64,000 bases of DNA, from contig NZ_CP125295.1 in the NCBI RefSeq assembly GCF_030412785.1, positions 2,790,001-2,854,000 of the forward strand, written 5' to 3'. Made by a program: the position numbers and the translations under genes. This stretch comes from Paraburkholderia sabiae. Lineage in GTDB: Bacteria; Pseudomonadota; Gammaproteobacteria; Burkholderiales; Burkholderiaceae. Positions 1 to 64,000 of this stretch are shown in pieces (position 1 is the stretch's first letter; each line of letters starts with the position of its first letter). The notes under the pieces were generated by a model. That model had not been told where the DNA came from. It worked only from the letters and a program-made list of their open reading frames with translations, and ran no database searches.

Positions 1-15
1 GTCACGCCGTCCGTC

Positions 16-1923
16 ATGGGCCGCGCCGACGTGCTCGCGCAAGCTCATGCGCGCTCACGCGAATTCGGTCTGCGCGCATCCGAGACGCCCGACTTCCATC
101 CCTTGCAGCCATTCGCCCTGCGCGATCTCGTCGAGCGCAACCGCTCGCTGTACGCGCACGCGCTGCCCGTGATGGAAACGCTGCATGCGCAGATCGTCGA
201 TACGGAAAGCATGGTGCTGCTCACCGACAGCAACGGCGTGATCCTCCACAGTCTCGGCGACACCGATTTCGTCGAGAAAGCGAGCCGCGTCGCGCTGTGT
301 GCCGGCGTGTCGTGGTCGGAGGCGGATCGCGGCACGAACGCCGTCGGCACCGCGCTCACCGAAGGTCAGCCGACCGTCGTCCACGGCGGCGAGCATTATC
401 TGGAGGCCAACCGCATCCTGACCTGCTCGTGCGTGCCGATCGCCGATCCCTACGGCCGAACGATCGGCGCGCTCGACGTGAGCGGCGACCCGCGCGGCTT
501 TCACAAGCACACGCTGGCGCTGGTGAGGATGTCGGCGCAGATCATCGAAAACCAGTTGTTCGCGAACCAGTTCGGCAATGCCGTGCGCGTGCGCTTTCAT
601 GCGCGCAGCGAGTTCATCGGCACGCTGTTCGAAGGGCTCGCCGCGTTCGGCGGCAACGGTACGCTGCTCGCGGCCAACCGCAGCGCGCTATTCCAGTTCG
701 GCCGTCCGCTCGACACGCTGCTCGGCCAGCCGTTCGAGGCGCTCTTCGGCAACGCGTTTCCCGCCGTGCTGCAACAGGCGTCGCGCGCGCCGGGCGAATG
801 CCTGACGCTGATGCTGCCCAGCGGCGTGCGCGTGCTGGCGCGCGCCGAATACGCGGCGCGTCCCGCGTTTTCCGCCGACTCCGGGATGCAGCGCGCACCT
901 TCAGCGACGGTGTCGTGCAAGCCGCGCGCCGCCGCGATCACCTTCGCGACGCTCGATACGGGCGACGCGCGCATGGCCGCCGTGCTCGGCCGCGTCGAGA
1001 AAGTTCGTGGCCGCGATATTCCGCTGCTCGTGCTCGGCAAGACGGGCACCGGCAAGGAATGGCTCGCGCGCGCGATGCACGAAGAATCGCCGCGCCGCAA
1101 CGCGCCGTTCGTCGCGGTCAATTGCGCGTCGCTGCCCGACACGCTGATCGAAGCCGAACTGTTCGGCTACGAAGACGGCGCATTCACGGGTGCGCGCAAA
1201 CGCGGCAATGTCGGCAAGATCGTGCAGGCCGACGGCGGCACGCTGTTTCTCGATGAAATCGGCGACATGCCGCTGGCGCAGCAGGTGCGTCTGATGCGCG
1301 TGTTGCAGGAACGATCCGTGGTGCCGCTCGGCGGCACGCGCGCGGTGCCCGTCGACGTGCGCATCGTCTGCGCGACGCACCGCAACCTGCGCGCGATGAT
1401 CGAAGAAGGCACCTTCCGCGAAGATCTGTATTACCGGATCAACGGGCTCGTCGTGACGCTGCCCGCGCTCGCCGAGCGCACCGATCTGCCCGTGCTCGTC
1501 GAGCGCATCCTGGCGCGGCTGCGCAACGACGAAGCCGACAGCGAGCGGATGCCTGTGCGCGTGTCGGCGGACGTGCTCGACTGCTTCGAACGCTGCCGCT
1601 GGCCCGGCAATCTGCGGCAACTGGCGAACGTGCTGCGTACGGCGGGCATCATGGCCGAAGGCGAAGATGAAATCGGTCTCGAACATCTGCCCGACGATTT
1701 TCTGCATGACTGCGAAACGCCGAGCGACGCGCCGCCGTTGCGCGCGCTGCCTGGCGTCGATCCGCACACGCCCTCGCGCCCCGCCAACATGGAAGAACTG
1801 CAGGCGACGCTGATCGAGCAAACGCTCGCGCGCAACAACGGCAATATTTCGGCTGCGGCGCGCGAACTGGGGCTCGCGCGCAATACGGTTTATCGCTACA
1901 TGCGGATCCGCACCACGCACTGA
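16..1923 (+). CDS. Sigma-54-dependent transcriptional activator, AcoR type (start may lie upstream)
   Basis: Activator of sigma-54 promoters: it senses a small molecule through an N-terminal GAF-like domain and uses ATP hydrolysis to open the promoter complex. A GAF-like region spans about residues 55-190. The AAA+ domain has Walker A (GKTGTGKE, near 338-346, with K where GETGTGKE has E), the sigma-54 contact motif GAFTGA (near 388) and Walker B (LFLDEIGD, near 410). The C-terminus is a Fis-type helix-turn-helix (SAAARELGLARNTVYRYM). The order matches AcoR-like activators of acetoin, glycerol or alcohol operons. The frame is open to the left edge, so the real start may be outside the window. 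Nothing here identifies its effector or target operon; the ferredoxin gene 76 bp downstream is co-directional. Confidence 0.9.
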   Translation: MGRADVLAQAHARSREFGLRASETPDFHPLQPFALRDLVERNRSLYAHALPVMETLHAQIVDTESMVLLTDSNGVILHSLGDTDFVEKASRVALCAGVSWSEADRGTNAVGTALTEGQPTVVHGGEHYLEANRILTCSCVPIADPYGRTIGALDVSGDPRGFHKHTLALVRMSAQIIENQLFANQFGNAVRVRFHARSEFIGTLFEGLAAFGGNGTLLAANRSALFQFGRPLDTLLGQPFEALFGNAFPAVLQQASRAPGECLTLMLPSGVRVLARAEYAARPAFSADSGMQRAPSATVSCKPRAAAITFATLDTGDARMAAVLGRVEKVRGRDIPLLVLGKTGTGKEWLARAMHEESPRRNAPFVAVNCASLPDTLIEAELFGYEDGAFTGARKRGNVGKIVQADGGTLFLDEIGDMPLAQQVRLMRVLQERSVVPLGGTRAVPVDVRIVCATHRNLRAMIEEGTFREDLYYRINGLVVTLPALAERTDLPVLVERILARLRNDEADSERMPVRVSADVLDCFERCRWPGNLRQLANVLRTAGIMAEGEDEIGLEHLPDDFLHDCETPSDAPPLRALPGVDPHTPSRPANMEELQATLIEQTLARNNGNISAAARELGLARNTVYRYMRIRTTH

Positions 1924-1999
1924 ACGCAGCGAAAGCAGCGCAACAAGTCGCGCTGCGTTAAGCTTCGCTTCCGTCCTACGTCTGGTCTGTGTTGGCGCG

Positions 2000-2386
2000 A
2001 TGTCCCGCGAAGAACCGTCCGGCAGCGAATCGCTGCCTCCATCGCAAGAAGATGAACATGAAGCGCGGACCTTTACGGTCCGCGTCGAGCCGCTCGGCCG
2101 CACGTTCGAAGCGCCTGAATCGCTCACCGTGCTCGAAGCGGCCGGCTTCGCGAATCTGCATCTGCCGCGCATGTGCCGCAACGGCACGTGCCGCACATGC
2201 CTGTGCCGACTGGAATCGGGCAGCGTGCGCTATACGGTCGACTGGCCCGGCGTGAGCGCCGAAGAAAAGGCGGAAGGCTATATCCTGCCGTGCGTGGCCG
2301 TCGCGCAAAGCGATCTGGTGATCGACGTGCCCGACGCCGCCGACATTCCGCCCGCGCCAACCGCGCCGCCCGTCAGACGCTTCTAG
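2000..2386 (+). CDS. 2Fe-2S ferredoxin (plant/adrenodoxin-like fold)
   Basis: Small cytoplasmic electron carrier of 128 residues. The cluster ligands are visible as C59, C64, C67 and C98 (C-x4-C-x2-C-x30-C), with the CRNGTCRTC and ILPCVA contexts typical of plant-type 2Fe-2S ferredoxins. The first 22 residues are a polar, acidic low-complexity tail outside the fold, so a later start is possible, although no better ATG is present in frame. It lies downstream of the AcoR-type activator on the same strand. Its redox partner is not encoded nearby. The fold assignment is secure from the Cys pattern; the pathway is unknown. Confidence 0.88.
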   Translation: MSREEPSGSESLPPSQEDEHEARTFTVRVEPLGRTFEAPESLTVLEAAGFANLHLPRMCRNGTCRTCLCRLESGSVRYTVDWPGVSAEEKAEGYILPCVAVAQSDLVIDVPDAADIPPAPTAPPVRRF

Positions 2387-2412
2387 TTGATCGGCGCCAG
2401 TTGATCGGCGCT
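2385..2412. repeat. 14-bp tandem duplication between convergent gene ends
   Basis: AGTTGATCGGCGCC at 2385-2398 is followed directly by AGTTGATCGGCGCT at 2399-2412, and a degenerate third unit (AATTGATTGG) follows. The array begins inside the ferredoxin stop codon and runs into the stop codon of the DUF1653 gene on the other strand. It looks like replication slippage; no function is implied. Confidence 0.8.
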
Positions 2413-2608
2413 AATTGATTGGTGCAAAGCGCTGCACGGTCTGTCCTTCGTGCTCGATCAGCTCGAAGAACACCGACGCCGGCCGCGTCCAGATCGTGCC
2501 GTTGTCGGCGCGATAAACGATCATCGTGACGCTCGGATCCGATTCGAGCGTCGCCTCGCAGATGAGTTCGTAGATGCCGCCCTTGTAGTGTCGATAGCGT
2601 ACTGTCAC
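2411..2608 (-). CDS. DUF1653-family small protein
   Basis: A 65-residue protein matching the DUF1653 pattern: an N-terminal Y-K-G-G-x-Y-E segment, a central VYRADNGTIWTRP strand pair and a terminal F-F-E-L helix. The function of the family is unknown. Translation starts at GTG (2606-2608) with a GAGG ribosome site eight bases upstream. It converges on the ferredoxin gene with only the duplicated 14-mer between the stop codons. It is probably monocistronic, since the next upstream minus-strand gene ends at 2681. Confidence 0.8.
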   Translation of the reverse strand: MTVRYRHYKGGIYELICEATLESDPSVTMIVYRADNGTIWTRPASVFFELIEHEGQTVQRFAPIN

Positions 2609-2680
2609 AGTGATTTCCTCGAAGAAGCCTGAACGGACGAAGCAGCGCGGGCCGCGCGCCGCCGTACTTTGCAGTACGCG

Positions 2681-3325
2681 TCAGCTCGCGCCTTCTTTCA
2701 TCTGCTTCAGATGCTTATAGACGGTTGCACGCCCCATGCCAAGCACGTTCGCAACATAGTTCGCCGAGCTCTTGCCGCGAAACGCGCCTTCCGCATAGAG
2801 CGCTTCGACCAGTTCGCGCCGATGCTCGCGCGTGAGCCCGTTCAGACCGATCTGCCGCTCGCGCAGCCAGCCGTGCAGGAACGTGTTGATGCGCTCCTGC
2901 CAGTCGTCGCGGAACAGTTCCTCCGGTTGCGCGACGACGCCCGCGCCCTTGATGAACAGATCGAGCGTCGAGCGCACGTCCTCGAACACGGCGATATTGA
3001 AGTTGATGCACAGCATGCCCGCCGGCTGGCCGTTGTCGTCGAACAGCACGTTGCTCACGCAGCGCATCCGCCGGCCGTCCCAGTTGAGCTTTTCGTACGG
3101 ACCGATCACGCGTTCGCGCGCCGAATGCTCGGTTTCTTCGAGCGCGGAATCGTCGCCGATCTCGCGCTTCGACAGATTGTTCGCGAGATATAGCACCGTC
3201 TGATCGTGCAGATCGTGAATCACGACTTCCGCGTATGGGAAAAACAAGGCGGCGATGCCGTCCGCGATGGGCGCATAGCGGGTCAGCAGCAGATCCTTCA
3301 CGGGGGATGTTTTTTTCTTGCGCAT
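2681..3325 (-). CDS. YheO-like PAS domain helix-turn-helix regulator (DauR type)
   Basis: A 214-residue transcription factor of the YheO/DauR family. The N-terminal PAS-like domain (about residues 10-125, with IHDLHDQTVLYLANNLS and GMLCINFN) is followed by a C-terminal helix-turn-helix (about 170-210, YVANVLGMGRATVYKHLKQM). The start is the ATG at 3323-3325; upstream reading frame is not conserved-looking. In Pseudomonas, DauR controls the D-arginine dehydrogenase genes dauBA. Here the gene sits 92 bp downstream of an ornithine-cyclodeaminase-family gene on the same strand and near a DadA-like dehydrogenase, which supports a similar role. Its ligand and operators are inferred, not shown. Confidence 0.85.
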   Translation of the reverse strand: MRKKKTSPVKDLLLTRYAPIADGIAALFFPYAEVVIHDLHDQTVLYLANNLSKREIGDDSALEETEHSARERVIGPYEKLNWDGRRMRCVSNVLFDDNGQPAGMLCINFNIAVFEDVRSTLDLFIKGAGVVAQPEELFRDDWQERINTFLHGWLRERQIGLNGLTREHRRELVEALYAEGAFRGKSSANYVANVLGMGRATVYKHLKQMKEGAS

Positions 3326-3417
3326 CAGCGGACGGTGGCAATCTTCGCGAGTGTCTTCGTGATGCCGCTGCGCGCCTCTCATGCCCTGCGCGCCGCGGCG
3401 GCTGACCGACATTGTAG

Positions 3418-4383
3418 CTATTGTGCCTGGCGCGGACGACCGGTCAGATGGCGATACAGTTCGCTTGCAATCGCGACATCTTCGAGGCCGAGACCGATCG
3501 AACGGAAGAACGCGTGCCGCTCGTACGCGGGCTTCGCGCAGGTGCCTGCCAGCAGCGACGGCAGATCGCCATTCACGCTCTCCGGCGACCAGCCGTGCTG
3601 CGCGGCGAGCTTCATTTCGCCGGCGCTCGCGGGCGTCGTCGCGCGATAGTCGCAGTAGACGTCCAGCTCCGGCAGCCACGCCGGGTCGATTTCATGCGCG
3701 TTGGCAGCGTTCGTGCTGATCGAGGTAATCAAGGCGGGTTTCGTCAGCACGTCGCGCGGCAGCACAGGCGTGCCCGACGACGTGCACAGCATCACGACGT
3801 CCGCGTCCTTCACGCAGGCTTCCAGGCTTTCGCTGACTTCGGCGCGCGTATCGGCGGATCGCACGGCGGCGCGCTTTGCGTCATTCGCGGCGAGATCGGG
3901 CGAATACACGCGGATCGACTCCCACGCGCGCAGCGGCGCGACGTGCCGCAGATGCGCGAGCCCGACAGCGCCCGCGCCGACGACAGCGAGCCGCTTCGCA
4001 TCGGCGCGCGCAAGCTGATCGACGGCGAGCGCCGTCGTGCCCGCCGTGCGTTCGGTCGTGAGCAGGCCTGCGTCGCACCACATCAGCGGCTGGCCCGTTT
4101 CCATCGACATCAGCGCGGTCCACGCGGTAATGACCGGCTTGCCGCCCGTCACGATATACGGCGACAGCTTCGCGCCGAACACCTTCGCATCGGCGAGCGC
4201 GCCGAGATACGTAATGAAATCGCCGGCGCCGTTCGGGAACAGCGTCAGCGTCTGTGGCGGCTGCACGGCGGCATCGCTAGCGAGCGCACGGAACATCGCC
4301 GTCAGCGCGCCGCGCACGTCGAGCGCGGGCAGCGCTTCGCGGACGGCCTGTTCGTCGACGGCGAGTGGCAAGGCAGTTTTCAT
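3418..4383 (-). CDS. Ornithine cyclodeaminase / mu-crystallin family reductase (DauB-like)
   Basis: A 321-residue NAD(P)-dependent enzyme with the Rossmann dinucleotide motif VVGAGAVGLAHLRHV near residue 140 and the family segment AKLSPYIV...G. Members include ornithine cyclodeaminase, ketimine or pyrroline-2-carboxylate reductase, and DauB, which reduces 2-ketoarginine to L-arginine. The start chosen (ATG 4381-4383) has GGAG nine bases upstream; an in-frame ATG 15 codons earlier lacks this. It is followed by the DauR-like regulator. A divergent binding-protein gene and a DadA-like dehydrogenase suggest it regenerates an L-amino acid from the keto or imino acid made by the dehydrogenase. The exact substrate cannot be read from sequence. 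Confidence 0.82.
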   Translation of the reverse strand: MKTALPLAVDEQAVREALPALDVRGALTAMFRALASDAAVQPPQTLTLFPNGAGDFITYLGALADAKVFGAKLSPYIVTGGKPVITAWTALMSMETGQPLMWCDAGLLTTERTAGTTALAVDQLARADAKRLAVVGAGAVGLAHLRHVAPLRAWESIRVYSPDLAANDAKRAAVRSADTRAEVSESLEACVKDADVVMLCTSSGTPVLPRDVLTKPALITSISTNAANAHEIDPAWLPELDVYCDYRATTPASAGEMKLAAQHGWSPESVNGDLPSLLAGTCAKPAYERHAFFRSIGLGLEDVAIASELYRHLTGRPRQAQ

Positions 4384-4460
4384 CGGAATCATCTCCAGAG
4401 TCGGCGCGTCGCGCCCATTGCTGTTCATGTTCGATCGCGAGCGGATCAGCGGATCGAATC

Positions 4461-4486
4461 GTAGACACGAAGTCTACTTGAGACTT
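4461..4486. promoter_or_regulatory. Nested inverted repeats in a divergent promoter region
   Basis: GTAGAC (4461-4466) pairs with GTCTAC (4472-4477), and overlapping it AAGTCT (4470-4475) pairs with AGACTT (4481-4486). They lie 78 bp upstream of the reductase start. Overlapping dyads of this size suggest an operator, plausibly for the DauR-like regulator. This is inference from position only. Confidence 0.45.
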
Positions 4487-4609
4487 TGTAGATCTGGACA
4501 AAAAAGTCTCGTTCGGGACGCAACCGCAAGTGCGCTGAATCGCTTTCAGTGAGGCTGACAGCCATATAGCGCAAGGCTCGCAACGGCCGGAGCCGGTATT
4601 TTGATCACT

Positions 4610-4643
4610 GGACTATCGTATTCCCTATAGTCCATACTGGACT
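4610..4643. promoter_or_regulatory. Two adjoining inverted repeats upstream of the binding-protein gene
   Basis: GGACTAT (4610-4616) and ATAGTCC (4627-4633) form a perfect 7-bp dyad; AGTCCA (4629-4634) and TGGACT (4638-4643) form a second one sharing AGTCC. The site lies about 70 bp before the ATG at 4712, in AT-rich sequence, as expected for an operator or activator site. The rest of the gap 4384-4711 shows no coding signal. Confidence 0.45.
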
Positions 4644-4711
4644 TTCAGTCTATATTTCACCTGCGCCGCCGCTCGCTGCGTGTGGCCCGATCCTCAACGA
4701 CAGGAACCGTC

Positions 4712-5491
4712 ATGAACCTGAAGCTCTCCTTCGCTGCCGCCGTCCTCGCGATGACAGCGGGCGCCGCTTGCGCGCAATCGTCCGACACACTGCGCTTCGG
4801 CATCGAAGCCGCCTACCCTCCGTTCGAAAGCAAGAGCGCGTCGGGCCAGCTCGAAGGCTTCGATGTCGACGTCGGCAACGCCGTCTGCGCGAAGCTGAAG
4901 ATGAAGTGCGTGTGGGTCGAGAACGCGTTCGACGGGCTGATTCCCGCGCTGCAGGCGCGCAAGTTCGACGTGATCAATTCGGCGATGAACATCACGTCGA
5001 AGCGCAAGGAAAGCATTGCGTTCACGCCGCCTATTTACATCGTGCCCATCGTGACGATCGCGAAACACGGCTCGGGCCTGAAGCCGGACGTGAAGAGCCT
5101 GCAGGGCAAGCATGTCGGCGTGTTGCAGGGTTCGTCGCAGGAAGATTTCCTGAAGAAGCACTGGGCGACTGCGGGCGTGCAGGTCGAGTCGTATCAGGAC
5201 CAGGATCAGGTCTATGCGGATCTCGTCGCGGGACGGCTCGACGCCGCCGTGCAGGAAGCGCAGACGGCCAACGACGGCTTCCTGAACAAGCCGGCGGGCG
5301 CGGGCTTCGAGATCGTCGGCGAACCGCTGAAAGATCCGTCGACGCTCGGCGAAGGCACGGGCTTCGGTCTGCGCAAGGGCGACAAGGCGTTGCAGGCGAA
5401 GATCGACGGCGCGCTGGCCGAACTCAAGAAAGACGGCACGCTGACGTCGCTCTCGCAGAAATACTTCAAGCGCGACATCATCGCGAAGTGA
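4712..5491 (+). CDS. Periplasmic amino-acid-binding protein of a polar amino acid ABC importer
   Basis: A 259-residue family 3 solute-binding protein. A Sec signal peptide (about 1-21, ending AGAACA) precedes the mature DTLRFGIEAAYPPFESK start and the EGFDVDVGNAVCAKLKMKC segment typical of HisJ/ArtJ/LAO-type proteins that bind basic amino acids. The ATG at 4712 is used because it opens the signal peptide and has CAGGAA upstream; the in-frame ATG at 4682 only adds a polar leader. No permease or ATPase gene is adjacent, so it must share a transporter encoded elsewhere. Downstream is a DadA-like dehydrogenase, consistent with uptake of the same D-amino acid. Confidence 0.88.
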   Translation: MNLKLSFAAAVLAMTAGAACAQSSDTLRFGIEAAYPPFESKSASGQLEGFDVDVGNAVCAKLKMKCVWVENAFDGLIPALQARKFDVINSAMNITSKRKESIAFTPPIYIVPIVTIAKHGSGLKPDVKSLQGKHVGVLQGSSQEDFLKKHWATAGVQVESYQDQDQVYADLVAGRLDAAVQEAQTANDGFLNKPAGAGFEIVGEPLKDPSTLGEGTGFGLRKGDKALQAKIDGALAELKKDGTLTSLSQKYFKRDIIAK

Positions 5492-5612
5492 TAGGCTGCT
5501 GAGCGATAACCCCGCAGATTCAATGCGCGAGCGCGTGGCGACACGCGCTCGTTGCGCTTCCGGCTTTTCCTTCTTCTCGATTAAAGCCATCTCAAGGACA
5601 ACCCTGATCGCT

Positions 5613-6857
5613 ATGGATTTCGACGTCATCGTGCTGGGCGCGGGCATCGTCGGCGTATCGTCGGCGCTGCATCTGCAGGATCGCGGACAACGCGTCGCGC
5701 TCGTCGACCGGCGCGCGCCCGGCGAGGAAACGAGCTTCGGCAATGCGGGGCTGATCGAGCGTTCGTCGATCGTGCCGTACGGTTTTCCGCGCAAGCTCGG
5801 CACGCTGCTGCGCTATGCACGCAACCAGTCGACGGATCTGTACTGGGACTACAAGGCGCTGCCCGCTTACGCGACGTGGCTTGCGCGCTTCTGGTGGGAA
5901 TCGTCGCCGCAACGCCTCGCGGCCGCCGCGCACGACATGATGCCGTTGATCGGCGCATGCGTCGACGAGCACGACCGGCTGATCGCGCGCGCGGGCGTCG
6001 GCAATCTCGTGCATGACGGCGGCTGGATCGAGGCGTTCCGCACGCGCGCCGCGTTCGAGCATGAAGCGAAGGCATCCGAAGATGCCGTGCGCGAGCATGG
6101 CCTTCATGTGAACGTGCTCGACACGGCCGAGCTTCGCGCGCGGGAACCGGGCGTGGGCGACGGCATCTGCGGTGCGATTCACTGGAAAGATCCGAAGAGC
6201 GTGATGAATCCGGGCGCGCTGGTGAAAGGCTATGCACGCCTGTTCGAAGCGGGCGGCGGCAAGTTCGTCCACGGCGACGCGACGAGCCTGCGTCAGTCGG
6301 GCGACGCGTGGACCGTGGAGACGCAGCAAGGCACGCTCAGCGCGAAGCAGGTCGTGCTCGCGCTCGGGCCGTGGTCCGATACCGTGTTCGGACCGCTCGG
6401 CTACCGGATTCCGCTGCGCGCGAAGCGCGGCTATCACATGCACTATCGGCCCGCGCGGCAGATGCTGTCCGTGCCGATCGTCGATACGGAACGCGGTTAC
6501 GTCGTCGCGCCGATGGAAGGCAACCGGCTGCGCGTGACGACGGGCGTCGAAATCGCGCAGCGCGGCGCGCCGCCGACGGGCATCCAGCTCGAACGCGTCG
6601 AGCCGCTCGCGCGGGCGACGTTCGGGCTCGGCGAGCGCGTCGATGCCGAGCCATGGCTCGGGATGCGGCCTTGTACGCCGGATATGCGGCCGGTGATCGG
6701 ACCTGCGCCGCGGCATAAGGGGCTGTGGTTTGCCTTTGGGCATAACCATCATGGGCTGACGCTTGGGCCTGTCACCGGGCGGCTGCTGGCGGAGATGATG
6801 ACGGGGGAGAAGCCTTTTACGGATCCGCGGGCTTATCGGGCGGAGAGGTTTGCCTAG
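5613..6857 (+). CDS. FAD-dependent D-amino-acid dehydrogenase (DadA/DAO family)
   Basis: A 414-residue FAD-dependent oxidoreductase that probably deaminates a D-amino acid to its 2-keto or imino acid and passes electrons to the respiratory chain. The N-terminal FAD-binding motif is VIVLGAGIVGVSSALHL, with the family C-terminal motif GLWFAFGHNHHGLTLGPVTG. Length and spacing fit DadA rather than the shorter DauA. The start is the ATG at 5613, next to the conserved beta strand MDFDVIVLG; the longer frame from 5523 adds unrelated residues. It follows the binding-protein gene by 121 bp. Codon use changes in the last 65 codons: only six end in C, with G and T dominant. Confidence 0.87.
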   Translation: MDFDVIVLGAGIVGVSSALHLQDRGQRVALVDRRAPGEETSFGNAGLIERSSIVPYGFPRKLGTLLRYARNQSTDLYWDYKALPAYATWLARFWWESSPQRLAAAAHDMMPLIGACVDEHDRLIARAGVGNLVHDGGWIEAFRTRAAFEHEAKASEDAVREHGLHVNVLDTAELRAREPGVGDGICGAIHWKDPKSVMNPGALVKGYARLFEAGGGKFVHGDATSLRQSGDAWTVETQQGTLSAKQVVLALGPWSDTVFGPLGYRIPLRAKRGYHMHYRPARQMLSVPIVDTERGYVVAPMEGNRLRVTTGVEIAQRGAPPTGIQLERVEPLARATFGLGERVDAEPWLGMRPCTPDMRPVIGPAPRHKGLWFAFGHNHHGLTLGPVTGRLLAEMMTGEKPFTDPRAYRAERFA

Positions 6858-6913
6858 CTAGGCGGGACCGGTTCGTACAAAACTGCACCCTGTTCGAGTT
6901 CGAGACCAACTTG

Positions 6914-6943
6914 CTAAATCGTACCAAATTTGGTACGATTTAG
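6914..6943. promoter_or_regulatory. Perfect 30-bp palindrome, likely toxin-antitoxin operator
   Basis: The left half CTAAATCGTACCAAA (6914-6928) is the exact reverse complement of the right half (6929-6943). It ends 26 bp before the toxin start. Toxin-antitoxin operons are typically autoregulated through such palindromes by the antitoxin HTH protein, so this is the probable binding site and overlaps or adjoins the promoter. Confidence 0.8.
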
Positions 6944-6969
6944 TCATCGCAATCTTCCCAAAACTGTCG

Positions 6970-7323
6970 ATGGTTCGTTCCGTTGAGATCGTTTTGTCCG
7001 TTCGATTTTTTCTAACGGAAGCCGGCAGCGAGCCGGTTCGAGACTGGCTCAAAGAGTTGGATGCGCCGGATCGAAAAACGATCGGAGAGGACGTGAAGAC
7101 CGTGCAGATGGGCTGGCCGCTTGGCATGCCGCTAGTGCGTAAAATGGGCCGGGATCTTTGGGAAATCCGAATCCATTTGCACCGGCGTATCGCTCGCATC
7201 ATGTTCACAGTCGACGGCAGCGACATGGTTCTGCTTCACGGCTTCATCAAGAAGTCGCAGGCCACGCCGGAAGATGATCTCGATCTGGCAAAGGCAAGGC
7301 TGCGCCAGCTAAGGAATGGCTAA
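6970..7323 (+). CDS. RelE/HigB-type toxin (phage Gp49-like family)
   Basis: A 117-residue probable ribosome-dependent mRNA interferase of the RelE/ParE superfamily. The Gp49/HigB pattern is visible: EAGSEPVRDWLKEL near the start, then a central LVRKMGRDLWEIRIHL strand and a C-terminal VLLHGFIKKSQATP segment with basic residues. It precedes its antitoxin gene by 18 bp, the reversed gene order typical of higBA. The 30-bp palindrome just upstream is the likely operator. Base composition is less GC-rich than its neighbours, which fits mobile origin. Whether the pair is active is unknown. Confidence 0.87.
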   Translation: MVRSVEIVLSVRFFLTEAGSEPVRDWLKELDAPDRKTIGEDVKTVQMGWPLGMPLVRKMGRDLWEIRIHLHRRIARIMFTVDGSDMVLLHGFIKKSQATPEDDLDLAKARLRQLRNG

Positions 7324-7341
7324 AACAGGAAGGAATCCATC

Positions 7342-7626
7342 ATGGCAAACAAGCATATTGGCGGCGACTTCGATGATTTCCTCGCCGAAGAGGCGATGCT
7401 CGAAGAAGTCACTGCAACAGCTATGAAGCGCGTGATTGCCTGGCAGATCGAGCAGGAAATGAAGGCCCAGCATCTGACGAAGACCAGCCTGGCCGCAAAG
7501 ATGAAGACGAGCCGTGCAGCGCTGAATCGCCTGCTCGACGAGAACGACACCAGTCTGACGCTGACGACATTAGCAAGCGCGGCCGCGGCCCTCGGAAAGA
7601 AATTCAAGTTTGAGCTTGCCGCGTAA
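7342..7626 (+). CDS. XRE-family antitoxin (HigA-like)
   Basis: A 94-residue antitoxin with a helix-turn-helix of the Xre/HigA type (about residues 45-90, with LTKTSLAAKMKTSRAALNRLL and LTTLASAAAALGKKFKF). Residues 10-40 are acidic and helical (FDDFLAEEAMLEEV) and probably cover the toxin. It has a good GGAAGG ribosome site. It is co-transcribed with the toxin and is expected to repress the operon by binding the 6914-6943 palindrome. The family call is firm; binding is inferred. Confidence 0.87.
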   Translation: MANKHIGGDFDDFLAEEAMLEEVTATAMKRVIAWQIEQEMKAQHLTKTSLAAKMKTSRAALNRLLDENDTSLTLTTLASAAAALGKKFKFELAA

Positions 7627-7632
7627 GACTTC

Positions 7633-7667
7633 GCGCCGCGAATCACTCACGTGACTATCCGCGGCGC
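7633..7667. terminator. Hairpin between convergent genes
   Basis: GCGCCGCG (7633-7640) pairs perfectly with CGCGGCGC (7660-7667); the 19-nt loop holds a second small dyad, TCACGTGA. It lies between the stop codons of the antitoxin and the chemoreceptor. There is no U-tract, so it may act with Rho or as a 3-prime-end barrier in both directions. Confidence 0.45.
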
Positions 7668-7678
7668 AGGCGTACGCA

Positions 7679-9235
7679 CTACGCCGCCACCTCCCCCTCC
7701 ACCCTGAACGCCGCCGTCAACTCGCTCAACCGCTTCGCCTCATCCGCGAGCGAAGCCGCCGTCGCCGCGTTCTCCTCCACCAGCGCCGCGTTCTGCTGCG
7801 TCACCTCATCCATCTGCGTGACGGCGAGGCCCACTTCCTTGATGCCGTCGCTCTGCTGCTGCGACGCCGTCGCGATCTCGCCGACAATCTTCGCGACGCG
7901 CGAAATCGACGCCTCGATCTCGCGGATCGTGTCGCCCGCGCCCGTCGCGATCTGCGCGCCGTGCGCGACGCGCGCCGTCGAATCCGCGATCAGCACGCCG
8001 ATTTCCTTCGCCGCCGCCGCCGAACGCTGAGCCAGGCTGCGCACTTCGCCCGCGACGACCGCAAAGCCACGCCCTTCCTCGCCCGCGCGCGCCGCCTCGA
8101 CGGCTGCGTTGAGCGCAAGGATATTGGTCTGAAACGCGATCCCTTCGATCGCCGTGATGATGCCCGTCATCTTCGACGAACCCGCGTCGATCGCATGCAT
8201 CGTCTCGACCAGAGTGCCGACGGCTTCGCGTCCGCGTGCCGTCATCGACGATGCGTCTTCGGCAAGCCGGCTGGCGTGCTGCGCGTTCTCGGCGTTCAGC
8301 TGAACCGTCGACGTCAGTTCGTCCATCGCGGCCGCCGTCTGTTCGAGCGACGCCGCCTGCTCTTCCGTGCGCTGCGACAGATCGAGATTGCCCGCCGCGA
8401 TCTGCTGCGTCGCCGCCGCGATCGAGTCCGAGCCTTTGCGCACCGTCGTGATCGTCGCGCCGAGCTTGTCCTGCATCGACGCGAGGCCATGCAGCAGCGT
8501 CCCCATCTCGTCTTCGGAACGGATCTCGACGCGCGTGCGCAATTCGCCCGACGCAATCGCATCGAACTGCCCGAGCGCATCGCGCATCGGCGACATGATC
8601 GCGCGGCGCAGCGCGCGCCAGCTCAGAAACGCGACGCCCAGCCCGACGACAATGCTCGCGACGCACGCGGTCAGCAGCGTTTTAAAGGTGGCGGTAGAAC
8701 GATCGGCGGCCTCCTGTGCGGCATCGTCGAGATATTTCTCAAGCGCGCCCTGGCTCGCGTTCATCGCCGAATAGAGGCCGATCAGATGATTCGCGCGGCT
8801 CTCGTCCATCCAGCTCGTGTCGCCGCTGCCGATCGCCTGAATCAGCTGGTCGATGCCGTCGCGCAAGACGGCCGTGCGTTTGGCGTCGAGATCGTCGGTG
8901 AGCCGTTGCAGTTCGGGCGTCTTCGGCAGCGCGCGGAACGCGGCCCACGCCTTGTCGGAATCGCCGAGCAGACGTTTTGCGCGATTCAGTTGTTCGCCGA
9001 GTTGCGGCGAATGCGGATTGCTCATCGCCCAGTCGAGGCCGAATCGCGCCCGCGACATCGCCGTGCCCGAGCGGCCCAACGCCACCACCGACGTGAAGTT
9101 GACCTCATACGCGTTACGCTGCGCGCGGTTGCTCTCGGCCATACCGAAAATGCCGAGCGCGCCTGTCGCGATCAGCAGCACGCCGAGAAACGCGATCGTC
9201 GTCGCGATCCGCGCGTTGATGGTCAACTTCTTCAT
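7679..9235 (-). CDS. Methyl-accepting chemotaxis protein
   Basis: A 518-residue transmembrane chemoreceptor. TM1 is about residues 10-30, followed by a periplasmic four-helix sensor (about 31-190), TM2 (about 190-212), a HAMP domain, and a cytoplasmic signalling coiled coil with the conserved hairpin tip EGIAFQTNILALNAAVEAAR. The C-terminus (AFRVEGEVAA) lacks the NWETF-type CheR/CheB tether. The start used is the ATG at 9233-9235 (MKKLTINARI); an in-frame GTG five codons upstream is the alternative. No che gene is adjacent, so it feeds a central array. An AT-rich inverted repeat lies 31-65 bp upstream. The ligand is unknown. Confidence 0.92.
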   Translation of the reverse strand: MKKLTINARIATTIAFLGVLLIATGALGIFGMAESNRAQRNAYEVNFTSVVALGRSGTAMSRARFGLDWAMSNPHSPQLGEQLNRAKRLLGDSDKAWAAFRALPKTPELQRLTDDLDAKRTAVLRDGIDQLIQAIGSGDTSWMDESRANHLIGLYSAMNASQGALEKYLDDAAQEAADRSTATFKTLLTACVASIVVGLGVAFLSWRALRRAIMSPMRDALGQFDAIASGELRTRVEIRSEDEMGTLLHGLASMQDKLGATITTVRKGSDSIAAATQQIAAGNLDLSQRTEEQAASLEQTAAAMDELTSTVQLNAENAQHASRLAEDASSMTARGREAVGTLVETMHAIDAGSSKMTGIITAIEGIAFQTNILALNAAVEAARAGEEGRGFAVVAGEVRSLAQRSAAAAKEIGVLIADSTARVAHGAQIATGAGDTIREIEASISRVAKIVGEIATASQQQSDGIKEVGLAVTQMDEVTQQNAALVEENAATAASLADEAKRLSELTAAFRVEGEVAA

Positions 9236-9265
9236 GTTGTCTGGTCTCACTCATGGCTTGTTTTT

Positions 9266-9300
9266 GTTCCATATATAAAACATATATCCTTATATGGAAC
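9266..9300. promoter_or_regulatory. AT-rich inverted repeat upstream of the chemoreceptor gene
   Basis: GTTCCATATA (9266-9275) and TATATGGAAC (9291-9300) are perfect reverse complements separated by 15 bases of A/T-rich DNA that includes a further CATATAT. The strong AT content within GC-rich surroundings points to the promoter and operator of the minus-strand chemoreceptor gene. The regulator is unknown. Confidence 0.45.
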
Positions 9301-9318
9301 TAACGTCGAGTGTAAGAC

Positions 9319-9346
9319 GAAAAAAATGAGCAGACCACTGCTCATT
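9319..9346 (-). terminator. Intrinsic terminator of the AEC transporter gene
   Basis: On the minus strand a 9-bp stem (AATGAGCAG at 9325-9333 with CTGCTCATT at 9338-9346, 4-nt loop) is followed by a run of T. It lies 46 bp after the AEC stop codon, so it should end that transcript before the chemoreceptor promoter. Confidence 0.75.
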
Positions 9347-9391
9347 TGGAAACGCGTTGCGAGACCGCGACAACGGATCGGCAGGCGCCCG

Positions 9392-10342
9392 CTACCCCGG
9401 CGCGTGCATGTAGAACAGCAGCAACGACAGCGTCACGAGCGAGCCGAGCGTCGACAGCAGAATGGTCTGCGACGTGATCTGTGCCTCGCGCCGATAGAAC
9501 TCGGCGAGCATGTAAGGACCCGTGCCCGTCGGCAGCGCGGCGAGGAGCACGGCCATGTCGACGGTTGGCGCGGGCAGCGCGAACACATGCGCCGCTACCC
9601 ACCACGCGAGCGTCGGCTGTGCAATCAGCTTGATGGCTGTCAGCACAAACGACGTGAGCGACTCGCTGCCCTCGTCCTTGACCGGGCGCTTTTCCGCCAG
9701 AAAAAGGCCGAGGCTCACCAGCGCGCAAGGGCTCGCGGCGCCGCTCAGCAGCTTCAGGAAGGTCTCCGCGCTTTGCGGCAACGTGACGTGCACGCTCGCC
9801 GCCAGCACGCCGAGGATCGGCGACGCGATCAGCGGATTCTTCAACAGCCGCCACACCACCTTCGCGCCGAGCTTGTGTGGCGTGCGCTCCGTCTGCAAGC
9901 CGATTTCGATCAGCACGATCGCGAGCGCGAACAGCACGCAGGCGACCAGAATCGTCGCGATGGTAGTCGGCGTGAGACTCGCCTTGCCGAACGCGAGCAG
10001 GCCGAGCGGAAAGCCGATGTAGCCCGTGTTCGGATACGACGCGGCGATCGCATCGACGCTCGCATCGGCGAGATGTCGGCCGCTCGCGACCCGAACGAGC
10101 AGCACTGCCACGAACACGCCTGCGCAGGCAATCGAAAAGGTGATGATGAAGGCCGGCTGGTCGAGCTGCTGCCAGGTCGAATGGGCCATCGTGTCGAACA
10201 GCAGCGCAGGCAACGCGAGCCACACGACGAAGCGGTTCAGTTCAGAAGCGGCCGTCGGGCCGAGCAGATTGCGACGGCGGCAAAAGAAGCCCGCGAAGAT
10301 CAGCGCGAAGACGGGCAACAGGATTTCGAGCGTGGACAGCAT
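9392..10342 (-). CDS. AEC (auxin efflux carrier) family transporter
   Basis: A 316-residue inner-membrane permease with about ten hydrophobic segments in two five-helix halves, the layout of the AEC family (malonate, malate or other organic-acid carriers). Diagnostic segments are NRFVVWLALPALLF in TM2 and the NTGYIGFPLG motif in the first crossover helix. It diverges from a LysR-type gene with about 107 bp between the starts, the usual arrangement for a locally regulated exporter. An intrinsic terminator follows the gene. The substrate is not predictable. Confidence 0.87.
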   Translation of the reverse strand: MLSTLEILLPVFALIFAGFFCRRRNLLGPTAASELNRFVVWLALPALLFDTMAHSTWQQLDQPAFIITFSIACAGVFVAVLLVRVASGRHLADASVDAIAASYPNTGYIGFPLGLLAFGKASLTPTTIATILVACVLFALAIVLIEIGLQTERTPHKLGAKVVWRLLKNPLIASPILGVLAASVHVTLPQSAETFLKLLSGAASPCALVSLGLFLAEKRPVKDEGSESLTSFVLTAIKLIAQPTLAWWVAAHVFALPAPTVDMAVLLAALPTGTGPYMLAEFYRREAQITSQTILLSTLGSLVTLSLLLFYMHAPG

Positions 10343-10449
10343 GGGATCGCGACAACCAAGACAAAGATAGTGAAGACGCGCCAGCGTAAGTGTTTCTATC
10401 TATACAATCCAATGCGGAATTCAGCCTTCGACGATACCTTTTTTGCATC

Positions 10450-11319
10450 ATGCTCGACGTCAAGCCGCTTCGCTACTTCGTCACGCTCGCCGAAACCCGG
10501 CATTTCGGCCGCGCCGCCGCGCGCCTGAACCTGTCGCAGCCGCCGCTGAGCCGGCAACTGGCTGCGTTGGAGGCGTCGCTGGGCGTGACGTTGATCGAGC
10601 GCAGTCCGCGCAGCGTCACGCTCACAGCAGCCGGCGAGCGCTTCTACGACGACGCGAAAGCGATCCTCGCGTCGATCGAACAGGCGGCGAAGAATGCACG
10701 CGCCGCGTCCGTCGGCGACAGCGGGCAGCTGAACATCGGCTTCACGATGTGCGCCGCGTACAGCGTGCTGCCCGCCTACGCACGCGCCTATGGCGACGCG
10801 TATCCCGACGTGACGCTGAATCTGCGCGAAGTCGTATCGAACGATCTGGCGTCGCAAGTGCTGAGCGGACAGATCGACGCCGCGATCATGTTTCCGGGCG
10901 CGCCGAGCGAGAGCCTCGACACGCGCGCGATCTTCACGGAGCCGCTGTGCGTCGCGCTGTCACGCGATCACGCCCTCGCCCGCGCGCGCCAGTTGAACAT
11001 CGCGCAACTCGCGCATGAGCCGTTCGTGATGGCATCGGAAGCCGTGTCGCCGAGTCTGCGCGCGACCATCGTCGATCATTGCGCACAAGGCGGTTTCACG
11101 CCCGAAGTGCGCTTCGAAGTGCAGTTGCAGCAGACGGTGTTGAGTCTCGTCGATGAAGGCGTCGGCATCGCGCTCGTGCCGAAGTCGATGAGCAAGGCGC
11201 AGCTGGCGGGCGTCGTGTTCAGGCCGCTGGCGAACGCGCCGACGATTTCGCAGTTGCTCGTGTGGTCGCCGTCGAACCGCAATCCTTGTCTGGCGCGGTT
11301 TCTGGAAATGGCGAACTGA
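10450..11319 (+). CDS. LysR-family regulator divergent from the AEC transporter
   Basis: A 289-residue LysR-type regulator: winged helix-turn-helix at residues 1-60 (MLDVKPLRYFVTLAETRHFG, LSQPPLSRQLAALE) and a periplasmic-binding-like effector domain from about residue 90. The ATG at 10450 is chosen because it starts the conserved domain; upstream residues are not LysR-like. It probably controls the divergent AEC gene by binding the shared 107-bp gap. A co-inducer would be an organic acid if the exporter is an organic-acid carrier, but this is inference. Confidence 0.9.
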   Translation: MLDVKPLRYFVTLAETRHFGRAAARLNLSQPPLSRQLAALEASLGVTLIERSPRSVTLTAAGERFYDDAKAILASIEQAAKNARAASVGDSGQLNIGFTMCAAYSVLPAYARAYGDAYPDVTLNLREVVSNDLASQVLSGQIDAAIMFPGAPSESLDTRAIFTEPLCVALSRDHALARARQLNIAQLAHEPFVMASEAVSPSLRATIVDHCAQGGFTPEVRFEVQLQQTVLSLVDEGVGIALVPKSMSKAQLAGVVFRPLANAPTISQLLVWSPSNRNPCLARFLEMAN

Positions 11320-11333
11320 AAAGTAAAGACACG

Positions 11334-11361
11334 CGCGCCCGCGCAATGACGCGCAGGCGCG
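11334..11361. terminator. GC-rich hairpin between convergent LysR and cbtA ends
   Basis: CGCGCC (11334-11339) pairs with GGCGCG (11356-11361) and GCGC (11341-11344) with GCGC (11351-11354), with one mismatch and a 6-nt loop. It lies between two convergent stop codons, without a T-run. Confidence 0.4.
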
Positions 11362-11368
11362 GGACAGA

Positions 11369-11394
11369 AGCGTTACAGATAAGCGTTACAGATA
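11369..11394. repeat. 13-bp tandem duplication across the cbtA stop codon
   Basis: AGCGTTACAGATA occurs twice in direct succession (11369-11381 and 11382-11394). The second copy contains the cbtA stop codon and its last codons, and the first is a copy lying just beyond. It is a slippage-type duplication with no effect on the protein. Confidence 0.8.
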
Positions 11395-12153
11395 AGCCGA
11401 CTTGCGCGCCGCCGCGTTCGATGCGCGCGCGATGCGCTCGCTGCGTTCGATCAGCGCGCCGAACAGCAGACCGATGACGGCCCACATGATCGCCTGCATG
11501 CCGAGCGCCGTCATGCGGAACTTCCACAGCACGACGGCCGGGAACGCTTCGGGCACTTCGTTGACCGTCGGCAGCGCGATCTGGATCGCGGCGATGATCG
11601 CGACGAACACGATGCCGCCAATGATCGACGCGTTCCACAAGCCAAGGCGCGACATCAGGTGCTTGCGCACTTTCATCGAGAACACAGCCACGACGAGCGA
11701 CGTGACGATCATCAGGAAGAACAGCCCGGTGCGCATGCCGATCGTATCGGGATCGCCGACTGAAGGCGGATTCGCCGGATACTTGATGGTCGGCACGAGC
11801 ACGACGGCGACATAAGCGCCGAGCGCGAGCCACGCGGACAACGCGCGCGCGCCGAGCTTGCCGACGCGTCCGTGCAGATACGCGAAAGTCAGCGCGAACA
11901 GCCCGCCGAACGCCATGCCATACGCAACGACGCCCGTGAGCAGCCCAAGACCCGCCTGCGTGCCGCGGCTGACGATTTCTTCGTCATGATCGTGGCCGCC
12001 CGCGTCGCCGTGATCGTGCGCTGCGTGCATGTTTTCTTCGAACGAGATGGCCGTATCGACGAGCGGTTCGCCCGCGACGCGCGCGAACGCGAACGTGAGC
12101 AAGCCCGCGACGATGCCTGCGAGCATGCCTCGCATCAACAACTTACCAACCAT
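11386..12153 (-). CDS. cbtA: CbtA family cobalt transporter subunit
   Basis: A 255-residue membrane protein of the CbtA family, predicted to import cobalt for B12 synthesis. It has about five or six hydrophobic helices and a His/Asp-rich loop after the first helix (residues 43-58, HAAHDHGDAGGHDHDE) that is a plausible metal-capture site. GGGAG lies eight bases upstream of the ATG. It is 21 bp downstream of cbtB in the same transcript, and that transcript carries a cobalamin riboswitch in its leader. This pairing is the classical B12-repressed CbtAB system. Transport by CbtAB is predicted for the family from regulation and context. Confidence 0.9.
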   Translation of the reverse strand: MVGKLLMRGMLAGIVAGLLTFAFARVAGEPLVDTAISFEENMHAAHDHGDAGGHDHDEEIVSRGTQAGLGLLTGVVAYGMAFGGLFALTFAYLHGRVGKLGARALSAWLALGAYVAVVLVPTIKYPANPPSVGDPDTIGMRTGLFFLMIVTSLVVAVFSMKVRKHLMSRLGLWNASIIGGIVFVAIIAAIQIALPTVNEVPEAFPAVVLWKFRMTALGMQAIMWAVIGLLFGALIERSERIARASNAAARKSAYL

Positions 12154-12174
12154 GGTGATGACTCCCTTACGCGA

Positions 12175-12399
12175 TCAGTGGCAAGGAAAGCCGAGCAGGT
12201 GGCGGCCGTCGTGCACGAATTCATGCACGTACATGCCGGGAATCAGCGACGTCGCGCCTTCTTCGGCGCCGACAAAGTACAGCGCGAGCAGCATCAGCAG
12301 ACCGCCGAAGATGATCCAGGGCAGCAGTTCGCGAAGCGGAATCGGCGTGATGGCGGGTTGATCGGTCTGACCGGCGTGGTCGAGAGCGGTGTCATTCAT
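12175..12399 (-). CDS. cbtB: CbtB family cobalt transporter subunit
   Basis: A 74-residue single-helix protein (TM about residues 25-45) whose C-terminus has the family His motif (VHEFVHDGRHLLGFPCH). The start is the ATG at 12397-12399, which lies nine bases after AGGAG; a second ATG three codons earlier overlaps the ribosome site, and longer frames run into the riboswitch. It is the first gene of the cbtBA operon. The ribosome site lies downstream of the cobalamin riboswitch, so translation or transcription is expected to fall when adenosylcobalamin is abundant. Confidence 0.88.
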   Translation of the reverse strand: MNDTALDHAGQTDQPAITPIPLRELLPWIIFGGLLMLLALYFVGAEEGATSLIPGMYVHEFVHDGRHLLGFPCH

Positions 12400-12454
12400 G
12401 ACGGACATCTCCTGGGGGTAACGCGCCCCGATAGTCGATTGATGAGGGAAGTCG

Positions 12455-12575
12455 AAGCTTGGGTCTGGCTTCCGGCTGGTGTCCTGCATGTTTGCGTACG
12501 CATTGACTGCCGATTACAGTGGCGCGACCGCGCCGGGCTTGCACCGGCTTCCGCGCTTCGAGTGGCGTCTATTCT
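12455..12575 (-). ncRNA. Cobalamin riboswitch controlling cbtBA
   Basis: Reading the minus strand from about 12575 to 12455, the conserved cobalamin-aptamer elements occur in order: GCCGGTGCAAGCCCGGC, the core GCGGTCGCGCCACTG followed by TAATCGGC, and the B12-box-like GGAAGCCAGACCC. It ends about 55 bp before the cbtB start. Ends are approximate. Adenosylcobalamin binding would be expected to shut off cbtBA. Covariance-model scoring would settle class and limits, but the conserved core and the cbtBA context agree. Confidence 0.88.
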
Positions 12576-12633
12576 ACGCGCTAAACTGCGACACGCTCCC
12601 GACTTTCTCCACTGTCCACACATAGAGCCGCCG

Positions 12634-13248
12634 ATGCGCACACGTCTGTTGTTGATCAGCCATCCGGCGACGGCCGCGCAGCGCAAAGGCGCGTTTCCCG
12701 CCGACGATCCGCTCGATGCACATGCTATCGAAGAAGCCGCGGCTTTCCGGGTGGCGAATGCGGATCGGCTGAACGCGGATCTTGCGCTGAGCAGCCCCGC
12801 TCCGTGCGCGCGCGAAACGGCTCACGCGCTCGGATTCGCGGCGCATGCAGAGCCCGCGCTCGCCGACGCGGATTACGGACGCTGGCGAGGCCGCCGTCTG
12901 CTCGAACTCGCCGACGAAGAGCCCGACGCGCTCGCCACATGGACGCGCGATCCATCCGCCGCGCCGCATGGCGGCGAATCGTTCGATGCGCTGAAGCTGC
13001 GTGTCGGCGGCTGGCTCGATGCGTTCGAACAACGCGGCAACGTGATCGCCGTCACACATGCAAGCGTGATCCGCGCGGCCCTGATGCATATATTGCAGAC
13101 GCCGCCAGCAACGTTCGCGCGGATCGAAGTGCCGCCGCTGGCCATCGTCGAACTGCGGCACAACGAGCGCGGCTGGACATGGTGGCCCGCGCCTCATCGT
13201 CATACGGGACTCACAACGACGGACACGACAGCACCTGCTGCGGATTGA
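12634..13248 (+). CDS. Histidine phosphatase superfamily protein lacking the RHG arginine
   Basis: A 204-residue protein of the phosphoglycerate-mutase-like (branch 1) fold. The phosphoacceptor His is H10, but the canonical R-H-G is S-H-P here. The second His motif is intact (VTHASVIRAA, H142), as are R60 in the SxxxxARETA segment and the acidic DYGRWRGRRL region. It is transcribed divergently from the cobalamin riboswitch/cbtBA unit. In B12 loci a relative, CobC, removes the alpha-ribazole phosphate, so a role in cobalamin metabolism is plausible but unproven. Loss of the first Arg may lower or change activity. It overlaps the end of the next, convergent gene by 38 bp. Confidence 0.8.
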   Translation: MRTRLLLISHPATAAQRKGAFPADDPLDAHAIEEAAAFRVANADRLNADLALSSPAPCARETAHALGFAAHAEPALADADYGRWRGRRLLELADEEPDALATWTRDPSAAPHGGESFDALKLRVGGWLDAFEQRGNVIAVTHASVIRAALMHILQTPPATFARIEVPPLAIVELRHNERGWTWWPAPHRHTGLTTTDTTAPAAD

Positions 13249-13645
13249 GTGTCGTACCCGGCATGCCGTCCGTGGCAGGCGTGCCTTGCGTCGGCATGGC
13301 GATCAGGCGCACGGCGTCCGTGCCCGCATTCGCCAACACGTAGCGTTCGGGGCGGCCCTGCGCCTGCCAGTACGCGCGATAGACGCCGCCATCCATCGTC
13401 ACATGCAGCGTGCCGCGCACGGTCTTGCCGCCCGCGATGAAATCGACGGGTTCGCCGTCCCGCAACGCAAAGCCCTTCGCGGCCTGCGTGCCCGATGCAG
13501 CCGTTGCCCGCGACTCAGCCGATTCGGCCGCTTCAGCCGATACCCCCGCGCCCGACAGCACGCCGCAAAACGCATCGCCCGTCGCGGCAATCGACAGTTG
13601 CGCGACAGTCCACAGCGCGAGCGGTGCAATCGTTCTGAGTTTCAT
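13211..13645 (-). CDS. Hypothetical secreted protein
   Basis: A 144-residue protein of unknown function. Residues 1-20 (MKLRTIAPLALWTVAQLSIA) look like a Sec signal peptide, followed by an Ala/Glu/Ser-rich linker (about 35-58) and a compact beta-rich C-terminal part (VDFIAGGKTVRGTLHVTMDGGVYRAYW). Two Cys (near residues 27 and 141) could pair in the periplasm. The ATG at 13643-13645 has GAGG at good distance. The gene converges on, and overlaps by 38 bp, the phosphatase-family gene. I recognise no family. Confidence 0.6.
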   Translation of the reverse strand: MKLRTIAPLALWTVAQLSIAATGDAFCGVLSGAGVSAEAAESAESRATAASGTQAAKGFALRDGEPVDFIAGGKTVRGTLHVTMDGGVYRAYWQAQGRPERYVLANAGTDAVRLIAMPTQGTPATDGMPGTTLNPQQVLSCPSL

Positions 13646-13824
13646 GAAGTGCCTCGTATTGCTGGGAACGGCGCGCATCGTCGATGGCAACGCTGCGCAG
13701 TGCAAAGCGCATACCCAGTCACCGTGAAGTGAAGCCGCGTGAATTTTGACCGCGTGGCAGCGCGCATTTTGATGTGCGATAAGAGTCAGGTCTTTCACAA
13801 GCGTTCACCGACAAGAGGCAACCG

Positions 13825-14043
13825 ATGGCTACGCTCGAAGCGTTTCGCTCCGTGCTCGACGATGCACGCACGCCCGAGATCATTCGCAATCACATCATCG
13901 ATTCGCTGCAATACGCGCTGCGCAATCACGGCCAGATTTTCACGTCGAAGGAAATCGAATGGCTCGCGCAATGGGACGACGCGCGCATTCCGCTCGCCGC
14001 CTCGCGCGAGTTGCAAAAACGCTTGACGCAGACGACGGAGTAA
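13825..14043 (+). CDS. Small conserved-looking hypothetical protein
   Basis: A 72-residue, soluble, helix-rich protein (MATLEAFRSVLDDARTPE... ending LQKRLTQTTE). It starts at an ATG preceded by AAGAGGCAACC, a fair ribosome site, and has the codon bias of neighbouring genes, so it is likely real. No Cys, no signal peptide and no known motif is visible. Neighbours give no functional hint. Confidence 0.6.
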   Translation: MATLEAFRSVLDDARTPEIIRNHIIDSLQYALRNHGQIFTSKEIEWLAQWDDARIPLAASRELQKRLTQTTE

Positions 14044-14557
14044 GCCCGCAAAGCCCTTGCGCTCTGTCGCTATCTTCGGGCGCGGCATGCTTCACGGACG
14101 CAGCCGCGCGAAAGTTTGTGCTACACAAGGGCCTGTTTTTAGGGCATAATATGTCGAACGCAGCGTTCTGCCAGCATCCTCCGGCATTCTCTTAACCGCA
14201 ACGCGTCCACGTCTTTCGCGTAGTTCGTTTTCACCGCGTTGCACTGATCGCGTTACACCCCAACCGTCCCGTTACCGCGCAATAGCATGCAGCGGCAACC
14301 CGGCGGTCGTCGTCACTTCGGCCACGCGCTGCGCGCTTGAACCCGACCGGGTGACACTTGCTACGTTCGGTGCCTGTGCGGCATCAGCGTATTTCTCCAT
14401 CCGTTCCGCGTTGTTCGCGGCCGTGTTCGAGCCTACGTATCTGGCTCGCGCCAAACTTTTTCATTGCGGTGCGCCCTACGGTGCTGCGCCGCCTGCTGCC
14501 CATTCGCCGCGCCTGTGTGACGCGCGCACCGGCGGCACGCATGACAGGAATTTGCAT
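14044..14557. other. 514-bp region without a convincing gene
   Basis: Short frames here have atypical codon use and no ribosome site. A less GC-rich stretch with TAGGGCATAATATG near 14140-14155 could hold a -10 element for the downstream small gene at 14558. I see no repeat, RNA gene or terminator. Confidence 0.4.
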
Positions 14558-14842
14558 ATGACTCAAGGCGTCAAGACGTACAAGGGCTACGAAATCCATC
14601 CGCTCGTTTATCCGCGACGCACAGCGAGCGGCGTGACCCACCGCAATTCGATCGACAGCGGTTACGACGCGTCGGTGCGCATCTGCCGTGTCGGCCAGAA
14701 TCCTTCCGCCGACGGCCGTGTGTTCCGCTTCGCGTACTTCCGTCCGTTCGAAGGCGCGGGCAAGGCGCGCATGGCTTGCATCGAGCATGCGTCGCAAGTG
14801 ATCGACGGCCGGGTGGACGGGCAAACCGTTTCCGATCTCTGA
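14558..14842 (+). CDS. Small YKG[YF]E-motif protein, copy 1
   Basis: A 94-residue cytoplasmic protein of unknown function. It opens with the motif TYKGYEIHP, continues with a strand containing YDASVRIC and a central FRFAYFRPF segment, and ends in an ACIEHASQVIDGRVDG helix. The same plan occurs in two other small proteins of this window (49512-49793 and 57832-58095). Start at the ATG 14558, which places the motif at residues 7-13; upstream frame is not coding-like. A short hairpin follows the stop. It lies 125 bp before infA on the same strand. It could be a small nucleic-acid-binding or stress protein, but that is a guess. Confidence 0.7.
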   Translation: MTQGVKTYKGYEIHPLVYPRRTASGVTHRNSIDSGYDASVRICRVGQNPSADGRVFRFAYFRPFEGAGKARMACIEHASQVIDGRVDGQTVSDL

Positions 14843-14846
14843 TCGG

Positions 14847-14869
14847 ACGCGCCGCGAAAGGCGCGTTTC
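14847..14869 (+). terminator. Short hairpin terminator candidate
   Basis: ACGCGCC (14847-14853) and GGCGCGT (14860-14866) form a 7-bp stem with a GCGAAA loop, followed by TTTC. It lies five bases after the stop codon at 14842. The T-run is short, so termination may be partial. Confidence 0.5.
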
Positions 14870-14967
14870 ACGTATCAACCGTATCGCCGCAGCAGCGTTC
14901 GCGCTGCCGCGCAAGACACGCTGCGCGCCGCGCGCGGCACCCTTCCCTCATCGACCAGGAGTAGTGC

Positions 14968-15231
14968 ATGGCGAAAGAAGAACTCATTGAACTGGACGGC
15001 ATCGTCGACGAAGTACTGCCCGACAGCCGCTACCGCGTGACGCTCGACAACGGCGTCGTCGTGGGTGCGTACGCATCGGGCCGCATGCGCAAGAATCACA
15101 TCCGTATCCTCGCGGGCGACCGCGTCACGCTCGAACTGTCGGTCTACGACCTGACCAAGGGGCGTATCAACTTCCGTCACAAGGACGAACGCAGCAGCGG
15201 CCCGCGCAGCGCGCCGATGCGCCGCCGCTGA
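14968..15231 (+). CDS. infA: Translation initiation factor IF-1 (second-copy type)
   Basis: An 87-residue OB-fold protein that binds the ribosomal A site during initiation. The IF-1 signature is clear: [24 protein letters not shown], then [28 protein letters not shown] and [13 protein letters not shown]. It has a basic tail (about residues 76-87) longer than usual. AGGAG precedes the ATG by six bases. Burkholderiales carry one infA with the ribosomal protein operon and often a second, separate copy; this one has no ribosomal neighbours, so it is probably that second copy. Confidence 0.93.
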
Positions 15232-15396
15232 CGTAGCGGCAAGCAGTAGCCAGAAGCAGCAGGCGTCTCGCGATCAATCGGGCGGGACGCGGGAACGAAT
15301 CGACGCACAAAAGGCCGTCGCGCATTTGCGCCGTCGACCACGCAGTACACAGCAATCGATGCGGCATGTGCAACGCATGCCGCCCGCCTCACTTCC

Positions 15397-16104
15397 TCAT
15401 CCCCGAAACACCACGCCCAGATCGTCGCTTGCACCTGCCTGCATGCGCGTGACGACACGCTCCTCCAGTTCCGCGAGATGCGTGCGCATTGCGTCGAGCG
15501 CGGCGTTCAGATCGCCGGCGTCGAGCGCTTCGATCAGATGCGCGTGTTCGTCGGCGGAGCACGTCGTGCCTTTCGAGGGATCGTATAGCGCCTTGTACAG
15601 CTCCGTCTTCGCGACCAGCTGCGCGACGAAACCCTGCAACTCCGCGCCGCCCGCGATCTGCGTCAGCAGCACATGAAAATGCCCGGCGAGCCGCACCTGC
15701 TCGTCGACGCGCCCGCTTTTCAGCGCCTTCTTCTCGCTGGCGACATGCGCTTTCAGCGCGCGTCTGTCCTGCGTCGACAGCGCGCCGCACAGCGCCGTGA
15801 CGATACCCGCCTCCACGATCTGCCGCGCGCGATACACCTCCCGCACATTCTCTTCCGACGGCGACGGCACGAACGCGCCGCGATTCGCTTCCAGCACGAG
15901 CTTGCCTTCGTAACCGAGCCGCGCGAGCACCTTGCGCAGCGCGCCGCGCGTGCAGGCGAACGCCGCCGCGAGATCGCGTTCGACGAGCTGCGCGCCCGGC
16001 CGCAAGCGCCCTTCGAGCAGCGCCGTGGTGATCGACGCGTAAATGCGGTCCTCGACGTTGTCTTCGTCTGCGGCGGGCGGCGGTGTGGTCGGGCGTGTGG
16101 CCAT
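15397..16104 (-). CDS. GntR-family regulator (FCD subfamily)
   Basis: A 235-residue regulator. The N-terminal winged helix (residues about 15-80, with RIYASITTALLEGRLRPGAQLVERDLAAAFACTRG in two parts) and an all-helical FCD ligand-binding domain (about 95-220, with AGHFHVLL and DEHAHLIEALDAGD supplying the metal-binding His and Asp) are clear. The start is the ATG at 16102-16104. It is divergent from an MFS transporter gene, with two palindromes of the FCD-type T-G-G-T-x-x-A-C-C-A form in the gap. It is likely a repressor of that transporter, released by a small carboxylate. Confidence 0.9.
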   Translation of the reverse strand: MATRPTTPPPAADEDNVEDRIYASITTALLEGRLRPGAQLVERDLAAAFACTRGALRKVLARLGYEGKLVLEANRGAFVPSPSEENVREVYRARQIVEAGIVTALCGALSTQDRRALKAHVASEKKALKSGRVDEQVRLAGHFHVLLTQIAGGAELQGFVAQLVAKTELYKALYDPSKGTTCSADEHAHLIEALDAGDLNAALDAMRTHLAELEERVVTRMQAGASDDLGVVFRG

Positions 16105-16224
16105 GTTTGACGGGTGAAATCGCGAGTGAGATCGATGCAGGCGGCCGTATTTTAGCGGCCGTTGCGTTCCACTGCATCTTGCGCAAGCGTCGGCGAGCAC
16201 ATCTCCGGCATAGCAGATCGAACT

Positions 16225-16262
16225 AAAATGGTTAACCATTTTAAGTTATTATGGTTAACCAT
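16225..16262. promoter_or_regulatory. Twin palindromic operator for the GntR regulator
   Basis: An 18-bp perfect palindrome, AAAATGGTTAACCATTTT (16225-16242), is followed by ATGGTTAACCAT (16251-16262). Their centres are 23 bp apart, about two helical turns, so dimers would bind on one face of the DNA. Sequences of this kind are the known recognition form for FCD-type GntR proteins, and the pair abuts the MFS start. Confidence 0.82.
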
Positions 16263-16287
16263 TCAGGCTCACTCGCAAGGTATTCCC

Positions 16288-17550
16288 GTGAACCGGACTC
16301 CCGGCATCGATACTTCTTCGCGCCTCGCGCGCACCACGACATCCGCGGCATTGACGTGGAAGGACGGACTCTGGCTGGCGGTGATCGTCGTAATCGGCAT
16401 CAACCTGCGGCCGCTGCTTACGTCCATCAGTCCGCTCATGGCGACGATCCGCGCGGTCACGGGCCTCAGCTTCTCGGGCGCGTCGCTGCTGACGAGCCTG
16501 CCCGTCGTCGCGATGGGTTTCGGCGCATTCGGCGCGGGTTTGCTGACGCGCGTCGGCGGCGAAACGCGCGGCGTCGCGCTGGGTTTGCTGGCGATCGCCG
16601 CCGCGTGCAGCGCGCGCCTCGCGGCATCGAGCGGCGCGGCGCTATTGATGACGGCGCTCGTCGCGGGGATCGGCGTCGCCGTCATTCAGGCGCTGCTGCC
16701 CGGCGTGATGAAGCAGCGTTTCCACGCGCGCGTGCCGCTTGCGATGGGCCTGTTCTCGGCATCGATCATGGGCGGCGGCGGACTCGGCGCGAGCCTCAGC
16801 CCGTATGTCGCGAAGGCATTCGATTCGTGGCATGCGGGACTCGCGATGTGGGCCGTGCCCGCCGCGCTCGCGTGCGCATGCTGGCTCGCGTTGCAGCGCG
16901 CTGCGTCTTCGTCTCGCGATGCCGCAACTCACGTCGGCGGCCATGCTTCCCAGGCGCCGCACGTCGCGATGTGGCGCAAGCGCCGCGCGTGGGCGTTAGG
17001 CCTGCACTTCGGCCTCGTGAACGGCGGCTACACGACGCTCGTCGCGTGGCTGCCCGCCTACTATCAGCAGCGTGGCGCGAGCGTCGCGCACAGCGGTTCG
17101 CTGCTCGCGGCGATGACGGTTTTCCAGGCCGCGTCGGCACTGTTGCTGCCGCTCGCGGCCGCGTCGTTCCGCGACCGCCGTCCCTGGCTCGTGGCGGGGC
17201 TGTCGGCGCAATTCATCGGAATCGTCGGGTTGCTCGCCTGGCCCGATGCCGCGCCGCTCGCGTGGGTCGCGATTGCGGGCGCGGGACTCGGCGGCACGTT
17301 CTCGCTGACGCTCGTGACATCGCTCGATCATGCAGACGATCACCGCATCGCCGGACGACTCGTCGCGTTCGTGCAAGGCGTCGGCTTTATCATCGCGGCG
17401 ATTTCGCCTATCGTCGCAGGCCGTTTGCGCGACCTCACGGGCAGCTTCACGGCTGCGTGGACCATGCTCGCGGTGTGCATCGCCGCGATGATCGCGCTGA
17501 CCTTCGCGTTCTCTCCTCGCAGCTACACGCGCTGGCTCGGCGCGCGTTAA
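16288..17550 (+). CDS. MFS transporter, CynX/NimT-like
   Basis: A 420-residue, 12-helix major facilitator of the cyanate / nitroimidazole (CynX/NimT) group. Recognisable segments are INLRPLLTSISPLM in TM1 and the ALGLHFGLVNGGYTTLVAWLPAYYQQ stretch at TM7. The start is GTG at 16288, with AAGG seven bases upstream and the twin operator just before it; longer frames would run through the operator. It is divergent from the GntR gene, which probably represses it. Substrate is unknown: family members move small anions or drugs. Confidence 0.87.
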   Translation: MNRTPGIDTSSRLARTTTSAALTWKDGLWLAVIVVIGINLRPLLTSISPLMATIRAVTGLSFSGASLLTSLPVVAMGFGAFGAGLLTRVGGETRGVALGLLAIAAACSARLAASSGAALLMTALVAGIGVAVIQALLPGVMKQRFHARVPLAMGLFSASIMGGGGLGASLSPYVAKAFDSWHAGLAMWAVPAALACACWLALQRAASSSRDAATHVGGHASQAPHVAMWRKRRAWALGLHFGLVNGGYTTLVAWLPAYYQQRGASVAHSGSLLAAMTVFQAASALLLPLAAASFRDRRPWLVAGLSAQFIGIVGLLAWPDAAPLAWVAIAGAGLGGTFSLTLVTSLDHADDHRIAGRLVAFVQGVGFIIAAISPIVAGRLRDLTGSFTAAWTMLAVCIAAMIALTFAFSPRSYTRWLGAR

Positions 17551-17819
17551 AACGCGCCGTATCAACTGCGCGCGGCTCGCGCCAATCCGGTGCAACGAGC
17601 CGTCGACTCGCACTGCTGCGGTGCAATATTCGCGCAGCTTGATGAACGCCTGAGCGTTACGCATACAACGTAATACGGATTGCCGCCGATGGCATACAAG
17701 TTGCAGAGCAAAGACGTGCTCATGCAATGACTGCCGTCGTCTCTTCGCGGACGACGGGCAGAACCCGCAATCCGACGAATGAATCTGCGTAATTCCGAAT
17801 CCCTCATGCCGGGCAATCC

Positions 17820-18395
17820 ATGCTGCGCGTATTGCTCGTAACCGACACCGACAAGCCGATCGGCGAGTTGCGCGACACGCTCGCGCGGCTCGGCTACGAC
17901 ATGCTTGCCGCGACGGCATCGCCGCAAGCGCTGCACGAGACTGTCGAAAGCGAACGGCCCGACGTCGTGATCATCGACACCGAATCGCCGTCGCGCGACA
18001 CGCTCGAACAGCTCGCCGTGATGAACGCGACGGCACCGCGTCCCGTGCTGATGTTCAGCAACGACGCGAACCAGCAGCTGATACGCGACGCCGTCGGCGC
18101 AGGCGTGACGGCGTATCTCGTCGAAGGACTCGCGACGGAGCGCCTTGCACCGATACTCGAAGTGGCGCTTGCGCGCTTCGCACAAGAATCGCAATTGCGC
18201 GAGCGGCTTGCGCAGGCGGAGAACGAACTCGCCGAGCGCAAGCTGATCGACCGCGCGAAACGCATGCTGATGGATTCGCAAAAGATGACCGAACACGCCG
18301 CCTACGCGACGATGCGCAAGCGCGCGATGAACCAGGGCGTGAAGCTTGCCGAAGTCGCGCGCCAGATCGTCGCCGCCGCCGACTTGCCAGATTGA
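17820..18395 (+). CDS. nasT: ANTAR-domain response regulator NasT
   Basis: A 191-residue protein with a receiver-like domain (about residues 1-120, MLRVLLVTDTD, VIIDTESPSRD) and a C-terminal ANTAR RNA-binding domain (about 125-186, AERKLIDRAKRMLMDSQKMTEHAAYATMRK in two parts). In nitrate-assimilation loci NasT binds paired hairpins in the nas leader and allows readthrough. The next gene, eleven bases downstream, is a NasS-type nitrate sensor that sequesters NasT until nitrate or nitrite appears. No nitrate reductase or transporter gene follows, so the targets are elsewhere. Confidence 0.9.
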   Translation: MLRVLLVTDTDKPIGELRDTLARLGYDMLAATASPQALHETVESERPDVVIIDTESPSRDTLEQLAVMNATAPRPVLMFSNDANQQLIRDAVGAGVTAYLVEGLATERLAPILEVALARFAQESQLRERLAQAENELAERKLIDRAKRMLMDSQKMTEHAAYATMRKRAMNQGVKLAEVARQIVAAADLPD

Positions 18396-18405
18396 TGTGC
18401 AGCTC

Positions 18406-19539
18406 ATGAACTCAACCGCCTACCCCTCTTCATCCGCCGACTCGGGCAAGCTCGAGAAAACGCACTTGCGTCTGGGCTTCGTCGCGCTCAGCGATGCCGC
18501 GCCGCTCGTCGCCGCGAAGCTGCTCGAATTCGGCCATGCGCACGGCCTCACGATCGAGTTGCTGAAACAGCCTTCGTGGGCTGCGATACGCGACAAGCTC
18601 ATATCCGGCGATCTCGATGCCGCGCATTCGCTGTATGGCCTCGTGTATGGCGTGCAACTCGGCCTCGGTGGACCGCAGACGGATATGGCTGTGCTGATGG
18701 TGCTGAATCGCAATGGTCAGGCGATCACGGTATCGAACCGGCTTGCCGCGGCGCTCGACGAGCACAAGACGTTGCCCGCAGCACTGGCGACGCTCGGCCG
18801 CAAGCCTGTATTCGCGCAGACGTTTCCGACGGGCACGCATGCGATGTGGCTGTATTACTGGCTCGCCTCCCAAGGCGTGCATCCGTTGCGCGATATCGAG
18901 AGTGTGGTGATTCCGCCGCCACAGATGGTCGATGCGCTCGAGCAGGATCGACTCGACGGGCTATGCGCCGGAGAGCCTTGGAATGCGGTTGCGCAGGAGC
19001 GTGGTGTCGGGCGGACGATTGCGTATACGAGTGAGGTGTGGCCTGATCATCCCGAGAAGGTACTCGCGAGTCGGCGCGATTTTGTCACGCGATATCCGAA
19101 TACCGCACGTGCGCTTGTGCAGACGATGCTTGAAGCGTGTCGTTGGCTCGATGACGATGAGCATCGGGGCGAGATTGCTCGCAGGCTTGCTGATGCTGCT
19201 TTTCTTGGGGTGTCTGTTGACTCTATCGCTTCGCGGTTGATCGCTGGTGGGTCTGCTTCGGCTGTTAAGTTTTTCGCGGGCGGTGCTGTGAATTTTCCGC
19301 ATCCTGCGGAAGGGGTTTGGTTTTTTGCTCAGTATGCGCGGTGGGGAATGGCTGAGTGGCGGGATGACTTTGCTCGTATTGCGTGTGAAGTTAATCAGAC
19401 TGATTTGTATCGTTTGGCTGCTGATAATGTTGGTGTTGCCGTTGTTGATGGTGCACCTTCGGTGCGGTTGATTGATGGGCAGGTTTGGAACGGCATCGCC
19501 GATCGTGGTTATTTGCAGGGGTTTTCTGTTCGGGGTTAG
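18406..19539 (+). CDS. nasS: Nitrate/nitrite sensor NasS (CmpA/NrtA family)
   Basis: A 377-residue cytosolic protein of the NrtA/CmpA nitrate-binding family, without a signal peptide, as in NasS. Typical segments are LRLGFVALSDAAPLVAAKLLEFG, FPTGTHAMWLYYWLASQGVHP and IPPPQMVDALE. It inhibits NasT until nitrate is bound. It follows nasT by ten bases. Composition shifts along the gene: of the first 53 codons 27 end in C, but of the last 59 only six do, T and G replacing it. The stop is one base before the large palindrome at 19541. Confidence 0.88.
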   Translation: MNSTAYPSSSADSGKLEKTHLRLGFVALSDAAPLVAAKLLEFGHAHGLTIELLKQPSWAAIRDKLISGDLDAAHSLYGLVYGVQLGLGGPQTDMAVLMVLNRNGQAITVSNRLAAALDEHKTLPAALATLGRKPVFAQTFPTGTHAMWLYYWLASQGVHPLRDIESVVIPPPQMVDALEQDRLDGLCAGEPWNAVAQERGVGRTIAYTSEVWPDHPEKVLASRRDFVTRYPNTARALVQTMLEACRWLDDDEHRGEIARRLADAAFLGVSVDSIASRLIAGGSASAVKFFAGGAVNFPHPAEGVWFFAQYARWGMAEWRDDFARIACEVNQTDLYRLAADNVGVAVVDGAPSVRLIDGQVWNGIADRGYLQGFSVRG

Positions 19540-19540
19540 C

Positions 19541-20176
19541 GTTTTGTCTGCGACGCAGTCGCCATTCCGGGTTTTCGCTTTTTTTGTTTTGGCTGGCATC
19601 CGCGATTTCGTATCGGTGCTTCACGCGTTGCCCCTGTGCGGGGCGGCACCTACTTTTCTTTGCAGCGGCAAAGAAAAGTAGGCAAAAGAAAGCCGCTTTT
19701 GTACCTCCGGTGCCGGCCAGGATGGCGCTGTGGCATGCCGCAGTTGAGCTGTCGCGCAGCAACGTCCGCACGCTGTAGAAAGCCCGCAGTCAACCACGCA
19801 CGGCGCGAAAGCCCCACACACAGTCTGGAGCACATACCGCCGCAATCAGACCGACGGCAAAGCCAAAAAAACGTGCTGACCGAATGTGCTCCAGGTGGAT
19901 GTCATCTTTCGCGCCGCGCGCGCCTGACTGCGGGCTTTCTACGGAGTGTTTGCGTCACTGCGCGACAGGTCAAACACCGTGTGCCGTGGCGTTATCCTGG
20001 CGGGCACCGGAGGTTTGAAGCGGCTTTCTTTTGCCTACTTTTCTTTGCCGCTGCAAAGAAAAGTAGGTGCCGCCCCGCACAGGGGCAACGCATGAAGAAC
20101 CGATACGAAATCGCGGACGCCAGCAAAGAAGAAAAACAAAAACCGAGCATGGCGACTAGCGTCGCAGACAAAAAAA
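19541..20176. repeat. About 636-bp nested palindromic element, copy A
   Basis: Almost the whole interval between two convergent stop codons is one imperfect inverted repeat. The left arm (from GTTTTGTCTGCGACG) reappears reversed at the right end (CGTCGCAGACAAAA). Each arm carries a perfect 15-bp hairpin, CCTACTTTTCTTTGC with its complement: 19649-19682 and 20034-20067, each with a 4-nt loop. Inner pairs include GTAGAAAGCCCGCAGTCA with TGACTGCGGGCTTTCTAC and TCTGGAGCACA with TGTGCTCCAG. A near-identical copy is at 36069-36701. It encodes no transposase. Several short frames inside it are by-products of the palindrome. Confidence 0.92.
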
Positions 20177-20178
20177 CC

Positions 20179-21120
20179 TTAATGCGCAGAAATATAAGCC
20201 TTAACGGCCGGCAAGCCGTCCTTGCCATCAATCGTCTGCACTCCGGCTAACCACTTATCCAAAGCCTGAGGATTCGCCTTCAACCAGGCGAGCGCAGCTT
20301 TGTTGGCATCTTCCTTGTTCATGATAGGCACCATCACATGATTCTCGATGGCCGTGGTGAACTGCAGATTGGAAACCAGCTTAGCCGCATTCGGGCACCG
20401 CGCAGCATAGTCCGGCGGCGTAGCCGTAAACACTTTAGCCTCGCCATAATTAGGCCCAAACACATCATCGCCGCCAGCGAGATAATCAATCTTCATCTGC
20501 ACATTCATCGGATGCGGCTCCCAGCCAAGGAACACAATCCATTTCTTGTCGCGAATCGCGCGATTCACCTCGACCAGCATGCCCGCCTCGCTCGACTCCA
20601 CCAGCTTGAACTTGCCCAGCCCGAACTGGTTGCCGTCGATCATCTTCTTGATCAGCGCATTGCCGTCATTGCCCGGCTCGATCCCGTAGATCTTGCCGTC
20701 GAGTTTGTCCGCATACTTCGCGATGTCGCTGAAGTTCTTCAGTCCGCCGTTGTACACGTAATCGGGCACAGCGAGTGTGTACTTCGCGCCCGTCAGGTTC
20801 GGCGTCGCGAGCACCTTGATCGTGCCCGCCTTCACGAAAGGCTGAATGATCGGATCCATCGTCGGCGCCCAATAGCCGAGAAACACGTCGATCTGCTTGC
20901 TCTTGATGCCCGCGAACGTGATCGGCACGGACGCGATCGTCTTGGTCGGGTTGTAGCCGAGGCCCTGGAAGATCGTCGACGCGAGGCCCGTCGTCGCCGC
21001 AATATCGGTCCAGCCGACGTCGGCGAAACGAACGTTGCGGCACACGGCGGGATCAGCGGCGTGTGCCGTCGCGGCCGCCGTCGTCAATAGCGCGGCCGCC
21101 ATCATCAGCTTGCATTTCAT
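20179..21120 (-). CDS. choX: Choline/glycine-betaine ABC transporter substrate-binding protein
   Basis: A 313-residue periplasmic protein of the OpuAC family that delivers choline or a betaine. A Sec signal peptide (about 1-21, ending AHA) precedes the mature start ADPAVCRNVRFADVGWTDI, a typical ChoX beginning, with the conserved DVFLGYWAPTMDP and GWEPHPMN segments whose aromatic residues form the quaternary-amine cage. GAGGAG lies ahead of the ATG. It is the last gene of an operon with proV-, proW- and GlxA-type genes. Codons near its 3-prime end shift to T-ending forms beside the palindrome. Confidence 0.92.
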   Translation of the reverse strand: MKCKLMMAAALLTTAAATAHAADPAVCRNVRFADVGWTDIAATTGLASTIFQGLGYNPTKTIASVPITFAGIKSKQIDVFLGYWAPTMDPIIQPFVKAGTIKVLATPNLTGAKYTLAVPDYVYNGGLKNFSDIAKYADKLDGKIYGIEPGNDGNALIKKMIDGNQFGLGKFKLVESSEAGMLVEVNRAIRDKKWIVFLGWEPHPMNVQMKIDYLAGGDDVFGPNYGEAKVFTATPPDYAARCPNAAKLVSNLQFTTAIENHVMVPIMNKEDANKAALAWLKANPQALDKWLAGVQTIDGKDGLPAVKAYISAH

Positions 21121-21177
21121 GACATTCTCCTCAGGGTTGTTCTGTTCTGGCCGCAGTCGATGGCTTTGCCCGACTCG

Positions 21178-22155
21178 CTAGTTTGCGTGGCGACGCTCGA
21201 CACTCGGCGCATGGCCGAATTGCGCGCGATATGCCTTGCTGAAATGACACGGCGAATGAAAGCCGCACACGGCCGTCACGCGCGCAATCGATGCGTCCGT
21301 CGTGCGCAGCAGATCGCGCGCGCGCCGCAAACGCAACGACAGGTAGTAGTGCGTCGGCGATACGCTCAGATACACCTTGAACATCCGCTGCAAATGGCGC
21401 TGCGACAACTGCACGAGCCGCGCGAGTTCATCGAGCGACAACGGCTCTTCGATATTCGCCTCCATCAGCCGCACCACTTCGATCAGTTCGGCACGCGAGA
21501 AACCGACGCGCGCATCGACAGGGATCGGCTGCTGGTCGCTCGCGCCGCGAATGCGCTCGAGAATGAACTGCTCCGACACTTGCGCAGCAAGGTTCTGTCC
21601 AAAGCGTGAACCGACGAGATCGAGCATCAGATCGAGCGGCGCAGTGCCGCCCGTGCAGGTCAAACGATCGCGATCGATCACGAACAGTTCGTCGGCGAAA
21701 CGCACATGCGGATATTCCCTGTGCAGCGAAGAGAGATCTTCCCAATGCACCGAACAGCGATAGCCGTCGAGCAGTCCCGCTGCCATCAGCGCATAAGCGC
21801 CCGTGCAAATACCGCCTAACGGCACGCCTTGCGACGCCGCATCGGCGAGCAAGGTCTTCACGTTCGTATCGACGGCATTGCGTATCTGCGTGCCGCCGCA
21901 CACGATCAGCACATCCGGCATGCCGGACTCTTCGAGCGTGCGCGTCGGCTTGACGGTGAGACCGTTGCTCGCGCGCACAGGCACGCCGTCGTGCGTGATG
22001 ATGGACCACCGGTAGTGCTGCGCACGCGATACGTAGTTCGCCATTCGCAGCACTTCGACCGCGCTCGTGAACGCGATCATCGAAAAACTGGGTAAGGTCA
22101 GAAAACCCACATGAGCAAGATTCGACAACGGCGCTTCAGCCCGGGTAGACGTCAC
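21178..22155 (-). CDS. GlxA-family AraC regulator (GbdR/CdhR-like)
   Basis: A 325-residue regulator with an N-terminal DJ-1/PfpI-like domain (about 15-180, with IVCGGTQIRN and GGICTGAYALMAAGLLDG) and a C-terminal AraC double helix-turn-helix (about 215-320, QLSQRHLQRMFKVYL, CGFHSPCHFSKAYRAQFG). This is the layout of GbdR and CdhR, which activate betaine and carnitine catabolism. I use the GTG start at 22153-22155 because GGAG precedes it at six or seven bases; the longer frame from 22230 is unsupported. It lies inside the choline transport operon, so it very likely responds to glycine betaine or choline and controls it. Confidence 0.88.
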   Translation of the reverse strand: MTSTRAEAPLSNLAHVGFLTLPSFSMIAFTSAVEVLRMANYVSRAQHYRWSIITHDGVPVRASNGLTVKPTRTLEESGMPDVLIVCGGTQIRNAVDTNVKTLLADAASQGVPLGGICTGAYALMAAGLLDGYRCSVHWEDLSSLHREYPHVRFADELFVIDRDRLTCTGGTAPLDLMLDLVGSRFGQNLAAQVSEQFILERIRGASDQQPIPVDARVGFSRAELIEVVRLMEANIEEPLSLDELARLVQLSQRHLQRMFKVYLSVSPTHYYLSLRLRRARDLLRTTDASIARVTAVCGFHSPCHFSKAYRAQFGHAPSVERRHAN

Positions 22156-22288
22156 GTCGCGCTCCGTGATGCATAAAGAAGAATGTGTTTGGCCACCGCG
22201 AAAGCCAGAAGGCCTTCGCGGGACGACCACTATTGGTTCTATTGCAGACGCGCCGGGAACCCGGCGCGCGATTCAATGCGACAAAGAT

Positions 22289-23194
22289 CTAGCTTTGCGC
22301 GACAACCGGCTGTTCGCGGCGCACACGCATCACGTTGCGCAGTCCGGCGAAACGCGGTGCCGTCGCAGCGCCGGGCGAGCGGCCGAAGCTCTCAGTGATA
22401 CGGTCCAGAATGATCGCGAGCAACACGACGGACAGACCGCTTTCGAAACCCAGCCCGATATCGAGGCGCTGAATACTCGCGAGCACATCGTTGCCGAGGC
22501 CGCCTGCGCCGACCATCGACGCGATGATCACCATCGACAGCGCCATCATGATCGTCTGGTTCACGCCCTGCATGATCGACGGCAACGCATTCGGGATCTG
22601 CACCTTGAACAGCAGTTGCGTCGACGTGCAGCCGAACGCCTGCCCTGCTTCGACGATTTCGCGGTTCACGTGCTTGATGCCGAGGCTCGTGAGACGCACA
22701 GCGGGCGGCATCGCGAAGATCACCGTCGACAGAATGCCAGGTACGCGGCCCAGGCCGAACAGCATCGCGGCAGGAATCAGATAGACGAAGGCGGGCATCG
22801 TCTGCATCAGGTCGAGAATCGGCCGCACGATCATCTGCACATGCTTGTTCTTCGCGGCCCAGATGCCGAGCGGAATGCCGAACAGGAGGCTGATGATGGT
22901 CGAAGACAATGTGAGGCCCAGCGTAACGACCGTTTGATCCCAGAAGCCGGTCGCCCATATCAGCAATAGCGAGGCGGTGGCGAAGATGCCAAATCGCCAG
23001 CCCACGCGCCACAAACCGATCAGGATGAAGAAAGCCATCAGCGCCCACATCGGAATGGCCTGCAGGCCATGCTCGATCATCGCGGCGAAGCTCTCGATCG
23101 CCTTGCCGATCGAATCGAACGTGCTCGCGTCGTGGTCGAGCAGATAGTGAACGGACTGGTCGACCCAACGGCCGAGTGGAATGATCTCAGACAT
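22289..23194 (-). CDS. choW: Choline/betaine ABC transporter permease
   Basis: A 301-residue inner-membrane permease of the ProW/OpuAB type with about six helices and the EAA-type cytoplasmic loop (GCTSTQLLFKVQIPNALPSIMQGVNQ in parts) that docks the ATPase. The ATG at 23192-23194 has GAGG eight bases upstream; the in-frame GTG at 23203 overlaps that site. It overlaps the end of the upstream ATPase gene by eight bases, so the two are translationally coupled. It forms the channel with choV and choX. Confidence 0.92.
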   Translation of the reverse strand: MSEIIPLGRWVDQSVHYLLDHDASTFDSIGKAIESFAAMIEHGLQAIPMWALMAFFILIGLWRVGWRFGIFATASLLLIWATGFWDQTVVTLGLTLSSTIISLLFGIPLGIWAAKNKHVQMIVRPILDLMQTMPAFVYLIPAAMLFGLGRVPGILSTVIFAMPPAVRLTSLGIKHVNREIVEAGQAFGCTSTQLLFKVQIPNALPSIMQGVNQTIMMALSMVIIASMVGAGGLGNDVLASIQRLDIGLGFESGLSVVLLAIILDRITESFGRSPGAATAPRFAGLRNVMRVRREQPVVAQS

Positions 23195-24359
23195 GGGCGG
23201 CACCTCTATTGCGCGTAATGACCTTCAGGACAGCGGCCTGATCGACGGAACCGCAGTAACGGTCCTCGTCGTCGACCACGGGCAGAGCCGTCGTGCTCGC
23301 GCACACGCGCGACACGACATGTTCGAGCGTCGCGCCGCGCGAAATGCATTCGACCTTCTTCAGCGAAGGCGTCGCGCTGCCGATCGCATCGCGTGTCACG
23401 AAGCCGCGGATCCGGCGATCCGCATCGAGCACGAACGCGTATTCGGCGCTGCCGTTCAACGATTCGGCGACGCTCGTCTGGTTCAGATCGCGCAAGAGCG
23501 GCACGCCGTTCGCCTGCATCAGATCACCCGCAGTCAGATAACGGCTCGTATCGACGCCTTCAAAGAACGCGCGCACGTAGTCGTCGGCGGGATTGGCGAT
23601 GATGTCCTGCGGCGTGCCGATCTGCACCACGCGGCCGCCTTCCATGATCGCGATGCGACTGCCGATACGCAGCGCTTCTTCGAGGTCGTGCGAGACGAAC
23701 AGGATCGTGCGCTGCTGGTTCTTCTGCAGTTCCAGCAGCACGTTCTGCATTTCCTTGCGCTTGAGCGGGTCGAGCGCGGAGAACGCTTCGTCCATGATCA
23801 TCAGCGACGGGTTCACGGCGAGCGCACGCGCGAGACCCACACGCTGCTGCATGCCGCCCGACAATTCGGCCGGCAGCTTGCCCGCGAACGTCGCGAGACC
23901 CACCTGCTCCAGCACATCGAGCGCGCGTTTCTCACGATCCTTGCGGCCCACACCTGCCACTTCGAGACCGAACGCGGCGTTCGACAGCACCGTGCGCTGC
24001 GGCATCAGTGCGAACGACTGGAACACCATGCTCATGTCGGTGCGGCGCAGCGACGTCAACTCGGAACGCTTGATGGCCGCCACATCGCGGCCGTCGATAA
24101 TGACCTTGCCGGCCGTCGGTTCGACGAGCCGGTTGATGAGACGGATCAGTGTCGACTTGCCGGAGCCCGACAGGCCCATCAGCACGAAAATCTCGCCTTC
24201 CTGCACGTCGAAGGAGGCATTGTGGACGCCGACCACGTGCCCCGTTTTGGCGAACACCTCGTCTTTCGACGCGCCTCGCGAGAGCATGTCCTGCGCCAGT
24301 TTCGGGTTCGGCCCGAAAACCTTACATAAACCTTCGACTACCACCTTTGGGGATTTCAT
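23187..24359 (-). CDS. choV: Choline/betaine ABC transporter ATP-binding protein (ProV type)
   Basis: A 390-residue ATPase of the glycine-betaine transport family. It has Walker A (GLSGSGKST), the signature LSGGMQQRVGLARAL and Walker B (LMIMDEAFSALDPL), followed by a C-terminal pair of CBS-like domains (about 270-385) that sense ionic strength or ligand in relatives. The start at 24357-24359 has AGGAG nine bases upstream; an ATG three codons earlier overlaps the ribosome site. It is first in the choV-choW-regulator-choX operon. Confidence 0.92.
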   Translation of the reverse strand: MKSPKVVVEGLCKVFGPNPKLAQDMLSRGASKDEVFAKTGHVVGVHNASFDVQEGEIFVLMGLSGSGKSTLIRLINRLVEPTAGKVIIDGRDVAAIKRSELTSLRRTDMSMVFQSFALMPQRTVLSNAAFGLEVAGVGRKDREKRALDVLEQVGLATFAGKLPAELSGGMQQRVGLARALAVNPSLMIMDEAFSALDPLKRKEMQNVLLELQKNQQRTILFVSHDLEEALRIGSRIAIMEGGRVVQIGTPQDIIANPADDYVRAFFEGVDTSRYLTAGDLMQANGVPLLRDLNQTSVAESLNGSAEYAFVLDADRRIRGFVTRDAIGSATPSLKKVECISRGATLEHVVSRVCASTTALPVVDDEDRYCGSVDQAAVLKVITRNRGAAHV

Positions 24360-24832
24360 CGAGTCCATCTCCTCGTGGTGCAGGCGCCGGCCCGCACATG
24401 TGTGACTACATAGTTGCCAGAAAAAACCCCGCCTAGCCGACTAATTGCGACAGACGCTTGCGGAAATACGACACGAGCGAAAACGAACGGCCGTTAGCGG
24501 ACTTGTCTGAGCGTTGTGCGGCAAGGGTTTGTGAGGATGCTGCAGTGCGAGATGACGCACGGCGCGTGTCGTTTACTGGAAGGTCGGCGTCCGATGAGGG
24601 ATGCATGAAATGCGCGCCCCCCGCTTGCGCAACAAGGGCAGCGTCAGCGCCGCAATGAACCACGCCTGTCGCGCGGCATCTGCTGCGATGCAACCGTATC
24701 GCTCAACAGTCCTGCGAGGCCGAACGAATCGCGCCTTGTCGTGCGATGAATAGGCTAAGCTGAATTCGCAGCCTCACTACAACGTGCGGCACGAAGCACG
24801 GCGCGCAAAACGAAGCAGAAACAGGAGACCCC
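24360..24832. other. 473-bp divergent intergenic region
   Basis: It separates the choV start (minus) from the sugar-acid dehydratase start (plus), so promoters for both must lie here. I see no convincing gene, no strong palindrome and no RNA element. Short frames in it lack ribosome sites and normal codon bias. Confidence 0.4.
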
Positions 24833-26545
24833 ATGCGTAAACTCCGCTCGCAAAGCTGGTTCGGCCGCAACGACAAGGACGGCTTCATTCACCGTTCGTG
24901 GATGAAGAACCAGGGCATTCCTCACGACGAATTCGATGGCCGTCCCGTCATCGGCATCTGCAATACGTGGTCCGAACTCACGCCCTGCAATGCCCATTTC
25001 CGCGAACTCGCCGAGTACGTCAAACGCGGCGTGCGCGAAGCGGGCGGACTGCCGCTCGAATTCCCCGTGATGTCGCTGGGAGAATCGAATTTACGGCCTA
25101 CGGCGATGCTGTTTCGCAATCTCGCTTCGATGGATGTCGAGGAGTCGATACGCGGCAATCCGCTCGACGGCGTGATCCTGCTCGTCGGCTGTGACAAGAC
25201 CACGCCTGCCCTGCTGATGGGTGCTGCGTCGTGCAATCTTCCTGCGCTCGCGGTGTCAGGCGGACCGATGCTCAACGGGCGCTTTCGCGGCCGCACGATC
25301 GGCTCGGGCACGGGAGTGTGGCAGATGTCCGAGGAAGTGCGCGCGGGCACGATGAGCCAGCAGGAATTCATCGATGCCGAATCGTGCATGAACCGTTCGC
25401 GCGGCCATTGCATGACGATGGGCACGGCGTCGACGATGGCGTCGATGGTCGAATCGCTCGGCATCGGACTGCCGCACAACGCGGCGATTCCCGCCGTCGA
25501 TGCGCGCCGCCAGGTGCTCGCGCATCTCGCGGGCCGCCGTATCGTCGACATGGTTCGCGACGATGTGACGATGGACAAGATTCTTACGCGCGAAGCCTTC
25601 GAAAACGCGATCCGCACGAACGCGGCGATCGGTGGTTCGACGAACGCCGTCGTACATCTGATTGCGCTTGCGCGACGCATCGGCGTCGATCTCGCACTCG
25701 ACGACTGGGAACTGGGTTCGGACGTACCGTGTCTCGTGAATCTGCAGCCGTCGGGCGAATACCTGATGGAAGATTTCTACTACGCGGGTGGCCTGCCCGC
25801 GGTATTGCGGCAACTCGGCGAGCAAGGGCTGTTGCATCGCGACGCGTTGACGGTCAACGGTGAGAGCATCTGGGACAACGTATGCGATGCGCCGAACTAC
25901 GATCAGAAAGTGATCACGACTTTCGCCGATCCCTTCAAGCCGCACGCAGGCATTGCGGTACTGCACGGCAATCTCGCGCCGAATGGCGCGGTGATCAAGC
26001 CGTCGGCGGCGACGGCTTCGCTGTTGAAGCATCGCGGACGCGCGGTGGTGTTCGAGAACGTCGAAGAACTGCATGCGAAGGTCGACGACGAATCGCTCGA
26101 TATCGACGAACACTGCGTGATGGTGCTCAAGGGCGCAGGGCCGAAGGGCTATCCGGGTTTCGCCGAAGTCGGCAACATGCCGTTGCCGAAAAAAGTACTG
26201 CAAAAAGGCATCACCGACATGGTCCGCATCTCCGATGGCCGCATGAGCGGCACTGCGTATGGCGCCGTCGTGCTGCACGTATCGCCCGAAGCCGCGGCAG
26301 GCGGACCGCTCGCGCTCGTGCAGACAGGCGACATGATCGAACTCGATGTCGACGCGCGGCGCCTGCATCTGGATGTGTCCGATGAAGAACTCGAACGACG
26401 GCGCGCTGCATGGCAAGCGCCCGAACTGCCCGCGCGCGGCTACTACCGCCTTTATGTCGAACATGTATTGCAGGCCGATCAGGGCGCGGACCTCGACTTC
26501 CTCGTGGGCGCGAGCGGTGCGCCCGTACCACGCGATTCGCACTGA
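24833..26545 (+). CDS. IlvD/Edd family sugar-acid dehydratase (L-arabinonate dehydratase-like)
   Basis: A 570-residue iron-sulfur dehydratase of the IlvD/Edd family; the L-arabinonate dehydratase branch converts sugar acids to 2-keto-3-deoxy acids. The ligands C52, C120 and C193 have the same spacing (68 and 73) as the 2Fe-2S ligands of characterised L-arabinonate dehydratase. Other family motifs are GCDKTTPALLMG, SDGRMSGTAYGAVVLHVSPE and RGYYRLYVEHV. AGGAG lies five bases ahead of the ATG. A DapA-family gene follows by six bases, and the two form an operon for a sugar-acid pathway. The substrate may be arabinonate, fuconate or galactonate. Confidence 0.87.
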   Translation: MRKLRSQSWFGRNDKDGFIHRSWMKNQGIPHDEFDGRPVIGICNTWSELTPCNAHFRELAEYVKRGVREAGGLPLEFPVMSLGESNLRPTAMLFRNLASMDVEESIRGNPLDGVILLVGCDKTTPALLMGAASCNLPALAVSGGPMLNGRFRGRTIGSGTGVWQMSEEVRAGTMSQQEFIDAESCMNRSRGHCMTMGTASTMASMVESLGIGLPHNAAIPAVDARRQVLAHLAGRRIVDMVRDDVTMDKILTREAFENAIRTNAAIGGSTNAVVHLIALARRIGVDLALDDWELGSDVPCLVNLQPSGEYLMEDFYYAGGLPAVLRQLGEQGLLHRDALTVNGESIWDNVCDAPNYDQKVITTFADPFKPHAGIAVLHGNLAPNGAVIKPSAATASLLKHRGRAVVFENVEELHAKVDDESLDIDEHCVMVLKGAGPKGYPGFAEVGNMPLPKKVLQKGITDMVRISDGRMSGTAYGAVVLHVSPEAAAGGPLALVQTGDMIELDVDARRLHLDVSDEELERRRAAWQAPELPARGYYRLYVEHVLQADQGADLDFLVGASGAPVPRDSH

Positions 26546-26551
26546 GCGATC

Positions 26552-27484
26552 ATGGCCACTCAATCTCAACCCTTCTCGCCGCACGGCATGTGGCCCGTGC
26601 TTTACGCGTACTTCGACGCGGATAACGCACTCGACCAGCGCGCGATTCATACGCAGATCGATCGCACGATCGAAGCGGGCGCGAACGGTATTGTGATTCT
26701 TGGCCTTGCTACGGAAGTGAACCGTTTGTCGCTCGAAGAGAAGCAGCGCTTCATCGAATGGACGGGCCGGCATGTTGAGAATCGCGTGCCGTTCGCTGTT
26801 ACCGTTTCAGGCGATACGGTCGATACACAACTCGCGCTAGCAGACTACGCCGTCGATCATGGTGCGTCGTCGCTGATCCTGCAGCCGCCGTCGTCGCGTG
26901 ACAAGCCGGAACAGTTCTACTTCGATTTTTTCGCTGATGTGATGCAACGCGTGCGCGTGCCAGTCGGCATTCAGAATGCGCCTGAATATCTCGGCGTGGG
27001 TTTATCGGTGCAATCGCTGTCGGCGCTCGCAGCGCAATGTGCGCATTTTCAATGGCTCAAAGGCGAAGGTCCGGCAACGATCATTCAGTCGACGATAGAA
27101 CGCTTGCGCGAACAAGGCAGCGCGCTACCCGTTTTCAATGGACGCGGCGGGCAGGAATTGATCGACAATCTGCGCGCGGGTTGCGCGGGGCTGATCGTCG
27201 CGCCCGATTCATTCGACTGGCAAGCAGCAATTCACAGGGCGTTCGCCGCAGGCGATGAAGAAAAAGCACAAACGCTCTACGAACAAGTACTGCCTTCGAT
27301 CGTCTTCGTGATGCAGTCGCTCGATGCACTGACGTGCTATGGCAAACGCATCGCGGCGTGGCGCATGGGCTTCGACGTCGCACACGATCGAGGCATGCGT
27401 CCGACAGAATTTGGCCTCGCATGCGCACGACGCTTTGCTTCAGCGCTCGGTCCATTCGCAGACCAGCGCAGTTCACGCAGCTAA
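26552..27484 (+). CDS. DHDPS/NAL (DapA) superfamily aldolase or dehydratase
   Basis: A 310-residue TIM-barrel enzyme of the dihydrodipicolinate synthase superfamily. The Schiff-base lysine is K170 (FQWLKGEGP), and GLATEVNRL replaces the usual GTTGE loop. The conserved YNxP tyrosine is missing: the segment reads VGIQNAPEY (Q141). That points away from lysine biosynthesis and toward a 2-keto-3-deoxy sugar-acid dehydratase or aldolase, which fits the dehydratase gene six bases upstream. It would act on the 2-keto-3-deoxy acid that enzyme makes. No transporter or dehydrogenase for the sugar is adjacent. Confidence 0.83.
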   Translation: MATQSQPFSPHGMWPVLYAYFDADNALDQRAIHTQIDRTIEAGANGIVILGLATEVNRLSLEEKQRFIEWTGRHVENRVPFAVTVSGDTVDTQLALADYAVDHGASSLILQPPSSRDKPEQFYFDFFADVMQRVRVPVGIQNAPEYLGVGLSVQSLSALAAQCAHFQWLKGEGPATIIQSTIERLREQGSALPVFNGRGGQELIDNLRAGCAGLIVAPDSFDWQAAIHRAFAAGDEEKAQTLYEQVLPSIVFVMQSLDALTCYGKRIAAWRMGFDVAHDRGMRPTEFGLACARRFASALGPFADQRSSRS

Positions 27485-27486
27485 GA

Positions 27487-27532
27487 AAAAAACAAAGGAG
27501 GAAGGCGGACACAAAGTCCACACTTCCTCCTT
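27487..27532 (-). terminator. Intrinsic terminator of the small Lys/His-rich protein gene
   Basis: AAGGAGGAAG (27495-27504) pairs with CTTCCTCCTT (27523-27532), and the loop contains GGAC/GTCC. On the minus strand the stem is followed by G and seven T, an ideal U-tract. It ends the transcript of the gene at 27555-27776 and could also slow the plus-strand readthrough. Confidence 0.85.
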
Positions 27533-27554
27533 CGAAATCAGCGCAACGCGCTAA

Positions 27555-27776
27555 TTACTGTGCTGCCGATGCTGCTTCGTCGCTGGCTGCCTTGGCGGGC
27601 GCTGCCTTCTTGTGCGCGTGCTTCTTCTTTGCGTGGTGCTTCTTCGCGTGATGCTTCGCAGCCGGTGCCGATGCAGCTGCCGGTGCTTCTTCCGTAGCGG
27701 CGGGAGCCGATGCCTGCGCGAATGCGCCGATCGAGAACAGACCTGCCAGTGCAGCAGCGATGATGTGCTTGTTCAT
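27555..27776 (-). CDS. Small exported Ala/Lys/His-rich protein
   Basis: A 73-residue low-complexity protein. Residues 1-20 (MNKHIIAAALAGLFSIGAFA) form a Sec signal peptide. The mature part is an Ala/Pro stretch followed by a Lys/His-rich segment (about residues 40-60, KHHAKKHHAKKKHAHKK) and an Ala/Lys tail. The composition resembles acid-shock or metal- or polyanion-binding periplasmic proteins. It has a well-formed intrinsic terminator, and the ATG at 27774-27776 opens the signal peptide. Function unknown. Confidence 0.7.
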   Translation of the reverse strand: MNKHIIAAALAGLFSIGAFAQASAPAATEEAPAAASAPAAKHHAKKHHAKKKHAHKKAAPAKAASDEAASAAQ

Positions 27777-28222
27777 GCTTGAATCCTCAAACCTTTGGTT
27801 GTTGACTAGACGGCTTTTGGCCGCGCGACCTGATGAGGTCAACGGTCTAAACGCACAGTTTCGTGAAGCGTTGACATCTAGCACACGCTGCGCCTCATTC
27901 TTGACATTTCTTTACGGCGAAATGTGCTTCACGCGATTCGCGCTCTCGTTTTCATGCAGTGAATTGTTGCGCAAGACGGTACAGCCGACCAACTACATCG
28001 ACAGAATCCGTCAGAGCGTCAGATTTCTTCTATCCGCTTCATCACGGCATGACAAGCGATTTACGCGACACATCAAATCATCCCTTCGTCTTCCTACCGA
28101 TATCTGTTTTAATCCCACCCTCTACGCAGGATAATCGTCCCCTCGTTTCAGAACAGCGCGCATTGCATCATCCAATTCTCACACGCATTGCGCGCGTCAC
28201 CAACGCCGCCAGCCTCATGATC
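27777..28222. other. AT-richer intergenic region, about 446 bp
   Basis: The region between the Lys/His-rich protein and the response regulator is notably lower in GC than its surroundings. Frames that cross it (from 27760 or 27959) have poor codon bias. It must hold the promoters of both divergent genes. I see no strong repeat or RNA motif. Confidence 0.4.
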
Positions 28223-28876
28223 ATGAATGCCATCCGCGACTTCAGGATTGTCATCGCCGACGACCACCCCGTCATCCGGCACGCCATCATCCATGCATTG
28301 AACGAACTTCCCGGCTTCACGGTCGATGCCGCCGTCAAGTCCGGCGGCGAACTGCTCGGCCTGCTGTCGAAAAGCCACTGGGATCTGGTCATCACAGACT
28401 TCACGATGGATACCGGCAAGAGCGACACCGACGGCCTCAGCCTGATCAGTCAGTTACGCAGGCAATACCCGGACATTCCCATCGTCGTGTTCACCATGCT
28501 TAACAATGACGACGTGCTTGCGCGCCTGTCGCGCTCGGGGATCGCGGGCATCGTCGACAAATGTGAAGGCGTCGAGGAATTCCGTACGGCCGCGCGCGAA
28601 GTCATGCATCAGCGGCGGCCCTACTTTTCGGAGAAGATTCGCGCGCGTCTGCAGCAGTTGCCGGACGGCATGGAGAGCGGCAAGTCCGTCCTGACGAAGA
28701 AGGAACTGGAGGTGATCCGGCTTTTCGCGGCGGGCGCGACGTTGACCGAGATCGCGCATCACGTGAACCGGTCGATCTCGACCATCGCGACGCAAAAGAG
28801 CACGGCAATGAAGAAGCTCTTTCTGCGCACGAACGCCGATCTCGTCAAATACGCGCAGGACAATGGCCTGGCGTGA
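28223..28876 (+). CDS. Orphan NarL/LuxR-family response regulator
   Basis: A 217-residue response regulator. The receiver domain has the acidic pair in IVIADDHPVIRHAI, the phospho-acceptor Asp in LVITDFTMDTG, and Lys in VDKCEG; the C-terminal LuxR helix-turn-helix is at about 145-210 (LTKKELEVIRLFAAGATLTEIAHHVNRS in parts). The sequence after the first Asp resembles RcsB-like regulators. The start is ATG 28223, with 28217 as alternative. No histidine kinase is adjacent, so its partner is elsewhere. Confidence 0.85.
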   Translation: MNAIRDFRIVIADDHPVIRHAIIHALNELPGFTVDAAVKSGGELLGLLSKSHWDLVITDFTMDTGKSDTDGLSLISQLRRQYPDIPIVVFTMLNNDDVLARLSRSGIAGIVDKCEGVEEFRTAAREVMHQRRPYFSEKIRARLQQLPDGMESGKSVLTKKELEVIRLFAAGATLTEIAHHVNRSISTIATQKSTAMKKLFLRTNADLVKYAQDNGLA

Positions 28877-28890
28877 ATGCGACATCCAAT

Positions 28891-28925
28891 GAAAAGAGCC
28901 GCTCGCGACACGCGAGCGGCCCTTT
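28891..28925. terminator. Bidirectional hairpin terminator
   Basis: GCCGCTCGCG (28898-28907) pairs with CGCGAGCGGC (28911-28920) over 10 bp with a 3-nt loop. It is flanked by AAAAGA on the left and CCTTTCT on the right, so both strands have some U-tract. It sits between the convergent response regulator and rhaS ends. Confidence 0.7.
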
Positions 28926-28949
28926 CTGCATCAATCCGCCGGGTTGGCG

Positions 28950-29957
28950 TCAGAAGTTGAAGTTGTCGATATTGCTGGCGTCGAACGTCGTCGGCGGTCC
29001 GAGGATGATTTCGCCTTGCGCGCCGATCGTGCGCTTGCCGAGCTTGCCTGCATCGAACGATTCGCCTTCCTTGCCCGTGATCGCACCCGACGCCAGACTA
29101 GCCGCCGCGTAGGCCGCGAGATAGCCCAACTGGCCCGGATCCCACAACTGGAACGCCTTCACGGTGCCGTTCTTGACGAACGCGCGCATCTGGTTCGGCG
29201 TGCCGAGGCCCGTCACCGCCACCTTGCCCTTGCTCGACGACGTCGAGATGTAGCGTGCTGCAGCCGCAATGCCCACGGACGTCGGCGCGACGATCGCCTT
29301 CAGGTTCGGATACGCCTGCAACAAGCCCTGCGTCTCGACAAACGATTTCTGGTCGTCGTCGTTGCCGTACGCGATCTTCACGAGCTTCATCTTCGAGTAC
29401 TCGGGCTTCTTCAGTTCCTCCTGCATCCACTTGATCCACGTGTTCTGGTTGGTCGCGTTCGGCGTCGCGGACAGAATCGCGAACTCGCCCTCGCCGCCCA
29501 TCAGCTTCGACACGAGCTGGATCTGCCCACGACCGATGCTCTCGGCGTTCGCCTGATTCACGAACAGCTGGCGGCCATCGGGTGCCGTGTCGGAGTCGAA
29601 CGTCACGACCTTGATGCCTTGCGACATCGCTTTCTTCAGATACGGCACGAGCGCGTTCGCGTCGTTGGCGGCGATCACGATTGCGTCCTGGCGCTGCGTC
29701 GTCAGCGTGTTGATGTACGACACCTGCGACGACGCGCCCGCATCCGACGGCCCCACCACCTTGCCCTGCCCCTTGAACTCCTTGATCGCGGCCATGCCGC
29801 CGTCGTCGGCGATCACTTCGTACGGGTTGTTGATCTGTTTCGGCACGAACGCGATTTTCAGGTCGGGCTTGATGCCGGCTGCGGCCGCCGCGACGCTGAC
29901 GCCGAGCATGGCCGCGCAGAGCATCATCGCTCCCGCGTGACGCAGTGGTTTGTTCAT
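28950..29957 (-). CDS. rhaS: L-rhamnose ABC transporter substrate-binding protein
   Basis: A 335-residue periplasmic binding protein of the RbsB family, rhamnose (RhaS) branch. A Sec signal peptide (about 1-27) precedes KIAFVPKQINNPYEVIADDGG and the ribose-type strand-loop segments (VTGLGTPNQMRAFVKNGTVKAFQLWDP in parts). The AGGAG site is seven bases ahead of the ATG. It is the last gene of the mutarotase-lactonase-rhaT-rhaP-rhaQ-rhaS operon. This differs from the transcription-factor RhaS of E. coli. Confidence 0.9.
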   Translation of the reverse strand: MNKPLRHAGAMMLCAAMLGVSVAAAAAGIKPDLKIAFVPKQINNPYEVIADDGGMAAIKEFKGQGKVVGPSDAGASSQVSYINTLTTQRQDAIVIAANDANALVPYLKKAMSQGIKVVTFDSDTAPDGRQLFVNQANAESIGRGQIQLVSKLMGGEGEFAILSATPNATNQNTWIKWMQEELKKPEYSKMKLVKIAYGNDDDQKSFVETQGLLQAYPNLKAIVAPTSVGIAAAARYISTSSSKGKVAVTGLGTPNQMRAFVKNGTVKAFQLWDPGQLGYLAAYAAASLASGAITGKEGESFDAGKLGKRTIGAQGEIILGPPTTFDASNIDNFNF

Positions 29958-30033
29958 CTCTTGTCTCCTGGTGGTGGTTCGGACTTTTTGCGTCCGGTGG
30001 GTTTGAACGGCATCACGTTCGATATGCTCGATG

Positions 30034-31062
30034 TCAGGGCGCGCTCGGCTTCGTCAATGTCTGTGCGGCAATCAGCTTGCGGTCGCGCATCGCGCGCCAG
30101 CGTGCGACGAGATTCGGAATCAGCACCGACGCGAGCAGCAGCGCGCCCGTGACGATGGTCAGCGTTTCGCTCGATACGTCGTCGAGCGTGAGCGCGTTCT
30201 TCAATACGCCGATGATCAGCAGCGACAGCAGCACACCGACCATCGACCCGCGTCCGCCGAAAATGCTCACGCCGCCGAACAGCACGGCCGCGATCACCGA
30301 CAGCTCGAAGCCTTCGCCGTTGTCGCCGCGCGCACTGGTGAAGCGCAGCGTATAGACGATGCCCGCGAGTGCGCTCATGAAGCCCGACAGCACGAACAGA
30401 CGCAGCCGCACTTTCGCGACCTCGATGCCCGAGAACGCGGCCGCCGTCGGATTCGCGCCGATCGCGTAGAGGCTGCGGCCGAACGCCGTCGATTGCAACA
30501 GCACGGTGAACAGCACAGCACACACGATGACGATCACGAAAGGCAGCGGAATGAACGTGCCGAACAGCGTATCCATGCCGAACGCCGTGTAGCCCGCGGG
30601 GAAATCCGCGACGGCCTGATCGCCGAGCAGCACATACGAGAGCCCGCGAAACAGCGCGAGCGTGCCGATCGTCACCGCGAGCGAAGGCAGGTTCAGCTTG
30701 ACGATCACCAGGCCGTTGAAGAGCCCTGCAATCATGCCGAACACCAGCACGAGCACGATGACGACGGGCATCGGCAGGCCCATATGCCACAGCACGCCCA
30801 TCAGCGCGCTCGACGCACCGAGCACCGACGCCACGGACAGATCGATTTCCGCCGCGACGATGATGAGCGTCATCGGCAACGCCATCAATGCGATCTCGGT
30901 CAGATCGGCGAGCACGTTGCTGAGGTTCGCGCCCGTCAGGAACACGGGCGACAGCACGCGCCCAAGACCGAGCGACGCAATCAGCACGACGACGAGCAGG
31001 GTTTCCCAGCGCAGCGGCGTTTCGCGTTTGCGCGTGAGCAGCGCGGAATCGGGTTTAGCCAT
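30034..31062 (-). CDS. rhaQ: L-rhamnose ABC transporter permease RhaQ
   Basis: A 342-residue inner-membrane permease of the ribose/galactose ABC family with about eight to ten helices. The family segments GANPTAAAFSGIEVAKVRL and FGGVSIFGGRGSMVGV are present, and the latter resembles the ATPase-docking motif of these importers. It overlaps the end of the upstream permease by eight bases, so the two are co-translated. It forms the channel with RhaP, driven by RhaT and loaded by RhaS. Confidence 0.9.
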   Translation of the reverse strand: MAKPDSALLTRKRETPLRWETLLVVVLIASLGLGRVLSPVFLTGANLSNVLADLTEIALMALPMTLIIVAAEIDLSVASVLGASSALMGVLWHMGLPMPVVIVLVLVFGMIAGLFNGLVIVKLNLPSLAVTIGTLALFRGLSYVLLGDQAVADFPAGYTAFGMDTLFGTFIPLPFVIVIVCAVLFTVLLQSTAFGRSLYAIGANPTAAAFSGIEVAKVRLRLFVLSGFMSALAGIVYTLRFTSARGDNGEGFELSVIAAVLFGGVSIFGGRGSMVGVLLSLLIIGVLKNALTLDDVSSETLTIVTGALLLASVLIPNLVARWRAMRDRKLIAAQTLTKPSAP

Positions 31063-32116
31063 GATCGCGTTTCCTCATCATGCGTTTGGCGACGGAGCGG
31101 GCCAGCAGCGTATCGGCGGCGATCGCGGCGACGATCAGCGCGCCTTCGATCGCCTGCTCCCAGAACGGCGACACATGCAGCACGACGAGCGCGATGCTGA
31201 TGACGCCGAGCACGAGCGCGCCGAGCGTCGCGCCGAGTATCGTGCCGACGCCGCCCGTGATCGCGACGCTGCCGACCACGGCGGCCGCCACGACCTGCAG
31301 TTCGATGCCCTTCGCGGTGCTGGCGTCGACGGTGCCGAAGCGCGCGAGCCACAGTGCGCCCGCAAAGCCCGCAATCGCACCCGACAGCAGAAAGCCCGAC
31401 ATCACGCGTCGCTCGACATTGACGCCCGCGAGCCGCGCGGCTTCCGGATTCGAGCCGATTGCGTAATGCTCGCGTCCCGCGCGGAAGTGTTTCAGGTAGA
31501 ACGACAACGCGAGCAGCACGACTGCGGCGATCAGCGCGAGAGTGGGTATGCCGAGCAGCGTGCCCGTCGCAAGGCGCGAATAGGCTTCGGGCAGACTCGT
31601 CGCGTTGATCTGGCCGCCGTGCACCCATGCGTAATCGGCGCCGCGGAAAATGTAGAGCGTCGACAAGGTTGCCACCAGCGAAGGCACGCGCCCCACCGCA
31701 ATCAGCAGCGCGTTAATACCGCCCGCGATCAGCCCGATCGCCACGCCCGCCACCAACGCGACGAGCACAGGCATATGCGGAAACGCCACATACAAACTGC
31801 CCACTGCGTACGCGCTGATCCCGACCGTCGATCCAACGGACAGATCGATATGCCGCATCAGGATCACGACCGTCATGCCCGCCGTCAGCAAGCTGATGAT
31901 CGATACGTTGAGCAGCACGTCGCGCAGATTCTGCAAGTTCAGAAACTGTGGCCGTGCGAGCGACGTGCCGAGTATCAGCAGAATCAGCACGACGAACAGC
32001 GTGGTCTCGCGGCTTTTCGCAAGCGTGCCGACGATACCGCCCGGTCCCGAACGCGTGCGCTGCATCGGCGTGTGCTCGATGGACGCCGCGTGTGAGTGAG
32101 TCGAATGCCGGATCAT
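31055..32116 (-). CDS. rhaP: L-rhamnose ABC transporter permease RhaP
   Basis: A 353-residue permease paired with RhaQ. Hydrophobic helices begin near residue 35; the typical [21 protein letters not shown] and [19 protein letters not shown] segments are visible. The ATG at 32114-32116 overlaps the TGA of rhaT (ATGA), so the two are translationally coupled. The first 30 residues are a polar tail with two His clusters ([14 protein letters not shown]), of unknown role. Confidence 0.9.
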
Positions 32117-33654
32117 GCTGCGCGCCCCAGTAATGCCGCCGATTGTCCGAGTGCCGCACTCATGATCCGCTCCTCGTTCGCGTCGGCGCGTGAAATCTCC
32201 GCTGTGATGCGGCCTTCGTGCATCACGAGCACGCGGTCGGCCATGCCGAGCACTTCGGGCAGTTCGCTCGAAATCATCAGCACGGCCATGCCTTCCTGCA
32301 CGAGTTCGGACAGCGCGCCATACACTTCGGCCTTCGCGCCGACATCGATGCCGCGCGTCGGCTCGTCGATGATCAACACCTTCGGGCCTGTCGCGAGCCA
32401 CTTGCCGAGCACCACTTTCTGCTGATTGCCACCCGACAACGTGCCGACGGGCGCAGACGGATCGCTTGCCTTCAGACGCAGCCGCGTGCCCCAGCGCGTC
32501 GCGAGTTGCGTTTCGCTGCGCGTCGAAATCAGGCCGTGACGCACCAGCCGCCCGAGCACCGTCATCGACGCATTGCGCGCGATGCTCAACTCCAGCGCGA
32601 GCCCTTGCTGACGCCGGTCTTCCGGCACGAGGGCGAGACCCGCGCGCACAGCCGCAGCGGGATTGCCCGTCGCGAGCCGCTTGCCTGCGATCTGCACTTC
32701 GCCCGAATCGATGGGATCGATGCCGAAGATCGCGCGTGCCACTTCGCTGCGGCCCGCACCGACGAGTCCCGCGAGCGCCACGATTTCGCCGGCGCGCACG
32801 TCGAACGAAATATCCTTGAACACGCCGATGCGTGTCAGGTTACGCACCGACAGACGCACATCGCCAGGCTGCACGTCGGCTTTCGGATAGAACGTTTCCA
32901 GATCGCGGCCGACCATCTTTGCGACGACCGACTCCGTCGTCATTTCCGAAGTAGGTGCATCGAATACCTTTGCGCCGTCGCGCATGATCGTGACGTGCTG
33001 CGTCAACGCGAACACTTCGTCGAGCCGGTGCGTGATGAACAGAATCGCGACGTCGCGCTCGCGCAGCTTGCGCACGATTGCGAAGAGCCGTTCGACTTCG
33101 GGCAGCGACAGCGCCGCGGTCGGCTCGTCCATGATGAGCACGTTCGCGTTCAGCGAGAGCGCTTTCGCGATTTCGATCACCTGCTGATCGGCAATCGACA
33201 ATCCGCGCACAAGTCGATCCGCGCGCAGATCGACGCCGAGCGACGCGAGCAACCCGTCCACTTCCTTGCGCATTGCGTCGTGCTGGATGCGGCCGAAGCG
33301 GTCGACGGGTTGTCGTCCCATGAAAATGTTCTCGGCAATCGACAGATCGAAGAACAGCGTCGGTTCCTGATAGATCACAGCGAGTCCCGCATCGCGCGCT
33401 TCGGCGGGCGTCGCGAAACGCCGCTCGATGCCGTCGATGCGCAACTCGCCCGTATCCGGCTGATGCACGCCCGCGAGTATCTTCACGAGCGTCGATTTGC
33501 CCGCACCGTTTTCGCCGAGCAGCGCATGCACTTCGCCCGGCCACAGCACGAGTTCGCCGTCCGACAGCGCGCGCACGCGCCCGAACGTCTTGCTTGCGTG
33601 CCGCAATTCCAGCCGCGGCACGTCCTGAGTGTGTTCATGTAGCTGTTGCTGCAC
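32113..33654 (-). CDS. rhaT: L-rhamnose ABC transporter ATP-binding protein RhaT
   Basis: A 513-residue double-ATPase of the ribose-type importer. The first domain has [19 protein letters not shown] and the [15 protein letters not shown] signature variant; the second has the degenerate A-loop ([16 protein letters not shown]), [15 protein letters not shown] and [10 protein letters not shown]. The start is GTG at 33652-33654, since GGAGG lies five bases ahead; an upstream frame to 33978 has no ATG with a ribosome site and is non-coding in style. It follows the lactonase gene by 29 bp. This RhaT is the ABC component, not the E. coli H+-symporter of that name. Confidence 0.92.
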
Positions 33655-33683
33655 CCTCGCCTCCTTCCGATGCTTCTTATCCT

Positions 33684-34577
33684 TCAGATTCGATAGAGCC
33701 GCTCTGCGTTGCGCACGAATAGCGCGTCTTTTTCCGCTTCGCTCGCTGCGCCGACGATCGACACATACGCGTGCCACAAGTCTCCGTATGAGCCGAACTG
33801 GCGGTCGACGGGAAAGTTCGATGCGAACATCGCACGCTCGACGCCGAACGTATCGATGGTTTCGAGCACATACGGACGCAGGCTTTCGACTGTCCATGCG
33901 TGATCGAACATCGCGAGTCCGCTGATCTTCACGGCGACGTTCGGACACTGCGCGAGCGTCTTCATCCCTTCGCGCCACGCGCGATATCCGCCGACGCTAT
34001 TGCGATCGACGAACATGCCCGCGTGATTGACGATGAACTGAGTGTCGTGATGCTCGTTCGCGAGCGCGGCCAGTTCTTCCATCTGCGACGGATACAATTG
34101 CGCGTCGAACGACATGCCGTGCTTGCGCAACAGCCTGAAGTTCTCGCGCCACGTCGCATCGCGCATGAAGTGACGACCGACGTAGTCGTATAGCTTGTCG
34201 TGATGCACGTTAAGGATTTGCCGCACGCCGCGTGTGTTGGCGAATGCCGCGTGCCGTTCGAGTACTTGTGCGGCGTTGGCGGCCGACAGATCGACGGCCG
34301 CAACGATGCCGTTGGGCATTGCGCGCGAACCCGCTGCATCGGCCACCTCTTGCAGCCAGCGCGTCTCTTCGACGGGATCTTCGGGATCGTGATTTGCCTC
34401 GACGTGCACGCACTTGAGCAGTTCGATCTCGCCTGCGTCTTTCAGCAGATCGGCGATCAGATAGTCGTGCTTGAGCGCGCGCGCATCGCCGACGAAGGAC
34501 ACGCCGGGATTGGCGAGCCAGGGGTAATGATGCGTCTTCAGATCCCACAGATGAATGTGCGGGTCGACAACTTTCAT
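33684..34577 (-). CDS. Amidohydrolase-family L-rhamnono-lactonase (probable)
   Basis: A 297-residue TIM-barrel metal hydrolase of the amidohydrolase 2 family. The DPHIHLWD motif (residues 5-12), NHAGMF (His) and ASNFPVD (Asp) supply metal ligands. It lies between the mutarotase and rhaT genes. In the non-phosphorylative L-rhamnose pathway the lactone made by the 1-dehydrogenase is hydrolysed to L-rhamnonate by a lactonase of this family, so that role is likely. A closely related fuconolactonase is the alternative. The start is the ATG at 34575-34577. Confidence 0.82.
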
Positions 34578-34623
34578 GGCGCGTCCTTCGTCGCTGGCGC
34601 ACGTGCGCCGCGAGCGTCGCGAA

Positions 34624-34950
34624 TCAGTTGAAGGGATGCTGCAACTCAAATACTGGAATGAGCGGCTGCTGGAGCGGCGTATGGTCGGGCGCCGTCTGCA
34701 TGATGTCGGCCATGTAATCCCACCATTTGCGCATCACGGCGAGTTCGGGCAGGCGCTCCATCGAATGATCCGCCGTGCGCGTAAGTATCGCGAACAGATG
34801 GTGCGAGTCGTCGTCGAGAAAGATCCGGTAATCGCGCACGCCGGCGTTGTGCAGTGCGTCGACGAGTTCCGGCCAGATCTCCCGATGCCGGCGCTCGTAC
34901 TCGTCGCGCATGCCGGGGTTCAGCACCATCCGGAAAGCGATTGTCTCCAT
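34624..34950 (-). CDS. rhaM: L-rhamnose mutarotase
   Basis: A 108-residue protein of the RhaM/RhaU family. It interconverts alpha and beta L-rhamnose, supplying the anomer used by the pathway. Family signatures are present: AFRMVLNPGMRDEYERRHREIWPEL (in parts), GVRDYRIFLDDDSHHLFA and the MRKWWDYMADIM helix. It is the first gene of the rhamnose transport operon, divergent from a LysR gene. The ATG at 34948-34950 is chosen at the family start. Confidence 0.93.
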   Translation of the reverse strand: METIAFRMVLNPGMRDEYERRHREIWPELVDALHNAGVRDYRIFLDDDSHHLFAILTRTADHSMERLPELAVMRKWWDYMADIMQTAPDHTPLQQPLIPVFELQHPFN

Positions 34951-35108
34951 GCCGGGGTTGTCTCCAGTGTCTTCGATCACTTGTTCTTGCCGCTCTCTGA
35001 GGTAGCGTCTGATGCGACTATAATTCGGGCGTCGATAACATCTCAATCCGTTGTTGGGATTGGGCGATACTCAAACCGAATCGCTAACGTTCGATTTTCC
35101 GACCTTAC

Positions 35109-36068
35109 ATGAGCCAGAACGCCGCCACTGTCGCCCTCGTCAACCGGCTCAAGTTCAAGCATCTTGCGCTGCTCGTCGCGCTCGACGACGCCCGCAACGT
35201 CCATCAGGCCGCCGACGCCATTAACGTCGCGCAGCCGAGCGCGAGCCGCATGCTCGGCGACATCGAAGAAGCGCTGGGCTTTCTGCTGTTCGAACGCAAT
35301 GCGCGCGGCATGCAGCCGACGCCGCTGGGCGTTGTCACACTTGCCTATGCACGGCGTGCGCTCGCGGAACTCACGCGTTTTGCCGAAGATCTCGATGCGA
35401 AGCGTAAAGGCGGCCATGGGCAACTGACGGTTGGCGCGATCATGGGCGCCGCGCCCGATCTGCTGGCGATGGCGGTTGCTGCGCTCAAGACTGAGCGGCC
35501 TTTGTTGCATGTCTGCATTCTCGGTGAGACCAGCGATCAGGTGGTGCAATTGCTGCATCGCCGCGAAGTGGATCTTGCGCTTGGGCGGTTGACTAATCCT
35601 CTGCAGCACAATGATTTCAGTTTTGAGCCTTTGGCGCGGGAGACCCTGGTTCTGGTTGTGCGGGCTGTGCATCCGCTTGCTGAACGGGCTTCTGTTTCGC
35701 TGCGCGAGCTGATGGATTGGCCCTGGGTCGCGCAGCCTGTTTCTAGTCCGGCTCGGGTTTTGTTTGAGGAAGAGCTTGCTCGGGCTGGGCTTGGGACGCC
35801 TGCTAATCTCACCGAATGTGCTTCTATTTTTGCTACTTTGCAGTTGCTTGAGAATTATGACGCTGTCGCTATGTTGCCTGAGTCTGTTGTCAGGGATCAC
35901 GTGCGTGGCAAGTTGCTCGTTGCTCTGCCTGTTGAGATTGGCAAAAGCCTTGCCGGGTTTGGGATTCTTACTCGCAAGGAAGAGGCTCTTGCTGAGCCTG
36001 CGCAGCGGTTTGTTGAGCTGTTGAGGGTGCACTCTGCGAGGCTTTCTCGGGAAGATGCCCTGGCCTAG
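35109..36068 (+). CDS. LysR-family regulator divergent from the rhamnose operon
   Basis: A 319-residue LysR-type regulator with the N-terminal HTH (about 12-75, LKFKHLALLVALDDARNVHQAADAINVAQPSASRMLGDIE in parts) and a periplasmic-binding-like sensor. It diverges from the mutarotase gene with 158 bp between the starts, so it likely controls the rhamnose operon; a TATAAT at 35019-35024 in the shared gap is a candidate -10. Of its last 21 codons only three end in C, with G and T taking over, and the stop adjoins palindrome copy B at 36069. Confidence 0.88.
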   Translation: MSQNAATVALVNRLKFKHLALLVALDDARNVHQAADAINVAQPSASRMLGDIEEALGFLLFERNARGMQPTPLGVVTLAYARRALAELTRFAEDLDAKRKGGHGQLTVGAIMGAAPDLLAMAVAALKTERPLLHVCILGETSDQVVQLLHRREVDLALGRLTNPLQHNDFSFEPLARETLVLVVRAVHPLAERASVSLRELMDWPWVAQPVSSPARVLFEEELARAGLGTPANLTECASIFATLQLLENYDAVAMLPESVVRDHVRGKLLVALPVEIGKSLAGFGILTRKEEALAEPAQRFVELLRVHSARLSREDALA

Positions 36069-36701
36069 TTGTTTTTTTGTCTGCGACGCTAGTCGCCATT
36101 CTGTGCTTTTTGGTTTTTGCTTTTGGCTGGCATCCGCGAATTCGTATCCGTACTTCACGCGTCGCCCCTGTGCGGGGCGGCACCTACTTTTCTTTGCAGC
36201 GGCAAAGAAAAGTAGGCAAAAGAAAGCCGCTTTTGAACCTCCGGTGCCTGCCCGAATAGCGCTGCGGCGTGCCGCAGTTGAGCTATCGCTCAGCGACGTC
36301 CGCACTCTGTAGAAAGCCCGCAGTCAACCGCGCACGGCGCGAAAGCCCCACACAGTCTGGAGCACATACCGCCGCAATCAACCGAGGGCAAATGCAAAAA
36401 AACGTGCTGACCGAATGTGCTCCAGGTGGATGTCATGTTTCGCGCCGCGCGCGCCTGACTGCGGGCTTTCTACGGAGTGTTTGCGTCACTGCGCGACAGC
36501 TCAAGGACCGTGTGCCGTGGCGTTATCCTGGCGGGCACCGGAGGTTTGAAGCGGCTTTCTTTTGCCTACTTTTCTTTGCCGCTGCAAAGAAAAGTAGGTG
36601 CCGCCCCGCACAGGGGCAACGCGTGAAGTACGGATACGAATTCGCGGATGCCAGCGCCGCAAAAAGCCAAAAATGGCGACTAGCGTCGCAGACAAAAAAG
36701 C
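36069..36701. repeat. About 633-bp nested palindromic element, copy B
   Basis: Second copy of the element at 19541-20176, with the same arms, inner dyads and order. The two perfect 15-bp hairpins CCTACTTTTCTTTGC / complement are at 36183-36216 and 36565-36598. It fills the gap between the stop codon of the LysR gene (36068) and that of the rhamnose dehydrogenase gene on the other strand (36704). Differences from copy A are scattered point changes and small indels, mostly between the arms and near the ends. No transposase frame and no obvious target-site duplication is seen. Confidence 0.92.
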
Positions 36702-36703
36702 AG

Positions 36704-37486
36704 CTACTGCAAATTCACAAACAACCCACCATCGACCAACAAAGCAGCGCCAGTAACATACCTTGCCCGGTCGGAGGCCAAAAACACCACACACTCGGCG
36801 ACGTCATCAGGCTGCCCCAACCGCCCTAAAGGAATCCGCTTCTCAAAGTAAGCCTTCTTGGCGTCATCAGCCAGGTCCTCGGCATTAAGATCAGTAGCAA
36901 TAGTCCCAGGCATAACCGAATTACACCGAATCCCAAAAGGTCCAAGAGCGACAGCACATGACTGCATCAAAGAATGCACACCAGCCTTGGTGGGCGTGTA
37001 GTGCGTCTGCATACCGCCACCCACTAGCGCGCTAATAGAACTAGTCGCGACAATCGCACCGCCCGTACCTTGCGCCTTCATCTGCTGCGCAGCAGCCTGA
37101 GTGACAAAAAACGCGCCGTTGAGATTAACGGCAACGGTAGTTTCGAGCACATCAGCAGGCATATCCAGAAACGCATGAAACGGACAAATACCTGCATTGC
37201 TGGCCAGCACATCGACCTTGCCGAAGGCATCAACAGTTCGAGCCACAAGCTCGACGCCAGTCGAACGCAGAGCAACGTTCCCTTCAACGGCAATCACTCG
37301 TCGCCCAAGCGCCTGAATCTCATCGACAACCTCGTCAACAGCGGAGCGCCGGCCATACGATGCATCGTTATCGCCCCAGTAATTGATCGCGACATCGGCG
37401 CCCTCACGCGCACACGCCACCGCGATCGCGCGTCCAATGCCGCGCGAGCCGCCCGTCACGATCACCGACTTGTCTTTCAGCAGCAC
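36704..37486 (-). CDS. L-rhamnose 1-dehydrogenase (SDR family)
   Basis: A 260-residue short-chain dehydrogenase oxidising L-rhamnose at C1 to the lactone. The cofactor loop is TGGSRGIG (residues 11-18) and the catalytic region reads SSISALVGGGMQTHYTPTKAG, giving Ser-Tyr-Lys. The C-terminus RYVTGAALLVDGGLFVNLQ and NAGICPFHAFLDMP match characterised bacterial L-rhamnose 1-dehydrogenases closely, so this call is firmer than usual for SDRs. Downstream genes in the operon order come first on this strand: KDR-dehydrogenase, MFS, dehydratase, then this gene. Codon use is T/G-rich at third positions, with 11 of the last 54 codons ending in C. Confidence 0.88.
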   Translation of the reverse strand: MLLKDKSVIVTGGSRGIGRAIAVACAREGADVAINYWGDNDASYGRRSAVDEVVDEIQALGRRVIAVEGNVALRSTGVELVARTVDAFGKVDVLASNAGICPFHAFLDMPADVLETTVAVNLNGAFFVTQAAAQQMKAQGTGGAIVATSSISALVGGGMQTHYTPTKAGVHSLMQSCAVALGPFGIRCNSVMPGTIATDLNAEDLADDAKKAYFEKRIPLGRLGQPDDVAECVVFLASDRARYVTGAALLVDGGLFVNLQ

Positions 37487-37503
37487 ATGCGTCTCCTAAA
37501 TTT

Positions 37504-38682
37504 TCAATGCTGATAAGGCCGCTCGAGCTTGCACTCCGGATTCAATCGCACGCCGAAGCCCGGCGTCTCGGGCACCTTCATTCGACCATTCACAGGAACC
37601 GGTTCGTCGAGCAGCAACGGCGTGAACATCGGCACGACCTGATCGGCCTTCGGCGCCATCATCAGAAACTCGGCGAACGGCGAGTTATGGCGCGTGACCA
37701 CGAAGTGATAGCTGTACACCGACGACCCATGCGGCACGACCAGCACGTTATGCGCATCGGCAAGCGCGGAAATCTTGATCAGTTCCGTGATGCCGCCGCA
37801 CCAGCCCACGTCCGGCTGGATCAGATCGCAGCAGCCCATTTCGAGCAGCATCCGGAAGCCCCAGCGCGTCGCTTCGTGCTCGCCCGTCGATACCATCATG
37901 CCGCGCGGCACATTGCGGCGCAGTTCGGCGTAACCCCAGTAGTCGTCGGGCGACAAGGCTTCTTCGATCCACTTCAGCCCATGCTCGTGCGCGGCCTTCG
38001 CGAGCTTCGTCGCGTACGTCACGTCGAGGCTCATCCAGCAGTCGTACATCAGCCAGAAGTCGTCGCCGACGCGGTTGCGCATTTCCGCGAGCTTGTCGAT
38101 GTTCTTGCGCAAGCCCTCTTCGCCTTCCGCCGGATTGTGCTGCAACGGCAGCTTGCCGCCGATAAACCCCATCTGCTTCGCCAGATCGGGCCGCGCGCCC
38201 GTCGCGTAGAACTGCAATTCGTCGCGCACGGGTCCGCCCAGCAATTGATACACGGGCTCCTTGCGCACTTTCGCGAGCAGATCCCACAGTGCCAGATCGA
38301 CGCCCGAAATCGTGTTGAGCACGACGCCCTTGCGCCCGTAGTACAGCGTCGAGAAGTACATCTGATCCCACATCTTCTCGATGTCCGTCACGAGTTGCCC
38401 TTCGAGGAAGCGCGCCAGATGCTTCTCGACGATAAACGCGCCGATCTCGCCGCCCGTCGTCACCGCAAAGCCGACCGTGCCGTCGCTCGCCTCGATTTCG
38501 ACGACGAGCGTCCCCAGCACGTTGATACCGAATGACTGCCGGCTTTGCCGGTATTCGGGGTAACGCGCCATCGGCGTCGAGATGTGATCGTCGATCCAGT
38601 GTCCGTCGGCCTGATCGTGATAGTCCGCGCCGCCGCCGCGGACGACGAAGGCACGCACGTGCCGGATAGTGGGCATCGCCAT
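37504..38682 (-). CDS. L-rhamnonate dehydratase
   Basis: A 392-residue enolase-superfamily enzyme that removes water from L-rhamnonate to give 2-keto-3-deoxy-L-rhamnonate. The rhamnonate-dehydratase signature is clear: [67 protein letters not shown] and the final [13 protein letters not shown] with the catalytic His. The ATG at 38680-38682 has GGAG nine bases upstream. It is 17 bp upstream of the rhamnose 1-dehydrogenase gene. Confidence 0.93.
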
Positions 38683-38722
38683 GTTCTAAAGCTCCGTTCG
38701 TGGGTTGCGCGCGCCTCGCGTG

Positions 38723-40054
38723 TCAGCGGGCGCGATGAATGGGTTGCGGGAATGCGGACGTGTCGCGGCTCGCGTCGCGGCGCATCAGCGTGCCGATCAG
38801 CAGCGCCGCCAGCAGGCTCGCCGCGCCGAGCAGCAAGAGGCCCGCCGACGTCGACTGGAATGCGTGTTCGGCACTCGTGCGCAGCGTCGGCGCAATGAAG
38901 CCGCCCAGGCTGCCGAGCGAGTTGATCAGCGCGATGCCGCCCGCCGCCGCCGCGCCCGTCAGATAGCGCGTCGGAAACGTCCAGAAAAGCGGCTGCGCAG
39001 CGATGAAACCGCTCGCCGCGCAGCACAGCGCGAGCAAGGCCACGAGCGGGCTATGCGCAAGACCCGACACGCCGATCCCGCATCCCGCGAGCACCAGCAA
39101 CACGACGGCCCAGCGCCGGTGCGTGAGCGTCGCATCGGCGCGGCGCGGCACGTACCACGTCAGCGCGAGCGCGCAGATCCACGGCACCGCGGCGACGAGA
39201 CCGACGCGCAGTCCGACCGATTCGCCCATCAGCGCGGCCACCTGCTGCGGCAGATAGAAGATCACGCCGTACACGCTCATCTGGATCAACAGATAGATCG
39301 CCGACAACAACAGCACGCGCCGGTCGACCAGCGCCGCCAGCAGATTGTGCGGGCCGTGCGCGGCGGCCGCGCGCGCGTCGTCGTCGAGTGCGGCGCTCAA
39401 GGTCTTGCGCGCAGCCGGCGTGAGCCAGCGTGCATCTTCGGGCCGGTCGTCGAGATAGAAGAACGCCCACACGCCGACTATCGATGCCAGCACACCCTCG
39501 ATCAGAAACAGCCACTGCCAGCCCGCGAGGTCCAGCGCGCCATGCAGATCGAGCAGAAAGCCGGACAGCGGACTGCCGAACATGAACGCGAGCGGCGCGC
39601 CGAAATAGAACACGCCGACGGCGCGCGCACGCGCCGATTGCGGAAACCAGCGCGTGAGGTAATAGATCACGCCCGGAAAGAAACCCGCCTCGGCGACACC
39701 GAGCAGAAAGCGCAACGTGTAGAAGGCCGTCGCCGTGTGCGCAAGACTCATCGCCGCCGACACGAGGCCCCACGTCACCATGATCCGGCACATCCACAGC
39801 CGCGCGCCGACGCGATGCAGCAGCAGATTGCTCGGCACCTCGAACAGTGCATAGCCGACGAAGAACACGCCCGCGCCGAACGCGAACGCCGCGTTCGAAA
39901 TGCCCGTGTCGTGCTGCAACGCTTTCTGCGCAAAGCCGATGTTCGCGCGGTCGAGAAACGCCAGCACGTACATCAGCAGCAGGAACGGCAGCAGTCGCCG
40001 CATGACCTGACTGACGATGGCGTCGAGCGTCGCGTCGGATGATGTCCGGTTCAT
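38723..40054 (-). CDS. MFS transporter, ACS family (rhamnonate or sugar-acid importer)
   Basis: A 443-residue 12-helix major facilitator of the anion:cation symporter family. The TM1 motif (LPFLLLMYVLAFLDRANIGFA) and the TM4/5 (FLLGVAEAGFFPGVIYYLTRWFP) segment are typical of ACS members that bring in sugar acids, including the RhmT-type L-rhamnonate transporters. It lies between the dehydratase and the second SDR, which supports import of rhamnonate or its lactone. GGAG precedes the ATG by about ten bases. Confidence 0.86.
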   Translation of the reverse strand: MNRTSSDATLDAIVSQVMRRLLPFLLLMYVLAFLDRANIGFAQKALQHDTGISNAAFAFGAGVFFVGYALFEVPSNLLLHRVGARLWMCRIMVTWGLVSAAMSLAHTATAFYTLRFLLGVAEAGFFPGVIYYLTRWFPQSARARAVGVFYFGAPLAFMFGSPLSGFLLDLHGALDLAGWQWLFLIEGVLASIVGVWAFFYLDDRPEDARWLTPAARKTLSAALDDDARAAAAHGPHNLLAALVDRRVLLLSAIYLLIQMSVYGVIFYLPQQVAALMGESVGLRVGLVAAVPWICALALTWYVPRRADATLTHRRWAVVLLVLAGCGIGVSGLAHSPLVALLALCCAASGFIAAQPLFWTFPTRYLTGAAAAGGIALINSLGSLGGFIAPTLRTSAEHAFQSTSAGLLLLGAASLLAALLIGTLMRRDASRDTSAFPQPIHRAR

Positions 40055-40149
40055 CGTGTCGTGTCTCCAGTGGCCTTCGTGCGAAGGCCTGGCGGCATGC
40101 GTGTGCCGCCGTTATCGTGATCGCTGCGCGCAGGTGAACATCACGCCAG

Positions 40150-40902
40150 CTAGTAAGTCGCGCGCCCGCCCGACAGATCGAATACCGAACCCGTGCTGAA
40201 CGCGCAGTCTTCCGAGCCGAGCCACAGGATCAGCGAAGCCGCTTCGTCGGGCAGCAGGAAGCGGTTCATCGGTATCTTGGAGAGCATGTAGTCGATGTGT
40301 TCCTGCTTCATCGAATCGAAGATTTCGGTTTTCGCGGCGGCCGGCGTGACGGCGTTGACGAGGATGTTCTTCGTCGCGAGTTCCTTGCCGAGCGATTTGG
40401 TAAGTCCGATCAGCCCAGCCTTCGACGCGCTGTAGTGCGACGCGTTCGGATTGCCTTCCTTGCCCGCCACCGAAGCGATATTGACAATGCGTCCATAACC
40501 CTGCTTGAGCATCTGCGGCACGACCGCGCGGCACACCAGATACGGCCCGATCAGGTTCACGTCGATCACCTGCCGCCACACGTCGGGATCGAGTTCCCAT
40601 GTCGTGCCGTTGCCGCCCGTGATGCCCGCGCAGTTGATCAGCACGTCGATCGCGCCGAACGCGGCGAGTGTCTGGCTGACGGCGGCGTCGATCTGCGCCT
40701 CTTTCGTTTGATCGACGGTGATGGCGGCGACCTTGCCGAGTTCGCCCAGTTCGCGCTCGCTGCGCGCGAGCCGCCCGGCGTCCAGATCCCACAGCGCGAC
40801 GGACGCGCCCGACCGCAGCGCGCGCTGCGCCACCGCATAGCCGATACCCCGCGCGCCGCCCGTCACGACGACGACACGCCCCTCCAGATCGATTCGATTC
40901 AT
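40150..40902 (-). CDS. 2-keto-3-deoxy-L-rhamnonate 4-dehydrogenase (SDR family)
   Basis: A 250-residue short-chain dehydrogenase. The cofactor loop is TGGARGIG (about 14-21) and the active site ASVAGKEGNPNASHYSASKAG supplies Ser-Tyr-Lys. Context and length match the 2-keto-3-deoxy-L-rhamnonate dehydrogenase (LRA5) that oxidises the dehydratase product at C4 to the 2,4-diketo acid. The start is ATG 40900-40902. The next step, a fumarylacetoacetate-hydrolase-family enzyme, would yield pyruvate and L-lactate and is not in the window. Substrate inferred from neighbours. Confidence 0.82.
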   Translation of the reverse strand: MNRIDLEGRVVVVTGGARGIGYAVAQRALRSGASVALWDLDAGRLARSERELGELGKVAAITVDQTKEAQIDAAVSQTLAAFGAIDVLINCAGITGGNGTTWELDPDVWRQVIDVNLIGPYLVCRAVVPQMLKQGYGRIVNIASVAGKEGNPNASHYSASKAGLIGLTKSLGKELATKNILVNAVTPAAAKTEIFDSMKQEHIDYMLSKIPMNRFLLPDEAASLILWLGSEDCAFSTGSVFDLSGGRATY

Positions 40903-41065
40903 GCTTGCGCTCCTGTGCACCTGATGCGCGGTCTGGTCTCGCCGCGCATTCGTCCTGTCTGGACCGTGAATCAATCACGGCCCTCGGTGTACGCAATATA
41001 AATCGGTGCCCGATACGGGAACAATTCGACTGTTGGATGGGGTGATAACAAAACCGGATCGGCGC

Positions 41066-41944
41066 CTACGCAATCCCGAGCACGGAGCAGATCCGCTCTA
41101 CGTAGCGCGGCGCCATTTTTTCGTAGCCGTCGCCCGTCGGATGGATCTCGTTTTCCCAGTCGTTGCTGACGCCGGGCGAATCGTCGACGGCGCGCGTCAG
41201 CGATTTGCGTGTGTCGATCACGTGAACGTTCGGCAAGCCGAGGTTCAGCGTGATCTCGGCGAGTTTGTCGATGAAGGCATCGGCGACTTTGTCCCAGTCC
41301 TGCATGGGAACCTTGTAAGTCACGAGCGCCGGCATCAGCCACGGACCGAGCCCGGCGATCGCGGGACTCGGACGCGGCGTCGCGTAGTCGTAGGTGTGCG
41401 TGAAGATCGGCGTATTGCGATTGTTCCGGCTCTTCGAGCGGATGAAGTCCAGCGCCTTGAATTGCAGCGTCAGATGGTTCGCGAAGTTCGCCCAGCCATC
41501 CTGCGAAATGTATTTGTCGACGGAAAGCGGGCCGTCCCATTCCGATTCCGTCAACAGGAGCCGTTCATGCGGCGCGATGGGCATCTGGTCGGCATCGACG
41601 GGCGGCACCTGCACGGCGTCGATCAGATCGTTGCCGCCCGCCGACAGCAGGATCGCATTCCACGGCTGCTCCTTCGGTCCCGCGAGCAACGAAAAGAACA
41701 GCGGATCGCGCCGCATGTCGACCATATGCGCGAGCGTGTCGCCGGGATCGGCGCAATTCACCGTCACGGTGCGCTGCGGAAACTGCATGTGATCGAGCAG
41801 CCGCGACGCGGCCCAAGGCTTGAGCGTGCTGAGCGAGAACCACGAGTCGCCCTGCGCGAGAAACTGCCAGTTGAACGGACTGAGATCGGGCGCGTGCTGC
41901 GTGCCCAACTGCTGCGAGGCGAACACTTTCATCTGGGTCGACAT
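41066..41944 (-). CDS. SGNH/GDSL-family hydrolase, cytosolic
   Basis: A 292-residue hydrolase of the SGNH fold. Block I reads AQGDSWFSL (a GDSW variant of GDSL), the central Gly-Asn segment is SAGGNDL, and block V is IHPTGDGYEKMA with the catalytic Asp/His region. No signal peptide is visible, so it probably acts in the cytosol or is exported by another route. GGAGG lies five bases ahead of the ATG. It diverges from the unknown gene at 42202. Likely an esterase, lipase or deacetylase. Confidence 0.78.
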   Translation of the reverse strand: MSTQMKVFASQQLGTQHAPDLSPFNWQFLAQGDSWFSLSTLKPWAASRLLDHMQFPQRTVTVNCADPGDTLAHMVDMRRDPLFFSLLAGPKEQPWNAILLSAGGNDLIDAVQVPPVDADQMPIAPHERLLLTESEWDGPLSVDKYISQDGWANFANHLTLQFKALDFIRSKSRNNRNTPIFTHTYDYATPRPSPAIAGLGPWLMPALVTYKVPMQDWDKVADAFIDKLAEITLNLGLPNVHVIDTRKSLTRAVDDSPGVSNDWENEIHPTGDGYEKMAPRYVERICSVLGIA

Positions 41945-42201
41945 GACTTCCTCCATCACAGGTGAATGACTGCCCGCGAAAGCCTCGTCTTCACTCGCGA
42001 CGCCGCGGCGAGCCGCAGCCAGTGTGGGGTTCCGAACGCTTCGCGGAAAAATGCCCAACCATCGATCAAGCTTGACCTACCCTGTTTGAACGTGCCGACA
42101 CAGGCACACCGGCCGCAGCCGATGGCCGATCCATGCGCCCGCCCGCGCCCCCACGCCAGACAACTCCACCGTCCGTTCTCATTCCGCATGGGAGTTTCAT
42201 C

Positions 42202-42990
42202 ATGACCGCTGCTCCAACGCCCGCTCAAGCGACTGCCTTCGTGAACGATGCCCAACTGCCCGCGCCGCATCGCCGCCGCGGCGGGGAAACCGATACGGCG
42301 AATCCGCCGCCTGCCTTCGATGCATCGAAGGACCAGGCGGTCGTCGCCGGTTCGGGCGTCGTCTCGTTCAAGGCGGGCATTTCCGCCGCCCGCCGCCAGG
42401 CCGTCGCCGACTCGCTGCTGCTCGCGCAACTGATCCTCAAAAACAAGGGCGTGTCGCCCGACGACACGCAGAACTGGTATCACGGCTACGGCAGCGTGCT
42501 CGCGAACCTCGGCTGGCTCGTGCAAACCTGCGAGCTGACCGATTACGTGTCCAACGAAGCCGGCCTCGACGTACACGAAGCGATCATGGCCGTCGCAGCC
42601 GTGCTGCTCGGTCCGGGCGCCGTCGCCGCCGCGCCGCTCATTGAAGCGACGCTCAAGGCATTGCAGTCGATGGACACGTCCACGCCGTGGATCACGCTCT
42701 TCAATCGCGAGAGCCGCCGCGCGAATACCGCGAGCTTCCAGATCGCGCTCGCCGAGCCCGACGCCGACGGCAACATCACGGTGTCGCTGATGGCCTTCTC
42801 GCTATCGGCGAGCACAACGGTCACGCAAGTGTTGTTCGTCAAGGTGAAAAGCAACGATGCGAGCCTGAAGCGCTTCTCGACGAATGCGCAGATCAACATG
42901 TCCGTGCTCGACGCCGTGCAAGGCACGCTGCAGCAGAAAGTCGCGAGCTTCACGAGCAGCTATCTGAGCGCGCTGCCCGATCTGTCCTGA
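42202..42990 (+). CDS. Protein of unknown function in the CHAT/TIR region
   Basis: A 262-residue soluble protein with no recognised family. The first 45 residues are polar and Pro/Asp-rich. Residues about 100-175 contain a helical, partly hydrophobic stretch (AIMAVAAVLLGPGAVAAAPLIEATLKAL in parts) that could insert in a membrane or form an amphipathic bundle. The C-terminal part is beta-rich (ITVSLMAFSLSASTTVTQVLFVKVKS). GGGAG precedes the ATG. It diverges from the SGNH hydrolase and converges on the CHAT gene with a strong hairpin between them. A pore-forming or adaptor role is possible but unsupported. Confidence 0.65.
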   Translation: MTAAPTPAQATAFVNDAQLPAPHRRRGGETDTANPPPAFDASKDQAVVAGSGVVSFKAGISAARRQAVADSLLLAQLILKNKGVSPDDTQNWYHGYGSVLANLGWLVQTCELTDYVSNEAGLDVHEAIMAVAAVLLGPGAVAAAPLIEATLKALQSMDTSTPWITLFNRESRRANTASFQIALAEPDADGNITVSLMAFSLSASTTVTQVLFVKVKSNDASLKRFSTNAQINMSVLDAVQGTLQQKVASFTSSYLSALPDLS

Positions 42991-42997
42991 AGCGCGT

Positions 42998-43027
42998 GCC
43001 CGGCCGCGTGTTTCGTCGCGGCCGGGC
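42998..43027. terminator. Strong GC-rich hairpin between convergent genes
   Basis: GCCCGGCCGCG (42998-43008) pairs perfectly with CGCGGCCGGGC (43017-43027), an 11-bp stem with an 8-nt loop. It lies between the ends of the unknown gene (42990) and the CHAT gene (43036). No T-run is present, so it may stabilise 3-prime ends or pause polymerase rather than act alone. Confidence 0.6.
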
Positions 43028-43035
43028 GCGCCAGT

Positions 43036-45906
43036 TCAGTCGACCCACTTCTCCAGCATCGCCAGCAACTGCCCGGCGGCCGTCTTCTCGGCGACGCTCG
43101 CGGCGGTCTGGTTCGCATAGCGGTTCAGCACGAAATCGCACTGATCGAGCACTGAACTCCAGTAGCCCGGCGACGGCACGCGCGTGTGCAGATCGTCGAA
43201 ATCTGAGCGGATCGCGGCAAGGTCAATGTCGAGCCGCTTCGCGGCGAGACTCTCGTAAAGGCGCAATTCCGTGCCCGCCGAAATGTTCCAGAAGTTCGGC
43301 TCGTCGTGTGCCTGCTGTTCGAGCATGCGTCTCAACCTGGCGACGGAATCGGCATCGAAGCCACTCGCGTTGTCCGCGCCCATGCCGCACATCAGTTCGG
43401 CCGCAAGCCGGTTCATCAGCGGATAGAACGCCGATGCCTCGCCGCGTGCGTTGCCGATCTGTTCGGCTTCGCGGTACAGGTCGAGCATCGTGCCGATCGC
43501 CGCGGACTCCGCCGCCGCATCGCCCGCCACGCGCGCGGTCAGCGCGATGCGCTTGTACGCCGACGCGCAGATGCTCACGCGCTCGACCGTCCGTTGCACG
43601 GCGAGCAGCGATTCCAGCAGCCGCAGACTGTCGCCGATCCGGCTGCGCGCCGCTTCGATATCGTCCGCCGACGCGCCGCCCGGCTGCGTCGCCTTCGTCT
43701 TCAGCGCGGTCCACGCCAGCCGGCACTGCAGGTTCGCGAGCTGATCGGTTGCGTTGAAGGTCGCGCGTCCATCGCCGACGCTCACTGCCTGTGCGTACCA
43801 CGCGACAGCCTTGTCGTCGTTCTTCGCAGCGGCCCACGCGCGGCCAAACGCTTCGGCGACGTTGCCCTGCGATCCCCAGCGCTTGCCGAAGCGCATATCG
43901 AGGTATTGCAGGCGTTCCGTCGAACCCGCCGCTTCGAAGCGCGCGCCCGTCTCGAGTTCTTCGAGCGCGAGCACGAGCGATACCGCCGACGCGATGCCCG
44001 CATACCGTTCGTCGGGCGAACGTTCGCGCACGCTCGCGTTGCTCTCCGACATGTCGAGCGTCCAGTTCGCGTCGCCGTAGCACTGGTACGCCGCCCACGT
44101 ATTGCCGCCGCACAGCCAGGCCGCGTCGCGCGCGGCGGCGACGGCATCGAGAAAGCGCTCGCCGTCGAGAAGCCGCTGATAGAACGTGGTCGCGAACTTC
44201 TGCGCGGGCTCGTCGTCGACGGCCCAGCCCGCCGCGATCACGCACTTCACGCCGATGCGGATCAGCGATTCCGCGACGTTCGCGGCATAACGCGGCCGGT
44301 CGTATGCGGGTGTGTCCGCGGCCTTCAGCAGTTGATCGCCGCTGCGCGCCGCCAGATAGCAGCAGTTCACGAACACGAGTTGCGGCGTGCGCTGCAACAT
44401 GCGGATCTCGCGCGGCCCGAGAAAGATGCCGTCCGACAGCACCACGCCGCGCAACCGGTCGTCGCCGGCGCCGACGGAATTCGCTTCGTCGGCGGGCGGC
44501 TCGCCGTGCCCCGAAATGTGCAGCACGCGCCAGTCGCGTTCGAGCAGCGTACTGACGATCCTGCGCGCGTCGGGACCGCGCTCGCCGTCTGAGTGCGCGA
44601 CGAGCGGCATGACGCTCGCGAGTCCCAGGCGCCCGCTCAGCATCTGCGCAACGGCGTCGGCTTCCTGCCGCGCGCCCGGCAGCGCGGGATAACGCGGATC
44701 ACCGACATACGGCTCGCCGATCACGAGAATCTGTGCTTCGCGGCTCGCGTCATCGACGCGATGGCGGAAATCGCCGATCCGCAGCTTGCGCAACAGCTTC
44801 GCGCGGATCGCCCACGGACGCGGCGAATCGGCGTTGCGCTGCGGCGCGTTCGCGGCGCTGTCGAGCATTTCCCACGGAATGCCCGCCGTGCCGCTGTCGA
44901 CTTCGATCTGCATTTCCGAGCCGCCCGCGAGAAACGGCTGCATTTCGCGCGGCACGAGCAGCTGATAGAGCACGAGACCGAGGTTCGCGTCGTCGTTGTC
45001 CGCGTTCGATGCCGCCTTCACCAGCTGCGTGAGCAGACGCCCTTGTGTGGCCGTCGCGCGGACTTCCGTGCGCGCGCGGCGCGTATCGAGCGTATAGACG
45101 ACGTTCGTTTCGCCTGACGCGTCGTTCTGTGTGATCGCGCTGATCAGGTCGTAGTCCGCGCCGCGATAGCTGCTGTCGAGCGGACGCTTCAGGCCGCCCG
45201 TGCCGTCGCTCACGGCGTCGTCGATCGCGTAGCAGTCGGGGCTCGCCTGTTCGAGCAGCTTCAGCGAACGCCACGCTTCCGTCGAGCGGTCCATGTACAG
45301 CTCGATCAGGCGAAGGTGACCGACGCATGGCCAGTCCGTCAGCCGCAGACGCAGGTTGGCGTCACGCACGCCTTCCGCGACGAGCCGCGCCGCCTGCCCG
45401 GCCGCGATGCCGGAGCCGCCGCTGCCGATCAGCGTCGCCGCGAGTACGAACGGCGCGGCGCGGTCCGGCGCGTTTTCGGCGAGCCGCTGCGACCAAGCGA
45501 TCACGCCGAGCCGCACGGTCGTGACGAGATCGGCGGCGCGCAGTTGCCCTTCGCTTCCGAGTCCGACGACGATCAGCCCGGCGGGACGCGGCAGCCGGAA
45601 CGGATGCGGCGAGCGGAAGCCCGCGTTGACGAACACCTGCTGCGTGCCGATATGCTGCGGATAGCGCCCGAGCCGGATCGACGTGTTGAGCGCGCCACCG
45701 ATCAGACCGTCGACGACACGCTCCACGCCCGTCAGCGATGCATCGCGATAGTGGCCGAGCAGCAGCGCTTCCTGCACGAACTGCAGGTTGCCGTTGACGA
45801 CGCTGATTTTCAGACGATTGCCCGCGTCGGCAGCGGACGCAGCTTGCGGCGGCTGCGGAAGCTCCGCGAGCACTTGCGGCGGCACGGATGTTTCGATGCT
45901 TTGCAC
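43036..45906 (-). CDS. CHAT-domain (caspase-like) protease
   Basis: A 956-residue cytosolic protein. Residues about 385-620 form a CHAT domain, a caspase/separase-fold cysteine protease: the catalytic His is H467 in VLHISGHGEP, and the Cys is C515 or C516 in VFVNCCYLA. Residues 1-230 form an N-terminal region of unassigned type (GHYRDASLTGVERVVDGLIGG, in parts, near 50-75) and residues about 630-956 are helical, TPR-like. Translation starts at GTG (45904-45906), with GGAG six bases upstream. It is downstream of the muramidase-like gene on the same strand by 82 bp and near a TIR gene. Bacterial CHAT proteins act in immunity or programmed death in several systems. The target is unknown. Confidence 0.85.
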   Translation of the reverse strand: MQSIETSVPPQVLAELPQPPQAASAADAGNRLKISVVNGNLQFVQEALLLGHYRDASLTGVERVVDGLIGGALNTSIRLGRYPQHIGTQQVFVNAGFRSPHPFRLPRPAGLIVVGLGSEGQLRAADLVTTVRLGVIAWSQRLAENAPDRAAPFVLAATLIGSGGSGIAAGQAARLVAEGVRDANLRLRLTDWPCVGHLRLIELYMDRSTEAWRSLKLLEQASPDCYAIDDAVSDGTGGLKRPLDSSYRGADYDLISAITQNDASGETNVVYTLDTRRARTEVRATATQGRLLTQLVKAASNADNDDANLGLVLYQLLVPREMQPFLAGGSEMQIEVDSGTAGIPWEMLDSAANAPQRNADSPRPWAIRAKLLRKLRIGDFRHRVDDASREAQILVIGEPYVGDPRYPALPGARQEADAVAQMLSGRLGLASVMPLVAHSDGERGPDARRIVSTLLERDWRVLHISGHGEPPADEANSVGAGDDRLRGVVLSDGIFLGPREIRMLQRTPQLVFVNCCYLAARSGDQLLKAADTPAYDRPRYAANVAESLIRIGVKCVIAAGWAVDDEPAQKFATTFYQRLLDGERFLDAVAAARDAAWLCGGNTWAAYQCYGDANWTLDMSESNASVRERSPDERYAGIASAVSLVLALEELETGARFEAAGSTERLQYLDMRFGKRWGSQGNVAEAFGRAWAAAKNDDKAVAWYAQAVSVGDGRATFNATDQLANLQCRLAWTALKTKATQPGGASADDIEAARSRIGDSLRLLESLLAVQRTVERVSICASAYKRIALTARVAGDAAAESAAIGTMLDLYREAEQIGNARGEASAFYPLMNRLAAELMCGMGADNASGFDADSVARLRRMLEQQAHDEPNFWNISAGTELRLYESLAAKRLDIDLAAIRSDFDDLHTRVPSPGYWSSVLDQCDFVLNRYANQTAASVAEKTAAGQLLAMLEKWVD

Positions 45907-45988
45907 GCTTCACTCCGTCGGGCAGCGCGGCGCTCGATCCCACACGCCGATGTTGGGCCCGCGCGGCGAGCCCGCCATGAAGAACGAA

Positions 45989-46741
45989 TCAGCCCAGCCC
46001 TTCTTCGAACAGCAGCGCTTCGAGTTCGCGACGCCGCACGAGACCTTGCAGGTTCGGCTGGTTCGCCCAGAGCCGTTTCATCGAACGGATCTGGTTGGGA
46101 ATGTCGGTGAGATTGCCGTTCGCGACATCGGCGGCAATCGCGCGCATTTCGGTGTAGCGGTCGCCGGCCGCGCCGAACGACGGCCCGCGGTTATAGACGA
46201 GCGACACCAGCGCGCCCAGACAATCGGGCTTGAGCGTGGCGGCGTTCGGCAGCTTCGCGATGGTTTGCGCGATCGTGCGTTGCAGCGTCACCTGCCGGAA
46301 AACCGTGTTCGCGGCGGCGAACGGCACGCTCACCGACTTCACGCGCGGCAACGCCTGTTGCGCCGACGCACCCTTGAGGCCGCACACGCCGCCGAGCGTC
46401 GCGATGTCGGCGGGCGCGAGCTGCGCGGCGCCCCAGTCGGCCGACATGTGCTGCGCGTCGACGTAGCCGAGGTCGTAGCCGATGCCGATCGTGCAGCCCG
46501 ACTGTCCTTGTGGCCACACGGGATGCGTGTAGAGCCGGTTGTACGCGGCTTCGCTCGTGACCTCGAAGGTGACGATCAGCTCGACGGCCTTGTCGGAAAT
46601 GGCGGGCAGCGCCGCGCGGCGTGTGGGCAGCGCGACGGGATTGGTCTGGTCGTATTCCTTGCGTTCTTCGTTGGAACCCGTGTCGGAAAGCAGTTCGGCA
46701 GACTGGATGGTTTGCGCGAGCAACGTGTCGAATGCACTCAT
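45989..46741 (-). CDS. Pesticin/lysozyme-like muramidase domain protein
   Basis: A 250-residue protein with a T4-lysozyme-type fold as in the pesticin C-terminus. The catalytic Glu is E60 in TFEVTSEAAYNRL; Thr and Asp partners lie in GCTIGIGYDLGY (T84, D90), followed by ALVSLVYNRGPSF, a lysozyme-fold hallmark. No signal peptide is present, so it would reach peptidoglycan through another system or act on release by lysis. GGAG precedes the ATG by seven bases. It is first in an apparent operon with the CHAT gene and is transcribed away from the TIR gene. Confidence 0.78.
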   Translation of the reverse strand: MSAFDTLLAQTIQSAELLSDTGSNEERKEYDQTNPVALPTRRAALPAISDKAVELIVTFEVTSEAAYNRLYTHPVWPQGQSGCTIGIGYDLGYVDAQHMSADWGAAQLAPADIATLGGVCGLKGASAQQALPRVKSVSVPFAAANTVFRQVTLQRTIAQTIAKLPNAATLKPDCLGALVSLVYNRGPSFGAAGDRYTEMRAIAADVANGNLTDIPNQIRSMKRLWANQPNLQGLVRRRELEALLFEEGLG

Positions 46742-47091
46742 GGGAGAACTCCGGACAAGCACGAACAATGAGGCGCGTGTGCGCCAGCGGATGTGTGCCT
46801 GACAGATCGGCCGGTTCGTCGAGGCTTCAACGAGCATAGCAAAGCACACTGCATTGCCAAGGCAAGTTTGTGCGTTCTGAGCGGTGCCGAACAGAAGCCG
46901 GCTCGCGTCGGTGTTGGGGTAGCAGACTGTCGAGGACCGTTGCGCGGGAAACGTGTCGGATGTGCTCCATCACATCTGCGTTCGGCTGCGAATGCGGCGC
47001 TAACGGGACGCGCATTGCTCTGCTTTAATGAAAGAGCATTTGAATTGAAGGATCGGCTCGCCGTTCAACCCGTTGAGGGAGGAATCGTTCG
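46742..47091. other. 350-bp divergent gap upstream of the TIR gene
   Basis: It separates the muramidase-like gene (minus) from the TIR gene (plus) and must carry both promoters. Near 47016-47038 a small dyad (TGCTCT...AGAGCA with inner CTTT/AAAG) lies in AT-richer sequence, a possible operator or promoter element. No gene-like frame is seen in it. Confidence 0.35.
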
Positions 47092-48177
47092 ATGCGGCCA
47101 ATTTTCATCAGCTACCGGCGCGAGGATTCGGAAGGCCAGGCGGGACGCCTGTTCGAATCGCTGCGCGAAGTATTCGGCGAACACACGGTATTCATGGATG
47201 TCGCGACGATCGAGCCCGGCGCCGATTTCCGGCGCGCCATCGAAACGAACATCGACAAGTGCGCGGTGCTGCTCTCGCTGATCGGCCGGACGTGGCTCAC
47301 GGTGACGGACCGCGACGGCAAACGGCGCCTCGACAATCCGGGCGATTTCGTGCGGATCGAAACGGCGTCGGCGCTCAAGCGCGGCGTGACGGTGATACCC
47401 GTTCTGGTGCAAGGCGCGGCGATGCCGCAGGAAGCCGATCTGCCCGCCGACATCAAGGATCTCGCCTACCGCAATTCCGTCGAACTCACGCACGCGCGCT
47501 GGGACAGCGACATGCAATTGCTGATCAACGCATTGCGCGAGCACGCGGACAACGACACGGCAGACAGCACCGGCGGGAACGACACCGGAGCGGACACATC
47601 GACTGTTACATCGACTGTTACATCGCGCACTTCGCGCAAGACGAACGTGAACAGGAACGGCAGCGATGGCAGCGGCAACAAGCGCATCTGGACGATCGGC
47701 GGCGCGGTCGCCGCCGTCGCGCTGATGGGTGCCGTCGTGCTGAAGCTGTCGGGCCCGGGGCACGAAGCGAAGGCGGATACGCCGCCCGTGTCCGCGCCCG
47801 TGCAAGCGGTGGCTTCACAGCCGCACAACCCGCCCGACCAGATGGTGTCGCGGAAAGAATTGCAGCGGGCCGCCCACCTGCGCGGCGCGTGCGTGAAGCC
47901 GTTCATCTGGCGTCAGGCGGAACCCGGCGACAAGGTGTGCGTGACGCAGGAAACGCAAACGCGCATCCTCGCCGAAAACAGGGCGGCAAGCGAAAACCGC
48001 TCGCCCAATGGCGGCGCATATGGTCCGGACACCTGCAAGACGGGTTTCGTCTGGCGTAATGCGTTCGAGGGCGACGTGGTGTGCGTGACGCCCGAATCGC
48101 GCGATATGACGGCCAACGACAACTCGCTCGGCGCGCGGCGCATCGTGCCGTTGCCGCAGCAGTCGTCAGCGCAGTAG
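47092..48177 (+). CDS. Single-pass TIR-domain protein with paired external repeats
   Basis: A 361-residue protein. Residues 1-150 are a TIR domain: MRPIFISYRREDS, FMDVATIEPGADFRRAIETNIDKCAVLLSLIGRTWL in parts, and E90 in FVRIETASAL as a candidate NADase Glu. A Ser/Thr/Asp-rich linker includes a 12-bp tandem DNA repeat (47596-47619) giving STVTSTVTS. A basic stretch precedes a single TM helix (about 199-219). The C-terminus carries two copies of a ~30-residue motif, C-x3-F-x-W-R-x-A-x2-G-D-x-V-C-V-T, at C267-N296 and C315-N344. Positive-inside rules put the TIR in the cytosol and the repeats outside. It diverges from the muramidase/CHAT pair. Such TIR proteins are often defence or signalling NADases. 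Confidence 0.82.
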   Translation: MRPIFISYRREDSEGQAGRLFESLREVFGEHTVFMDVATIEPGADFRRAIETNIDKCAVLLSLIGRTWLTVTDRDGKRRLDNPGDFVRIETASALKRGVTVIPVLVQGAAMPQEADLPADIKDLAYRNSVELTHARWDSDMQLLINALREHADNDTADSTGGNDTGADTSTVTSTVTSRTSRKTNVNRNGSDGSGNKRIWTIGGAVAAVALMGAVVLKLSGPGHEAKADTPPVSAPVQAVASQPHNPPDQMVSRKELQRAAHLRGACVKPFIWRQAEPGDKVCVTQETQTRILAENRAASENRSPNGGAYGPDTCKTGFVWRNAFEGDVVCVTPESRDMTANDNSLGARRIVPLPQQSSAQ

Positions 48178-48203
48178 CAGACACACCGCCCATTCCCCGC
48201 AGG

Positions 48204-48237
48204 CAAAAAAAGCCCCGGATTCTTGCGAAACCGGGGC
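48204..48237. terminator. Hairpin with A-tract after the TIR gene
   Basis: GCCCCGG (48212-48218) pairs with CCGGGGC (48231-48237). Seven A precede it, so it has a U-tract only for minus-strand transcripts. It lies 34 bp after the TIR stop codon. No minus-strand gene lies immediately to its right, so its orientation is odd. Confidence 0.4.
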
Positions 48238-48260
48238 GAATCCCATGTCAAGGAGTTCTC

Positions 48261-48353
48261 ATGGAGGAGACGGTTTCATTCTGGCACCGTCCCGCCTTCG
48301 CTCCAACGAAGCCTTTCGTACAAGCAATCCACGCCCGCGTGCGCAGCCGATAA
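48261..48353 (+). CDS. Possible 30-residue peptide with an excellent ribosome site
   Basis: ATG at 48261 is preceded by AAGGAG at five bases, then 30 codons encoding a peptide that starts MEETVSFWHRP and ends HARVRSR. Nothing matches a family I know. It lies 160 bp ahead of a flavin reductase gene with a TTG start. It may be a leader peptide or a small protein, or chance; only the ribosome site supports it. Confidence 0.3.
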   Translation: MEETVSFWHRPAFAPTKPFVQAIHARVRSR

Positions 48354-48513
48354 CCCTGACGCCGTTATATCGTTAGAACAAAAAGTCGTTTCCCGCTGCT
48401 ACCATCGGTCACTAACATGACGGTTCAGGCCCATCGCCCGTTCGCATGAGAAGCATGTCGCAATGGTTCGAACATGCATCCGGCCGGCCGCCACTGCAGC
48501 AAGGAGCTTGAAG

Positions 48514-49185
48514 TTGACCCGTTTCGACCAGAACCGCCGCCCGCTCGTGATCGGCATCGGCGGCACCACGCGCGCGGCATCGTCCACTGAACGCGCGCTC
48601 GGTTTCGCGCTGCGCGGCGCCGAACAGGCCGGCGCGCGCACGCGTCTGTTTGGCGGCGCATTCCTGCACAGCCTGCCGCACTATGCACCCGAAAGCGCGC
48701 AGCGCACTGCCGAGCAACTCGAACTGATCGAGTCGGTGCGTCAAGCCGATGCGCTGATCATCGCGACGCCCGGCTATCACGGCGGCGTATCGGGCCTCGT
48801 GAAGAACGCACTCGATACGCTCGAAGAACTGCGCGCCGACGAGCGTCCGTATCTCGACGGTCGCGCGGTCGGCTGTATCGTCACCGCGTATGGATGGCAG
48901 GCGGCGGGTTCCGTGCTGACGTCGCTGCGTTCGATCGTGCACGCGTTGCGCGGCTGGCCGACGCCGTTCGGCGCAGGCATCAATACGCTCGAAACGCGCT
49001 TCGAAACCGTAGACACGTGCTCGGATCCAAAAGTGGTCGATCAGCTGTCGACGGTCGGCCAGCAGGCCGCGCAATTCGCGCTCGCGTTTCGCTCGCATCA
49101 TGCGGCGAATGTCGCTGCGCATGCGGCGTCGTCGGATGATGAAGACGATGCGCGCGGTTCGCGGGTTCTCGCGCTGGCGAACTGA
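48514..49185 (+). CDS. NADPH-dependent FMN reductase family protein
   Basis: A 223-residue flavodoxin-fold reductase of the SsuE/ChrR type. The phosphate loop is near the start (IGIGGTTRAASSTERALGFAL), and the family active-site strand reads ALIIATPGYHGGVSGLVKNALD. It transfers hydride from NAD(P)H to FMN or to small electrophiles. Start is TTG at 48514, with AAGGAG seven bases upstream; an in-frame ATG at 48463 has no ribosome site. The C-terminus has an Asp-rich tail. A perfect intrinsic terminator follows the gene. Confidence 0.85.
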   Translation: MTRFDQNRRPLVIGIGGTTRAASSTERALGFALRGAEQAGARTRLFGGAFLHSLPHYAPESAQRTAEQLELIESVRQADALIIATPGYHGGVSGLVKNALDTLEELRADERPYLDGRAVGCIVTAYGWQAAGSVLTSLRSIVHALRGWPTPFGAGINTLETRFETVDTCSDPKVVDQLSTVGQQAAQFALAFRSHHAANVAAHAASSDDEDDARGSRVLALAN

Positions 49186-49206
49186 TCCGCTGCTTTTGCT
49201 TTGGCG

Positions 49207-49245
49207 AACGCCACGCGCGGCTTCGATGCGGCGCGTGGCGTTTTT
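49207..49245 (+). terminator. Intrinsic terminator of the flavin reductase gene
   Basis: AACGCCACGCGC (49207-49218) pairs with GCGCGTGGCGTT (49231-49242), a 12-bp perfect stem with a 12-nt loop, followed by TTT. It lies 21 bp after the stop codon at 49185. Confidence 0.9.
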
Positions 49246-49511
49246 GCGCTTTGACGTTCTGACGTTCAACGCGGATCTCTTTCGCATACCTTGGCGGACT
49301 CGTCCGAAACCTTCCGCGCACTGTACGAAAACGCACGGGCAATCGGCCGCACACGCGGCAGAATCGAGCCGTAACTAGCGGTTCCCCAAGCAGATCCCTC
49401 GCGAAAACTCAAAGCTTCCCCGGCCTGATTTGCTTCCGACGAATCGTTGGTTCAGTCGTCGAACGGGGTCGCTTACGCTTGGCGGGACGATCAGCAGCAG
49501 GGAGCAGTGCA

Positions 49512-49793
49512 ATGAAGAATCCAAACCACTTTCGGACGAGTTCCGAACATCCGAAGCCGGAGAAGGCTTTGCGGGGCAACCGGCATATCCGCTACAAGGG
49601 CTACGAAGTCGCGCCCGTCGCGCAGCGCCTGCCCAACGGCCTCTTCGCGGCGAATCTCACGATCGAAAAGACCACGCCCGCGAGCGGCGATCACGCCTAT
49701 TCGTTCGATGCGCTCGACTACTTCTTCGACGAAGAACACGCACTTGCGTATGCGTTCCGCTGGGGACGCTTATGGATCGACTGTCATCAATAA
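49512..49793 (+). CDS. Small YKG[YF]E-motif protein, copy 2
   Basis: A 93-residue protein of unknown function with the motif YKGYEVAPVA preceded by a longer, basic N-terminus (MKNPNHFRTSSEHPKPEKA). The remainder follows the plan of the other two members: a beta strand (LFAANLTIEK), an F-rich turn and a final helix ending in ...GRLWIDCHQ. GGGAG precedes the ATG by seven bases. The stretch 49246-49511 upstream has no gene-like frame. It is isolated, with no operon partner. Confidence 0.75.
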   Translation: MKNPNHFRTSSEHPKPEKALRGNRHIRYKGYEVAPVAQRLPNGLFAANLTIEKTTPASGDHAYSFDALDYFFDEEHALAYAFRWGRLWIDCHQ

Positions 49794-49932
49794 ACGCAGA
49801 GCAGTATTGCAATTTTTGACGTCGCGCGGCACGTAAAACGTGCGCATCAGCACGGCGTATGCCCGCTCGACGTCACGAAATAACGGGTTATGACAGAATA
49901 GCCGGAATAACTAGCCAAAGATTCCGCCTGAC

Positions 49933-50841
49933 ATGTCAGACACCCTGATCACAGAAGCAGAAGCCGCTCATGATCATGCGCTGCGGCACTGGACCTTCGA
50001 TGGCCACGCGCGCATGCGGGTCGGCTCGGACGAACACAAGCAGATGTTCTGCCGGATGCTGCTTGAAACGCACAACCCGTACAAGCCCGCCGTTATCGAC
50101 TGGCCGCAGTTGCCACCCGACGCGCTCAAGCGCATCACGTCGCTGCCCATCTGGGACATCGCGGTGCAGACGGAAGGCCGCGCGTCGATCCGCGTCTCGA
50201 CCTACGCCGCGCAGGTGCAAGACCCGCTGGTGCGCGAAGCAATCGAAATGGACGCCGCCGAAGAAGCGCGTCACAAGCATGTGTTGTCACGCCTCGTCGC
50301 CGCATACGGCATCGAACTCGCGCCCGAACCCGACTACCCCGCACCGCGCGACGCCGAATGGGCGTGGATGTTCACCGGCTATAGCGAATGCATCGACAGC
50401 TTCTTCGCGTTCGGCCTGTTTCGTTCAGCACAACTGTCGGGCTATTTCCCCGAAGAACTCGTCGAAACCTTCGAGCCCGTCATTCAGGAAGAAGCGCGCC
50501 ACATCCTCTTTTTCATCAACTGGGTCGCGTGGTATCGCCGCACGATGCCGTGGTGGCGGCGTCCGTGGCACTCGCTGCGCGTCGGCGCGATCTGGGTCAA
50601 GCTGATCTGGGACCGCGTTGCGATCGCGAAAGGCATCGACGCGAATGGCGTCGCGCACGACTCGAACTTCCTCGCCGCCAACAGTTCGAACATCGGCCAG
50701 TCACTCTCGACACGTCAACTGATCGAACTCTGTCTCCAGGAAAACGACCAACGGATGGCCGGCTACGACAAACGCCTCGTACGTCCGACGCTCGTTCCGA
50801 AGCTCGCGCGCCTCGCGCTGCGTTTCATGGGCAAGCAGTAA
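49933..50841 (+). CDS. Ferritin-like diiron protein of unknown substrate
   Basis: A 302-residue helical protein with a full ferritin-superfamily metal-ligand pattern: E81, E111xxH114 (MDAAEEARHKH), E152 and E187xxH190 (EPVIQEEARH). Such diiron sites serve oxidases, monooxygenases or desaturases. The C-terminal third is basic and Trp-rich (WRRPWHSLRVGAIWVKLIWDR) and may associate with the membrane. The gene stands alone; the next gene, an amidase, starts 87 bp downstream. No recognised redox partner is nearby. Confidence 0.8.
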   Translation: MSDTLITEAEAAHDHALRHWTFDGHARMRVGSDEHKQMFCRMLLETHNPYKPAVIDWPQLPPDALKRITSLPIWDIAVQTEGRASIRVSTYAAQVQDPLVREAIEMDAAEEARHKHVLSRLVAAYGIELAPEPDYPAPRDAEWAWMFTGYSECIDSFFAFGLFRSAQLSGYFPEELVETFEPVIQEEARHILFFINWVAWYRRTMPWWRRPWHSLRVGAIWVKLIWDRVAIAKGIDANGVAHDSNFLAANSSNIGQSLSTRQLIELCLQENDQRMAGYDKRLVRPTLVPKLARLALRFMGKQ

Positions 50842-50927
50842 CGTTACTGGATACGCCCATGAACGTGCCGTGCGACCGCGCACGCGGGCACTTTCACGAC
50901 ACGTTTCAACCGAGGGAGACAAACCAC

Positions 50928-52382
50928 ATGCAATGGACCGTCGATGAGCAGCTCGCGCTGACGGCAACCCAGGCCGTCGAAGCCATCCAGTCGGGGCGCC
51001 TCGCCGCCACCGACTATGTCGCGACCTTGCTCGCGCGCGCCGCCGCACTCGCCACCCTCAACGCCTTCACGGTCATCGACATGGAAGGCGCGCTCGCGGC
51101 CGCGAAGCGCATCGACGCCCTGCCGCCCGACGAAAAAGCCCGTCTTCCGCTCGCGGGCCTGCCTGTCGTCATCAAGGACAACATCAACACGGCTGGCCTG
51201 CTCACGTCGGCGGGCACGCCCGCGCTCGACGGCTTCAAGCCGAAGACGGACGCGCCCTCCGTGCGCAAGCTGACCGACGCGGGCGCGATCGTGCTCGGCA
51301 AGACCAACATGCACGAACTCGCGTTCGGCATCACGAGCACGAATCTGGCCCCGCATGCAGGCGCCGTGCGCAATCCGTACGACCCGTCGTTGATGGCTGG
51401 CGGCTCGTCGGGCGGCACGGCCGTGGCCGTCGCGGCACGCGTTTCGCCTGCCGGACTCGGCAGCGATACGGGCGGCTCGACGCGTATCCCCGCCGCGCTG
51501 ACGGGCATCGCGGGCTTCCGGCCGTCGGTGGGCAACGGCGGTGCGGAACGCCGCTATCACGATCCGCAGGCCGTCGTTCCGATCAGTCACACGCGCGATA
51601 CCGTCGGACCAATGGCGCGCACCGTCGCGGATGTCGCGCTGCTCGACGGCGTGATCACGGGCGACACGGCGCTGCCCGATGTGCAACTGTCCGCGCTGCG
51701 CATCGGTCTGCCCGAACCGCTGTGGGCCGAACTCGAACGTTCGACGGAAGACGTCGCGCGCGGCGCGCTCACGAAACTCGAAGCGGCGGGTGTGACCTTC
51801 GTGCCCGTCGCAATGCCCGACCTGATGCGTCTGAACGAACAGGTAGGCGGCCCGATCGCGATTCACGAAGCGCTCGACGACGTGCGCGAATACCTCGTCG
51901 CGAACGATGCGCCCGTCAAAACCGTGGGTGAACTCGCGGCACGCATCGCGAGCCCCGATGTGCGCGACATCTACGACGCCGTACTGGCGGGCGCTCTGGC
52001 GCAGCAGTATCCCGACGCGCTGCACACGTGGCGTCCGCAATTGCAGCAGCACTACGCCGATACGTTCGCGGCCGCACGGCTCGACGCGCTGCTGTTCCCG
52101 ACCACGCGGCTGGTGGCCGTTCCCATCGACGAAGTGAACGGCTCGTCGATCGTGTCTATCGACGGCTCGCCTGCCATCGAAGAAATGACGGCCTACCTGC
52201 GCAATACCGATCCCGCCAGCAACGCGGGCATTCCGGGCCTGTCGCTGCCCGCCGGGCTCACGCAGGAAGGCTTGCCCGTCGGCATCGAACTCGACGGGCC
52301 GCTCGGCAGCGACCGCCGGCTGCTCGCCATCGGCATCGCGTTCGAAGCACTGCTCGGCACGGTGCCCGCTCCAACCATCTGA
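50928..52382 (+). CDS. Amidase-signature hydrolase (indoleacetamide-hydrolase-like)
   Basis: A 484-residue amidase of the signature family with the Ser-cisSer-Lys triad: K83 in VIKDNIN, cis-Ser S160 in AGGSSGG, and nucleophile S184 in GSDTGGSTRIPA. The spacing between the two Ser (24) equals that of fatty-acid amide hydrolase. It hydrolyses small amides or aryl amides to acid and ammonia; indole-acetamide or mandelamide hydrolase are the nearest named relatives I can suggest. GAGGGAG precedes the ATG. The gene ends six bases before the CDP-diacylglycerol diphosphatase gene, so the two may be co-transcribed. Confidence 0.86.
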   Translation: MQWTVDEQLALTATQAVEAIQSGRLAATDYVATLLARAAALATLNAFTVIDMEGALAAAKRIDALPPDEKARLPLAGLPVVIKDNINTAGLLTSAGTPALDGFKPKTDAPSVRKLTDAGAIVLGKTNMHELAFGITSTNLAPHAGAVRNPYDPSLMAGGSSGGTAVAVAARVSPAGLGSDTGGSTRIPAALTGIAGFRPSVGNGGAERRYHDPQAVVPISHTRDTVGPMARTVADVALLDGVITGDTALPDVQLSALRIGLPEPLWAELERSTEDVARGALTKLEAAGVTFVPVAMPDLMRLNEQVGGPIAIHEALDDVREYLVANDAPVKTVGELAARIASPDVRDIYDAVLAGALAQQYPDALHTWRPQLQQHYADTFAAARLDALLFPTTRLVAVPIDEVNGSSIVSIDGSPAIEEMTAYLRNTDPASNAGIPGLSLPAGLTQEGLPVGIELDGPLGSDRRLLAIGIAFEALLGTVPAPTI

Positions 52383-52388
52383 CTCTTC

Positions 52389-53138
52389 ATGATCCGACCA
52401 CGCATCAGGCACCTGGCGGCGCTTGCCGTCGCGCTGTGGACGTCCGGCTGTGCGCTCATCGCGGCAGCCGACCCCAACGCACTCTGGAATATCGTCGACC
52501 ATCAGTGCGTGCCCGCTGCACGCGCGTCGGGCAGTCCCGGCTTTTGCACCTCCGTCGATCTGCAAAAGCGCTACGCGATCCTCAAGGACATCAACGGCAA
52601 CACGCAGTTTCTGCTGATTCCGACCGATCGCGTGACGGGCATCGAAAGCCCGAGCGTGCTCGACGCCGATGCACCCGATTACTGGGCCGACGCGTGGGCC
52701 GCGCGGCAATACGTGGGCTCGCGCATCGGCCTGACGTTTCCGCCGAACCAGCTGGGCCTCGAAATCAATTCGAAGTACCGCCGCTCGCAGCAGCAGTTGC
52801 ATATCCATATGGACTGCATGCACGACGGCATCATCAAGGACCTCGCGCGCTTCAGCACGATCGAGCCCGGTCAGTGGCACTGGACGACGCTCGACGGCAA
52901 CAAATACCGCGTGATGCGCGTGCTGTCGCTGAAGGGCAATGACGACCCGTTTCGCATCGTCGCGCGCGACCGTCACGGCAGCGACGCCATGGCGCAGCAG
53001 ACCATTCTCGTGACGGGCGCAGGGTCGAGCGACAAGGACGGCTGGCTGGTCGTCAACAGCGGACTGGAACTCGACGACGGCAGCGGCACAGCCGAACCGC
53101 TGCTCGATCACGCGTGCGAGATCGGCATGCATCGGTAA
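52389..53138 (+). CDS. cdh: CDP-diacylglycerol diphosphatase
   Basis: A 249-residue Cdh-family enzyme splitting CDP-diacylglycerol to CMP and phosphatidate. The N-terminal segment (1-26, with C21 in SGCALIA) looks like a signal/lipobox region, putting it at the outer face of the inner membrane. The HIT-like family motif is RSQQQLHIHMDCMHDGI, with the catalytic His cluster, preceded by NSKYR. It starts six bases after the amidase stop. The ribosome site is weak and translation is likely coupled. Confidence 0.87.
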   Translation: MIRPRIRHLAALAVALWTSGCALIAAADPNALWNIVDHQCVPAARASGSPGFCTSVDLQKRYAILKDINGNTQFLLIPTDRVTGIESPSVLDADAPDYWADAWAARQYVGSRIGLTFPPNQLGLEINSKYRRSQQQLHIHMDCMHDGIIKDLARFSTIEPGQWHWTTLDGNKYRVMRVLSLKGNDDPFRIVARDRHGSDAMAQQTILVTGAGSSDKDGWLVVNSGLELDDGSGTAEPLLDHACEIGMHR

Positions 53139-53277
53139 AGGCGCTGGGCATTTGTTCAGCCCGTACGCATAACGCGGGCTAAATCCGCTTTGCTCACATG
53201 CTTTGCCGAACAAATTGGTTCGGCTGCGGCGGCCTCGCCTTTAGGATCGGTTGGACTGCAATACGACCGATCCGCCA

Positions 53278-54258
53278 ATGTCCTTCTATCTCGACGACGC
53301 ACAACGACACACGCTCGCGCAACGACGCAACAGCTTCACCTGGCGCACCGAATGGCCGACGTGGCTCTTGATCGGCACGATCTACGGCGGATGGTTTTTT
53401 ATCGCGAGCCATGCGCGCTCGCTCGGTCTGGGCATCGCGATTCCGCTGCTCGCCGTGTTCAGCGCGTGGTACATGTCGTTGCAGCACGAACTGCTGCATG
53501 GACACCCGACGCGCTCTGCGTTCGTCAACGGACTGATCGGTTTTGCGCCGCTAGCTGCGTGGTTTCCGTATCGCGTGTATCGCGATCTGCATTTGCAGCA
53601 TCACGACGATCCACATCTGACGCATCCCGAGATCGATCCCGAAAGCTATTTCGTCAGCGGCGCTGCGTGGCGTCAGGCGGGAGCGCTGACGCGCGGATTG
53701 CTGGTCGCGCGCAATACGTTTTTTGGACGCCTGCTGCTCGGCCCCGCGTTTTCGATTGCTGCGACGGCGACTCAGGCGCTGCGCAAGCCGATGCGCGGCG
53801 ACTGGTCCGATGTGCCCGCGTGGCTCGCGCATTTCGCCGCGCTCGCTGCGCTGATGGCGTGGCTCGACCGTGCGTGCGGGATTGCGCCGTGGCTGTTTAT
53901 CGCGTGTGTCGCGTATCCTGCGCTGGCGTTGAGCGCGGTGCGCTCGTTTTATGAACATCGTGCGGCCGCTTCGCACGAACATCGTTCCGTCATCAACGAG
54001 GCCGCGTGGTTCTGGCGTCTGCTGTTTCTGAACAACAACTACCACCTCGTGCATCACGATCTGCCGCATGTGCCGTGGTTTGCGCTCCGAGGTGTCTATG
54101 AAACGTCGCGTCAGCGGTACATCGATCGCTGCGGGGGTTTTGTGGTGAACGGTTATAGCGAATGGGCGGGGCTCTATGCATGGTCGCCCGTTGCGCATCC
54201 GACGCATGGCGCGCCGTCCGGTACGATCCCGACGACGACCAGTGCCGCGAGCGCGTGA
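53278..54258 (+). CDS. Membrane fatty acid desaturase family protein
   Basis: A 326-residue integral membrane diiron enzyme with the three His boxes of the family: HELLHGH (70-76), HLQHHDDPHLTH (105-116) and NNYHLVHHDLPH (254-264). Two hydrophobic pairs flank them. It inserts double bonds in fatty-acyl lipids or hydroxylates related substrates. The ATG at 53278 starts a soluble head; an in-frame ATG nine codons earlier is the alternative. It converges with the M20 gene, leaving 20 bp between the stops. Confidence 0.85.
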   Translation: MSFYLDDAQRHTLAQRRNSFTWRTEWPTWLLIGTIYGGWFFIASHARSLGLGIAIPLLAVFSAWYMSLQHELLHGHPTRSAFVNGLIGFAPLAAWFPYRVYRDLHLQHHDDPHLTHPEIDPESYFVSGAAWRQAGALTRGLLVARNTFFGRLLLGPAFSIAATATQALRKPMRGDWSDVPAWLAHFAALAALMAWLDRACGIAPWLFIACVAYPALALSAVRSFYEHRAAASHEHRSVINEAAWFWRLLFLNNNYHLVHHDLPHVPWFALRGVYETSRQRYIDRCGGFVVNGYSEWAGLYAWSPVAHPTHGAPSGTIPTTTSAASA

Positions 54259-54278
54259 CAGCAGAACAGACAGACGAT

Positions 54279-55547
54279 TCACTCATCACCGTCCAGCTTA
54301 CCCAGCCATTCCCCCGCCGCGCACAGCATCGCTTCGAGTCCCGTGCGCAGCGTCGGGCTGAGTACAGGGGCAAACTTCGGCGAATGGTTGCTCGGAATTT
54401 CATTGAGCTTTTTCGCGGCCAACGCGCTTTTGAACTGGTCCGGATCCGTTCCGCCGACGAACCAGAATGCGTAAGGCACACCCCATTCACGACCGAACAC
54501 GCTGAAGTCCTCACTCGCCGCAGCGGGTTGCGCTTCGTAAGCGCGCTCGCCGAAGTGGCTTTTGAACGCAGCGCCTAGTCGCTCGATCGTCGCTTCGTCG
54601 TTGATCGTCAGCGGATAACTCGACAGCGTAGTGAATTCGGGTTCGCGCGGCGCGTTCGATGCCGCGCATTCCGCGCAGCAGATGCGGCGAATGGCGCCCA
54701 GCATGTACTCGCGCACATCGTCATCGAAGGTGCGCATATTGAGTTTGAGCGTGGCGTCATCGGGGATGATGTTTTCTTTCGTGCCCGCCTGGAGTGCGCC
54801 GATAGTCAGTACAGCGCTGTCGCGCGGCGAAATTTCACGCGAAACGATGGTCTGCAGACGCAGCGTCGTCGATGCCGCCATGATGACCGGGTCAACGGAC
54901 GTCTGCGGCTGCGAACCGTGCGAGCCACGGCCGAACAGCCTGACCTTCAGACTGTCGCCCGCCGACAGGATCGTGCCGCTCCGATAGCTGACCGTACCCG
55001 CCATGCCGACCATCACGTGCTGACCCAGTATCACGTCGGGCTTGGGGAAGCGCGTCATCATGCCGTCGTCGATCATGCTGCGCGCACCGCGCCCCACTTC
55101 CTCGCCCGGCTGAAAGACGGCCATCAGCGTGCCGCGCCAGGCGTCGCGGTGTTCGGCCATCAGGCGCACGACACCCATCAGCCAGGTTACATGGAGATCA
55201 TGACCGCACGAATGCGCGACGCCGACCTCGACTCCGTCTTCATCCCTGGCCGTTACCGTGCTCGCGTATGGCAGCCCGGTGGCCTCCGCCATCGGCAGCG
55301 CATCCATGTCGGCGCGCAGCATGACCGTCGGGCCGTCGCCGTTGCGCAGCACGGCCACCACTCCCGTACCGCCGACGTTGCGGGTCACTTCGTAACCGAA
55401 CTTCTGCGCATGATCTGCTGCGATCTGCGCGGTTCGCACCTCCTGCATCGACAGTTCAGGATGCGCATGCAGATCCTTGTAGATCGCTTCGAGATCCGGC
55501 AACAGGATATCGATCGCACTCGCCATCGTTCCGACCAGTTTCGACAT
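54279..55547 (-). CDS. M20-family amidohydrolase (hippurate/IAA-amino-acid hydrolase type)
   Basis: A 422-residue dinuclear metal amidohydrolase of the M20D group that frees carboxylic acids from amino-acid conjugates. Metal ligands and catalytic residues are in DLHAHPELS, HSCGHDLHVT, FQPGEEVGRGA, GRGSHGSQP and the final SEDFSVFG segment. GGAG lies six bases ahead of the ATG. It converges on the desaturase gene. No partner transporter is adjacent. Substrates could include N-acyl amino acids or auxin conjugates. Confidence 0.9.
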   Translation of the reverse strand: MSKLVGTMASAIDILLPDLEAIYKDLHAHPELSMQEVRTAQIAADHAQKFGYEVTRNVGGTGVVAVLRNGDGPTVMLRADMDALPMAEATGLPYASTVTARDEDGVEVGVAHSCGHDLHVTWLMGVVRLMAEHRDAWRGTLMAVFQPGEEVGRGARSMIDDGMMTRFPKPDVILGQHVMVGMAGTVSYRSGTILSAGDSLKVRLFGRGSHGSQPQTSVDPVIMAASTTLRLQTIVSREISPRDSAVLTIGALQAGTKENIIPDDATLKLNMRTFDDDVREYMLGAIRRICCAECAASNAPREPEFTTLSSYPLTINDEATIERLGAAFKSHFGERAYEAQPAAASEDFSVFGREWGVPYAFWFVGGTDPDQFKSALAAKKLNEIPSNHSPKFAPVLSPTLRTGLEAMLCAAGEWLGKLDGDE

Positions 55548-55784
55548 GGACAGCTCCGTCTATCGTCGCGCCGGACGCGTAGCCCGATCGCCGGCCATCG
55601 AAGTCTAGGCGGCCAACCCTTCAACTTCGATACGAAAGTGGGCACGCGCCACCATCCCTGCACGATCCGCCGACCTGCGCGATAGTTCATCGACAAGCGA
55701 TACCGCGGCAACCCGATCGCGCCTGGCCTCTCCCTCTGCGCGAAATCCAATGAAATACCTGTTTGCCACAACAGGAGAAAAATC

Positions 55785-56252
55785 GTGCGTATCCCAAGCC
55801 CTCGCAACGTGCGGACGATGCTGAAGATCGCCGTCGCCGTAGCGATCCCGACTCTATGCAACACGCCAGCCATGACAGCCGGCTTACAGACCGACGCGAC
55901 ATCGACATCCGGCGAAGCGGCGTTTCTGGCGGAGAACCATGCCGCCATGACGAAAATGATGGACGGCATGTCCGCGACACCGACGGGTGACGTCGATCGC
56001 GATTTTGTCGCGATGATGGTGCCTCACCATCAAGGCGCGATCGACATGGCGCAGGCCGAACTGCGCTACGGACACAACGAACAGTTGCGCCGTATTGCAC
56101 AAGAGATCGTCGTCGAGCAGCAGCAGGAAATCGTCGCGATGCACGTTGCGATCGGGCAGCCATTGCCAGCAACTGCACCCGCCCCCGCTCAGGCCACCGG
56201 TCACGGCATGCAAATGAACATGCCACACCCTATGCAAGGGGATCAACGATGA
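55785..56252 (+). CDS. DUF305-family exported protein
   Basis: A 155-residue DUF305 protein. A signal peptide (about 1-32) precedes the family helix MMVPHHQGAIDMAQAELRYG, whose His and Met residues suggest copper or other metal binding. The C-terminus is Pro/Ala/Met/His-rich (GHGMQMNMPHPMQ). Translation begins at GTG (55785), seven bases after AGGAG. The TGA stop overlaps the ATG of the next gene (ATGA), so the two are translationally coupled. DUF305 proteins often sit with copper resistance genes. Confidence 0.86.
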   Translation: MRIPSPRNVRTMLKIAVAVAIPTLCNTPAMTAGLQTDATSTSGEAAFLAENHAAMTKMMDGMSATPTGDVDRDFVAMMVPHHQGAIDMAQAELRYGHNEQLRRIAQEIVVEQQQEIVAMHVAIGQPLPATAPAPAQATGHGMQMNMPHPMQGDQR

Positions 56253-57736
56253 AACGCCCATCGATCATCGCCGTCGCGTTCTCTGCAAGCGCGCTCATCG
56301 CAGCGCAGTTCGCGTGGGCGGGCCAGGCCCCCGGGTCGCAGTCCGATCCCGACATTCCCGTCAGCCATCACGATCGTGTCTACGCCGCCGAACAGTTCTC
56401 GAACACCGTGTCGGTGATCGACCCCGCCGACAACAGGCTGCTCGGACTGATTCGCCTCGGCGATCCGTCGCCGGGCAATTTCAGTCCGTTATACAAAGGT
56501 CAATTGCTGGTTCACGGCATGGGTTTCTCGCCGGACCATCGCACGATTGCGGTTGTCTCGATCGGATCGAACTCGGTTTCGTTCATCGATACGCAGACCA
56601 ACGCCGTCAGGCATGTCACCTACGTGGGCCGCTCTCCTCACGAGGCTTTCTTCACGCCCGATGGAAAAGAAGTGTGGGTGACCGTGCGCGGCGAAAACTA
56701 CGTTGCGGTACTCGACGGAAAAACATACGAGGAGAAATCGCGCATCACGGTCCCGTCCGGTCCCGGCATGCAGATCTTTTCGCCGGACGGAAAGTACGGC
56801 TATGTCTGTTCGTCCTTCAACCCGGAGACCGAAGTGGTGTCCGTCGCCGATCACAAGATCGTCGGCACGGTCAGGCAGGCCAGCCCCTTCTGTCCCGACC
56901 TCGCGGCAACGCCCGACGGCAAGCAGGTCTGGTTCACGCTCAAGGACACGGGCAAGGTCCAGGTGTTCGATGCAAGACCGCCATTCGCGCCGATCACGAC
57001 ACTCGACACAGGCCCGATCACGAATCACGTGAACATCGTGCATAACGACAAGGGCACGTTCGCGTACGTCAGCGTCGGCGGCCTGAACGTGGTGAAGGTA
57101 TTTCGAACCGATGACTTCTCGCAGGTCGCGACGATACCCGTCGGCAACCTGCCGCATGGGATATGGCCATCGGGCGACGGCAGCCGCATCTACGTCGGCC
57201 TCGAAAACGCCGATGCGATGACGGCTATCGACACATCGACCAACACGGTCATCGCAACGGTGCCCATCGGTCAGGCGCCGCAAGCGGTAACCTATGTACC
57301 GGACGCAGTACCGGAAGGCGACGGCACGCTGAACCTGCAGACGCTGGGCCTCGCGGGTCAGAGCGTCCACATCGTGCTCGTGCCGATAGGGTCGGGCAAA
57401 GCTAACAACGCGTCCAGCACACCTACGACTGTCGCATTGTTCGATCAGGGTCTCGTGCAGGTTCTGCAGGCCGCCGTCACGGGTCTGCAACCGAAACAGC
57501 CCTACGTACTGGCTCTCGCCGACAACGCCAATGGCAAAGGCGATCTGCAAGTGCTCGCGAATTTCATGTCCAATCCGGCGGGCTCGGCGATCGTCAATGC
57601 GCTCGGGCAGATTCGCCAGCTGGTCACGCCCGGAACGGGCAATGCAGGCAAGGCGGGCGAAAGGCGCCGCTATCTCGTGGTCGCCCCGCAAGGAGCGGAC
57701 AAGCCTGGCGCGCCTGTCCAGGTGCAGTCGCCATAA
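56249..57736 (+). CDS. Exported YVTN-type beta-propeller protein
   Basis: A 495-residue periplasmic or secreted protein with a signal peptide (about 1-24). Residues about 40-350 hold YVTN-type beta-propeller repeats (VYAAEQFSNTVSVIDPADNRLL, IYVGLENADAMTAIDTSTNTVI), a fold used in surface and redox proteins. Residues about 370-490 form a second, unassigned domain (YVLALADNANGKGDLQ). It overlaps the DUF305 gene by four bases and probably shares its expression and periplasmic location. Function is unknown; a metal- or redox-linked role is plausible from the partner. Confidence 0.84.
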   Translation: MKRPSIIAVAFSASALIAAQFAWAGQAPGSQSDPDIPVSHHDRVYAAEQFSNTVSVIDPADNRLLGLIRLGDPSPGNFSPLYKGQLLVHGMGFSPDHRTIAVVSIGSNSVSFIDTQTNAVRHVTYVGRSPHEAFFTPDGKEVWVTVRGENYVAVLDGKTYEEKSRITVPSGPGMQIFSPDGKYGYVCSSFNPETEVVSVADHKIVGTVRQASPFCPDLAATPDGKQVWFTLKDTGKVQVFDARPPFAPITTLDTGPITNHVNIVHNDKGTFAYVSVGGLNVVKVFRTDDFSQVATIPVGNLPHGIWPSGDGSRIYVGLENADAMTAIDTSTNTVIATVPIGQAPQAVTYVPDAVPEGDGTLNLQTLGLAGQSVHIVLVPIGSGKANNASSTPTTVALFDQGLVQVLQAAVTGLQPKQPYVLALADNANGKGDLQVLANFMSNPAGSAIVNALGQIRQLVTPGTGNAGKAGERRRYLVVAPQGADKPGAPVQVQSP

Positions 57737-57831
57737 CGGTATCGAATCTGTTGATTTTTCAAACCCACATCTTTAACTTTATTGCTGACGCAGGCTGTTC
57801 AATTGCAGTCCGTCAGACTGGGAGTGAATCG

Positions 57832-58095
57832 ATGGAAAAAACGATCTCGTACAAGGGCTTTGAGATCACCGTGACGCTCGATTCCGTGCGGGCCGTATCG
57901 GGCGAATTCAGATACGGTCCCCCGGTGGGGTACGTTGCGGTGGTGAGTATCTGCACGGCGGATCCGAGAAGGCCCATAGGTGTACCGATCCGGCTCGTCA
58001 AGGAAGGCAACCTTGTCTTCGACACGGTAGACGACGCCTTGACAACCGGATTGACCGCCGCGCAGCGTGCGATAGACGACAAGAGCGCCCCTTGA
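57832..58095 (+). CDS. Small YKG[YF]E-motif protein, copy 3
   Basis: An 87-residue protein of unknown function, third member of the window's small family. It begins MEKTISYKGFEITVTL, has a strand (YVAVVSICTADP) and ends with a helix (DDALTTGLTAAQRAIDD) like the others. GGGAG precedes the ATG by seven bases. It lies 95 bp after the propeller gene on the same strand. A hairpin overlaps its stop codon. Confidence 0.78.
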   Translation: MEKTISYKGFEITVTLDSVRAVSGEFRYGPPVGYVAVVSICTADPRRPIGVPIRLVKEGNLVFDTVDDALTTGLTAAQRAIDDKSAP

Positions 58096-58107
58096 CCGCA
58101 GGGGCGC
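58085..58107. terminator. Hairpin overlapping a stop codon
   Basis: GCGCCCCT (58085-58092) pairs with AGGGGCGC (58100-58107) around the TGA at 58093-58095. It lies 22 bp before the end of the convergent transporter gene. There is no T-run, so its role as terminator is uncertain. Confidence 0.4.
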
Positions 58108-58129
58108 CCGCAACCGCTTTACCGATGCA

Positions 58130-59485
58130 TCATGCCTTGCCCGGAATGCCGCGCCCGCGCAACGAACAACCCGACGTCTCCGTGACGAAGATCAGCGCCA
58201 GCGCGCCGATCGCGCACGCGGCCATCATGTAGTACGCCGGCACGAGCACATTGCCGGTGCGTGCGATAAGCCACTCGTTGACCATCGGCGCCGTGCCGCC
58301 GAAGATCGACGTCGACACGTTATATGCGATCGCCATCCCTGCATAACGCACCTGTGTCGGGAACATCGCCGGGAACATCGCCGAGATGCTGGCAAGCTGC
58401 GGCACGTACAGCAGACCGAGCACCGAGAAGCCGATCAATGCGCCGGCGAGACCATGCTTCATCAGCAGGAACATCGGAATCGCGGCGACAAAAAGCCCGA
58501 CAAGCGAAAACCACCAGACGTTCTTGCGGCCGACCCGGTCGGAGAACGTCCCGGCGAACGGCAGAAACACCATCATCGTGAGCATGCCGATCAGCGGCAC
58601 CAGCAACGACATGTTGTCGCTCATGCCGAGCTGCTTCTGCATGAAGGTCGGCATGTAGGCGAGCAACACATAGTTCACCACGTTCAGCGCCACCACCAGT
58701 CCACCGAGCAACACGAGGGGCCGCCAGTAATCGGCAATCAGCGCCTTCAGCGTGACGCAGCTCTGCTTGTCGCTTGGCTTGTCGGTACGGCTCGTGCGTT
58801 CCAGTTCGACGAAGACGGGCGTGTCTTCGAGTTTCGAGCGCAGATAGAAGCCGATCAGCCCGAGCGGCGCCGCGATCAGGAACGGCAGGCGCCATCCCCA
58901 ATCGTGCATCGCGGTGTTGCCGAGCACGACCGAGCAGCCGAGCATCAACAGCGCGCCGAGCGAAAAGCCCGCGAGCGTGGCGAACTCGAGGAAGCTGCCG
59001 CAAAAGCCGCGCTTGTGGTCCGGCGCATATTCGGCCATGAAAGTCGCCGCGCCGCCGTATTCGCCGCCCGTCGAAAAGCCCTGGATCATGCGCAGAACGA
59101 TCAGCAGCGTCGGCGCCCACCAGCCGATGTGCGCGTAAGTCGGTACGAGTCCGACCAGCAGCGTGGCCAGCGACATCAGGATGATCGTCATCGCGAGCAC
59201 CTGCTTGCGGCCGAGGCGGTCACCGAGCGGACCCCAGAACAGACCGCCCAGCGGACGGACCAGAAATGAAATCGCAAACGTGGCGAGCGCGAATAACGTG
59301 GCCTGAGCCGTGCTGCCCGGAAAAAGCGCCGCCGATATGTAGGTCAGACCGTAGGCGTAGATGCCGTAGTCGAACCACTCCGTGGCGTTGCCGAGCGCCG
59401 ATGCCGCGATTGCGCGGCACAACAGACTCGTCGACTGGCGCTGCTCCGCCTCGCCTTCCCATGCATGTGAATGTGCGTAGCCCAT
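58130..59485 (-). CDS. MHS-family MFS transporter (ProP-like)
   Basis: A 451-residue 12-helix transporter of the metabolite:H+ symporter branch (ProP, KgtP, ShiA). Typical signatures are ALGNATEWFDYGIYAYGLTYI, FLVRPLGGLFWGPLGDRLGRKQVLA and GFSTGGEYGGAATFMAEYAP. It is downstream of eutA on the same strand with a 94-bp gap, where eutB-E would usually be. ProP takes up proline and betaines, so import of a compatible solute is plausible, but other members carry carboxylates. Confidence 0.88.
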   Translation of the reverse strand: MGYAHSHAWEGEAEQRQSTSLLCRAIAASALGNATEWFDYGIYAYGLTYISAALFPGSTAQATLFALATFAISFLVRPLGGLFWGPLGDRLGRKQVLAMTIILMSLATLLVGLVPTYAHIGWWAPTLLIVLRMIQGFSTGGEYGGAATFMAEYAPDHKRGFCGSFLEFATLAGFSLGALLMLGCSVVLGNTAMHDWGWRLPFLIAAPLGLIGFYLRSKLEDTPVFVELERTSRTDKPSDKQSCVTLKALIADYWRPLVLLGGLVVALNVVNYVLLAYMPTFMQKQLGMSDNMSLLVPLIGMLTMMVFLPFAGTFSDRVGRKNVWWFSLVGLFVAAIPMFLLMKHGLAGALIGFSVLGLLYVPQLASISAMFPAMFPTQVRYAGMAIAYNVSTSIFGGTAPMVNEWLIARTGNVLVPAYYMMAACAIGALALIFVTETSGCSLRGRGIPGKA

Positions 59486-59579
59486 CGTCCCTCCCTCCTG
59501 AATCTCCAGCGATGCGACTTCGCCCCCGACCGCATCGACAACACAGATAGTAGTTAGCGCTTGCCGTTAGATGCGCCGC

Positions 59580-60359
59580 TCAAACTTCGAGCGACGGCAA
59601 CGGCAGCGTCATCAGTCGTCCGTGTTCGGACTTTGCATTGTTATCGCCGCAAAGGCGCAGACACATCCACGCCGTCGCCAGATTGCTGCTCACCGCGGGC
59701 TTGCCGATTAGCGACTCGATCCACGCGATGACGGCGGCCGCTCGCACAGCCGTGCACGAAATGAAAAGCGCGTCGGACTCGTCGGCCATCGCGTCACGCG
59801 CGAACTCGACAATATCGTCGTGCGAGATGCGTGCCATCTCGCGGTCGTCGCTCAAACCCAGGCACGTAAAGCGATCGATCACGAAACCTTGCGCGGTGAA
59901 GTAATCGGCCATCGGACCGCTCGTTTCGACCGTATAAGGCGTGAGCACGCTGATGCGCCGCGCGTCGAGCGCGCGCAGCGCGGTCACGGCCGCGGCTGTC
60001 GGCGTGACCACCTGAGCTTGCGGTTTCGCCGCGCGAATCGCCGCGTCGATCTGCGCGTCGCCGATCATCACGGACGCCGACGTGCACGAATACATCACGA
60101 CGTCGAGCGCTTCGTCGGGCAGAATCAGCGCGGCGCCCGCCGTCAGCGAAGGCTGCATCGCGCGCAGATTGTCCGGCGTCACCGGGTTCACATAAGGCAC
60201 GCGATTCACGTAGACACCGATACGCTCGCTCGCGACGAGTGCCGCGAAGTCCGGTTCGGTCGTGTGATCGGTCGCGAGAATCACGAGGCCGATGCGTTTC
60301 TCAAGTGCCCGTTCATCGAGACGCGGCGCGCGCTGGGCGGATTGAATGTCAGTCTGCAT
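59580..60359 (-). CDS. eutA: Ectoine utilization protein EutA (Asp/Glu racemase / maleate isomerase fold)
   Basis: A 259-residue protein of the Asp/Glu racemase superfamily, EutA branch. Conserved features are KRIGLVILATDHTTEPDFA, YVNRVPYVNPVT, and the two Cys motifs YSCTSASVMIG (near 90) and FISCTAVRA (near 200). In Sinorhizobium and Halomonas EutA acts in ectoine catabolism. Its position just after ehuD (three bases apart) supports the name. The role of EutA is not biochemically settled in most organisms. Confidence 0.85.
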   Translation of the reverse strand: MQTDIQSAQRAPRLDERALEKRIGLVILATDHTTEPDFAALVASERIGVYVNRVPYVNPVTPDNLRAMQPSLTAGAALILPDEALDVVMYSCTSASVMIGDAQIDAAIRAAKPQAQVVTPTAAAVTALRALDARRISVLTPYTVETSGPMADYFTAQGFVIDRFTCLGLSDDREMARISHDDIVEFARDAMADESDALFISCTAVRAAAVIAWIESLIGKPAVSSNLATAWMCLRLCGDNNAKSEHGRLMTLPLPSLEV

Positions 60360-60362
60360 CGG

Positions 60363-61022
60363 TCAATGCCCAAGAGGAGGAAAGCGCTTTTCGAGCAGTC
60401 GCACAGCGGCCACGGCGATCAGGCTGATACACAGAAACAGCACGCCGACGAGCGTCATCGGTTCAAGGTAGCGGTAGTCCGTATTCGCGATGATCTTCGC
60501 TTCGTTCATCAGTTCGAGCACGGTAATCGCGGACAGCAGCGGCGTTTCCTTGAACATCGAAATCAGATAGTTCGCGAGCGCGGGCAGCATCGGCGGCACG
60601 GCTTCGGGCAGGATGATGTGCTGCCACGTTTGCGCCGGATTCAGATTGCACGCTTTCGCCGCTTCCCATTGCCCGCGCGGCACGTTCTCGATACCGCTTC
60701 GATAGACTTCCGCCGCATACGTCCCATAGTGCAGGCCAAGCGCGAGCACGCCGGCCGCAAGCGCGGGCATCTTTATGCCGATGTCCGGCAACACGTAAAA
60801 CACGAAGTACAGTTGCACGAGCAAAGGCGTGCCGCGAATGAAGCTCACTACGGCTGTCGTGGTATTCGCAACCGCGCGATTCGGCGACAGGCGCAGAATC
60901 GCGAACACCATGCCGACCACAGCCGCGACGACCGCGCCGAGCACCGTGGCGAGCACCGTGATCTCCAGCCCTTGCAGCAGGATCGGCAAGATCTGGCGCG
61001 CGAAACTCCAGTCCCATTCCAT
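60363..61022 (-). CDS. ehuD: Ectoine ABC importer permease EhuD
   Basis: A 219-residue permease of the polar amino-acid (HisMQ) family with five helices and the EAA loop (AKACNLNPAQTWQHIILPEAVPPMLPALANY in parts). The initial segment (MEWDWSFARQILPILLQGLEITVLAT) matches EhuD well. GAGGAG is eight bases before the ATG, in the four-base gap after ehuC. With EhuC it forms the channel for ectoine or 5-hydroxyectoine. Confidence 0.9.
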   Translation of the reverse strand: MEWDWSFARQILPILLQGLEITVLATVLGAVVAAVVGMVFAILRLSPNRAVANTTTAVVSFIRGTPLLVQLYFVFYVLPDIGIKMPALAAGVLALGLHYGTYAAEVYRSGIENVPRGQWEAAKACNLNPAQTWQHIILPEAVPPMLPALANYLISMFKETPLLSAITVLELMNEAKIIANTDYRYLEPMTLVGVLFLCISLIAVAAVRLLEKRFPPLGH

Positions 61023-61026
61023 GCGC

Positions 61027-61686
61027 TTATCTCCTCATTCCATCAAGACCGAAGCTCATCCGGCGTTCGAGCTTGCGCATGCCGAATGCGATCAGACACG
61101 CCATCGCGAAGTAAAGCGCGAGTATCGTCGCGAACGGGATCAACGTATTACCAGTCTGCGAGCGCACGACCTGCGCCTGGAACGTCATGTCTCCAAGCGA
61201 AATCAGCGAAACGACGGCCGTGCCTTTGAGCAATTCGATTGCGTTATTACCGAAGGTGGGCAGCATCAACGGCAACGCCTGCGGCAGGATCACGTGACGC
61301 ATGCGCTGATAGCGCGTCAGATTCAACGCGATGCAGGCGTTCTTCTGCTCCTGGCCAATCGCGACAACCGCGCCGCGCACCACTTCCGCGCCATATGCGC
61401 CGACGTTCAGGCCGAGCGCGAGAATGCCGGCCTGCAGCGGAGTCAACGTCAACCCCGCCATCGGCAGGACGAAGTACGCCCAGAACAGCTGGACGAATAC
61501 GGACGTACCGCGGAAAAACTCGATGTACGCAGTGGCCAGCGAGCGCACCGCGACGAACCGCGACAATCGGCCGAGCCCTGCGACGAAGGCCATGACGAGC
61601 GCGAGCACCGTGCCCATCACCGTCAGTTCGACGGTGGCTTCGGCGCCTTTCAGAATGAGCAGAAGATAGCCGGACCAGACACTCAT
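61027..61686 (-). CDS. ehuC: Ectoine ABC importer permease EhuC
   Basis: A 219-residue permease paired with EhuD. The start (MSVWSGYLLLILKGAEATVELTVMG) and the EAA loop (CIALNLTRYQRMRHVILPQALPLMLPTFGN in parts) are those of EhuC/HisQ-type proteins. It lies 74 bp after ehuB and four bases ahead of ehuD. It is expected to act in the inner membrane with EhuA as ATPase. Confidence 0.9.
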   Translation of the reverse strand: MSVWSGYLLLILKGAEATVELTVMGTVLALVMAFVAGLGRLSRFVAVRSLATAYIEFFRGTSVFVQLFWAYFVLPMAGLTLTPLQAGILALGLNVGAYGAEVVRGAVVAIGQEQKNACIALNLTRYQRMRHVILPQALPLMLPTFGNNAIELLKGTAVVSLISLGDMTFQAQVVRSQTGNTLIPFATILALYFAMACLIAFGMRKLERRMSFGLDGMRR

Positions 61687-61760
61687 AAACGGACCTCGCA
61701 GTACTTCAGGCTGGCCGCCGGACGTGCATACGGTTGCATATCAGGCGGCCCCGAATGGCT

Positions 61761-62600
61761 TCAGTTCGATCCGGCGCACAGCTTCTCGCGGCTCGTCGAC
61801 ATCGCCGCTTTCGCGGAGAACCCATAAGGCTCGACGATCTTCGCGAATTCGCCGGATTCCTTCATCTTCTTCAACTCGACGTCGAATGCATCGCGCAGTG
61901 CGGTGTCCTGTTTGCGGAACGCGACGCCATCGCATTGCACGGGCGTGCCCTGCACGGGTGCGATCGATTCCAGGTTGGGGTCTTTCGCCTTCGAGAGCAG
62001 ATCGCTGATCGACAGCAGCGGCAATGCAAATGCGTCGATGCGGCCGTCCTGAAGCATCTTCAGTCCGCTCTGTCCGTCCGGCACAATGACTACGCGATCG
62101 GTCGGAATATGTGCGGCGGTCGCGAGCTTCTGCTCGGTGGTGCCGCCTTCCACGCCGATCACCGCCTTAGGATCTTTGGCGATTTCCTCGTACGTCTTGA
62201 TGCTCTTCGTGTTGCCCTTCTTCACCGCGAATGCCTCGACGGCACACAGCACCGGCTGGGAATATGCAACGGCCGCGCAGCGTTGCGGCGTCATGAACAG
62301 GCCCGCCGCGATCGCGTCATGCCGGCCCACTGCGAGGCCGGGAATCATCGCGCCGTACTCGGAGACCGACGCAACGATGTCATTGACGCCGAGCTTCTTG
62401 AACACCGCGCGCGCCACATCGGGTGCCGCGCCCGTCACCTTGCCGTCCGCGCCGACTGCGGTGAACGGCGGCTCGTTCGCGATCGCAATGCGCGCGAAGC
62501 CCTGCTCCTTCAGTTGCGTCAGCTTGTCCTCTGCGGAGGCAACGCCGCTCAGCGTCAGCAGCGACAGGGTTCCCGTGATCAGAATGGCCTTCAGTTTCAT
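61761..62600 (-). CDS. ehuB: Ectoine/hydroxyectoine-binding protein EhuB
   Basis: A 279-residue periplasmic binding protein with a Sec signal peptide (about 1-23). The EhuB signatures are clear: QLKEQGFARIAIANEPPFTAV, GAAPDVARAVFKKLGV, SEYGAMIPGLAVGRHDAIAAGLFMTPQRCAAVAYSQPVLC in parts, and EAFAVKKGN. The ATG at 62598-62600 follows GAGGAG by eight bases; frames extending upstream are not conserved. It is the second gene of the operon. Confidence 0.9.
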   Translation of the reverse strand: MKLKAILITGTLSLLTLSGVASAEDKLTQLKEQGFARIAIANEPPFTAVGADGKVTGAAPDVARAVFKKLGVNDIVASVSEYGAMIPGLAVGRHDAIAAGLFMTPQRCAAVAYSQPVLCAVEAFAVKKGNTKSIKTYEEIAKDPKAVIGVEGGTTEQKLATAAHIPTDRVVIVPDGQSGLKMLQDGRIDAFALPLLSISDLLSKAKDPNLESIAPVQGTPVQCDGVAFRKQDTALRDAFDVELKKMKESGEFAKIVEPYGFSAKAAMSTSREKLCAGSN

Positions 62601-62664
62601 ATTTTTGGCTCCTCGAGCGTGGTGGTATGCAACGGCGTGTGTGTTCAGTAACGGAAAAAACTGT

Positions 62665-63567
62665 TCAGAGCCTGTGACCTGCCGCGATGATCTTGCGCAG
62701 AAACGCCTTCGTGCGTTCATGCTCCGGATGACTGAATATGTCCTCGGGCTTGCCTTCTTCGACGATCCGGCCACGGTCGAAGAACAGCACGCGATCGGCG
62801 AAGTCGTGCGCGAAGCCCATTTCGTGCGTGACGAGCAACATCGTCATGTCGGTCTCTTTCGCGAGACGTTGCATCACGTTCAGCACTTCTTCGACGAGTT
62901 CCGGGTCGAGTGCCGACGTCACTTCATCGAACAGCATGATTCGCGGTGCAAGCGCGAGCGCACGCGCAATCGCCACGCGCTGCTTCTGGCCGCCCGACAG
63001 CTGCGCGGGCCGGCTCTTCGCCTTGTCGGCCATGCCGACCATGTCGAGCAGTTCCATCGCGCGCTTCTCTGCCGATTCGCGGCTCTCGCCTTTGGTCAGA
63101 ATCGGCGCGAGCGTGATGTTCTCGAGCACGCTCTTGTGCGGAAACAGATTGAAGTGCTGAAACACCATGCCGACTTTCGAGCGCATCTTCTGCAGATGCC
63201 GCTCGTTTGCGGGCACCATACGGCCGCCCTGCTGCATATGAAAGAGTTGTTCGCCATCGATTTCGACGTGACCGCCGTTGATCGATTCGAGCGTCATCAG
63301 AATGCGCAGGATCGTGGTCTTGCCCGAACCCGATGGACCGATCAATGCGAGTTTTTCGCCGGGCATGACATCGAGCGACAACTCGTCGAGCACGGTCAGC
63401 GCGCCATAGCGCTTCGTCACGCGATCGATCCTGATCAGGGGCTTGTTCTTTTGGGCTTCGACACGCGCTTCGGCAGCGTGATTACGTGCAACTCGTGAGT
63501 CAGGCGGGAAATCCGCCGGGGCAATATCTGAAACGCTTGGCATGTCGGCGACTCGCGCGGTTGTCAT
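62665..63567 (-). CDS. ehuA: Ectoine ABC importer ATP-binding protein EhuA
   Basis: A 300-residue ATPase with Walker A (GPSGSGKTT), signature [17 protein letters not shown] and Walker B ([15 protein letters not shown]). The insertion [27 protein letters not shown], in parts, is typical of EhuA. About 40 extra residues precede the conserved start ([12 protein letters not shown] near residue 44), so a later start is possible. It is first in the operon and divergent from a gene that begins at the window edge. Confidence 0.9.
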
Positions 63568-63989
63568 CTCGATTCGATCCCGTTTGTCATGCTGGGCTTG
63601 ATGGAACGTGGGGCATTGGCATCGGCGCGCAGTACTGATGCCGGCTTGCCCGTTCCGCTATGCAAATCAGAATACAAAGCCATATTCACGATCCGATTGC
63701 TCTAGAACAATTCTTTTTCCAACGCTGCAACAGCGCGCCTCGCAATGCCGCGCCACGCGGCTCTCCATGCATCGAATGGGTGTACCTACCCAGGGCCAAT
63801 ACCTGGACAATCGGAACAGATGTCGAGTGCTTTACATGCGGGTATCGAAGATTGAACTAGCACATTCGAAGCGGCTTTTTCGCCGCATTAGACTGCGCGC
63901 AGAAATACCCAGAGGCGCTTTGTCACGCGTAGGAGAACACGCATGAGGCGTCACTTCTAGAACCGACCTCACGCAAGAGAGAGGGGAAC
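63568..63989. other. 422-bp divergent gap upstream of ehuA
   Basis: It holds the ehuA promoter and that of the gene entering at the right edge. Composition is lower in GC than the genes around it. I see no clear gene or palindrome; a short frame from 63608 has poor codon bias and no ribosome site. Confidence 0.4.
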
Positions 63990-64000
63990 ATGTCAGAGAC
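63990..64000 (+). CDS. Start of a gene cut by the window edge
   Basis: ATG at 63990 follows GAGAGGGG closely and reads MSE before the window ends. It could be the first codons of a gene divergent from ehuA. Too little is present to name it. Confidence 0.35.

Follow-up and report, generated by a model that had tools for sequence, protein, structure and literature searches.

The 64,000-nucleotide stretch of the Paraburkholderia sabiae genome that we analyzed (the window; contig NZ_CP125295.1, positions 2,790,001 to 2,854,000) contains two intergenic gaps that are filled almost from stop codon to stop codon by the same large palindrome. What kind of DNA occupies these gaps, why does it sit where two genes end and what does it do to the genes beside it?

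A palindromic family at gene 3′ ends

The first-pass annotation of the window had described two nearly identical palindromes of ∼635 bp, each ending within a few bases of the stops of unrelated convergent genes, and our alignments bore this out. Copy A (19541–20176) and copy B (36072–36699, as bounded by alignment), neither of them assigned a strand, are 91.3% identical over 635 columns, and each matches its own reverse complement end to end at ∼79 to 80%. Copy A begins 1 bp past the TAG of an NMT1-like gene (18346–19539, plus strand) and stops 2 bp short of the stop of an OpuAC-type gene (20179–21120, minus strand), both encoding substrate-binding proteins; copy B is placed between genes for a LysR regulator (35109–36068, plus strand) and a short-chain dehydrogenase (36704–37486, minus strand), and the four genes are unrelated. 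The proposed nesting held in part: each copy contains two perfect 15-bp hairpins, starting at 19649 and 20034 in A and at 36183 and 36565 in B, but the palindrome runs through the whole element and is not confined to outer arms of ∼190 bp. Folded as single-stranded DNA, copy A reached –296.5 kcal/mol in comparison with –123.6 (SD 5.0) in 20 shuffled sequences (z = –34.7).

In general form, the element is an imperfect palindrome of ∼630 bp in which an almost invariant segment of ∼70 bp, the H module, occurs twice, the two copies facing each other. Among 16 copies from the source genome, the module differed at only a few positions, whichever arm it lay in, and was less variable than the remainder of the element. 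The modules of copy A span 19625–19697 on the plus strand and, facing it, 20019–20091 on the minus strand (hairpins at 19649–19682 and 20034–20067), and those of copy B 36159–36231 on the plus and 36550–36622 on the minus strand (hairpins at 36183–36216 and 36565–36598). Each module consists of a GC hairpin (GCCCC-TGTGC-GGGGC), the 15-bp perfect hairpin and a purine stretch, the last being CAAAAGAAAG at 19683–19692 in the left module of A. A pyrimidine tract TTTTCTTT, a purine tract AAAGAAAA and a mirror purine tract AAAAGAAA follow each other in one strand, the order that, with a stem of at least 8, defines class II (PIT/TM) intrastrand triplex motifs; the H module may be seen as a hairpin with a mirror third strand and a potential intrastrand DNA triplex. 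The A-runs of the third strand mirrored the stem in all 389 matches having one (stem 3,4 with third strand 4,3 in 307; 3,3 with 3,3 in 82), although the loci overlap and only two variants exist, so that this support reflects few independent changes. The other 404 of the 793 H-module matches lacked a third strand in the reading used, approximately the share to be expected when every module is read a second time, from the opposite strand. At 64 sites in seven sequence sets, some of them orthologous, we found 48 facing pairs (+–), 14 single modules, one ++– and one – –, and none arranged –+ or ++.

A and B had also been suggested to belong to a dispersed family at gene 3′ ends, and a search of the whole 9.9-Mb source genome confirmed it: the exact 34-base hairpin occurred 195 times and a variant hairpin (TTACTTTCTTTGC...) 41 times, and we estimate that the genome holds roughly 100 two-module elements. 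The exact hairpin was present in 18 of the 58 relatives searched, all of the same genus, at 1 to 338 copies each. It was found in 0 of 397 other genomes of the phylum (one of them of the same genus), which argues against a wide spread, and, within the family, 10 of 149 further genomes had the variant hairpin. Among the 80 matches listed, the named contigs with the hairpin came from Paraburkholderia or "Burkholderia sp.," plus two from Pseudoxanthomonas, while 21 plasmid records with a partial match belonged to Paraburkholderia, Caballeronia and Burkholderia. A phage origin was rejected, the element having no match among phage records. Many draft contigs (Paraburkholderia sp. C35 at L031, L048, L049, L054 and L103, and others) terminate close to an H module, a few dozen bases away at most, implying that short-read assemblies are interrupted at the elements and that draft genomes contain more of them than are counted; the loci L031 to L150 were picked by the hairpin, and organisms overlap among them.

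The placement of the family is strongly skewed. The 35 hits in 1.2 Mb of contiguous sequence comprised 17 in convergent, 18 in tandem and 0 in divergent gaps, against 166, 613 and 164 of the 943 background gaps in the same sequence; in three cases, two of the hits appear to be fragments of a single element. Elements are thus neither mainly internal to operons or upstream of promoters nor placed as by chance, the arrangements that the first-pass annotation had set against its own proposal. Genes were called by codon usage and some were missed, such as 36704–37486, which means that convergent placement is undercounted. Tail-facing element ends lay at most 10 nt from the stop codon in 35 of 52 cases (counted by hand), with at least one further end overlooked because its gene was not called, and element-free convergent gaps had a median length of 61 bp (149 gaps).

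A C-to-T halo beside the elements

On the strand running 5′ to 3′ toward an element, T has taken the place of most third-position C, the effect fading over ∼1 kb. In abutting genes, T3/(C3+T3) was 0.74, 0.67, 0.58, 0.38 and 0.25 at 0 to 100, 100 to 200, 200 to 400, 400 to 700 and 700 to 1,000 nt from the stop, and control genes more than 6 kb from elements gave 0.23 to 0.26; A3/(A3+G3) in the last 100 nt was 0.10 compared with 0.20 in controls. The 99th percentile of the controls (0.468) was exceeded by 37 of 39 abutting genes. In the window, T3/(C3+T3) was 0.86 in the last 100 codons and 0.45 in the remainder of the NMT1-like gene, with corresponding values of 0.60 and 0.23 for the OpuAC-type gene, 0.75 and 0.46 for the LysR regulator and 0.69 and 0.57 for the short-chain dehydrogenase. 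Scored by gap, the median halo of 33 element gaps was 0.55 and the 99th percentile of 910 element-free gaps 0.38, and a comparable halo was absent from 111 element-free convergent gaps. The top element-free score, 0.66, came from a 1,964-bp convergent gap of the source genome (C1:1775753, L175) in which no element was detected; it perhaps reflects the loss of an element or imported DNA that differs in composition.

The halo came and went with the element across genomes. For six genes, the mean was 0.59 where an element was present (34 gene–genome pairs, 0.26 to 0.76) and 0.27 where it was not (34 pairs, 0.11 to 0.54). Gene P in G020 (0.27) and gene Y in G001 (0.26) had an element but little halo, and, of the high values without an element, 0.54 for phoR and 0.43 for ppk in G021 were at contig ends, where an element may have been cut off. 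The ppk gene lacked a halo in G066 (0.28) and G077 (0.26), where another open reading frame separates it from the element; at these loci (L275 and L277), ∼5 kb lies between a complete element and ppk and includes, in G066, an open reading frame of 1,460 codons. Two gaps of G061 that had a halo and lacked the standard hairpin contained H-module remnants or a variant, and sites with a single H module also had halos, in part. Named loci of other species showed the gradient of the source genome and loci with the variant hairpin a weaker one; the two Pseudoxanthomonas loci, too few to judge, had no clear halo. In several species (L043, L047, L061), the inward strand from the stop to the H module consists almost wholly of T/G repeats (TTTTGG), a composition that may mark the final stage of the C-to-T process.

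The orientation of the flanking genes separates the effects of geometry and transcription. In 14 genes starting near an element and running away from it, the pattern at 60 to 200 nt was the mirror image, with A3/(A3+G3) of 0.41 against 0.19 and T3/(C3+T3) of 0.11 against 0.22, and 30 head-facing genes from named loci in other species repeated it (P = 0.0014 and 0.0038); the head-facing proteins were recognized by eye. Left and right flanks were equal in three regions, one of them with opposite GC skew. Being two-sided and mirrored, if weaker, in genes facing away, the halo follows geometry and not the direction of transcription or of the replication fork, and transcription of the head-facing genes cannot produce it. 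At equal distance (100 to 300 bp of tandem elements), head-facing flanks were nevertheless weaker than tail-facing ones (0.46 vs. 0.63), and transcription may therefore play a part.

A comparison of two P. caribensis strains, with PGU19 as the outgroup and covering 150 kb and five element sites, suggests that halo formation is continuing. On the inward strand within 300 bp, we counted 21 C>T changes at 769 C and 14 G>A changes at 1,315 G (P = 0.007), and within 600 bp 40 at 1,862 and 28 at 2,806 (P = 0.0017); beyond 4 kb, the events numbered 571 and 558. According to hand sums for the same strand within 300 bp, A>G was not raised (8 at ∼604 A, the rate found beyond 4 kb), and T>G (13 at ∼955 T) and G>T (9 at 1,315 G) were raised three- to fourfold. 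This last excess is not predicted by plain deamination and counts against a simple C-deamination account; it may reflect error-prone synthesis.

Turnover, inversion and the case for breakage

The elements themselves change rapidly. Three orthologous elements of the two P. caribensis strains were 88.0, 89.3 and 88.3% identical in the better orientation, the second being flipped, while paralogues were 86.2 to 88.3% identical and the flanks ∼95.5%. Orthologous elements have thus diverged much more rapidly than the DNA around them. Two MBA4 paralogues separated by 19 kb were 95.3% identical. A 3.9-kb segment with gene X (Ppx-like, by eye) and ppk, bounded by an element at each end, is inverted in G000 and G020 relative to the orientation in G001, G066, G067, G077 and the six relatives lacking elements at this place in which all four genes were found. 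The positions are stable: of the 11 element gaps in 400 kb of G000, five had adjacent orthologues in G020 and all five carried an element there, and none of the 168 other adjacent pairs showed a gain between the two genomes. One element of the source genome (C1:1799258–1801147, L176) contains an IS481-type transposase gene (Pfam integrase core and LZ_Tnp_IS481), its right H module being interrupted in the hairpin loop.

The roles proposed in the first-pass annotation left out the halo, the turnover and flipping of elements and the inversion, which together point to a site of breakage and recombination. We consider it reasonably probable that the elements are naturally fragile sites of recombination, at which double-strand breaks with two ends recur, are resected and are repaired from another copy; breakage and resection, like termination, are read here from genome sequence. 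The facing H modules and palindromic arms would fold, as hairpin or triplex, when single-stranded and provoke a two-ended break. Resection 5′ to 3′ of both ends would then leave the strands with 3′ ends toward the element single-stranded over ∼0.5 to 1 kb, where, as the halo suggests, they would gain C-to-T changes. Repair would often draw on another copy, and the sequence comparisons support this step, in which elements would convert each other, flip and invert the intervening DNA. Finally, repeated erosion of noncoding DNA, which selection would halt at the stop codons, may have removed the old terminators. In yeast, two-sided resection of a break gives mutated C on the left and mutated G on the right (PMC6786661). 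A double-strand-break hotspot would be expected to show C-to-T changes on both sides, coordinated by strand and with one switch between them; this is the pattern found here, and the match supports the break reading. Against that reading stand the weaker halo of head-facing flanks, the spectrum of recent substitutions, the failure of SbcCD to reach its cut-off in the source genome, the halos seen in part at single-module sites and the two cases of an element with little halo.

The halo could also be ascribed to transcription, with the elements acting as terminators that stall RNA polymerase and R-loops exposing the non-template strand of incoming genes to C-to-T changes on the sense strand. The position at gene 3′ ends and the stronger halo on tail-facing flanks would fit, but head-facing genes carry the opposite sign on their sense strand and the 111 element-free convergent gaps have no such halo, and we hold this account to be unlikely. 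Replication without a break, in which forks stall at the folded element and a gap in the lagging-strand template is mutated, draws on the finding that triplex motifs of a similar kind block DNA polymerase in vitro (PMC4666352); a fork, however, reaches an element from one side, yet the flanks were equal in all three regions, leaving this account little probability. It would seem equally improbable that the elements are MITE-like and non-autonomous, moved by a transposase in trans, with the 3′-end position the least harmful place and the halo an old by-product. High copy number, inverted ends and a tail-repeat-tail bias like that of other repeat families (PMC2718517) agree with such an origin. 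Against it, none of the 13 sampled elements with both termini intact shared even 3 flanking bases (duplications of 3 to 9 bp were considered), as the first-pass annotation had noted for A and B, the alignable positions were all shared and no gains were seen, a RAYT link is absent and the halo appears to be still accruing. The same findings weigh against the annotation's suggestion that the family spreads by a trans-acting enzyme.

Several candidate components were examined and set aside. SbcCD as the cutter found no backing, since TIGR00619 was above cut-off in 5 of 40 genomes, the source genome being among the 40, and not in G000, G001 or G020; one genome above the cut-off (G018) has 95 hairpins, and there was no clear association with the elements. 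In the source genome, SbcD, a component of the palindrome nuclease, was not above cut-off. Mobilization by RAYT was rejected because PF01797 matched in 17 of 17 genomes with or without many elements, with one weak match in G000, and loss of uracil glycosylase because ung was found in all 17. Selection for Chi-like words was also dismissed: GCTGGTGG occurred 8 times inward and 3 times outward in 108 kb of flank (3.3 expected), an excess too small to explain the shift in composition.

A bolder version of the breakage account would have ∼100 dedicated break-and-repair stations, at which the invariant H module is read by a specific nuclease whose cuts, placed at the 3′ ends of genes as the least harmful position, drive constant gene conversion and inversion between stations as a counterpart of meiotic recombination hotspots, with the halo as a fossil record of resection. 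We regard this as speculative and rather doubtful. If the halo reflects resection, breakage sites, resection length and the exposed strand could be read from bacterial sequence alone; long-known and unexplained palindromic repeats would be tied to breakage, concerted evolution, local inversion and terminator loss, and the restriction of such repeats to the 3′ ends of genes would be explained. A further caution is that a neighboring repeat, rather than selection, can determine the codon usage close to the end of a gene, and the family offers a natural system for learning what breaks folded DNA in bacteria without SbcCD above cut-off.

Termination and relation to known repeats

A terminator role, also raised by the first-pass annotation, is plausible on comparative grounds and less so on structural ones. 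In seven relatives without an element at phoR/ppk (G005, G021, G024, G026, G028, G061 and G086), some of which carry hairpins elsewhere, the gaps are 71 to 275 bp long, and 9 of the 12 fully shown contain, as read by eye, an ordinary terminator of hairpin and T-run. Most gap ends of this region in G020, G001, G066, G067 and G077, and likewise in G000, start, at the stop or close to it, with T/G-rich sequence of the element type. A terminator was not present at every site, as the P and Q genes are separated by 18 bp in G005 and overlap in G021. A scan of copy A found two sites with GC hairpin and T-run, against 1.8 in shuffled sequences, and RNA folds of its outermost 84 and 70 nt did not surpass those of shuffled sequence (z = 1.10 and –0.82), in contrast to a 71-nt segment spanning its left H module (z = –5.23). 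Under a strict rule within 120 nt, a terminator was present at 1 of 34 element tails and at 50 of 298 element-free convergent tails. The elements probably end transcription of the adjoining genes, having replaced old terminators, an inference whose genome-wide support is weak.

Holder et al. (2015, PMC4666352) tie the triplex motifs BoxC, PIT and TM to rearrangement and variable flanking DNA in Escherichia coli. The H module shares with them the order of pyrimidine, purine and mirror purine in one strand and the intergenic location, and differs, as far as that account goes, in being A/T-rich, in forming facing pairs within a ∼630-bp palindrome at stop codons and in the strand-coordinated halo. 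Like REP, BIME and REPIN sequences (GTAG- and CGTC-tagged), the elements are numerous, intergenic and inversely paired, and the convergent REPs of that study often lie within 20 bp of both 3′ ends (PMC3733652). The unit of REPs and REPINs is 20 to 40 bp with an unpaired GTAG/CGTC foot, whereas the element is ∼20 times longer, with its foot CCTAC...GTAGG inside the paired stem, and RAYT genes did not track it across the 17 genomes tested. It resembles a MITE in being an inverted repeat from end to end and differs in the missing target-site duplication. The intergenic repeats of Pseudomonas fluorescens show the tail-repeat-tail bias and are suspected in rearrangements, but the families tabled there are 50 to 352 bp and the account, in the part available, describes no mutation halo (PMC2718517). 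A chromosomal palindrome of E. coli with SbcCD and RecA offers a parallel for palindromes leading to breaks and rearrangement (PMC3315005), although that was a single interrupted palindrome of 246 bp, compared with ∼100 natural sites here in a genome with SbcD not above cut-off. In the open-license literature, we found no published account of the element or of such a halo around a natural bacterial repeat; the placement and the general kind of family are known already, whereas the pairing of triplex-type modules in a palindrome and, most of all, the halo appear to be novel.

The outer arm of the element appears related to the Rfam family RF02421 (Bp1_684): one element of G061 scored 44.8 bits, above the gathering threshold, and copy A 33.3 and 27.6 bits, below it, with one hit in 11 sources. 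In Burkholderia pseudomallei, Bp1_684 is an RT-PCR-validated sRNA between pdhB and lpdA (PMC3521395), reported there as a single sRNA, unlike the arm of a dispersed palindrome seen here. The source genome has a single H module ∼100 bp upstream of an lpd-like gene, recognized by eye (C1:1273266, L164), which, given the location of Bp1_Cand684 between pdhB and lpdA, may be an old, conserved copy.
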